Assembly: GCA_019090885.1 (NCBI GenBank)
Contig: JAHRVC010000055.1
Span: 1 to 34,294, forward strand
Direction of reading: 5' to 3'
From: Marinosulfonomonas sp.
GTDB taxonomy: Bacteria; Pseudomonadota; Alphaproteobacteria; Rhodobacterales; Rhodobacteraceae
Length of the DNA stretch: 34,294 bases
The notes below the pieces were generated by a model. That model made no database searches, was not told where the DNA came from, and saw nothing but the letters and a program-made list of their open reading frames with translations. Shown here piece after piece: positions 1 through 34,294 of this stretch; positions within the stretch are counted from its first letter, which is position 1; every line of letters starts with the position of its first letter. Both the position numbers and the translations under genes were made by a program.

Positions 1-96
1 ATACATTCCAGTAGACGGGACATGTTTCATTAAGTAGTCTAACGACAGTTCGGATGTCAAACGGGATATTGGTCGTGGCAGCACCTGCGTCGTCAG

Positions 97-138
97 TGCA
101 AATTGCATTTGAGCGGCGCAAAATCTGCGAAATACAAT
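97..138 (+). promoter_or_regulatory. Candidate promoter and operator upstream of the first operon
   Basis: TTGAGC (109-114) and TACAAT (133-138) are separated by 18 bases and look like a sigma-70 type promoter, which would start transcription about 40 bases before the first gene. A perfect palindrome, TGCAAATTGCA (97-107), lies directly upstream of the -35 element and could bind a regulator. The rest of positions 1-185 shows nothing I can name. The promoter is inferred from sequence only. Confidence 0.35.
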
Positions 139-185
139 TTATGACGATATGCCTGTAACCGCTTAGGAGGCGAAAAGTTAAACCG

Positions 186-1460
186 TTGAATACACTCAAA
201 GATACCACCACCCCGCCCGCATCTCTTTTGGATATTCTGGGCCAGGCTGGTCAGGAAAACAGCGAATTGCCTTTGGATGGCATATTGGTCGCTGATTTCA
301 GCAGGCTGCTGCCCGGCCCTTGGTGCACGCAACTTCTTTCCGACCTTGGCGCGACTGTTGTCAAAATCGAGCGCCCCGGAAGCGGCGACATGAGCCGCGC
401 CAACCCGCCCGCATTTGGAAAGCGCAGCGTCTATTTCAACAGCGTCAACGGCGGCAAGCACAGCATTACTGTTGATCTGGCAACATCTGATGGCCAAGCC
501 ATTGCTCATAAGCTGATCGAACAGGCCGATGTGATGGTTGAATCCTTCCGCCCCGGTGTTGCCGAGAAACTGAATATTGATTTTGAGCGGGCCAAAGCGC
601 TGAACCCGGCGCTGGTCTATTGCTCGATTACCGGCTTTGGGCAGACCGGGCCGCTGGCCCATATATCCGGCCATGATCTGGTTATTCAGGCGTTATCTGG
701 ATTTGCCGGACTTTCCGCACAACCGGGAATGGCACCCGACGTGCCGGGGTTTCAGGCGGCTGATTATGCCGGTGCAACGATGGCGGTAATCGGCATCCTT
801 GGTGCCCTAATGAAACGGGCAAAAACCGGCAACGGCAGCAATCTGGATATCGCGATGTTCGACAGCCTGTTTGCCATGTGCAACATCGCGCTGACCGGCG
901 CCATGTCACGCAAAGCGGGCAACACCGGCAAACCGGCGATTGAAGTTTGGGGCGGCAATCCGCGTTACGCGACCTACCTTACGGCTGACAACAAGGCCGT
1001 CGCGGTTGCTTTGCTGGAAAAGCGCCTTTGGGTGAATTTTTGCAACGCTATCGACCGCCCGGATTTGATTGACGACGATGAAAGCCTTGAGGATCGCCAC
1101 AGCGACCACGGTGATAAGGCCGAGGAATATCGCGACGCGATCGCCAAATGCTGTCTGGCCAAAAACCGCGATGAGCTGATCGACGAAATGACTCGCAAAG
1201 GGGTGCCGATGAGCCCGATCTATACCCCCGACGAAGCGTTGAATTCTGAAAACGTGGCGGGACGTGGGCTGATTGAATTTGCAGATCACCCGGAAGAAGG
1301 TACAATTCCGCAGTTTGTTAATCCGCTGGCCCTATCAGGGCTGGCCAAAGGCAACCGTTCACCCGCACCCGATGTAGGTGAGTCAAGCGAAGCGGTTCTG
1401 AAAGGTCTTGGGTTTGCCCCCGAAACCATGGCCCGCTTTCACAAAAATGGAGTGATATGA
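186..1460 (+). CDS. CaiB/BaiF family (class III) CoA-transferase
   Basis: This 424-residue protein is a family III CoA-transferase, which moves CoA from a donor thioester to a carboxylic acid in the cytoplasm. The family core begins near residue 30 (DGILVADFSRLLPGPW) and includes the VVKIERPGSGD and YCSITGFGQTGP motifs. The likely catalytic aspartate is D193 in the FQAADYAG segment. About 30 residues precede the core. The start is a TTG with AGGAGG at 165-170, 15 bases upstream, and no better start is visible. The stop overlaps the next gene in an ATGA arrangement, so the two are probably translationally coupled. The acid it activates is unknown. Neighbouring MmgE/PrpD and flavin oxidoreductase genes suggest a catabolic intermediate. 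A racemase of the same superfamily is the main alternative. Confidence 0.85.
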   Translation: MNTLKDTTTPPASLLDILGQAGQENSELPLDGILVADFSRLLPGPWCTQLLSDLGATVVKIERPGSGDMSRANPPAFGKRSVYFNSVNGGKHSITVDLATSDGQAIAHKLIEQADVMVESFRPGVAEKLNIDFERAKALNPALVYCSITGFGQTGPLAHISGHDLVIQALSGFAGLSAQPGMAPDVPGFQAADYAGATMAVIGILGALMKRAKTGNGSNLDIAMFDSLFAMCNIALTGAMSRKAGNTGKPAIEVWGGNPRYATYLTADNKAVAVALLEKRLWVNFCNAIDRPDLIDDDESLEDRHSDHGDKAEEYRDAIAKCCLAKNRDELIDEMTRKGVPMSPIYTPDEALNSENVAGRGLIEFADHPEEGTIPQFVNPLALSGLAKGNRSPAPDVGESSEAVLKGLGFAPETMARFHKNGVI

Positions 1461-2815
1461 TCGCCATGCCAAATCTGGAAAATGCCAATACACTTTCGCA
1501 ATATGTCGCCTCGACGACCGAACGCCAGTTGCCGCCCGATGTTCTTGATGCTGCACGCATGTGCCTTGCCGACTGGCTTGGTGTTCTGGTCGGAGCGCAC
1601 GCACAGGGTGCCGGGATTGTGGCGCGCAAGGTCGCAAGCGCATGGAACGCACCGGGCAATGCACCGGTTTTCCAGGATGGCAGGCAATCGCCGCTGGCAT
1701 CGGCATTGGTAAATGGAACCTTTGCCCATTGTCTTGATTATGATGACACACATCTGGGTTGCCTTGCGCATCTAAGCGGGCCGACTTGGGCTGCAACACT
1801 TGCGATGGCCGCCGAACTTGGAAGCTCTGACATGCATGCCATGAAGGCATTTGTGACCGGGTTTGAAACTGGCGCAAAACTGGGCGGGAAGGACTTTGGC
1901 GAGACTGCCAATAAACGTGGTTTCCACTCAACATCCGTGCTGGGCCGGTTTTCAGCAGCCGCTTCTGTCAGCAGCCTGATGGGCCTGAGCGAAGAGCAGA
2001 TCGTGAATGCTATGGGCGTCGCAGCGACCACGGCGGGTGGCCTTGTGGCATCCTTCGGAACAATGGGAAAACCCTTTCACGCAGGCAAGGCGGCGATGGA
2101 CGGAATTCTGGCCGCGCAGATGGCCGCAGGTGGGTTTGAGGCTGCCAGGGATTTGCTGGAGACAGACGGCGACACGCTGGCCTCTGCCTTTATTCAGGAT
2201 AGCGAGGTCAGGATTTCAAAGCTGGACTTTAGCGGCGACTGGGAAATTCATAACAACACGTTCAAACCCTATGCGGCCTGTCTGCTGGTTCACCCGACAG
2301 TGGAAAGCGCGCGCGACATCGGCAGCCAGATCGCCGGGCGCAAATTGCGATCCGTCACAGCGAAGATCCACCCGATGGTTCTGCGGTTCGCCGCAAAGAC
2401 AGTCGTTAACGAACCGTTGGAAGGTAAATTCTCGGTCGCCTATTGTGCAGCACTTGGCCTGTGCGGTTTTGATGCATCTGAACAGGATTTCACTCAGGAG
2501 CGTCTTGATAACAAAGACGTTCAGGCAGCGTTTGATTTGGTCAATGTCGTCACGGACGACAGTTTGACATCAACATCCGCTTCGATGTCTGTTTCGTTTG
2601 AGGATGGATCAGAGCTTACGGTGGACACACCTCTGGCGCGCGGCAACCCCGGCAATCCGATCGGTTGGGACGGGATGGAGCGTAAATTCATGTCGCTGGT
2701 CGAACCGGTATATGGCGCGCAATCAGAAACATTGTTCAAGCTTGCCCGCGAGGCAGGTGAAGGCGATGGTTTGACACAAATCGCAAGTATGCTGGCTAAC
2801 AAAAAATTCCATTGA
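1457..2815 (+). CDS. MmgE/PrpD family protein (dehydratase/decarboxylase-like)
   Basis: This 452-residue protein belongs to the MmgE/PrpD family, whose known members include 2-methylcitrate dehydratase, cis-aconitate decarboxylase and iminodisuccinate epimerase. Typical family segments are FAHCLDYDDTHLG near residue 95, the GMGKPFHAGKAAMDG type loop near residue 200 (here TMGKPFHAGKAAMDGI), and NNTFKPYAACLLVHPT near residue 275. The length is normal for the family. The ATG overlaps the stop of the CoA-transferase gene. There are no methylcitrate-cycle genes next to it (no prpB or prpC), so a housekeeping propionate role is unlikely. It more probably hydrates, dehydrates or decarboxylates an intermediate of the pathway served by its operon partners. 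The exact reaction cannot be read from the sequence. Confidence 0.82.
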   Translation: MIAMPNLENANTLSQYVASTTERQLPPDVLDAARMCLADWLGVLVGAHAQGAGIVARKVASAWNAPGNAPVFQDGRQSPLASALVNGTFAHCLDYDDTHLGCLAHLSGPTWAATLAMAAELGSSDMHAMKAFVTGFETGAKLGGKDFGETANKRGFHSTSVLGRFSAAASVSSLMGLSEEQIVNAMGVAATTAGGLVASFGTMGKPFHAGKAAMDGILAAQMAAGGFEAARDLLETDGDTLASAFIQDSEVRISKLDFSGDWEIHNNTFKPYAACLLVHPTVESARDIGSQIAGRKLRSVTAKIHPMVLRFAAKTVVNEPLEGKFSVAYCAALGLCGFDASEQDFTQERLDNKDVQAAFDLVNVVTDDSLTSTSASMSVSFEDGSELTVDTPLARGNPGNPIGWDGMERKFMSLVEPVYGAQSETLFKLAREAGEGDGLTQIASMLANKKFH

Positions 2816-2865
2816 TGTTCTAGTGATTCTGATTTTGGTTTGAAATTTTAACGGGCGGGGAAAAC

Positions 2866-3978
2866 ATGAGCTCTGAACTATTTTCACCATTTCGCATGAA
2901 CGGCGTATCGCTGGACAACCGGATCGTCGTCTCACCGATGGGGCAGTATTCCGGCGACGGGCAAGGCAGCGCGACCGACTGGCACATGATGCATTTGGGC
3001 AATCTTGCCATATCCGGCGCAGGTCTGGTCATTATCGAGGCCGCAGCGGTTGAACCGCAAGGGCGGGTCAGCCCGATAGATCTGGGTATCTGGTCGGACG
3101 CGAACGCCGCCGCATTAGAGCGTGTGCTTGGCTTCTGTCGCAAGCATAGCGACTGTAAATGGGGAATGCAGATTGCCCATGGCGGTCGCAAAGGTGGCGT
3201 TTCGCCCGCTTGGAAAGGGCAAAAACCGCTGGCCGAAAATGACAATGGTTGGACGCCGGTCAGCGCATCGGGAATGACCTATCCAGGGCGCGAACAACCG
3301 ATTGCATTGGACAGCGACGGATTGATCCGGGTGCGCGACGCCTTCGTGGCCGCCGCCGTACGGGCGCGCGACCTTGGGGTCGATGTGCTAGAGGTTCACA
3401 ATGCGCATGGCTATCTGTTGCATTGCTTCCTGACGCCATTCGCCAACAACCGGAACGACGAATACGGCGGTGACCGCGAGGGGCGGATGCGCTTCCCGCT
3501 GGAAGTATTCGCCGCTGTTCGCGAAGTCTGGCCAGCCGACCGGGTTCTTGGGGTGCGGATTTCCGCAACGGACTGGGCCGAAGGTGGTTGGGACCTTGAA
3601 GATTCCATCGTGTTTTCACAGCGACTGAAAGACATGGGGTGCGATTACATCACCGCCTCAAGCGGTGGCTCGACACCGGATCAGGACATTCCGATCGGTC
3701 CCGGTTATCAGATGCCGCTGGCCGAAGGGATTAAGCAAGAGGTCGATATTGCGGTCATGGGCGTTGGTCTGATTACCGAGCCCGCGCAGGCCGAAAAGAT
3801 AATTGCTGAAGGTCAGGCTGACCTTGTCGCGCTTGGCCGCGGGATGCTGTTCAACCCGCGCTGGCCTTGGCATGCAGCGCTTGAACTTGGTGGTAAGATC
3901 ACGATCCCCAGAGAATACGAACGCTGCCACCCGGATATGCGCAGCGGTGATTTTCTGAAACCCCGCATGGATGGCTGA
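2866..3978 (+). CDS. Old yellow enzyme family NADH:flavin oxidoreductase (YqjM-like)
   Basis: This 370-residue single-domain TIM-barrel flavoenzyme resembles the YqjM/OYE group, which reduces activated C=C bonds with FMN and NAD(P)H. Visible family motifs are VVSPMGQYS near residue 22, WHMMHLGN near residue 43, QIAHGGRKG near residue 102, the substrate-binding EVHNAHGYL near residue 177, and NNRNDEYGGDREGRMRF near residue 197. The FMN-phosphate segment is ALGRGMLFNPRWPWH near the end. It lacks the C-terminal FAD and iron-sulfur domains of 2,4-dienoyl-CoA reductase. The position of the redox-tuning cysteine of YqjM (in an SPMCMYS type motif) is glycine here. A GGGG-type Shine-Dalgarno sequence precedes the ATG, and the gap to the previous gene is 50 bases. 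It is the third gene of the operon. The substrate is unknown. Confidence 0.87.
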   Translation: MSSELFSPFRMNGVSLDNRIVVSPMGQYSGDGQGSATDWHMMHLGNLAISGAGLVIIEAAAVEPQGRVSPIDLGIWSDANAAALERVLGFCRKHSDCKWGMQIAHGGRKGGVSPAWKGQKPLAENDNGWTPVSASGMTYPGREQPIALDSDGLIRVRDAFVAAAVRARDLGVDVLEVHNAHGYLLHCFLTPFANNRNDEYGGDREGRMRFPLEVFAAVREVWPADRVLGVRISATDWAEGGWDLEDSIVFSQRLKDMGCDYITASSGGSTPDQDIPIGPGYQMPLAEGIKQEVDIAVMGVGLITEPAQAEKIIAEGQADLVALGRGMLFNPRWPWHAALELGGKITIPREYERCHPDMRSGDFLKPRMDG

Positions 3979-3983
3979 AACGA

Positions 3984-4006
3984 CCCGCGCCATTGGCTGG
4001 CGCGGG
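3984..4006. terminator. Stem-loop between convergent genes
   Basis: CCCGCGCCA and TGGCGCGGG form a perfect 9-bp GC-rich stem around a 5-base loop, five bases after the stop of the flavin oxidoreductase gene and just before the stop of the convergent BadI-like gene. There is no long T run on either side, so it may be a weak or bidirectional terminator. Confidence 0.6.
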
Positions 4007-4014
4007 CCTAATTG

Positions 4015-4815
4015 TCACTTGTCGGCCTTACTTTTCTTCAGCACACCGCGGAAATCCGGCTTGCGCTTTTCTCGAAATGCGTTGCCGCCTTCTTTGGCTT
4101 CGTCGGTGGCATAATAATGCGCGACCGTCTGAAAGCCCATGTTGGCGATGCCTTTGATATTCTCTGTGTCCGCGTTGAATGACCGCTTGGCGATGGCAAT
4201 TGCAGTCGGGCTGCGCTCGACTATTTCAGCGCACCATGCGTCAACTTCGGCGTCCAGATCAGCCTCTGGCACGACCTTGTTGACCAGCCCCATTTCCAGC
4301 GCTTCCTGCGCTGTGTAACGGCGACACATATACCAGATTTCGCGCGCTTTCTTTTCGCCGACGATACGCGACAGATAGGCCGTGCCAAATCCCGGATCAA
4401 CCGAACCGACCTTGGGGCCAACTTGCCCGAAAATAGATTTGTCGGATGCAATCGTCATGTCACAGATCGTCGCCATGACGTTACCGCCGCCAATAGCGAA
4501 CCCGTTCACCTTGGCAATCACCGGCTTGGGTGCGTCACGGATAAGCGAATGAATTTCCTCGACCGGAACGCCCAGAACGCCCTGCACACCACGCACGGAT
4601 TTTTTGTCGCCGGTATCGCCACCAACACCGAACGCACGACCGCCTGCACCGGTGATAACGATGGCTGCGACCTCATCATCCCAGGACGCTTTGGTCAGCG
4701 CATCGATCATCTCAAAATAGGTGGTTACACGAAATGCGTTCATCCGCTCGGGGCGGTTGATCGTGATCGTGCCTACGTTATTTTTCACTTCGTAAAGCAG
4801 GTCTTCGTAGTCCAT
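4015..4815 (-). CDS. badI: BadI-like 2-ketocyclohexanecarboxyl-CoA hydrolase (crotonase superfamily)
   Basis: This 266-residue crotonase-fold protein is closest, from memory, to BadI, which hydrolytically opens the ring of 2-ketocyclohexanecarboxyl-CoA to pimelyl-CoA. BadI-type segments are MNAFRVTTYFEM near residue 25, IGGGNVMATICDMTIASDK at about 108-126, IFGQVGPKVGSVDPGFGTA at about 128-146 with the probable catalytic D140, and EKKAREIWYMCRRY at about 154-167. MenB (naphthoyl-CoA synthase) is a close relative and the main alternative, but no menaquinone genes are present. The start at 4815 follows an AAGGAA Shine-Dalgarno; an in-frame upstream extension to 4965 has no family similarity. 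The usual AFCxGGD oxyanion segment reads AFGVGGD. The gene stands alone on this strand, divergent from the aldolase gene. Confidence 0.8.
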   Translation of the reverse strand: MDYEDLLYEVKNNVGTITINRPERMNAFRVTTYFEMIDALTKASWDDEVAAIVITGAGGRAFGVGGDTGDKKSVRGVQGVLGVPVEEIHSLIRDAPKPVIAKVNGFAIGGGNVMATICDMTIASDKSIFGQVGPKVGSVDPGFGTAYLSRIVGEKKAREIWYMCRRYTAQEALEMGLVNKVVPEADLDAEVDAWCAEIVERSPTAIAIAKRSFNADTENIKGIANMGFQTVAHYYATDEAKEGGNAFREKRKPDFRGVLKKSKADK

Positions 4816-5005
4816 TTTCAAATTCCTTTTTCGGTTTGCAACGGCAGCGTCGGGCTGATTATTTACTGGTTTTATCATTACCAAAACCCACCCCGTTCCA
4901 CAACGTGAAACGCGTATCATTAATTTGACAACACCCCGGAATGCTTCCAAACTCACCAGATGCAAACCGGGCCTTCAGGCGGGGTTTTCCTGAGGAGGAA
5001 TTTCA
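4816..5005. promoter_or_regulatory. Divergent promoter region
   Basis: This region separates the BadI-like gene (- strand) from the RraA-like gene (+ strand) and must hold promoters for both. A consensus -35 TTGACA lies at 4925-4930 for the + direction, but I see no good -10 at normal spacing. GTTCCACAACGTGAAAC (4895-4911) is a near-palindrome with six of seven arm pairs and is a possible operator. Confidence 0.35.
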
Positions 5006-5677
5006 TTGGACCATCCAGACATAGACCGGCCCGACCCGGCGCTGATGGGGCGCATTGCCCCGATCGCTACCAGCACATTTGCCAATGCATTTGATAAATG
5101 CGGGCTGTTTCACAGTGTGATGGCGGATATTCCCGCCGTGGCCGCCGGTTTTGCCCTGAGCGGCCCCGCCGTGACGGTAAAGTTGTCGGTAGGTGAACCG
5201 GGAACCTATACGTCCGAAGATTTCGCCGTTGGCGCGATGATCGACGCGGCCAAGCGCGGCGACGTTATCGTGATCGACGGGGGCGGTAGCCGCTATTCCA
5301 CATGGGGCGGCATGGCCAGTTTTGCCGCCAAGATGAAAGGTGTCGCCGGTATCGTTGTGGATGGTGCTGCGCGCGATCTGGAGGAAATGGTCGAATTTGA
5401 TTTTTCCGTATTCAGCCGCCACATGGTTCCAACAACCGGGCGCACCCGGCTAAAGGTCGAAGCGATCAACGTGCCGGTCACGGTCGGCGGCGTTGATGTA
5501 AATCCCGGCGACATCATTGTAGGCGACGGCACCGGCGTTATCGCCATTCCCAAAGGTCGAGCCGACGAGGTGGTCAGCTTTGCCGAGAAATGCCAGCTTG
5601 ATGATAACGCGGCTATGGCCGACATGAAAAACGGTCTGACGTTCAGTCAGGCAATGGCAAAATATAGGAATATCTGA
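5006..5677 (+). CDS. RraA-like protein (HMG/CHA aldolase family)
   Basis: This 223-residue protein belongs to the RraA-like family, which includes 4-hydroxy-4-methyl-2-oxoglutarate/4-carboxy-4-hydroxy-2-oxoadipate aldolases that release pyruvate or decarboxylate oxaloacetate. The family metal and substrate motif is visible as IVVDGAARD, with R123 and D124. The loop DGGGSRYSTWGG (about 91-102) matches the other conserved stretch. The start is TTG, chosen because a very strong GAGGAGGAA (4992-5000) sits 5 bases upstream. Its stop is one base from the ATG of the thiamine-diphosphate enzyme, so the two are surely co-translated. An aldolase late in an aromatic meta-type pathway would fit the context. 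RNase E inhibitor activity, the origin of the name, is unlikely. Confidence 0.82.
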   Translation: MDHPDIDRPDPALMGRIAPIATSTFANAFDKCGLFHSVMADIPAVAAGFALSGPAVTVKLSVGEPGTYTSEDFAVGAMIDAAKRGDVIVIDGGGSRYSTWGGMASFAAKMKGVAGIVVDGAARDLEEMVEFDFSVFSRHMVPTTGRTRLKVEAINVPVTVGGVDVNPGDIIVGDGTGVIAIPKGRADEVVSFAEKCQLDDNAAMADMKNGLTFSQAMAKYRNI

Positions 5678-5678
5678 A

Positions 5679-7268
5679 ATGAGTGAACCCACGCTATCGC
5701 AGGCCCTTGCCGAGGGCTTTCAGCGCCATAACATCAAACGAATTTTCGGCGTGCCCGGCGGTGGCTCGGCCCTGCCAATCATCGACGCCGCGCGTGAACT
5801 TGGCATTGATTTTGTTCTGACCCGCAGCGAAATGTCGGCGTCGATCATGGCGGCCGTAACGGGTGAGATTTCCGGTGCCCCGGGCGTCGTTCTTGCCTGT
5901 CTTGGGCCGGGCGCATCCAGCCTTGCTACCGGCACGGCTTACGCCAGCCTTGAGCAGGCACCGATGCTGCTTCTGACCGATGGCCCGGCGGTTTCACTGC
6001 ACCAGCGGTATGACCAGAATGCGTTTTTTGCACCGATCACCAAGCATCAGGGGCGATTTACACCCGAGGGGGCCGTCACAGATATCGAGGATGTTCTTTG
6101 CCTCGCGAACGACGCCCCACTTGGCCCTGTTCAGATGAATATCAATGCCGGCGGGTCGATTACCGCAGTTAGCGCCGGCGTGGCTCAGGTCACAAGGACA
6201 GCGCCGGTCACCTCATCCGAAAGTGCTATTGATGACGCCCGCAAGTTGCTGGCCAATAGCCGCAAACCGGTTCTTCTGGTCGGGCTTGAGGCTCGCTATG
6301 GCGACGCGCCACAAGCGGCTCTGCGCCTTGCCGAGGCAATGAATTGCCCGGTCTTATCAACCTACAAAGGCAAAGGTGTCGTGCCCGACAAACACGCGCG
6401 AATGGCCGGGATGTTCACCGGCGCCGTCAGTGAATTCAATGCCATTGAGGATGCGGATCTGATCGTGACATTCGGTGTCGATCCGGTCGAGTTCATCGCC
6501 AGCCCCTGGCATCACACTGCACCTATTCTGGAAATCCGCGCATCCGACACGCCGCATTTGTTGGTCGAAACCGCCGCCCGGATCATCGGCCCGCTCACCG
6601 CCAACATAGATGCGCTTTGTAGTGTGGGCACCCAGTCCGAATGGACAGCCGAAACAATTGCTGCACTCACAACCGAGCTGCGCGAACGGGTCGAAGTTCA
6701 AAGCAATGGCCACACCGCTCAATCAGTTGCCGAGGCGATCGTCGCCGCCGCGCCGGGACGCATCCGGGCAAGCGTTGATGCGGGCGCGCATATGGTTTCT
6801 GCGATGTCAGTGCTAGAGGCCGAACACCCCTTTGGTGTGCTGAAATCCAACGGCTTGTCGACCATGGGGTATGCCCTGCCCGCCGCAATCGCTTCGGCGT
6901 TGAATGACCCGGACATGCCCGCCGTCGCGGTCACCGGCGATGGTGGTTTGATGATGTGTATGGCTGAACTATCGACCGCCAAGGAACACAACTGCAACGT
7001 GGTGGCGGTGGTGCTGAATGACTCGGCACTGTCGCTAATCGACATAAAGCAACAATGGCAGGAACTCGAAACTGCCGGGGTTCGGTTTCCTGACACCGAT
7101 TTTTCCGCTGTTGCCAAAGGCATGGGCGTTGCGGCCTGGCGTGTGGGGCCATCCGACGATCTGTTAGGCGCGATGAAAGAGGCATTCGCCCATGACGGCC
7201 CGACGCTAGTGGATGTTACGACTGACGCCAGTGTCTATAACGCGCAGGTTGCCGCCTTACGCGGATAG
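5679..7268 (+). CDS. Thiamine diphosphate-dependent enzyme (acetolactate synthase/benzoylformate decarboxylase-like)
   Basis: This 529-residue protein has the three-domain layout of the acetolactate synthase superfamily. The N-terminal pyrimidine-binding domain starts with FGVPGGGSALPI and carries the activating glutamate E51 in TRSEMSAS. The central domain spans roughly residues 180-320. The C-terminal diphosphate-binding domain has TGDGGLMMCMAELSTAK followed by VVLND, the expected GDG-to-N motif. Such enzymes decarboxylate or ligate 2-oxo acids. The length fits a decarboxylase or a catabolic ligase better than a biosynthetic acetolactate synthase, and no ilvN small subunit is adjacent. Together with the aldolase gene one base upstream it may process a pyruvate-like or 2-oxo acid product. 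The exact substrate cannot be assigned. It ends 6 bases from the convergent tphB-like gene. Confidence 0.8.
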   Translation: MSEPTLSQALAEGFQRHNIKRIFGVPGGGSALPIIDAARELGIDFVLTRSEMSASIMAAVTGEISGAPGVVLACLGPGASSLATGTAYASLEQAPMLLLTDGPAVSLHQRYDQNAFFAPITKHQGRFTPEGAVTDIEDVLCLANDAPLGPVQMNINAGGSITAVSAGVAQVTRTAPVTSSESAIDDARKLLANSRKPVLLVGLEARYGDAPQAALRLAEAMNCPVLSTYKGKGVVPDKHARMAGMFTGAVSEFNAIEDADLIVTFGVDPVEFIASPWHHTAPILEIRASDTPHLLVETAARIIGPLTANIDALCSVGTQSEWTAETIAALTTELRERVEVQSNGHTAQSVAEAIVAAAPGRIRASVDAGAHMVSAMSVLEAEHPFGVLKSNGLSTMGYALPAAIASALNDPDMPAVAVTGDGGLMMCMAELSTAKEHNCNVVAVVLNDSALSLIDIKQQWQELETAGVRFPDTDFSAVAKGMGVAAWRVGPSDDLLGAMKEAFAHDGPTLVDVTTDASVYNAQVAALRG

Positions 7269-7274
7269 CCCAGC

Positions 7275-8252
7275 CTATCTGGCGCCACCCACCAGTTTGA
7301 TCGCCCGCAGCACCGCCGCAGGATCGGCGGTGTTTTGGCCGGCAATATCAAATGCCGCACCGTGACCAACGCTGGAAAACAATGCGCCCCCACCGATGGA
7401 CACAGCCGCTATTTCACGTCCTCCCACCAGTTTGACGGGGATATGCCCTTGGTCGTGATACATCGCAACGAAGGCATCAAAACCCTCACGCACAAGCATC
7501 GTATCGGCACCCTCTGGCCCGACGACATCAAGACCACGTTTTAACATACGCTCGACAGCAGGCTTCACGACAAGACGGTCTTCGTCACCGAACAGGCCGT
7601 TTTCACTGGCGTGCGGGTTAATGCCAAACAATCCAATACGCGGCTTTGCGATCCCAAGTTCGCGCAACCCCTTTTCGGCAGTGACAACGGCGCGCTCAAT
7701 CAACTCGGGCGTCAGTCGTTTTAACGCCGTATTAATCCCCTCATGCAGGGTGACATGAACGATCCGCATTCCGCCGCCAACCAGCATCAGGAAAATGCTG
7801 TCAGGGCCGGTTCCCAGCAATTCCGACAACAGATTGGGATAGCCCGAAAACACCCGCCCCGAGGCATTGACTGCTGTTTCAGAATGCGGGCAACCCACAA
7901 TCCCGCGCCCGGTGCCGTCCTTCATCAGAGTTATGGCTGTTTTGACATAGTTGACGGTCGCCTGCCCCGCTGGCGCGCAGACAGTGCCGGGAGCATAGGC
8001 ATCACGTGGCATGTAATCGACAGGATATAGATCAACAGTCTTGTCTGATTTCCCCCAATTTTCCGGCGCAGTTTCAAGCCCAAAGCCAGCTTGCTTTACC
8101 AACGGTTCGACTATGTATCTTTCACCAATCAAGAGCGGCCGAAATTCGGCGTCAGCGCACAACTCAACCGCCGCTTTGACCGCAATTTCCGGACCGACTC
8201 CGTTAGGATCACCAATCGTTATCAGAACCGGGGGGCGGCGTGCCTCGCTCAC
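7275..8252 (-). CDS. tphB: TphB-like cis-dihydrodiol dehydrogenase (PdxA family)
   Basis: This 325-residue PdxA-family protein resembles TphB, the decarboxylating dehydrogenase that turns the dihydrodiol made by terephthalate dioxygenase into protocatechuate. The segments GDPNGVGPEIAVKA, GCPHSETAVNASG, FSGYPNLLSELLG, FLMLVGGGMRIVHVTLHEG, GLFGINPHASENG, MYHDQGHIPVKL and SSVGHGAAFDIAG match what I recall of TphB throughout. The histidines in these motifs supply the metal site. True PdxA, of vitamin B6 synthesis, is the alternative, but the neighbours argue against it. The GTG start overlaps the stop of the dioxygenase beta gene (GTGA), so the gene is the last of a three-gene coupled operon. The substrate may be another carboxylated dihydrodiol. 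Confidence 0.8.
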   Translation of the reverse strand: MSEARRPPVLITIGDPNGVGPEIAVKAAVELCADAEFRPLLIGERYIVEPLVKQAGFGLETAPENWGKSDKTVDLYPVDYMPRDAYAPGTVCAPAGQATVNYVKTAITLMKDGTGRGIVGCPHSETAVNASGRVFSGYPNLLSELLGTGPDSIFLMLVGGGMRIVHVTLHEGINTALKRLTPELIERAVVTAEKGLRELGIAKPRIGLFGINPHASENGLFGDEDRLVVKPAVERMLKRGLDVVGPEGADTMLVREGFDAFVAMYHDQGHIPVKLVGGREIAAVSIGGGALFSSVGHGAAFDIAGQNTADPAAVLRAIKLVGGAR

Positions 8253-8734
8253 AAAGGGAACCCAAGCAAAGTATCAATCTGGTTGCTGTCCAACACCACG
8301 ATGCGAGTGACCAGTTTCGCGTCATCATCAATCACGCGATACCGGTCAACATAGCGACCGGTGACAAACAGATCAGTCGGCCCCTCCCGGGTAATCCGGG
8401 CCACCATGAACGATGTCTCGGATTCCAACTCATCCCCCTCAACCGAGGTGATGAACGGCTGGCCCAGAATATGGCGATAGGAATGGCGCTCATACACATT
8501 CGCCTCAAGCAGGGACAGGATACGGTCGTGCAGCATGGCCTTGCTATCCATCCACATTAGACCTGCTTCCATATTGCGGGCATAGTTGTCGGCCGAGATG
8601 ATTTTGTAAAAGCAGTCGTCGACGAAAAAGTCCGGCCATTCGTGGCAGTCGCCGTCGTCAATCGTGTGAACATAGCGCCCCTGAACCATGGCGATCAGCG
8701 ATGTCAGGTCTCTTATTTGTGTTAGATTGCTCAT
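8249..8734 (-). CDS. tphA3: Aromatic-ring-hydroxylating dioxygenase beta subunit, TphA3-like
   Basis: This 161-residue protein is the small structural subunit of a Rieske dioxygenase, with a SnoaL/NTF2-like cone fold and no catalytic metal. The segments DRILSLLEANVYERHSYRHI (about 83-102) and the C-terminal VLDSNQIDTLLGFPL are very close to TphA3 of terephthalate 1,2-dioxygenase as I recall it. It stabilises an alpha3beta3 hexamer with the product of the upstream gene. The ATG overlaps the TGA of the alpha subunit gene and its own TGA overlaps the start of the TphB-like gene, giving equal, coupled translation. Confidence 0.87.
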   Translation of the reverse strand: MSNLTQIRDLTSLIAMVQGRYVHTIDDGDCHEWPDFFVDDCFYKIISADNYARNMEAGLMWMDSKAMLHDRILSLLEANVYERHSYRHILGQPFITSVEGDELESETSFMVARITREGPTDLFVTGRYVDRYRVIDDDAKLVTRIVVLDSNQIDTLLGFPL

Positions 8735-9987
8735 AGGCCTGTCTTCGCTCTGTATTCGGTCCAGAATCCACGAATGCTCGCTTCGGTAATCCGGTCGTCG
8801 CTGGTTTCTATTCCGTAACCGCCCATTGCAAGGACCGCGCTGTCATCTGGGGATCCGATCGTGCCACGGCGAACGAACCCGCCGATACAGCCGTCTTCCA
8901 TCGACACATAACCACCCGGCCCGATCAGATTGGATTGTTTTAGGCGGATTTTTCGCTGTTTGGGCGTGTCTTCCTCAAACCCAACATAGGTCCATTTCAA
9001 GTGCATACTATCGGGACCCTTGGGAAGGATTGTGCGCACGGCGATTGAATTTTGGATTTGCTGTAGGACAAAGTTTGGAAAAACCGAAAGGATTTGCAAA
9101 GTCGTGTCGTCACCGAATTCTTTGAAATTCTCAAGCAGCGACGTATCTGACAAGCTTAGGTCAGAGTCCGATCGGATTTTCTGCTCTTTGTAAGTGTCTT
9201 TGCCCTTCTCGGCAGCAGCATCGACACTTGAATGGCTAACGTGGTGGCCACCATTCTTGCTGACAACAATTCCGCCCTTTTGGGACAGTTTATTCAGCTC
9301 AAACGTCGTGAAAAATGTGTGCAGAATTGATGCGTGGTAACTGTCCTTGGTATTCTCAACGTAAAGCTTCCAGTTATTGGGCAGCACCTGAATGTAGTTG
9401 CCAAGAATTACTGGTTTTCGACCGCCAAGAACACGGGTGATCCGCTGTGAAATCTCTTCACCCAGATAGTCTTTCAGGCTTTCGACATCCGGATCAAAAC
9501 TGCCAAACACCAGACCTTCAAAAACCTCGACCCGCATTTTTCGCGGCCCATGCTTGGACATCTCAAACCCGTCGGCGATACCGCCCTTGCGTTTGATGCC
9601 GCGCTTGAATGCAACACCCACCAGATCGCCCTTAAGGCTGTGGCGCCAGGCGTGATACACACAGGTGAAATCCTTGACGTTGCCGCGATCTTCGAGCGCC
9701 AAAAGGGATCCGCGATGCGCGCAACGGTTTTCAAATGCGTTCAGTTCACCATCTTCACCGCGAGTGACGATAACTGGCGTTTCGCCCGCATCGACGGCGA
9801 CAAAATCACCGGCGTTCTCAAGCTCTACCTCAAGGGTAAGAAAGTTCCAAACGGGGCCATTGAATAGCCTGGCGCGCTCAATCTCAGCGACATCCTCGCG
9901 TTGGAAAACCCAATAGGGTACGCGGCTTGCGCCATCTTCAGTGGGCCATTCTGGCCGTGCCTGTGAGACTTTCTCCGATGCGTTCAT
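8731..9987 (-). CDS. tphA2: Aromatic-ring-hydroxylating dioxygenase alpha subunit, TphA2-like
   Basis: This 418-residue protein is the catalytic subunit of a Rieske non-heme iron dioxygenase. The Rieske cluster ligands are C89, H91, C109 and H112 (NRCAHRG and CVYHAW). The mononuclear iron site has H218 and H223, with the electron-bridging D215, in KDSYHASILHTFF. The third iron ligand is probably the aspartate of SMEDG in the C-terminal part. Long stretches such as LPNNWKLYVENTKDSYHAS and FELNKLSQKGG match TphA2 of terephthalate dioxygenase as I recall it. The length is typical. No reductase or ferredoxin gene of TphA1 type is adjacent, so electrons must come from elsewhere. A carboxylated aromatic ring is the expected substrate; which isomer cannot be read. 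It is the first gene of the - strand operon. Confidence 0.87.
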   Translation of the reverse strand: MNASEKVSQARPEWPTEDGASRVPYWVFQREDVAEIERARLFNGPVWNFLTLEVELENAGDFVAVDAGETPVIVTRGEDGELNAFENRCAHRGSLLALEDRGNVKDFTCVYHAWRHSLKGDLVGVAFKRGIKRKGGIADGFEMSKHGPRKMRVEVFEGLVFGSFDPDVESLKDYLGEEISQRITRVLGGRKPVILGNYIQVLPNNWKLYVENTKDSYHASILHTFFTTFELNKLSQKGGIVVSKNGGHHVSHSSVDAAAEKGKDTYKEQKIRSDSDLSLSDTSLLENFKEFGDDTTLQILSVFPNFVLQQIQNSIAVRTILPKGPDSMHLKWTYVGFEEDTPKQRKIRLKQSNLIGPGGYVSMEDGCIGGFVRRGTIGSPDDSAVLAMGGYGIETSDDRITEASIRGFWTEYRAKTGL

Positions 9988-10012
9988 TCACGACACTCCG
10001 CTTTTAGCATTA

Positions 10013-10066
10013 GTTCGCTTACCGAACATTGACCGCTATTCGGTTATTTGGTAAATTCCCGGTTCG
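10013..10066. promoter_or_regulatory. Candidate IclR operator in the dioxygenase/FMN reductase divergent region
   Basis: GTTCG (10013-10017) and CGAAC (10023-10027) form a perfect inverted repeat around CTTAC. A second pairing, ACCGAA (10021-10026) with TTCGGT (10039-10044), overlaps it, and a third GTTCG half-site lies at 10062-10066. Operators of IclR-family regulators of aromatic pathways (PcaU/PobR type) combine a palindrome with an extra half-site. A possible -35 for the - strand operon, TTGACT, is at 10076-10071. The regulator at 10754-11542 is the obvious candidate. This is inferred from pattern only. Confidence 0.4.
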
Positions 10067-10166
10067 TCAGAGTCAAGGAACTGCGATCAGTTGATACGCA
10101 ATTTGCAATTTCCTTGCGGTGCTGGAAATTGCTAGGCTGACAGCGCAAATCATAAGGGCCAATCTT

Positions 10167-10739
10167 TTGACTAATCTACTATTTTTTGCAGGCAACAGTC
10201 AGAAGGGTTCCCTGAATTCCAGATTGGTCGGCGCAAGTGCCGAACTAACCAAACTGAACTTTCCGGAAATTACGAGCATCACCCTGCTGCAGTTATCTGA
10301 CTATGATTTACCGGTTTTTCCAAACTCCGATGACGGTGTTCCCGACGTTCCCGAAAAGGCCAATGAGCTGCAAAAACTATTGGCGCAAACCGATGGAATT
10401 TTTATTGGCTCGGACGAATATTCCGGCATGTATTCGACCCGCTTCAGGAATGCACTGCGATGGCTGGCGTCCATAGACGGCCCCCTAGTTTTTTCTGACA
10501 AGCCCATAGCCCTTTGCGGGGCAACGCCCGGCGGGGTTGGCGGGCTGCGCGGCCATCCGGCGCTTGGGCAGCTTTTACGCGTCATGGGTGGAAACGTAAT
10601 CTCGCAACATATCCATCTTGGCACGGCGACCAGCGCATTTGACGATGCAGGTGCGTTATTGCCCAGAGTGGAAAAACAGTTGCTTGATGGTGCGATCAAA
10701 AAGCTGGTTCAGGCGGCCAGAGCATCTAGCGCCGACTAA
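10167..10739 (+). CDS. NADPH-dependent FMN reductase family protein
   Basis: This 190-residue flavodoxin-fold protein belongs to the NADPH-dependent FMN reductase family. The flavin phosphate loop is FAGNSQKGSLNSRL near the N-terminus, and GSDEYSGMYSTRFRNALRWL is the family's second signature. I chose the TTG at 10167 because AAGGG lies 8 bases upstream and translation then begins right at the first beta strand. A GTG at 10119 in the same frame would add 16 residues unlike the family. The gene is divergent from the dioxygenase operon. It might supply reduced flavin or act as a quinone reductase, but it is not a substitute for a Rieske dioxygenase reductase in any system I can name. Confidence 0.78.
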   Translation: MTNLLFFAGNSQKGSLNSRLVGASAELTKLNFPEITSITLLQLSDYDLPVFPNSDDGVPDVPEKANELQKLLAQTDGIFIGSDEYSGMYSTRFRNALRWLASIDGPLVFSDKPIALCGATPGGVGGLRGHPALGQLLRVMGGNVISQHIHLGTATSAFDDAGALLPRVEKQLLDGAIKKLVQAARASSAD

Positions 10740-10753
10740 CCAAAACCCGGGCG

Positions 10754-11542
10754 TCACAGCATTTGCGACAGGGCCGCCGCGTGCCGCGCAAGGATCGGAA
10801 ACAGATCTTTGCGCATTTCCCCGATTGATATTCGAGCGCTTGACGCGCTTACGCTCATCGCAGCGATGATCTGGCCATTTCCATCCCTGACCGGCACGGC
10901 AATTGAAACCATGCCCTCTTCCAATTCCTGATCTGTAAAGGCCATCTGATCTTGCGCGGTCTGACGAATTCGCGTCGCCAGTTCATCACGATCTGTCACT
11001 GTCGCGGGTGCGGTTGGTGTGACGGTTATAGTAGCCAGAAAACTATCAAGTTGCGTCTCAGTTAAGGACGATAACAGAACCCGCCCCGTCGCGCATGTAT
11101 GGGCAGGCAACCGGCGCCCGATCCGGGCGACGCTGGACACGATCCGCTCGGCCTCGGCGCGGGCGATGAACATGGAATGACCGTTTTCCAAAACCGCCAG
11201 CGATACGGATTCCTTGATCTCATCGCGCGCCCGATCCAGATGCGCCTGCGCCATTTGCGGCAGGGATGCCGTTTCAAAATAGGCCGCCCCCAGTCGCACC
11301 ATTCGCGGGGTCGGACGAAACTGTGGGCCGCTTTTCACCAGATAGCCAAGATCCGTCAGTGTCAGCAGGCATCGCCGGGCGCTGGCTCGCGAAACATTCG
11401 CCACATCCGCGGCGATTGAGACCGTCAGGTATTCGTGCTCCGCTCCGAAAGCCTCGATAATCGCCAACCCTTTCGCAAGGCCCGCCATGCCTTCGGGGGC
11501 ACGCCGTGCTGGCTCTGGGTTCTCCACCTTATCGTCCGTCAC
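10754..11542 (-). CDS. IclR family transcriptional regulator
   Basis: This 262-residue protein has a winged helix-turn-helix at about residues 20-85 (GLAIIEAFGAEHEYLTV, then VANVSRASARRCLLTLTDLG) and the IclR effector-binding domain at about 90-262, with VSLAVLENGHSMFIARAE and LPAHTCATGRVLLSS. It most resembles the PcaR/PcaU/PobR group, which controls aromatic acid pathways in response to pathway metabolites. TphR of known terephthalate clusters is also IclR-type. The start is GTG behind AAGGAA. It sits beside the FMN reductase gene (convergent, 14-base gap) and about 770 bases from the dioxygenase promoter, which holds a plausible operator, so it probably controls that operon. Confidence 0.87.
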   Translation of the reverse strand: MTDDKVENPEPARRAPEGMAGLAKGLAIIEAFGAEHEYLTVSIAADVANVSRASARRCLLTLTDLGYLVKSGPQFRPTPRMVRLGAAYFETASLPQMAQAHLDRARDEIKESVSLAVLENGHSMFIARAEAERIVSSVARIGRRLPAHTCATGRVLLSSLTETQLDSFLATITVTPTAPATVTDRDELATRIRQTAQDQMAFTDQELEEGMVSIAVPVRDGNGQIIAAMSVSASSARISIGEMRKDLFPILARHAAALSQML

Positions 11543-11636
11543 GAACTTTTCCTTTGGTCATGGCTCTTCAACTTTCTTAATACGTTCTGGCCTCCGGGCA
11601 AAGGTGCCGGTGACATGCGCAATTTATTACGAGTCA

Positions 11637-11659
11637 TTGACAAAGGTCCAATCATTGGA
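11637..11659 (+). promoter_or_regulatory. Candidate promoter and operator of the FadR-type regulator operon
   Basis: A consensus -35 TTGACA (11637-11642) is followed by a perfect palindrome TCCAATCATTGGA (11647-11659), which ends 14 bases before the regulator's ATG. A palindrome between the -35 and the start suits autorepression. The -10 is poor (around 11660-11665). The remaining bases of the 131-base gap to the divergent IclR gene show nothing further. Confidence 0.42.
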
Positions 11660-11673
11660 TTGATAGGTATCGG

Positions 11674-12420
11674 ATGGAATGGAAAGCGATCAAAAACACC
11701 CGGATATTTGAAGAAATATCCATGCAGGTCAGGGAGCTGATCGAGTCTGATGGCCTGAAAGTGGGTGAAAAACTGCCCAACGAACGGGAAATGGCGCTGC
11801 AATTGGGTGCCAGCAGGCACGCGGTACGAGAGGCCTATCGCTCGCTCGAGGTTACCGGTTGGGTTGAGATGCGGCAGGGCGCGCATGGCGGCACGTTTGT
11901 TGCAAAGGGCCGGCCAGAGGCGATTACCGAAGTCGTTCAGCGGATGTTTCAGGCCGGCGAAGTCACAATCCACCAATTGACCGAAGCGCGCTTGTGGATT
12001 GAAGCGTCGGTTATTTACGCGCTGAATGAACATCTGGATGCGGATACTATTGCCGTTCTGGAAGAAAATATTGACCGCGCGGAAATGGCTACAGTGTCGG
12101 GGAACGGTGCTGAAAAGTCCCGGTTGAATATCCGCTTTCACCTGTTGCTGGCAGAGGGAACAAAAAACCCTGTTCTGGTCATCACTATGCAAGCGGTGAT
12201 GGCAATTTTGAATAAATTCTCGACGGAACTTGGTTCAGTCATGGGGCTCGACGTCATCGCGTCCCGCAAAAGATTCATGAAACACCTGCGGGCCGGGAAT
12301 GTCGGTCAGGCAGTTGACGAAATGTCCCAACATCTGCGGCGGCTGCACGAACACTATGTGCGCGCGGCAGATGCTGATGGCGAAAATCACACAAAACAAG
12401 GACTTGAAGATGTTAGATAA
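11674..12420 (+). CDS. GntR family regulator, FadR/FCD subfamily
   Basis: This 248-residue regulator has an N-terminal winged helix-turn-helix (GEKLPNEREMALQLGASRHA then VREAYRSLEVTGWVEMRQG, about residues 29-70) and an alpha-helical FCD effector domain at about 90-235, with metal-ligand type residues in LNIRFHLLLAEGTKN. FCD regulators usually sense organic acids or acyl-CoA-like metabolites and repress their own operon. The stop overlaps the start of the acyl-CoA dehydrogenase gene by 11 bases, so regulator and enzyme are coupled. A palindrome lies just upstream. The likely ligand is the substrate or CoA ester handled by the two downstream enzymes. Confidence 0.86.
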   Translation: MEWKAIKNTRIFEEISMQVRELIESDGLKVGEKLPNEREMALQLGASRHAVREAYRSLEVTGWVEMRQGAHGGTFVAKGRPEAITEVVQRMFQAGEVTIHQLTEARLWIEASVIYALNEHLDADTIAVLEENIDRAEMATVSGNGAEKSRLNIRFHLLLAEGTKNPVLVITMQAVMAILNKFSTELGSVMGLDVIASRKRFMKHLRAGNVGQAVDEMSQHLRRLHEHYVRAADADGENHTKQGLEDVR

Positions 12421-13561
12421 AGACGTGCTCGAAGCGATGGTAAACAGCGTGGCAAAATTTGCCCGCGAAGAACTGGTTCCTGCTGAAGCCGAGGTTGAAG
12501 AAACGGACCAGATTCCACCACAGATAATTGAGCGCTTTAAAGAGTTCGGGTTTTTCGGAATGTCCATTCCCGAAGAATACGGCGGGCTTGGCCTGACGAT
12601 GTTCGAAGAGGCCAGCGTGGTGATGGAGCTTGGCTTCGCCGCCCCCGCTTTCCGGTCCTATTTCGGCACCAGCAACGGCGTTGGCACACACGGCATCCTG
12701 ATCGACGGCACCGAAGAACAACGCCAGATGTACCTGCCAAAAATCGCGGCTGGTAATATGGTTGCATCCTTCGCGCTGACCGAACCGGACGCCGGGTCTG
12801 ATGTGGCTTCACTGGCAACACGCGCGGTTCGCGATGGCGACCATTATGTTCTTAACGGCACGAAACGGTTCATCACCAATGCGGCGCATGCAGGCGTATT
12901 TACCGTGTTTGCACGGACCGGGCCGGCCGAAATGCGATCCAAAGGGATTTCGGCATTTCTGGTTCCCGGCGGCACACCTGGCATGACTGTCGCCACACAT
13001 TTTCAGAAAATGGGGTTTCGTGGATCACATTCGTCTGATGTGACATTTGAAGATTGCCGGGTGCCCGCAAGCGCATTGCTTGGTGGGCAGGAAGGCGTGG
13101 GTTTCAGAACGGCTATGACGACGCTGGACCACGCCCGGCTGCATATGTCTGCGATGGCCACAGGGCTGTCGATTCGCCTTGTCCAAGAGGGTCTGACTTA
13201 TGCGATGGACCGCAAACAATTCGGCAAACCGATCGCCCAGTTCCAGCTAATTCAGGGAATGCTGGCCGATTGCGAAACCGAGGCGCTGGCGTCACGCGCA
13301 ATGGTTGAAAAAGTATCGCGGATGAAGGACGAAGGCATAATCGTCACCAAGGAAACCGCCAGTTGCAAATATTTCACGACCGAAGCACTGGGGCGGATTG
13401 CCGACAAGGTTCTGCAAATCCACGGCGGCTATGGCTACATCAAAGAATACCCGATTGAACGGCTTTATCGCGATGCTCGTTTGCTACGGATCTATGAGGG
13501 CACCAGCCAGATTCAGCAGATCGTGATTGCGGGTCAGATGATCAAGCAGGCAGCCGGATGA
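12410..13561 (+). CDS. Acyl-CoA dehydrogenase
   Basis: This 383-residue FAD enzyme oxidises an acyl-CoA to the 2,3-enoyl-CoA, passing electrons to electron-transfer flavoprotein. Family motifs are FALTEPDAGSD near residue 123, GTKRFITNA near 150, DRKQFGKPIAQFQ near 265, QIHGGYGYIKEYPIERLYRD near 340, and RIYEGTSQIQ with the usual catalytic glutamate at E363. The ATG at 12410 follows AAGGA and gives a family-typical N-terminus; a longer in-frame reading from 12299 would lie inside the regulator gene. It overlaps the regulator at its start and the CoA-transferase at its end (ATGA). With a BadI-like hydrolase in the same island, an alicyclic acyl-CoA such as a cyclohexanecarboxyl-CoA is possible, but short or branched acyl-CoA is equally open. 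Confidence 0.9.
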   Translation: MLDKDVLEAMVNSVAKFAREELVPAEAEVEETDQIPPQIIERFKEFGFFGMSIPEEYGGLGLTMFEEASVVMELGFAAPAFRSYFGTSNGVGTHGILIDGTEEQRQMYLPKIAAGNMVASFALTEPDAGSDVASLATRAVRDGDHYVLNGTKRFITNAAHAGVFTVFARTGPAEMRSKGISAFLVPGGTPGMTVATHFQKMGFRGSHSSDVTFEDCRVPASALLGGQEGVGFRTAMTTLDHARLHMSAMATGLSIRLVQEGLTYAMDRKQFGKPIAQFQLIQGMLADCETEALASRAMVEKVSRMKDEGIIVTKETASCKYFTTEALGRIADKVLQIHGGYGYIKEYPIERLYRDARLLRIYEGTSQIQQIVIAGQMIKQAAG

Positions 13562-14769
13562 GCGGACCCTTAGACGGTGTCCGTGTCCTTGATCTGACAA
13601 GTGTCATTCTGGGGCCTTATGCAGCCCAAAACCTGGCGGACATGGGTGCAGATGTAACAAAGGTAGAATCGCTTCAGGGCGACATCATGCGGCTGTCAGG
13701 GCCAATGAGGTCGCCCAAAATGGGGCATTTTTATCTGACAAACAATCAGAACAAAAAGTCGATCTCGGTTAACTTAAAAAGCCCGGAGGGCCACGAGGTT
13801 TTTCTGAAGATGGCCGCGGATTGTGACGTTGTCCTTTATAATATCCGACCCAAGGCGATGGCACGCTTAGGCCTGTCCTACGAAGACCTATGCAAAGTGA
13901 ACCCAGAGATCATCTATGTCGGCGCATTCGGTTACAGCGAGCGCGGCCCCTATGCTGGCCGTCCGGCTTATGACGATCTGATACAGGGCGAAGTGGGAAT
14001 ATCACATCTGGTTCAGGAAGCCGGTGCCGACGTTCCTAGGTTTGCTCCGTTTGTTTTGGCCGACCGGTTGGTTGGGTTGCAAACGGCGAATGCGGTCGTG
14101 GCTGCCCTCTATCACAAAAAGGCCAGCGGGCAGGGCCAGCGGGTTGATGTTCCTATGTTTGAGGGTCTGACATCTGTCATTGCTGGTGAACATCTGGCTG
14201 GAAAATTGTTTGAACCTGCAATCGGGCCAAGCGGATACCAGCGCAGCATTTCGCCCAACCGGCGACCATACGCCACCAAGGATGGCCATATCTGTGTGAT
14301 GGTTTATTCGGACAAGCAATGGCGGATTTTTCTGGATTTGATCGGCAAGGCTGAGATGTTTGAAAATGATGCGCGGTTCGCCTCGCAAAATGCTCGGCTG
14401 CAAAACATCGACCATGTTTATGGATACCTGTCGGACGTCATTGGCACCCGCACCAGCAAAGACTGGATCGAAACCTTGCTGGCTGCAGATATTCCGGTAA
14501 CTCCGATGAACTCAATCGAAGACCTGCGTCATGATGAGCATCTGAACGACATTGGGTTTTTCAAAACTGTCGAGCATCCAACCGAGGGGCAGATGGTCAA
14601 AATGGCGATCCCAACCGAATGGTCAAAATCCCAGCCTGAACATCGGCTTCATGCACCTCAATTAGGCGAGAATACTGTCGAAATTCTGGGCAATCTTGGT
14701 CTGAGCGATGCCGACATCAATGATCTTGTTCAAAAGGGAATTGTGCATGATCCCGGTGCCGCCGACTGA
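13558..14769 (+). CDS. CaiB/BaiF family (class III) CoA-transferase
   Basis: This 403-residue protein is a second class III CoA-transferase. The N-terminus DGVRVLDLTSVILGPYAAQN is typical, and D169 in FVLADRLVG falls at the catalytic aspartate position of formyl-CoA transferase. Other family stretches are YVGAFGYSERGPYAG near residue 120 and GQGQRVDVPMFEGL near 191. The ATG overlaps the stop of the acyl-CoA dehydrogenase gene, so the transferase probably activates the acid that the dehydrogenase then oxidises. It is only distantly related to the CoA-transferase at the start of the window, so the two likely act on different acids. The stop is followed by a short CTGATT/AATCAG repeat and then the convergent boxR. 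Confidence 0.88.
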   Translation: MSGPLDGVRVLDLTSVILGPYAAQNLADMGADVTKVESLQGDIMRLSGPMRSPKMGHFYLTNNQNKKSISVNLKSPEGHEVFLKMAADCDVVLYNIRPKAMARLGLSYEDLCKVNPEIIYVGAFGYSERGPYAGRPAYDDLIQGEVGISHLVQEAGADVPRFAPFVLADRLVGLQTANAVVAALYHKKASGQGQRVDVPMFEGLTSVIAGEHLAGKLFEPAIGPSGYQRSISPNRRPYATKDGHICVMVYSDKQWRIFLDLIGKAEMFENDARFASQNARLQNIDHVYGYLSDVIGTRTSKDWIETLLAADIPVTPMNSIEDLRHDEHLNDIGFFKTVEHPTEGQMVKMAIPTEWSKSQPEHRLHAPQLGENTVEILGNLGLSDADINDLVQKGIVHDPGAAD

Positions 14770-14794
14770 TTAAAATCAGGGACTGGCCAGCGAC

Positions 14795-15712
14795 CTAAGT
14801 CAAAAAACCACACTCTTGGATCAGCGCCAAAAATTCTTGCAAAGAGACTTCTTTTGTTTTGCGGGATGTTTCCAGCTTGACCAGCGCACGTTCATACAGG
14901 ACTTCGCGACTGGTCAGGATGGATTTCAATTGATCCATCGCTTCCGGGTTGCCCTTCATCGGGCGCTCGTCACCCTGCGCGCGAACACGTGACATATGCT
15001 CTTGTGGTGACGTCTTAAGCCACACGGTGTGGAAATTGTTCAGCAGGCTATTGTATGATTCAGGTTCGGCAACGATGCCACCTGCAACCGCAAGGATCAT
15101 CGTGTCGTAGGTAGCAATAACGCGGTCAATCGCCTGTGCTTCCAGATTGCGATACCCTTCCTGCCCATAGAGGGCCAGAACCTCTGAAACGGGCATTCCG
15201 CTTTGGTCTTCAATTTTTCGATTAAGTTCAACAAACGGTATTCCAAGCGCTTCCCCGGCCATCGCACCAATTGTCGATTTCCCGGCGCCTCGCAATCCAA
15301 CAAGACAAATTCGGTTCGCCCGCCGCGCCTCGCGCGGTTCAGGGCTTAGCACCTGCATAACTTTCTGGCGTACATCAGCACTGGCGGTTCGGAACAGATC
15401 GGCCATATGCAGGGATTCAGAATTCCACGGATCGTCCTCGCCTGTCAGCCACTCAATCCGGTGGTCCAGCGCAATTGCAACCCGTTGAAGTAAACCGATC
15501 GAGATATTTCCCTCGCCAGCTTCAAGTTGCGCAAGGTAGCGAGGCGAGACGCCCGATATCTCAGACAGGACGCGTCTGGGGATGCCCTTACGTTCACGCG
15601 CTTTGCGAACCCGTTCACCGACGCGGCGGATAAGCAATGCAACCGCCGCGTCTGCAAACGACTCATCTTGTTCGGAAATGACGTCACCGTCAAAGTTGGT
15701 AATTTCGTCCAT
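14795..15712 (-). CDS. boxR: BoxR, benzoyl-CoA responsive repressor (XRE helix-turn-helix fused to shikimate kinase-like domain)
   Basis: This 305-residue protein has the distinctive BoxR/BzdR layout. An XRE-type helix-turn-helix occupies about residues 28-90 (VLSEISGVSPRYLAQLEAGE). A linker follows, and then a shikimate kinase-like domain from about 134 with a Walker A loop GLRGAGKST at 139-147. In characterised members the kinase-like domain binds benzoyl-CoA as inducer and does not make shikimate phosphate. It is the last gene of the box strand, 188 bases after boxA, with its own upstream region holding TGCA/TGCG repeats, which points to autoregulation. No clear Shine-Dalgarno precedes the ATG. 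Calling it aroK from the C-terminal domain would be a mistake. Confidence 0.95.
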   Translation of the reverse strand: MDEITNFDGDVISEQDESFADAAVALLIRRVGERVRKARERKGIPRRVLSEISGVSPRYLAQLEAGEGNISIGLLQRVAIALDHRIEWLTGEDDPWNSESLHMADLFRTASADVRQKVMQVLSPEPREARRANRICLVGLRGAGKSTIGAMAGEALGIPFVELNRKIEDQSGMPVSEVLALYGQEGYRNLEAQAIDRVIATYDTMILAVAGGIVAEPESYNSLLNNFHTVWLKTSPQEHMSRVRAQGDERPMKGNPEAMDQLKSILTSREVLYERALVKLETSRKTKEVSLQEFLALIQECGFLT

Positions 15713-15727
15713 TGCGAATGCCTGACT

Positions 15728-15815
15728 GTGCGAGATAGTGCGTAAAAAGTAACTTGAATCAGGTAATTTTCAAGCGGAATCAAACAGCAAACTGGCTTGG
15801 ATGCACTATTCTGCT
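15728..15815 (-). promoter_or_regulatory. boxR upstream region with candidate BoxR operators
   Basis: TGCA (15802-15805), six bases, then TGCT (15812-15815) repeats the TGCA-N6-TGCA pattern of BzdR/BoxR operators. A second pair, TGCG (15729-15732), six bases, TGCG (15739-15742), lies just upstream of the boxR ATG. Between them CTTGAA (15753-15758) and TTCAAG (15769-15774) form a perfect 6-bp inverted repeat of unknown role. The region fills the gap between boxA and boxR. Confidence 0.55.
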
Positions 15816-15900
15816 TTATTTCACAGTGTCCCGCTTAACTTAACGCATTGCTAATATTGCCGTGTTTGGCCGATTTTCCCCGACCAGTTGAACGCGAAAC

Positions 15901-17097
15901 CTAATAGGTTTCCACATGATACCGTCCATTTTCGCGCATTTCGTCGCGAATAACAGACCAGTCTGCACCGATGCCCCGCGCAATGTCGGAAAATGCTTCT
16001 TCGACCCCCTGCTCCATCGCTTTTAGGCCACAAATGTAGATGTAGGCGTTCGGGTCCGTTAAAAGGCTAGCAACCTTTTCGGCCTCTTGGCGCAGTTTAT
16101 CCTGCACATATTGCTTTGGCTCATCAGCTTGGCGACTAAACGCAAATACCTTTTGCATGAAGCTATCGGGTATTTTGTTTAGGGGGCCGAAATACGGAAG
16201 ATCTTGGGGTTTGCGAGCCCCAAACACCAGCGTAAGCGATCCTTCGGCGGCCGCGTTTTCACGCTGACGGCGCATTGTGAAGCCGCGGAACGGGGCGGAT
16301 CCGGTGCCCGTGCAGATCATCAGCAATTTTGCCTTGGGGTCGGCAGGTAAAAGGAATGTCGCGCCGAATGGGCCGGTAAGTTGCACTTTGTCGCCCTTGG
16401 CCAGATCACAAACGAAGTTCGAACACAGCCCGTTTTGTTCGCGTTTTACGGTCAGCGACAGATTGTTGTAGTTTGGCCGCTCACCATCGCGAGGGCTGGA
16501 AACCGAATAAAGCCGGGGCAGATGTGCATTGCCCGCATCATCTGTTCCGGGCGGGATGATCCCGACGCTTTGCCCTTCCAGAACCGGAAATGGCAGGCTG
16601 CCAAGATCAAGGATTATATGGCGCACGTCACTATCGCTATCCTCGGCGGTTAAACGATAATTACCCTGAACCGTCGCTTCGGCGGGCTTTCCAAGGTTGT
16701 AAAGATTGATGCTGGGTTTTGCCGCTGATGCCGGGGCCTTGGCTTTGCCGCCTGCCCCCTTGTGCGCTTCGGCCAACAGGGCGGCCATCGCCTCATCAAT
16801 GGCTTCCATGCCGGATTCGGCTTCGCCACCGGCGGCCTCAATCTCTTGTTGCTCTGGCAAATCCGTCCAGGAATATTGGTCGTCCAACGAATAGGGCGTG
16901 TTCACAACGCGCCATTCGTCGATTGATCCGGTCGGGCAAACCGGGATGCAGTCCATGCAGTAGTTACATTTGCTGGCGTCGACGATCACATTGTTGTCGT
17001 CATGCTCGATCGCTTCAAGCGGGCAGCTCATCTCGCAGGTGTAGCAACGGATGCAGATTTCCGGGTCGATCAGATGCTGCTTAAGAGGTTTGTTCAT
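15901..17097 (-). CDS. boxA: Benzoyl-CoA 2,3-epoxidase reductase subunit BoxA
   Basis: This 398-residue iron-sulfur flavoprotein passes electrons from NADPH to the epoxidase BoxB. Two 4Fe-4S ferredoxin motifs are at the N-terminus: C15, C18, C21, C25 and C44, C47, C50, C54. An alanine- and glycine-rich linker (about residues 85-125) leads to a ferredoxin-NADP reductase module with the FAD motif [12 protein letters not shown] and the NADP motif [14 protein letters not shown]. The start is placed at the ATG (17097), two codons inside a possible TTG. Order boxC-boxB-boxA is typical. A hairpin lies in the 116-base gap after boxB, which may set the ratio of the two subunits. Confidence 0.95.
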
Positions 17098-17129
17098 GAT
17101 CAATGCTTACCAGACTTCTAAATTGAAAT

Positions 17130-17159
17130 GGGGATCGCATCTAAAAAAATGCGGTCCCC
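17130..17159 (-). other. Intercistronic hairpin between boxB and boxA
   Basis: GGGGATCGCAT (17130-17140) and ATGCGGTCCCC (17149-17159) pair over 11 bp with one mismatch (a wobble on one strand), around an 8-base A-rich loop. On the transcribed strand only a broken T run follows, so it looks more like an mRNA-stability or processing hairpin, or a leaky terminator, than a strong terminator. Confidence 0.55.
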
Positions 17160-17213
17160 TGTCGTCTTTAACGTCCTAATCCGGTGGCGAGACTTATTGG
17201 CCCACCAACCCGA

Positions 17214-18665
17214 TCACGCCATATGCAGCTTCACATACTCAAAGTCGCCGCCTTTATTGTCGATGCCGATCTTTGGGTTTGCAATCCAGCTGGCGGTTTT
17301 ACCCGGCTCTGTGCATGGCACCATCAAGGACTGGATAAATTCGCCGTCTGCATGGTTTGGCAGCCAATCGACAACGCCATCATCATATTCCTTGCCGGAT
17401 ACTAGGTTGCCTTCTGGATCAATCAACTTGCCCTCAAAGGCACCGATTTTCCGGTTGAACCCTTCATGCGCCAGCTTCAGCTCAAACTTAACGCCGGTTT
17501 TTTCGATGATCTTGTTCCAACGGCCCACGCCGCCAGCGGCGTCACGGGAATAGTCGTCGCGCAACCGCATGTTGATCGCCGTCAGTGCTGGCACGTCCTG
17601 CGATATGATCTTTCCCTCGACAAGGTTACGAACCTGATAGGTCGAGTCCAAAAGTCGATGATCGTCGTTAATCTTAAGTTCCTGATAGCGGCCCTTGATG
17701 CCACTGTTGAACGCGTTGGCGGCATTCGTTGAAACTTCTTGTCCGAACAGGTCCAGCGACAATGAATAATGCAGGTTCATCTTTTTCTGGATTGTCGGCA
17801 GGTCGATCACACCGAGGGCACGGATTTTTGCGATTTCGTAGGGGTCTTCGATCCCTGCTTTGTTCATCGCATCACAGGTGCGCTGGATCACACGGCCAAC
17901 GCCGGTTTCGCCAACAAACATGTGGTGTGCTTCTTCGGTCAGCATAAAGCGGCAGGTGCGCGACAGCGGGTCAAACCCGGACTGCGCCAGACTTTCCAAC
18001 TGCATCTTACCATCGCGGTCAGTGAAGTAGGTGAACATGAAGAACGACAACCAGTCCGGTGTCTCTTCGTTGAAAGCACCCAGCATCCGTGGCGCTTCTT
18101 CAGAACCTGACGAGCGACGCAGCAGATCATCCGCTTCTTCGCGACCATCCGCGCCAAAATACTTTTGCAGCAGATAGACCATCGCCCAAAGGTGACGACC
18201 TTCTTCGACGTTGACCTGAAACAGGTTGCGCAGGTCATAAAGCGACGGGGCGGTATTGCCCAAAAAGCGTTGCTGCTCGACCGAGGCAGGCTCTGTGTCG
18301 CCTTGAATCACGATCAGGCGCCGCATCAGCGAGCGGTATTCGCCCGGCACTTCTTGCCATGCGGGCTGACCTGCATGTTCGCCGCAAGGGATCGTGCGAT
18401 CCTCGACCTGTGGTGCCAGCAGAATGCCCCAGCGGTATTCCGGCATTTTCACATAGTCAAACTTGGCCCAGCCTTTAGGGTCAACGCTAACGGCCGTGCG
18501 AAGATAGACTTCGCTTTGCTGAAACTTTTCAGGGATCAGTTCATTCCACCAGTTGATATAGCCCGGATGCCACTTTTTCAGCGCCTTCAGAACGCGTTTG
18601 TCAGAAGACAATCCAACGTTATTGGGGATCTGTGTGTCATAGCTGACATTGATGAGATCAAGCAT
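17214..18665 (-). CDS. boxB: Benzoyl-CoA 2,3-epoxidase oxygenase subunit BoxB
   Basis: This 483-residue class I diiron monooxygenase converts benzoyl-CoA, O2 and BoxA-delivered electrons to 2,3-epoxybenzoyl-CoA. All six expected diiron ligands are present: E125 (GDTEPAS), E155 and H158 (VEEGRHLW), D216 (YFTDRDGK), E245 and H248 (TEEAHHMF). Each is shifted by exactly five residues from the numbering I recall for the Azoarcus enzyme. Length is as usual for BoxB. An AAGGGAAAAG Shine-Dalgarno precedes the ATG, and the gap to boxC is 25 bases. Confidence 0.96.
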   Translation of the reverse strand: MLDLINVSYDTQIPNNVGLSSDKRVLKALKKWHPGYINWWNELIPEKFQQSEVYLRTAVSVDPKGWAKFDYVKMPEYRWGILLAPQVEDRTIPCGEHAGQPAWQEVPGEYRSLMRRLIVIQGDTEPASVEQQRFLGNTAPSLYDLRNLFQVNVEEGRHLWAMVYLLQKYFGADGREEADDLLRRSSGSEEAPRMLGAFNEETPDWLSFFMFTYFTDRDGKMQLESLAQSGFDPLSRTCRFMLTEEAHHMFVGETGVGRVIQRTCDAMNKAGIEDPYEIAKIRALGVIDLPTIQKKMNLHYSLSLDLFGQEVSTNAANAFNSGIKGRYQELKINDDHRLLDSTYQVRNLVEGKIISQDVPALTAINMRLRDDYSRDAAGGVGRWNKIIEKTGVKFELKLAHEGFNRKIGAFEGKLIDPEGNLVSGKEYDDGVVDWLPNHADGEFIQSLMVPCTEPGKTASWIANPKIGIDNKGGDFEYVKLHMA

Positions 18666-18690
18666 ATTCTTTTCCCTTTTTTTCTATCAA

Positions 18691-20352
18691 TCAAACGCGT
18701 TGCATATTGTATTCGCCGCGCACGCCTGTGCCGTAACGCTGCAAGGCACCATCTTTGCCCACCGCATTGGGGCGCTGGAAGACCCAGTTTTGCCAAGCTG
18801 TCAGACGGCCAAACACGCGGGTTTCCATCGTTTCCGGGCCAGAGAAGCGAATATTCGCTTCCATCGCAGTTAATGCGTCGGGCGAGAAACTGGCGCGCTC
18901 TTCCATGAAAATTCGCACCTCATCTTCCCAGTCGACATCATCAAGGGCGAACGTGACCAGCCCCAGTTCGGATACGTCGCTGGCTTCCAGCGCCTGCCCG
19001 ATCTTGGCCTTTGCGCCATCCACATTTTCCGGCGCCCCGAGGAACCGGGTTTGCAGCCGCGTCAGGTCATTGCCCATTGGGCAAAGTCCGAAATTGGATT
19101 CTGACAATGTGATCGTGGCGATGGGGCGGTTGTCGCCCTCAAATTCGTCTTCCATCATGTAGCTGCGATCAACGGAAAACAGCAGTTCGGCCAGAACGCC
19201 GGTAAAGCATGATCCGTGCTCAACCAAAGCAACCAGCGAACGCGAGGTCATATCAACCCGCTTAAGAAGCCGCTTCCAGTATTGCAGCACTTCATTTGCC
19301 AGCCAGTTATCTTTGTTGGCCAGCAACAGGTTTTCATGCGCCTTAAACAGTTCCGGGTCGCCTTGGGTTTTGAAGATAACCAATCCCAGTTCTGTTTCGT
19401 TAAAACGAAGATGAAGAATTGCGTCATCCAATTCGCGGGCCATGCGCAGCATATAGGCATCCGCACCTTGCGCCTGAAATTCTTCCATTGTGGCAGGAGC
19501 GTCAGCATCGGGGCCGGAAATTGTGATCGTGACACAGCGTTTTTTACGATCAACCGCAACATCAACGCAGGAATAGCTGACAGAACCATCATCTGCGAAT
19601 TTTCGCGAGATCGGCGTCAGTTCAACGCCCTTGGCATCCGATGGACGCGAAGATTTCTGCGCCAGCTCATGTGCGCGCTCTTTCACGATGGCGTCGAATT
19701 TCGAATTTGGCACGACCTCATCCACCAGATTCCAGTCTTTGGCGCGCTTGCCCCGCACACCTTCCTCGATCGAGCAAAATACATCGGCCAGATCGCGGCG
19801 CACTTTGCGCTTGTCGGTGACGCGGGTGATCCCGCCGGTTCCCGGCAGAACCGCAAGCAACGGCACCTCTGGCAGGGCCACATTGGAAGAGCCGTCGTCA
19901 GTCAGTATTATATGGTTGCACGCCAGCGCCAGTTCATATCCGCCCCCGGCACATGAACCGCGCACCGCACACATGTATGTTTGCCCTGAATCAGCCTCTG
20001 CAGCCTCGAAAGTGTTGCGTGTTTCGTTGGTAAATTTACAAAAGTTAACCTTGTGGGCATGCGCCGCGCCACCAAGCATTCTAATGTTTGCCCCGGCGCA
20101 AAAAACAATGTCCTTGCCCGACTGCATGACGACTGTTTTCACTTCGGGGTGCTCAAAACGCATCCGCTGCACCACATCTGCAAGTTCAATATCTACGCCA
20201 AGATCATAGGAATTCAGCTTTAACTGGTAGCCATCAAACAACCCGCCGTCTTCGTCGACGTCCATCAACAGGTTTGCGACCTCTCCGTCATATTCGACAC
20301 GCCAATGGCGGTATTTAGATGGGTCGGTTTGGAAATCGATGGTTTTGGTCAA
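18691..20352 (-). CDS. boxC: 2,3-epoxybenzoyl-CoA dihydrolase BoxC
   Basis: This 553-residue crotonase-superfamily enzyme opens the epoxide ring, giving 3,4-dehydroadipyl-CoA semialdehyde and formate. It has two crotonase-like halves. The first carries VFCAGANIRMLGGAAHAHK and CAGGGYELALACNHIILTDD, with PLLAVLPGTGGITRVTDKRK after it. The C-terminal part includes VFGRLTAWQNWVFQRPNAVG. I chose the TTG at 20352 (TTG ACC AAA ACC) because AGGAG lies 8 bases upstream and the length then matches known BoxC. An in-frame reading from 20400 adds 16 unrelated residues. A candidate BoxR operator lies upstream, so boxCBA may have its own promoter in addition to read-through from the ligase promoter. Confidence 0.95.
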   Translation of the reverse strand: MTKTIDFQTDPSKYRHWRVEYDGEVANLLMDVDEDGGLFDGYQLKLNSYDLGVDIELADVVQRMRFEHPEVKTVVMQSGKDIVFCAGANIRMLGGAAHAHKVNFCKFTNETRNTFEAAEADSGQTYMCAVRGSCAGGGYELALACNHIILTDDGSSNVALPEVPLLAVLPGTGGITRVTDKRKVRRDLADVFCSIEEGVRGKRAKDWNLVDEVVPNSKFDAIVKERAHELAQKSSRPSDAKGVELTPISRKFADDGSVSYSCVDVAVDRKKRCVTITISGPDADAPATMEEFQAQGADAYMLRMARELDDAILHLRFNETELGLVIFKTQGDPELFKAHENLLLANKDNWLANEVLQYWKRLLKRVDMTSRSLVALVEHGSCFTGVLAELLFSVDRSYMMEDEFEGDNRPIATITLSESNFGLCPMGNDLTRLQTRFLGAPENVDGAKAKIGQALEASDVSELGLVTFALDDVDWEDEVRIFMEERASFSPDALTAMEANIRFSGPETMETRVFGRLTAWQNWVFQRPNAVGKDGALQRYGTGVRGEYNMQRV

Positions 20353-20428
20353 CGATACTGCTCCTGTTGGTGGCCGGGATACGCAGCTTATACTGCCCAA
20401 CTGTCGTCAGGTAAACAGGCATATGAGA

Positions 20429-20514
20429 TATAGTGCTAACCGTAAAACCATTTAAAATTATACATTTAGATGTATATATTGAGCTATTTTAGAAATAATA
20501 TGCACTATAGTGCG
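20429..20514 (-). promoter_or_regulatory. Promoter-like AT-rich region upstream of boxC with BoxR-type site
   Basis: TGCA (20501-20504), six bases, TGCG (20511-20514) again gives the TGCA-N6-TGCA pattern and also forms the palindrome GCACTATAGTGC (20502-20513). It abuts the stop of the DUF309 gene. Nearer to boxC are a TATAAT on the - strand (20462-20457), an inverted repeat TATACAT/ATGTATA (20459-20476), and a TATAGTGCT half-site (20429-20437). The 163-base gap is clearly more AT-rich than its surroundings, consistent with an internal promoter for boxCBA. Confidence 0.55.
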
Positions 20515-20515
20515 A

Positions 20516-20980
20516 TCAATTTCCTGCCTGAACGGCAAGATTCGCGATTTGCCGTGTATCGTGCAACCATTCGCGAAGAATGCTTGGCAGCATTCCCATC
20601 ACATCATCGCGCCCGGATATTTCGCAATCCAAAAGCAATGTATCGACCGTCGCACACAAGCGTAACGTCGCTTTGGGCCGGTCCATGCAAAGTTTAAGTC
20701 TGGCGTTGGACAGTTGAATGAGCGCCTGAATGAACAGGCGCTCGGTCGAGTTTGGCGGCGCCTGCAGCCAGACAGGTTCAAGCACTTCGTGGGCTTCCCA
20801 AAAGTAACCCGCATCAAAAAAGGCCAGCCCAGTTTTCCATGCCTGTGATTGGGCCAGATCTGACGGACCAAGATCCGCCGTCACCGAGGCGCGAATAACA
20901 TCGAAACAACCTTCGGGGTGCCGCTTGGTCTGGCCCGGAATATAGGCGTGCCCCGGAAAACGGATCGAAGCACGCCCCAA
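20516..20980 (-). CDS. DUF309 family protein
   Basis: This 154-residue protein matches the DUF309 family, small helical proteins of unknown function. The signature is FFDAGYFWEAHEVLEPVW (about residues 54-71), with the conserved H-E pair, and the family's N-terminal PG...RHPEG is also present. The TTG start lies 3 bases after the stop of the semialdehyde dehydrogenase gene, with only a weak Shine-Dalgarno, so it relies on coupling. It sits between boxD and boxC in the benzoate operon. No function can be read. Its placement suggests a role linked to benzoyl-CoA turnover, or chance retention. Confidence 0.78.
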   Translation of the reverse strand: MGRASIRFPGHAYIPGQTKRHPEGCFDVIRASVTADLGPSDLAQSQAWKTGLAFFDAGYFWEAHEVLEPVWLQAPPNSTERLFIQALIQLSNARLKLCMDRPKATLRLCATVDTLLLDCEISGRDDVMGMLPSILREWLHDTRQIANLAVQAGN

Positions 20981-20983
20981 AAC

Positions 20984-22540
20984 TTACAGCGCCAGTTCGC
21001 AGGCATCCTCGGCCAGCTTTTCAAGATTGCCGGGCGATCCCTGAACAGCGGTGCGTTGCATGTGCAAGCGCAGGCCGCGCAGGCCGCCCAGCTCTTCGCC
21101 ATCGCCGGCCCGGCCCGGCCCGCCATGAACACATTGCGGCATGACAATCGAGTGGCCCGTGTGGTTCTTACCAACGGCCTCATCGACCATCAGAATGCGA
21201 CCGTGCCATGCTCCAAGGTTATTCAGCGTCGCGACCTGAACGCTTGCCTCATCGCTGAACAGACTTAGCGCAAGAGACCCTTGCGCGCGCGCCGCCAATT
21301 GGGACGCCTGTTCCATATTGTCATAAGGCATGACCGTGGCACAGGGGCCAAAAACTTCGGTTTCATGGACAAAACGGCCAGCCGTTGGATCATCGCAAAG
21401 CAACAGTGTCGGCGCAACAAAAGCCGATCCATCAGCGGCGTCTTGGGGTGCAGTTGCAGTTGCAACGACCCGCGTTTCGCCCGACAGCGCATCCATCTTC
21501 TTTTTCGCGTCGGCCTGCTGGGCCTGATTGATCAATGGCCCAACCCGAGTGTCCGGGTTTTCCGGGTCACCAACAGCCAGCGTTTGAACCCGCGCCGCGA
21601 CGGCTTGTGCGAACTCATCGGAATTTTCTTTGGCCACCAAAATCCGGCGAATGTTCGTGCAAAGCTGGCCCGCTTTAACGGACAGCGCCTTACTTGCCTC
21701 TTTCACGGCCAGATCAAACAACGGCGTGCCCGGCTTAACGTCGGGCCCAACAATTGTTGCATTCACGCTGTCGGCCTCGATGTTCAGCCGCACACCACAG
21801 CGCTGGATATTTTCATGCCCCCGGATCATCGCACCGGTCGCGGCCGACCCGGTAAACGCAATCGAGTCCATCGGTCCAACGCCATCCAGCAAAGCCTCGC
21901 CGTTGCCGCAGACCAGCGACAATACACCCTCGGGAACAGTTCCGGCTTCGATCACATCTTTCACCATGCGATACGATAAAAGTGCGGTGGCAGTCGCTGG
22001 TTTGGCAAAACTTGGAACACCGGCAAGGGTCGCAACGGCGATCTTTTCCCACAGCCCCCATGACGGGAAGTTAAACGCGTTAATCTGCACTGCCAGACCG
22101 GGGCGCGAGGTGATGAAATGGCGGGCGAAAAATACCGGGTCACGCGCCAACTGATCCTGACCGGGTTCTGCGATTAAATGTGCATCCCCAAGTTTTCGCG
22201 CCAGCCCGGAATAGTATTTCAGCGTTCCGATGCCGCCATCAATATCAATCGATGCATCAACCTTGGTATTGCCAGAGTTCTGGCGGGCAATTTCTTCGTA
22301 GGCATCGCGGTTGGCAGAAAGCGTGTCGGCAATTGCGCGCAACAGTGCGCCGCGCTCGCCAAAGCTCATACCGCGCAGGGCAGCGCCGCCGACAGTGCGT
22401 GCATGATCCATGCCTGCCGCTACATCAATTCCGGATGCATCCGCAGTGGCAAGCACCGCGCCGGTCGTTGGATTGACAAGCGGACGGCCCTCGGCAGCAC
22501 CGGCGACCCAGGAATTATTAACAAAGCTTTCGAGTTTCAT
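20984..22540 (-). CDS. boxD: 3,4-dehydroadipyl-CoA semialdehyde dehydrogenase (BoxD type)
   Basis: This 518-residue aldehyde dehydrogenase resembles the BoxD/PaaZ-N group. In the box pathway it oxidises 3,4-dehydroadipyl-CoA semialdehyde with NADP+. Motifs are the N-terminal LESFVNNSWVAG, INAFNFPSWGLWEK near residue 155, SIAFTGSAATGAMI near 235, and catalytic C294 in KAGQLCTNIRR. The C-terminus HGGPGRAGDGEELGGLRGLR is typical of this branch, not of ordinary aldehyde dehydrogenases. The ATG at 22540 overlaps the stop of the hydrolase gene and has AGAGGT upstream. An in-frame extension to 22645 is inside the hydrolase gene and unlike the family. Confidence 0.92.
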   Translation of the reverse strand: MKLESFVNNSWVAGAAEGRPLVNPTTGAVLATADASGIDVAAGMDHARTVGGAALRGMSFGERGALLRAIADTLSANRDAYEEIARQNSGNTKVDASIDIDGGIGTLKYYSGLARKLGDAHLIAEPGQDQLARDPVFFARHFITSRPGLAVQINAFNFPSWGLWEKIAVATLAGVPSFAKPATATALLSYRMVKDVIEAGTVPEGVLSLVCGNGEALLDGVGPMDSIAFTGSAATGAMIRGHENIQRCGVRLNIEADSVNATIVGPDVKPGTPLFDLAVKEASKALSVKAGQLCTNIRRILVAKENSDEFAQAVAARVQTLAVGDPENPDTRVGPLINQAQQADAKKKMDALSGETRVVATATAPQDAADGSAFVAPTLLLCDDPTAGRFVHETEVFGPCATVMPYDNMEQASQLAARAQGSLALSLFSDEASVQVATLNNLGAWHGRILMVDEAVGKNHTGHSIVMPQCVHGGPGRAGDGEELGGLRGLRLHMQRTAVQGSPGNLEKLAEDACELAL

Positions 22541-23364
22541 TCTGTTTTTACCTCTGTGGATTCGATCCGTTGTAAGCGGACCGCAAAATCTGTGATTGCG
22601 GCTAGGGTTTTTTCGGGTTGTTCGGTTTGTGGCGCGTGGCCGCAATCGTCTAATATTTCTACATCGACCGGCGAATATATCCGGTCTTCAATTTCACGAA
22701 TTTGCGCCAAAGTCCCGTATTGGTCTTCGCTGCCCTGAATGGCCAGAACAGGGATGCGCAGATAGTCGATTACCTCTGAAACATTCCAGTCCGCAAAATC
22801 GGGATGCAGCCACGTATCATTCCAACCGCGAAAGGCGTTTTCCGGGTCGCGGTGGTATTTGGCCATGCGTTCCTTAAGGCCACCGCTGTCAAAGGCGGTT
22901 TTTGCCTGCGCTATCGCTTCCTGCCCGGATGGCTCGGTAAAGAAATGCGGCGCCATCAGGATCAAACCCCGCACGCGATGATCTGCAACGCTGCCAGCGT
23001 AAATCGCGGCAATCGTTGCGCCATCACTGTGACCCATCAGGATGCAGTGCTTAACGCCAATCTGGTCAAGAATTTCCGGCAGAACATCCTTGGCTTCGCG
23101 TGTCATGAAATCGAGAGGTCGCGGCAGATCGGCCAGATCTGACTGCCCGTATCCAGCGCGCGAATAGGCAAATACGCCATACCCGGTTTCTTCTGCCAGC
23201 TTGCTTGGCAACTCGCGCCATAAAGCAAGACATCCCAATCCTTCGTGCAACATGACTATCGTCGGCGCTTTGCTGGGCGGCGGACCAAAGCAGGCATATT
23301 CCAGTGACTTATCGCCCGCCGTCAAACGCTCTCGGGGTTTATCGCTCCACTCGATTGACGGCAC
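22537..23364 (-). CDS. Alpha/beta hydrolase
   Basis: This 275-residue protein has a complete alpha/beta-hydrolase catalytic triad: S113 in GHSDG, D214 in GSEDQYG and H243 in DCGHAPQ. The oxyanion segment is MLHEGLG near residue 38. It starts with GTG immediately after the ligase stop (TGAGTG) and overlaps boxD (ATGA), so it belongs to the box operon. Similar hydrolases occur in other box clusters and may remove dead-end CoA esters or open a lactone formed from the unstable semialdehyde. I infer this from position. The substrate is not visible. Confidence 0.85.
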   Translation of the reverse strand: MPSIEWSDKPRERLTAGDKSLEYACFGPPPSKAPTIVMLHEGLGCLALWRELPSKLAEETGYGVFAYSRAGYGQSDLADLPRPLDFMTREAKDVLPEILDQIGVKHCILMGHSDGATIAAIYAGSVADHRVRGLILMAPHFFTEPSGQEAIAQAKTAFDSGGLKERMAKYHRDPENAFRGWNDTWLHPDFADWNVSEVIDYLRIPVLAIQGSEDQYGTLAQIREIEDRIYSPVDVEILDDCGHAPQTEQPEKTLAAITDFAVRLQRIESTEVKTE

Positions 23365-24909
23365 TCAGCTATCCCCGCGCAACTTGAAGCGTTGGATTTT
23401 CCCAGTCGCGGTTTTCGGAAGGTCAGGAACAAATTTGATCCAGCGCGGATACTTCCATTTCCCGACTTGTTCTTTCACAAGTTCCTTTAACACAACATCC
23501 AAGCCGTCGCTGCTCTGACCATCTTTCAGGACGATATAGGCGGCCGGTTTTTCCAGATCGTTTTCGTCGCGCGCCGAAACAACCGCCGCCTCAAGAACCG
23601 CTGGATGAGAGATCAGCGCCTGTTCAACTTCAAACGGCGACACCCAGATCCCGGACACCTTGAACATGTCATCCGTTCGTCCGCAGTAAATCAGCCGACC
23701 GCTTTCCATAAGTTCGTATTTGTCGCCCGTGCGCGTCCATTCGCCTTCAAATGTTTGTCGGCTCTTGGTGCGCTGGTTCCAGTATCCGTCCGATGCGGAC
23801 GCTCCGCGAACCAACAGTTCGCCAATATCGCCCGCAGCAACATCTGCGCCGTATTCATCTACAACGCGAATATCGTAACCCGGTACGGCTGTTCCCGATG
23901 TGCCATATTCAACATCGCCCGGCGCGTTGGACAGAAAGATATGCAACATCTCGGTCGAACCGACACCATCCAGAATATCTACGCCCCAAAGATCATGCCA
24001 CTGCTTGCCAATTTCAGCCGGCAATGCCTCGCCTGCCGAGATACAGGTTCGCAAAGCCAAATCGGGGTGCTCGGATGCTTGTTCCAGATAGGCCACAGTC
24101 GCTGCATACAGCGTTGGCACGCCGCAAAACACGGTTGCGCGTTCCTTTTCCAGAATATCGACAACTACATCCGGTGTTGGTCTTCCTGCAAGCAGCACTG
24201 TCGTCGCACCGACAGACATTGGGAATGTCATTGCATTGCCCAAACCATAGGCAAAGAAAATCTTGGCAGCAGAGTAAACCACATCGTCTTCGCGAATTCC
24301 AAGCACCTGGTTGCCGTAAGTATCTGCGGTCGATTGCAGGCTGTCATGTATGTGACGCACGCCTTTGGGTTGGCCCGTTGAACCGGAAGAATACAGCCAG
24401 AATGCAATCTCATCGCCGGACACTTCGATGGGATCAGACGGCACGCACCCATCAAGGAAATCCGCATAAGACACGGTTGCATCCGGAGTGTCGCCGCCAA
24501 TCACAACCACCTTTCGCAGGTAAGGGTTGTCTTTCAGCACCGGCCCAATGACAGGCAGCAATTCATGCGACACAAATAGGCAGGCCGCCCTGCTGTCGCG
24601 CAACACCGTATCATACAGGGACGTTGACAGGAGAGTATTGAGGGGGACCGGTATGACACCCGCTTTCAGGCAACCCCAGAAGATCTGCGGATATTCAATC
24701 TGGTCCAAAACCAGCACAATGGCGCGTTCCTCGCGCTGAATTCCGGCCCGCGATAGCGCGCTTGCGACGCACCCCGACTGCGTTGCCAGTTCGGCGTAAG
24801 TGACCTGCCGCCGGTCATCTGCAGCCTCGCGAAAAGCTATATTGTCAGCGCGCCCCTCGGCCGCATGCCTGTCGACAAAATACAGCGCTGCATTCCGATT
24901 TTCCGTCAT
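23365..24909 (-). CDS. bclA: Benzoate-CoA ligase
   Basis: This 514-residue ANL-superfamily adenylating enzyme activates benzoate (or a close analogue) with ATP and CoA, the first step of the box pathway. The ATP-binding loop YSSGSTGQPKGV is at 173-184. Benzoate-CoA ligase type segments are NAALYFVDRHAAEGRAD at the N-terminus and DGVGSTEMLHIFLSN near residue 320. The catalytic lysine is K504 in PKTATGKIQR. The start at 24909 has AAGGGA upstream and gives the family-typical MTENRNAA; an extension to 24939 adds 10 residues without family similarity. It is the first gene of the - strand box operon and is transcribed away from the transporter genes. 2-aminobenzoate or hydroxybenzoate as substrates cannot be excluded. 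Confidence 0.93.
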   Translation of the reverse strand: MTENRNAALYFVDRHAAEGRADNIAFREAADDRRQVTYAELATQSGCVASALSRAGIQREERAIVLVLDQIEYPQIFWGCLKAGVIPVPLNTLLSTSLYDTVLRDSRAACLFVSHELLPVIGPVLKDNPYLRKVVVIGGDTPDATVSYADFLDGCVPSDPIEVSGDEIAFWLYSSGSTGQPKGVRHIHDSLQSTADTYGNQVLGIREDDVVYSAAKIFFAYGLGNAMTFPMSVGATTVLLAGRPTPDVVVDILEKERATVFCGVPTLYAATVAYLEQASEHPDLALRTCISAGEALPAEIGKQWHDLWGVDILDGVGSTEMLHIFLSNAPGDVEYGTSGTAVPGYDIRVVDEYGADVAAGDIGELLVRGASASDGYWNQRTKSRQTFEGEWTRTGDKYELMESGRLIYCGRTDDMFKVSGIWVSPFEVEQALISHPAVLEAAVVSARDENDLEKPAAYIVLKDGQSSDGLDVVLKELVKEQVGKWKYPRWIKFVPDLPKTATGKIQRFKLRGDS

Positions 24910-25050
24910 TGTTGGTTTTTCCCTTCGGTTTGCCCGCATATTAGTCTCTCAATCGGATATCGGCGCATATGTTAACGTGTGTTTCGCCGCACCCAAAGAA
25001 TATCACGGTCACGCAATATCAGCAGCCTCTGATTCACCCAATATACATAG

Positions 25051-25117
25051 TGCATCCAGTTCAATTTGTGCAACATAGTGCTTTACCAATTGCATTTTTT
25101 TGCATAATTAAGTTGCA
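25051..25117. promoter_or_regulatory. Divergent box/transporter promoter with an array of BoxR-type sites
   Basis: TGCA occurs at 25051, 25069, 25091, 25101 and 25114, and TGCT at 25079. They form two direct pairs of the exact TGCA-N6 spacing: TGCAACATAGTGCT (25069-25082) and TGCATTTTTTTGCA (25091-25104). The pairs are 12 bases apart start to start, close to one helical turn. Operators of BzdR/BoxR consist of such spaced TGCA repeats. A -10-like CATAAT (25103-25108) for the transporter direction overlaps the second pair, which suits repression. The ligase start is 142 bases away on the other side. The rest of the 279-base gap shows nothing clear. Confidence 0.65.
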
Positions 25118-25188
25118 CTTAAAGGGTTTCGAGGGCCACGCGCACCAAAGTGCAAAGGTCGGAATTCTCATCATTCTGGGAGGAAAAG

Positions 25189-26346
25189 ATGCAAAACTGG
25201 ATATCAACTATTGCTGTTGCTGCGGTGCTTTCCGCTGCGGGCGCATCGGCCGCGCTGGCAGAAACGACTGTCGGCCTACTACTGCCCAAAAGCGGCGTGT
25301 TCGCTGCCCTTGGCGCTGAAATTGACGATGGATTCATGTTCGCTTTGGAAGAAGCCGGACGGGTCGACGAATTTACAATTGTCCGCGAAGACACCGAAGT
25401 GAAGCCGCCGGTTGGACTCGCCAAAGCGCGCAAGCTTGTGCTGCAAGATAAAGTTGACACGATTGTTGGTGTGGTCTCGTCTGGCGTGCTTGGCGCAATG
25501 CGCGATTTCGTGCATCAGGCCGAAGTTCCGCTGATCGTTGCCAATGCCGGCAATGACCACGCAACCGGCAAAAGCTGTAGCCCCTACATTGTACGGGTCT
25601 CTTTTTCCAACAGCCAGATCAACCGGCCAATGGGCGAGTGGATGTATGAGCAGGGTATTCGGAAAATCTATACACTTGCACCCGATTATGCCGCCGGGCA
25701 CCAGATGATCGACGGCTTTGCCGAAACATTTACCGCCGCCGGTGGTGAAATTGTTGGTGGCGAGTTTACGCCGTTCGGTCAAACAAATGACTTTGGCCCT
25801 TATCTTACAACTGCACGCGCGACCAATCCGGACGGGATTTTCGTATTCTACGCGGGCGGCGAGGCGATCCGTTTTGTAAAGCAATACGGTTCGTTTGACA
25901 TCAAAGCTGACGTCCCGCTTTATGGCTCTGGCTTTTTGACTTCTCCGCTTTATGTGGGCGCTGAAGGTGATGCTGCCATAGGTGTCAAAGCGTCCTTGCA
26001 TTATGTGCCAACACTCGACACGCCGGAAAACAATGCGTTCGTCGCGGCGTTCAAGGCCCGGTTTGACCGGATGCCGTCCGAGTATGCAGTGCAAGGATAC
26101 GATTCAGCCCGCTTGCTGCTGGGTGCCATCGATGCCGGTGCAACTGATCGTGCGTCAATCGCTGCCGCCTTGCCCAAGGTTGCCTACACTGGCCCACGCG
26201 GTCCGCTGGAAATCGATCCGGCAACCAATAACGTGGTTCAGAACATCTATATCTATGACACTGTCAAAGATGGTGATGGGCTGACCCAAAAGGTTGTTGG
26301 TCAGGTTAATGGCGTGCGCGACGCTGTAAACGGCTGTAAGCTGTAA
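25189..26346 (+). CDS. ABC transporter periplasmic substrate-binding protein (LivK/Leu-Ile-Val family), probable benzoate/aromatic acid
   Basis: This 385-residue protein belongs to the periplasmic binding proteins of branched-chain amino acid type, a family that also carries aromatic acids. A signal peptide covers residues 1-24 (hydrophobic core TIAVAAVLSAAG, cleavage after ALA before ETTVG). The binding-domain start VGLLLPKSGVFAALG is typical. The ATG has a perfect GGGAGGAAAAG Shine-Dalgarno. A tandem TAATAA stop is followed by a strong hairpin, which would favour much more binding protein than permease. Position beside benzoate-CoA ligase supports benzoate or a related aromatic acid as cargo. 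Confidence 0.9.
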   Translation: MQNWISTIAVAAVLSAAGASAALAETTVGLLLPKSGVFAALGAEIDDGFMFALEEAGRVDEFTIVREDTEVKPPVGLAKARKLVLQDKVDTIVGVVSSGVLGAMRDFVHQAEVPLIVANAGNDHATGKSCSPYIVRVSFSNSQINRPMGEWMYEQGIRKIYTLAPDYAAGHQMIDGFAETFTAAGGEIVGGEFTPFGQTNDFGPYLTTARATNPDGIFVFYAGGEAIRFVKQYGSFDIKADVPLYGSGFLTSPLYVGAEGDAAIGVKASLHYVPTLDTPENNAFVAAFKARFDRMPSEYAVQGYDSARLLLGAIDAGATDRASIAAALPKVAYTGPRGPLEIDPATNNVVQNIYIYDTVKDGDGLTQKVVGQVNGVRDAVNGCKL

Positions 26347-26359
26347 TAACAAACGATTT

Positions 26360-26391
26360 GGCCCCCTCCTATTCATAGGAAGGGGCCTTTT
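26360..26391 (+). terminator. Intrinsic terminator/attenuator after the binding protein gene
   Basis: GGCCCCCTCCTAT and ATAGGAAGGGGCC form a 13-bp stem with one mismatch around a 2-base apex (TC), followed by TTTT. It lies between the binding protein and permease genes, so it is probably leaky and sets a high ratio of binding protein to permease. Confidence 0.85.
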
Positions 26392-26418
26392 CCCACCAAA
26401 TTCAGAGAAGTTTCGCTG

Positions 26419-27288
26419 ATGTCCGACGCCGCTTTTTGGATCCTGCAACTACTGAATGCACTGCAGTATTCAATGTTGCTTTTTCTTTTATCTATCGGCC
26501 TGACCGTGATATTTGGCCTGCTGCATTTTATGAATTTGGCTCATGGCGCGCTTTATATGATGGGAGCCTATATCGGCATAAGCATCACCAGCGCGACCGG
26601 CAGTTTCTGGGCCGCATTTTTTCTGGCCCCCCTCGCCGTCACCGCGATCGGGGCGGTCTTGTATTTCACTCTGATCCGTCGGTTGCGTAACGCTGGCCCT
26701 ATGAACCAGGTGCTGGTTACTTTCGGACTGATCTTTGTATTTCTGGACATCGTGCGCCTTGGCTGGGGCGATATTGCCCTAGGGCTTGATGCGCCGACTG
26801 CCCTTCAGGGAACCACCAAATTCCTGTCGGTATCCTACCCGACTTACCGGTTCTTTATCATTGGTTTGGGGCTGGTCGTGATGGCAACCCTGATGACCAT
26901 TGTTTCGCGCACTCAAATCGGGGCGATGATCCGCGCTAGTGTGGAAAACGACGACATGGCAGCCGCAATGGGCATCAATGTCGGGCGGTTGTTCTTTGCG
27001 GTTTTCTGCGTTGGTTGCGCATTGGCCGGTCTGGCCGGTGTCGTAGCAGCGCCGGTATTTTCGGCCACGACCGGAATGGGTATCAGCATCCTTATCCCAA
27101 CGCTTATCGTAGTTGTCATTGGTGGGTTAGGCAGCCTGCAGGGCGCTGTTGTCGGCTCGCTGATCGTGGGATCAATCGAGACAATTGGCGCCGCGGTTTT
27201 GCCTGGTGTGGCTTCTATTCTGATATATGTACTGCTGGCGGTCATTCTTGTTGTCCGACCCGCAGGCCTGATCCCGGCGCGGGTGTAA
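26419..27288 (+). CDS. Branched-chain-type ABC transporter permease (LivH family)
   Basis: This 289-residue inner-membrane permease is almost wholly hydrophobic, with about eight transmembrane segments. LivH family marks are IGLTVIFGLLHFMNLAHGALY near residues 27-47, GAMIRASVENDDMAAAMGIN near 170-189, and VVIGGLGSLQGAVVGSL near 233-249. It forms half of the channel with the LivM-type protein encoded 4 bases downstream. An AGAGAAG stretch precedes the ATG. Cargo is inferred from the operon to be an aromatic acid. Confidence 0.93.
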   Translation: MSDAAFWILQLLNALQYSMLLFLLSIGLTVIFGLLHFMNLAHGALYMMGAYIGISITSATGSFWAAFFLAPLAVTAIGAVLYFTLIRRLRNAGPMNQVLVTFGLIFVFLDIVRLGWGDIALGLDAPTALQGTTKFLSVSYPTYRFFIIGLGLVVMATLMTIVSRTQIGAMIRASVENDDMAAAMGINVGRLFFAVFCVGCALAGLAGVVAAPVFSATTGMGISILIPTLIVVVIGGLGSLQGAVVGSLIVGSIETIGAAVLPGVASILIYVLLAVILVVRPAGLIPARV

Positions 27289-27292
27289 CCGG

Positions 27293-28264
27293 ATGTTCCA
27301 CCAAACACCTGCCCGCAGTTTTACACTTGCAGTCGTTCTTGCCGCGCTGGTTGCCTATGCGACTTTTGGCGGGTTTTTCGCGCGTGAAATCGTTATCGAA
27401 ATAGCCATTCTCGCCATTCTGGCCATAAGCCTCGATTTCGTTGCGGGCTTTGGTGGAATGGTCTCGCTGTTTCACGGCGCTGTCATGGGGCTGTCGGCCT
27501 ATGGGTATTCGGTGCTGACAGCAAAATTCGGCATTCATCCGATCCCTGCGGCCTTCGCGGGCATTTTTCTGGCGGCGTCATTCGGGGCAGCCGTCGCAGC
27601 AATCGCATCCCGGACCTCGGGGATATTCTTTATCATGGCAACGCTGGCGTTCGGCCAGATGCTTTATACCATCATATTCAAATCACGTTGGTTGGGTGGC
27701 GACGACGGAATGGGCGGCATTCCAAGGTTCGATGCTTCATGGATCGGGCTCGATTTCAACGATTCACTTCAATTCGCCATTTTCGCGGTCTTTGGGATTG
27801 CGGTTTGCTATGGGATCGCCGCGCTGCTGCTGCGCTCGGCCTTTGGGCGCACGATGTGTGGCATCCACGGTAACGAACCCAGAATGCGTGCACTTGGTGT
27901 TTCGACATGGAAGCACAAGACAGCAGCCTTTGCGATTTCATCAGCGATTGCGGGTGTTGCGGGCGTTTTCGCAGCCCAGCACACACAGTATATCTCGCCC
28001 GAGTTATTGTTCTGGACGGTGTCTGGCGAGGTGCTGATCGTGGTAATTCTTGGCGGGCTTGGCACGCTGGTCGGCCCGGTTTTGGGGGCGGCCATATTTG
28101 TGTTGCTGAAGCATGAAGTCGGCAATTACACCGATCATTGGCACATCGTAGTCGGGCTGCTTCTGATCGTCACCGTTATGGCTGGCGGACGCGGTATTTA
28201 CGGTCAGGCAGAACACTGGATAACCGGCCGATCCAGAAAAGCGCGGGAAAGTCTGAATGCTTGA
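27293..28264 (+). CDS. Branched-chain-type ABC transporter permease (LivM family)
   Basis: This 323-residue polytopic membrane protein is the second permease. LivM-type segments are LAISLDFVAGFGGMVSLFHG (about residues 43-62) and FGRTMCGIHGNEPRMRALGV (about 184-203). VVILGGLGTLVGPVLGA near 250 is the conserved ATPase-contact region. The start lies 4 bases after the LivH-type stop. Its stop lies within the start of the LivG-type gene (ATGCTTGA), so expression is coupled. Confidence 0.93.
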   Translation: MFHQTPARSFTLAVVLAALVAYATFGGFFAREIVIEIAILAILAISLDFVAGFGGMVSLFHGAVMGLSAYGYSVLTAKFGIHPIPAAFAGIFLAASFGAAVAAIASRTSGIFFIMATLAFGQMLYTIIFKSRWLGGDDGMGGIPRFDASWIGLDFNDSLQFAIFAVFGIAVCYGIAALLLRSAFGRTMCGIHGNEPRMRALGVSTWKHKTAAFAISSAIAGVAGVFAAQHTQYISPELLFWTVSGEVLIVVILGGLGTLVGPVLGAAIFVLLKHEVGNYTDHWHIVVGLLLIVTVMAGGRGIYGQAEHWITGRSRKARESLNA

Positions 28265-29003
28265 AGTCAGAGATCTCTGCAAATCCTTTGGCGGGCTTGA
28301 TGTTACTAAGAAAGTATCTTTCGCGCTGGAACCCGGAGAGCGGCGTGTGGTCTTGGGGCCGAACGGTGCGGGAAAAACAACCCTGTTCAACCTGCTGGTC
28401 GGAGAGTTGCTGCCAACATCAGGTGATATCCTGATCAATGGGGCGTCAGTAACCGCCCTTTCAGTTGACCAGCGCGCCATGGCTGGCATGTCGCGTAGTT
28501 ACCAGAAAAACAACCTGTTCGAAGATTTCACTGTGCGTGAAAATCTAGCCCTTGCGGCGGCGGCGGGCCTTTCAAAAGAGAAATGGATCGCCCGCGATAG
28601 TTTCCATGACCCGGAAGTTCGTGAAATCGTGCTGGATGTCGCCAATCAAGTCGCACTGACTGATATATTGGATGCCCCCGTACATAGCGCATCCTATGGC
28701 AACCGGCGTCAGTTAGAGGTTGGTCTGGCGCTGGCGACCCGGCCCAAAATTTTACTGATGGATGAGCCGACTTCCGGTGTTGGGCCGGGAATGATCGGGG
28801 CCTTCAACAAGCTTATTTCCGACCTGCCCCGTGACTTGACGGTCGTAATTATCGAACATGATCTTGATTTGGCCTTTGACGTAGCTGACAGGATTACCGT
28901 GCTGAACTACGGCGACGTGGTGTTCGAAGGAACGCCCGATGAAACCCGTGGCAATCAGATAGTTCGCGATATCTATCTTGGCGATTGGCAGGCCGATGCT
29001 TGA
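28257..29003 (+). CDS. Branched-chain-type ABC transporter ATPase (LivG family)
   Basis: This 248-residue ATPase energises the importer. Walker A is GPNGAGKTT (about 36-44), the signature region is the LivG-typical SYGNRRQLEVG instead of LSGG, Walker B is ILLMDEPTSG, and the switch histidine is in VVIIEHDLD. It overlaps the LivM-type gene by 8 bases and the LivF-type gene by 8 bases. Confidence 0.94.
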   Translation: MLEVRDLCKSFGGLDVTKKVSFALEPGERRVVLGPNGAGKTTLFNLLVGELLPTSGDILINGASVTALSVDQRAMAGMSRSYQKNNLFEDFTVRENLALAAAAGLSKEKWIARDSFHDPEVREIVLDVANQVALTDILDAPVHSASYGNRRQLEVGLALATRPKILLMDEPTSGVGPGMIGAFNKLISDLPRDLTVVIIEHDLDLAFDVADRITVLNYGDVVFEGTPDETRGNQIVRDIYLGDWQADA

Positions 29004-29697
29004 ACTTAAAAACATCGAAAGCGGCTATGGCGAAACTCGTGTCATTCACGGGCTTGATCTGACGGTGGAAGCCGGCAGCGTTCATGCGCTGCTTGGGCGA
29101 AATGGCGTGGGCAAATCCACCACGCTGAAAACAATCATCGGACAGTTGTCGCTAACCGCTGGCCAGATTAGGTTTGATGGCACCGATACAAGCGATCTGA
29201 ACCCTTATGACATTGCCCGGCTTGGCGTCGCTTACGTGCCGGAAACTCGTGATATTTTCGGGGCGCTGTCGGTGCGGGAAAACCTTGAACTGGCCGGTCG
29301 TCTTGCCCCAGCTGAAGGCGCAAGCTGGGATGTGGACCGGGTGTTGGATTTTTTCCCCAATCTGGCTGATCGAATGTCAAATGGCGGCCATGAACTGTCC
29401 GGTGGTGAACAACAAATGCTGGCTATCGGGCGTGCCTTGATGATGGAACCGCGCATTCTTTTGCTCGACGAACCTACCGAAGGCCTGGCGCCAATTATCA
29501 TCCAGCAGATTTTCACCAAGCTGAACCAACTGAAAACTGAAGGCATGACCATTCTTCTGGTCGAACAGAATTTCAACTTTGCAGCCGGACTTGCGGATAT
29601 GATCAGCCTTGTCGGACGAGGGCAAATCGTGTGGCAGGGCACAGCGGACGCGCTTAAAACAGACACTGAGGCCCACGAAAAATGGCTGGGCGTATAA
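28996..29697 (+). CDS. Branched-chain-type ABC transporter ATPase (LivF family)
   Basis: This 233-residue ATPase is the second nucleotide-binding subunit. Walker A is GRNGVGKSTT (about 36-45), the signature is LSGGEQQMLAIGRALM, Walker B is ILLLDEPTEGLAP and the switch histidine position reads LLVEQNF, as is normal for LivF. The ATG at 28996 overlaps the LivG stop; a TTG at 28978 in the same frame would add six residues not seen in the family. Confidence 0.94.
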   Translation: MLELKNIESGYGETRVIHGLDLTVEAGSVHALLGRNGVGKSTTLKTIIGQLSLTAGQIRFDGTDTSDLNPYDIARLGVAYVPETRDIFGALSVRENLELAGRLAPAEGASWDVDRVLDFFPNLADRMSNGGHELSGGEQQMLAIGRALMMEPRILLLDEPTEGLAPIIIQQIFTKLNQLKTEGMTILLVEQNFNFAAGLADMISLVGRGQIVWQGTADALKTDTEAHEKWLGV

Positions 29698-29712
29698 AAT
29701 GAGGATACCAAA

Positions 29713-30915
29713 ATGACCGACGCTTACATCTGTGACTATATCCGCACTCCAATCGGTCGTTTTGGCGGCTCATTGTCTTCGGTGCGCACCGATGATCTGG
29801 GCGCAATTCCGCTGCGGGCGCTCGCAGAGCGTAATTCCGGAATGGATCTGGCCGCCATCGACGAAGTCATTTTTGGTTGCGCCAATCAGGCTGGCGAGGA
29901 CAACCGCAATGTGGCGCGCATGTCTTTGCTTTTGGCCGGATACCCCGCCGCCGTTCCCGGCGTAACGCTCAACCGTTTGTGCGGCTCTGGCATGGACGCG
30001 ATCATTGCTGCGGCCAGAACAATCCGCGCCGGTGAGGCCGATCTGATCGTCGCCGGTGGCGTTGAAAGCATGTCACGCGCGCCGTTCGTCATGCCCAAAG
30101 CGACCAGCGCTTTTTCGCGCCAAAACGAGGTGCATGATACAACTCTTGGCTGGCGTTTCGTTAATCCGGCAATGAAAGCACAATTTGGCATCGAGTCGAT
30201 GCCCGAGACCGGCGAAAACGTGGCCGAAGACTTTGGCATTTCGCGCCAAGATCAGGATGCCTTTGCGTTGCGGTCACAGGAAAATGCAGCGGCTGCGATT
30301 TCCAGCGGTCGTCTGGCTGAAGAGATCGTGCCTGTTTCAATCCCGCAGCGCCGGGGCGATCCAGTGGTATTTGATACTGACGAGCACCCGCGTGCGACCA
30401 CGGCAGAAAAACTTGCTGGCCTTAAGGCCCCATTCCGCAAAGGCGGCACTGTTACGGCGGGCAATGCCTCTGGCCTGAATGATGGTGCAGCGGCATTGGT
30501 TATCGCATCCGAAGCGGCCGTTAAAAAACATGGCCTGACACCGCGGGCACGGATTTTGGGCGGTGCAACCGCTGGTGTTGCCCCCCGTATCATGGGCATC
30601 GGGCCAGTTCCGGCGGCACAAAAACTATGCGCCCGGCTGAATATAACGCCTGCCGATTTTGATGTAATAGAACTGAACGAAGCATTCGCCAGTCAGGGCA
30701 TTGCGGTTCTGCGCGGCCTTGGGCTGGACGAAGCGGCGGACTACATTAATCCAAACGGCGGCGCCATTGCATTGGGCCACCCTCTTGGCATGTCGGGGGC
30801 GCGGATCACCGGAACGGCGATGATGGAGCTTGCTCGGCGCGAAAAGAATTTAGCACTGGCCACAATGTGCGTCGGCGTTGGTCAGGGGATCGCCATCGCG
30901 CTTGAAAGGGTATGA
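29713..30915 (+). CDS. pcaF: Beta-ketoadipyl-CoA (3-oxoadipyl-CoA) thiolase
   Basis: This 400-residue thiolase cleaves beta-ketoadipyl-CoA with CoA to succinyl-CoA and acetyl-CoA, the last step of both the box and the protocatechuate/catechol pathways. The catalytic residues are C90 ([11 protein letters not shown]), H356 ([12 protein letters not shown]) and C386 ([10 protein letters not shown]). The segments [14 protein letters not shown] and [10 protein letters not shown] are typical of the PcaF/PaaJ group. GAGGAT precedes the ATG, which is 16 bases after the ATPase gene, so it is the last gene of the transporter operon. A general acetyl-CoA acetyltransferase is less likely given the neighbours. 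Confidence 0.91.
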
Positions 30916-31048
30916 TCCTGATCGTTTGTCCTGAAGCGCCCATAATTGTTGCCAAATCACGACCAAACGGTACGACCTAAACCCTTTTCGTTGACTCGGA
31001 AGGCCCGATCACGCATCCCACGCCCCAGTGTATCAGTGAGGCGTTGAG

Positions 31049-32353
31049 ATGAAGATTGCGATGATTGGAACCGGATATGTTGGGCTGGTGTCTGGCGTAT
31101 GTTTCTCGGATTTCGGGCATGAAGTTGTCTGTGTCGACAACAACCCCGACAAAATCGCCATGCTGGAACGCCTGGAAGTGCCGATTTATGAACCCGGTCT
31201 GGAAGATTTGCTGGCAAAAAACGTTGCTGCCGGACGTCTAGCTTTTTCCGGTGATCTGGCTGGCGCAGTGTCCGACGCAGGTGCAGTTTTTATCGCGGTA
31301 GGAACGCCGACAAGGCGGGGCGATGGCCACGCGGACCTGACCTATGTATTCGCAGCGGCCGAACAGATCGCAAAATCGATATCCGGCTACACGGTCATTG
31401 TAACCAAATCGACAGTTCCCTTGGGAACAAACCGCCGCGTCAAAGAAATTATCGCAAAAGCAAATCCGGACGCAGAATTCGATGTGGTATCCAACCCCGA
31501 GTTTTTGCGTGAAGGTGCGGCGATCGATGATTTCATGCGCCCGGATCGTGTGGTTGTTGGTCTGGAAACGGATGCGGCCGAGACAGTTATGCGTGAAATC
31601 TATCGGCCGTTGTTTCTGCGCGACTTTCCAGTTGTCATCACTGATTTGGAAAGCGCTGAGATGATAAAATACGCAGCCAACGCCTTTTTGGCCACCAAAA
31701 TTACCTTCATCAATGAAATTGCGGCGCTTTGCGAAAAAGTCGGCGCGGATGTAAAGCAAGTGTCAAAAGGCATGGGGCTGGACGGACGTATCGGCAATAA
31801 ATTTCTACACGCTGGCCCCGGTTATGGCGGGTCATGTTTTCCCAAAGACACCAGCGCACTTGCGCGGATCGGGCAGGAACATGCGGTTCCCATGCAAATC
31901 ACCGAGGCCGTTATCAAGGTAAACGAAGAAGTGAAACGCCGCATGGTCCAAAAGATCGAGGATCTTTGCGGTGGTTCGTTCAACGGCAAAACGATTGCTG
32001 TTCTGGGCGTTACGTTCAAACCCAACACCGATGATATGCGCGACGCGCCATCACTGACAATTGTTCCCGCCATGATCGGCAGCGGCGCAAAAGTTCGTGT
32101 CGTCGATCCCCAAGGAAGGCGTGAAGGCTTAGACCTGTTGCCCGGCGCTCAGTGGTGCGAGGACGCCTACACAGCCGTTCAGGATGCAGACGCCGTAGTT
32201 ATATTGACCGAATGGAACGAATTCAGGGCTTTGGACTTAAAGCGGTTGGCGCAGGGGATGTCGAACGCCCGGATGGCCGACTTGCGGAATATATACTCGG
32301 AAAACGATGTCAAAAGCGCCGGGTTTGAAAAGTATGTGCCGGTAGGGCGGTAA
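31049..32353 (+). CDS. ugd: UDP-glucose 6-dehydrogenase
   Basis: This 434-residue enzyme oxidises UDP-glucose to UDP-glucuronate with NAD+, supplying precursors for exopolysaccharide or LPS. The N-terminal Rossmann motif GTGYVG is at residues 7-12. The catalytic cysteine is C263 in GPGYGGSCFPKDTSAL, and NPEFLREGAAIDDFMRPDR is the family's substrate segment. GAGGCG precedes the ATG. The 133-base gap after the thiolase marks the end of the catabolic region. A related UDP-sugar dehydrogenase is the alternative. Confidence 0.94.
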   Translation: MKIAMIGTGYVGLVSGVCFSDFGHEVVCVDNNPDKIAMLERLEVPIYEPGLEDLLAKNVAAGRLAFSGDLAGAVSDAGAVFIAVGTPTRRGDGHADLTYVFAAAEQIAKSISGYTVIVTKSTVPLGTNRRVKEIIAKANPDAEFDVVSNPEFLREGAAIDDFMRPDRVVVGLETDAAETVMREIYRPLFLRDFPVVITDLESAEMIKYAANAFLATKITFINEIAALCEKVGADVKQVSKGMGLDGRIGNKFLHAGPGYGGSCFPKDTSALARIGQEHAVPMQITEAVIKVNEEVKRRMVQKIEDLCGGSFNGKTIAVLGVTFKPNTDDMRDAPSLTIVPAMIGSGAKVRVVDPQGRREGLDLLPGAQWCEDAYTAVQDADAVVILTEWNEFRALDLKRLAQGMSNARMADLRNIYSENDVKSAGFEKYVPVGR

Positions 32354-32441
32354 CCCCCCAAAAGGCTTGAAGTCGCTTGAATATGGTTGCCAAGCACAGA
32401 GCTGCTTTCGCGCATTTCCTTGACAGTGTAAGTGGGGTCAT

Positions 32442-34166
32442 ATGTCCGACCCAAACACGAAATTCGATATCAATAGTGTTGAAGTACTAACACCGAACCT
32501 GAAACGCCGGTTGTCAGGCGTTACGGCAACAATTGCTCGGCTTGTGCCAATTCAGGCAGACCAGATTTCCATTGCCGCAATCGGGCCGGGCTTGCCGGCT
32601 GGTTTGCCCCATATCTCGATTTCGCGGTTGTTTCTGTTGCCAAAACAAAAGCTGCGGGTTTGGCATGCAAGACGCAATACTGAGATGCTGTTGGGCCTAT
32701 TCCTGCGCCATATGGTCAGACTAAATCTGGCATTGTTATTTACCTCTGCATCGCAAAGACACCACACGCGGTTTACGCGGTGGCTAATTTCAAAAATGGA
32801 TGACGTTATTGCGACATCTGAAAAAACAGCCGCCTACCTGCTTCAGCCGGCCAGTGTCATCCACCACGGCATAGATACGGAACGGTTTTGCCCGTGTTCG
32901 GATCAGGCAGATTTACGGGGGAACCTGGGGCTACCGAATGGTGTTCTAATCGGGTGTTACGGTCGCATACGACACCAGAAAGGCACGGATGCCTTTGTTT
33001 CGGCGATGATTGAGTTGCTGCCCGCCATGCCCGATCACCACGCTTTGGTAATGGGGCGCGCAACGCAATCGCATGCCGAGTTTTTGACTAGCCTGAAGCA
33101 GCGCGTTGCGGACGCTGGATTGTCAGACAGAATTCATTTCCTGCCAGAAGTCCCGGTTGATCAGATGCCGGCTTGGTATCAAGTGCTTGACCTGTTCGTA
33201 GCGCCGCAAAGGTGGGAAGGTTTTGGACTGACGCCGCTGGAAGCAATGTCCTGCGGTGTGCCTGCTGTCGCAACGCGCGTTGGTGCCTTTGAAGAGCTGA
33301 TCGTTGACGGCAAAACCGGCAACCTTGTTGCACCCGATGACGTCCCAAGCCTGACGGCCGCGACGCGCGAATATTTGGAAGAACCAGACATGAGGCGCAG
33401 TTCAAGTATTGCGGCACGTGAACATGTGGTCGCAAACTTCGGGCTGGAACGTGAAGCGGCCAAGATCATCGGCGTTTATCGCGACTTGCTGGATGCTCCG
33501 GTTCTCAGGTGCCAGCCTCGGCTGTTTTCCCTGAACACCTTAATTAAGCGTTTAGAGTTTCAATTTGAAAAAAGACTGCCGGGCAGCAGCGTTCAGGAAC
33601 GATCCGCAGACACGGCTGACCTGATGCAGGAACTTGCCGGAAAGACCGTTTCGATTGTTGGCAATGCGCGGGCGCTTGGGAATGGGAATAACGGCGCTGA
33701 CATCGATTTGGCCGATATCGTAATCCGGATAAATCGTGCGCCACGCCCAGCAAAAAAATCGCATGGCTTGAAAACTGGCTGGCTGGCTTTGGCCACCGAT
33801 TTACCGATAGCACAGGCGCGCAAGCTAAGGCCAAACCGCGTTTTGTGGATGAGCCCCAAGACCAAACGAATACCGTTCTGGGCGATTGGATTGCCGGGTT
33901 TTTTCGTGCACCCACAAACACAATGGCAACGCCTTAACGATCAACTTCAATCACCACCGACCACCGGCCTGATGATCATTGACCTTATCAGAAGCTCTGA
34001 CGCAAAAACGGTCAAGCTTTACGGCTTTGATTTCTTTGCATCAAAATCACTGACCGGGCGGCGTGACGCGTCGCAAGTTCCGCATGACTTTTCCGCCGAA
34101 TTGGCCTTTGTCAGCGACATTCTGGCCAATGATCCGCGGTTTCATCTGATACCCTCATCCGGTTGA
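32442..34166 (+). CDS. Two-domain glycosyltransferase: LpcC-like GT4 plus C-terminal sialyltransferase (GT29)-like domain
   Basis: This 574-residue protein looks like a fusion. Residues about 1-355 resemble LpcC, a GT-B mannosyltransferase of the LPS core: LTPNLKRRLSGVTATIARLV (16-35), VWHARRNTEM (73-82), FTSASQRHHTRFTRWL (100-115), VIHHGID (139-145), and the GT4 donor motif EGFGLTPLEAMSCG (259-272). Residues about 400-574 form a second domain. It opens with VSIVGNARALGNGNNG, continues ADIDLADIVIRINRAP (to 434), and later has PTTGLMIIDL and VKLYGFD (506-530), then H548-x4-E553. These match the order of sialyl motifs L, S and VS of GT29. No membrane segment is visible. It likely adds sugars to LPS or a surface glycan in the cytoplasm. 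The donor of the second domain is unknown. Confidence 0.82.
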   Translation: MSDPNTKFDINSVEVLTPNLKRRLSGVTATIARLVPIQADQISIAAIGPGLPAGLPHISISRLFLLPKQKLRVWHARRNTEMLLGLFLRHMVRLNLALLFTSASQRHHTRFTRWLISKMDDVIATSEKTAAYLLQPASVIHHGIDTERFCPCSDQADLRGNLGLPNGVLIGCYGRIRHQKGTDAFVSAMIELLPAMPDHHALVMGRATQSHAEFLTSLKQRVADAGLSDRIHFLPEVPVDQMPAWYQVLDLFVAPQRWEGFGLTPLEAMSCGVPAVATRVGAFEELIVDGKTGNLVAPDDVPSLTAATREYLEEPDMRRSSSIAAREHVVANFGLEREAAKIIGVYRDLLDAPVLRCQPRLFSLNTLIKRLEFQFEKRLPGSSVQERSADTADLMQELAGKTVSIVGNARALGNGNNGADIDLADIVIRINRAPRPAKKSHGLKTGWLALATDLPIAQARKLRPNRVLWMSPKTKRIPFWAIGLPGFFVHPQTQWQRLNDQLQSPPTTGLMIIDLIRSSDAKTVKLYGFDFFASKSLTGRRDASQVPHDFSAELAFVSDILANDPRFHLIPSSG

Positions 34167-34250
34167 TCCATCTATAGGTGACTATTCTCTTTCCCCCGGC
34201 CCCGCTTTGCTCTAATCACCGCCTCCGTTACCAGACTTAAGGAGACCCTG

Positions 34251-34294
34251 ATGGGCTATCGCGTCGTAGTTGTTGGCGGCACCGGAAATGTGGG
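34251..34294 (+). CDS. asd: Aspartate-semialdehyde dehydrogenase, N-terminal fragment (runs off the window)
   Basis: Only the first 15 codons are present. They read MGYRVVVVGGTGNVG, a Rossmann start with GxxGxxG very like aspartate-semialdehyde dehydrogenase of Rhodobacterales as I recall it. AAGGAG sits 7 bases upstream of the ATG. Another NAD(P)-binding enzyme with the same start is possible. Confidence 0.65.
   Translation, partial: MGYRVVVVGGTGNV

Follow-up and report, generated by a model that had tools for sequence, protein, structure and literature searches.

A GT4::GT29 fusion protein of Marinosulfonomonas sp. as a candidate bifunctional glycosyltransferase of the LPS core

Bacterial GT29 proteins were reported in 2018, 19 of the 23 coming from alphaproteobacteria; they were proposed as the source of eukaryotic sialyltransferases, their function in bacteria being described as not predictable (Petit et al. 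2018, PMC5811610). In plants, Kdo in RG-II depends on the GT29 protein RCKT1, which has been proposed to act as a CMP-Kdo transferase (PMC11288761). For the GT4 family, LpcC is the core mannosyltransferase of R. leguminosarum, with Brucella WadC as its orthologue (PMC3349745), and WadC has been assigned to KdoI (PMC6171495). Also, acid sugars are known from the LOS of marine bacteria, being Neu on Kdo in Loktanella rosea (PMC3210612) and Neu-(2-6)-Glc-(1-5)-Kdo in Idiomarina zobellii (PMC9695755).

The window analyzed here (the whole 34,294-nucleotide stretch of Marinosulfonomonas sp. DNA) carries a gene in which a GT4 and a GT29 domain are joined. What is new is this fusion, together with a split of the GT29 sequences into two clades by probable donor, bacterial GT29 domains being already known since 2018.

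Domain layout and predicted fold

The features of the locus are listed below; residue numbers in the fusion protein correspond to the columns of alignment A1 plus 354.

31049..32353, + strand: ugd, nucleotide-sugar (UDP-glucose type) dehydrogenase, upstream of the fusion (PF03721/00984/03720; TIGR03026 over cut-off)
32442..34166, + strand: GT4::GT29 fusion gene, ATG start, 574 aa (orthologue in locus L003 with the same 574-aa fusion)
32442..33491, + strand: N-terminal GT4 domain, residues 1-350, predicted LpsB/LpcC/WadC type, with E259-x7-E267 (PF00534)
33492..33623, + strand: linker, residues 351-394 (dN/dS, alignment A1)
33624..34163, + strand: C-terminal GT29 domain, residues 395-574 (PF00777, AF2 model, Foldseek and VIA)
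33642..33743, + strand: sialylmotif L, residues 401-434, KTVSIVGNARAL...RINRAP (A1)
33957..34031, + strand: sialylmotif S, residues 506-530, PTTGLMII...LYGFD (A1)
34083..34100, + strand: sialylmotif VS, H548-D-F-S-A-E553 (A1, hhalign)
34251..34294, + strand: beginning of asd, MGYRVVVVGGTGNV, truncated where the contig ends (identified by its conserved N-terminus)

The sequence-only reading had claimed a fusion of a GT4 transferase with a domain carrying sialyltransferase motifs at 32442-34166, and the profile searches confirm it at these positions. PF00534 is matched over residues 166-327 (Pfam, E 4e-32), and PF00777, with a curated cut-off of 23 bits, is matched at 31.2 bits by the whole protein and at 35.1 bits by residues 355-574 alone, as well as by 21/21 of the aligned homologues. 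Moreover, the A1 profile retrieved from the PDB eight GT29 sialyltransferase sequences (E 1.7e-6 to 2.4e-3), the remaining matches being two synaptotagmins at chance level (E 0.32). Because PF00777 is found in every homologue and the PDB search finds GT29 sialyltransferases, the match to this family is not by chance. In A1, the linker is made up of the GT4 C-terminus and the N-terminal helix of stand-alone GT29 proteins.

The N-terminal half shares 51.4% identity over 97% with a Sinorhizobium meliloti GT4, which bears out its earlier description as LpcC-like. The matched gene follows greA and is itself followed by three glycosyltransferases and an Lrp-type gene, which is the arrangement described as greA-lpsB-lpsCDE (PMC3788101). 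In the fusion, E259 and E267 of the GT4 EX7E motif are invariant, and the AF2 pLDDT is mostly 80-98 across residues 31-350. LpsB corresponds to LpcC, and, judged by sequence comparison, this half is very probably an LpsB-type GT4.

For residues 355-574, an AF2 model was obtained with a pLDDT of 84.8 and a pTM of 0.83; in the full-length prediction the GT29 half was poorly modelled, and only two alignment rows cover that half. The best VIA match of the model is ST3Gal1 (2wnb; Z 14.4, 186 aligned, 3.5 Å), the first 13 entries being ST3Gal1, ST6GalNAc2, ST8SiaIII, and ST6Gal1 (Z 14.4 to 12.0), and the bacterial GT42 sialyltransferases reach at most Z 9.8. Also, the top 25 Foldseek matches are all GT29 (best E 1.3e-7). 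Both comparisons place the GT29 fold closest, as the earlier reading had anticipated, and from this model it is practically certain that the C-terminal domain would adopt the GT29 fold (GT-A variant 2).

The positions that had been read from the letters for motif L, motif S, and the histidine and glutamate of motif VS are right in A1. The invariant residues are G407, N408, R410, R429, N431, A433, and P434 in motif L, P506, T507, T508, and G509 together with G528, F529, and D530 in motif S, and H548 and E553 in motif VS, these last two being conserved in 21/21 homologues, as had been expected of them. In addition, hhalign pairs the VS motif of the fusion clade with HNFARE of the neuB-linked clade described below. 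Motifs L, S, and VS are CMP-donor features of GT29. Sialylmotif III (H/Y-Y-Y/F-E/D), which the sequence-only reading does not mention, is absent between motifs S and VS in 21/21 sequences of A1, its place reading ASxSLxGxRxAxQV, and a loop at residues 533-537 within this region has low confidence in the AF2 model. This absence is compatible with GT29 membership because motif III is likewise missing from two of the three Arabidopsis GT29. Membership in the GT29 family by sequence and fold is well supported; functional membership among sialyltransferases is not supported.

Gene pairing and origin of the fusion

Twenty related loci were found, all from Rhodobacterales or alphaproteobacterial by title, and only one of them carries the same fusion (L003, from Marinosulfonomonas sp. 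DC_out80, with the same sequence as the contig of genome G001), the other related loci having a stand-alone GT29 of about 205 residues. A 4-nt overlap of the GT4 stop with the GT29 start was found in 17/17 of the stand-alone pairs checked (ATGA 12 times, GTGA 5 times), and the two genes are probably translated together. This overlap puts GT4 and GT29 in different frames; therefore, a fusion needs an insertion or deletion. A further GT4::GT29 fusion, of 564 aa, is present in another genus (G228). Apart from the window's own genome, 1/290 genomes was matched in a class-wide search, and a GT29 search on plasmids gave one weak match only. Whereas overlapping genes for the two enzymes are common in the family, their physical fusion is rare. 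The unusualness claimed for the protein from its sequence is thus retained for the physical fusion but not for the GT4/GT29 unit, nor for a GT29 domain in a marine alphaproteobacterium, such domains being already reported by Petit et al. (2018, PMC5811610). That the two halves act in the same pathway is regarded as highly likely.

The window gene and its L003 counterpart, which come from two sister species, differ in 22% of their residues with no gap. The dN/dS between them is 0.175 for the whole gene, 0.157 for GT4, 0.134 for GT29, and 0.338 for the linker, which is the fastest-evolving part; the values for GT4 and GT29 indicate that both halves are kept under purifying selection. The GT4 tree separates two fusion lineages, a single clade being rejected (AU p 3e-52), and in the GT29 tree the three fusions form one group, though weakly supported (88/77). 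Two separate fusions, or one fusion and a later exchange of the GT4, are both compatible with these trees. Apparent long GT29 fusions in L019, L027, and L042 were rejected, their upstream part being an out-of-frame reading of the neighboring gene, and those in L044 and L045, looked at less closely, were left out of the count. A mixed alignment of GT4 and GT29 (A2) misplaced the GT29 rows and was left out of the results.

Several relatives share the gene order ugd (often an MFS gene), GT4, GT29, asd, with asd downstream of GT29 in most and ugd upstream in the window, L003, L004, L008, L074, L086, L088, and L093. The contig of the window ends 44 nt into asd. Its last 91 nt (34204-34294) are identical to L003 6198-6288, though the species differ strongly. 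Such ends suggest that the two contigs meet a branch point, probably a shared k-mer node, of one k=91 assembly; the fused genes thus represent two species but probably a single assembly.

Some GT29 copies of clade A, the clade of the window, are paired with a pyruvyl-transferase-like gene and not with a GT4, for which reason the acceptor may vary. For example, the window's genome has a second clade-A-like GT29 gene (L076, G000:C213, 2176-3829) overlapping a PS_pyruv_trans (PF04230) gene, and this copy may have a different acceptor. The same pair is also present in L077, L081, L084, L087, and L090; in the asd locus of G131/L087, the pyruvyl-transferase-like gene lies before GT29 in place of the GT4, which suggests that the partner genes of GT29 are interchangeable. 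Also, GT29 is fused to this alternative partner, PS_pyruv_trans, in a 792-aa protein that additionally shows a weak TPR match (L031 616-2994, G207).

Proposed function and donor supply

The protein would be a bifunctional LPS-core glycosyltransferase derived from the fusion of two normally overlapping genes. The inner Kdo of Kdo-lipid A would first receive a hexose, at best guess mannose, from its N-terminal LpsB/LpcC-type GT4. The GT29 half would be an inverting CMP-ulosonate transferase, in which the VS histidine likely serves as base; it would then transfer an acid sugar onto this hexose, most likely Kdo with CMP-Kdo as donor, and a short core with a strong negative charge would result. Donor, acceptor, sequence of the two additions, and location in the LPS are inferred in this model. 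The LPS core is a likely site of action, against which counts that no O-antigen or core gene cluster was found around the locus. Serial addition of two sugars, first by the GT4 and then by the GT29 half, is somewhat favored, and the complete model is given an even chance, an estimate that takes its components as strongly dependent on each other.

On the other hand, the halves could glycosylate different acceptors, not in series, and be fused only because they are co-translated. This is consistent with the pairing of some clade-A GT29 with PS_pyruv_trans, even in an asd locus (G131/L087), since GT29 would then not depend on the GT4 product at every locus. Nonetheless, the conserved pairing with its 4-nt overlap, and a fusion that occurred in two lineages or was reused with a different GT4, make separate acceptors unlikely, and serial addition is preferred.

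Regarding the donor, GT29 sequences from 297 Rhodobacteraceae genomes were sorted into clades by motif. GT29 is present in 41/297 genomes and NeuB in 87/297; 28 genomes contain clade A, eight contain clade B, and five have others. NeuB is found in 2/28 clade-A genomes versus 85/269 of the others (Fisher p 0.0045, shared ancestry ignored), and the 26 NeuB-negative clade-A genomes are nearly all at least 98% complete. For clade B, NeuB is present in 8/8 genomes (Fisher p 4e-5, likewise ignoring shared ancestry) and is adjacent to GT29 in at least seven. In the window's genome, a draft 92% complete, no match to NeuB (PF03102) was found, and at E<=1e-8 PF02348 matches a single protein, KdsB. No other convincing CMP-acid-sugar synthetase was found; KdsB scores 164 bits with TIGR00466 (equivalog cut-off 155), so a CMP-Kdo donor is available. 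A weaker second PF02348 match was discarded, being GlmU by reading. At the same threshold, PF02348 is found once in 24/26 NeuB-negative clade-A genomes and twice in 2/26, and the two clade-B genomes tested have two such proteins each. With no NeuB and KdsB as the single PF02348 protein, Kdo, or a Kdo-derived sugar, is therefore the simplest donor, and CMP-Kdo is the rather more probable donor of the GT29 half. The sequence-only reading had offered a nonulosonate or a Kdo-type sugar; the Kdo type fits the genome better than a nonulosonate. The two clade-A genomes that do have NeuB count against the Kdo model.

Clade B forms one group in the tree (support 100/99) and carries TYYNP at the place of motif III. 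In the loci L068 977-7226 and L070 1333-7047, the clade-B GT29 lies beside neuB; in L068, NeuC and two WaaA-type genes are also next to it, and genes similar to these are present in L070. Both are candidate LPS-core sialylation loci that may account for a core of the Loktanella rosea type. The clade-B GT29, at 5556-6197 in L068, is directly preceded by a gene of about 255-260 aa (L068 4774-5556, L070 4549-5316), for which no significant Pfam match was found in either locus and no NCBIfam match in L068. Tentatively, the two Rhodobacteraceae clades may use different donors, the neuB-linked clade sialylating LPS Kdo and the LpsB-linked clade transferring Kdo.

A true sialyl- or nonulosonate transferase, its donor coming from scavenged sugar or from genes missing from the draft, would agree with the incompleteness of the window's genome (92%), with motif L, best matched by animal sialyltransferases, and with the Neu possible in marine Rhodobacterales LPS, as in Loktanella rosea (PMC3210612), or the Neu5Ac of R. 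capsulatus LPS (PMC9631793). However, this is improbable given that NeuB is missing in 26/28 clade-A genomes, nearly all of them at least 98% complete, that 24/26 have a single CMP-acid-sugar synthetase, and that clade A is without motif III, at whose place the neuB-linked clade carries TYYNP. Use of a non-CMP donor by the GT29 half, such as a UDP-sugar, is held equally improbable: the ugd upstream in the window and the seven loci named above would supply UDP-glucuronate to either half, but ugd is non-adjacent in many relatives, other pathways could use UDP-GlcA, and motifs L, S, and VS, features of CMP donors, are kept. In favor of such a donor, GALT29A, a galactosyltransferase by name, is listed among plant GT29 (PMC11288761); that GT29 members can change donor also counts against the Kdo model. 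Finally, that two real genes were joined only by an error of assembly or reading frame, although both fused contigs of the genus end at the same 91-nt stretch of probably one k=91 assembly, is rejected as extremely unlikely because two species with 22% residue difference keep the same open 574-codon frame without a gap and under purifying selection (dN/dS 0.175, linker 0.338), the fusion being present also in the other genus (G228).

Comparison with known systems

No assigned function was found in the literature searched for bacterial GT29, though they are the proposed source of eukaryotic sialyltransferases. Here, acceptor and donor can be predicted concretely from the fusion, from the conserved partnership with a known core transferase, and from the NeuB-based split of clades, and the neuB-linked clade provides a candidate gene for the unusual Neu-on-Kdo core of Loktanella rosea. 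If the two clades do use different donors, clade A would be a new type of Kdo transferase inside the sialyltransferase family. Moreover, the switch between Kdo and sialic acid, as between plants and animals, would then have a parallel in bacteria, near the proposed origin of the eukaryotic enzymes in alphaproteobacteria. The literature search yielded no usable paper on a possible role of LpcB as a GT29 Kdo transferase.

Rhizobial LpsB/LpcC and Brucella WadC, LPS-core transferases of which LpcC and WadC are assigned to mannose, resemble nearly the whole GT4 half (about 51% identity for the S. meliloti protein); however, they are stand-alone, with no GT29 partner seen. The bacterial GT29 of Petit et al. 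(2018, PMC5811610) share with the fusion PF00777, an alphaproteobacterial origin, motifs L, S, and VS, and the lack of a transmembrane anchor, but that set is reported with motif III, which the fusion's clade lacks, and no description of a GT4 fusion was found in the passages covered. Animal GT29 (ST3Gal1, ST8SiaIII, ST6GalNAc2, and ST6Gal1) have the same fold (Z 11-14) and motifs L, S, and VS. In contrast to them, the fusion's clade is without motif III and is GT4-fused or -paired, the identity is about 16-22%, and no CMP-sialic acid supply was found for the fusion's genome (no PF03102 match, 92% complete). By description, RCKT1/MGP2 is a GT29 with a probable Kdo donor in a cell without sialic acid synthesis, like the fusion, although it is a plant Golgi membrane protein acting on pectin (PMC11288761). 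As for the proposed product, the LOS of Idiomarina zobellii offers the same arrangement, a ulosonate on a hexose on Kdo (PMC9695755).
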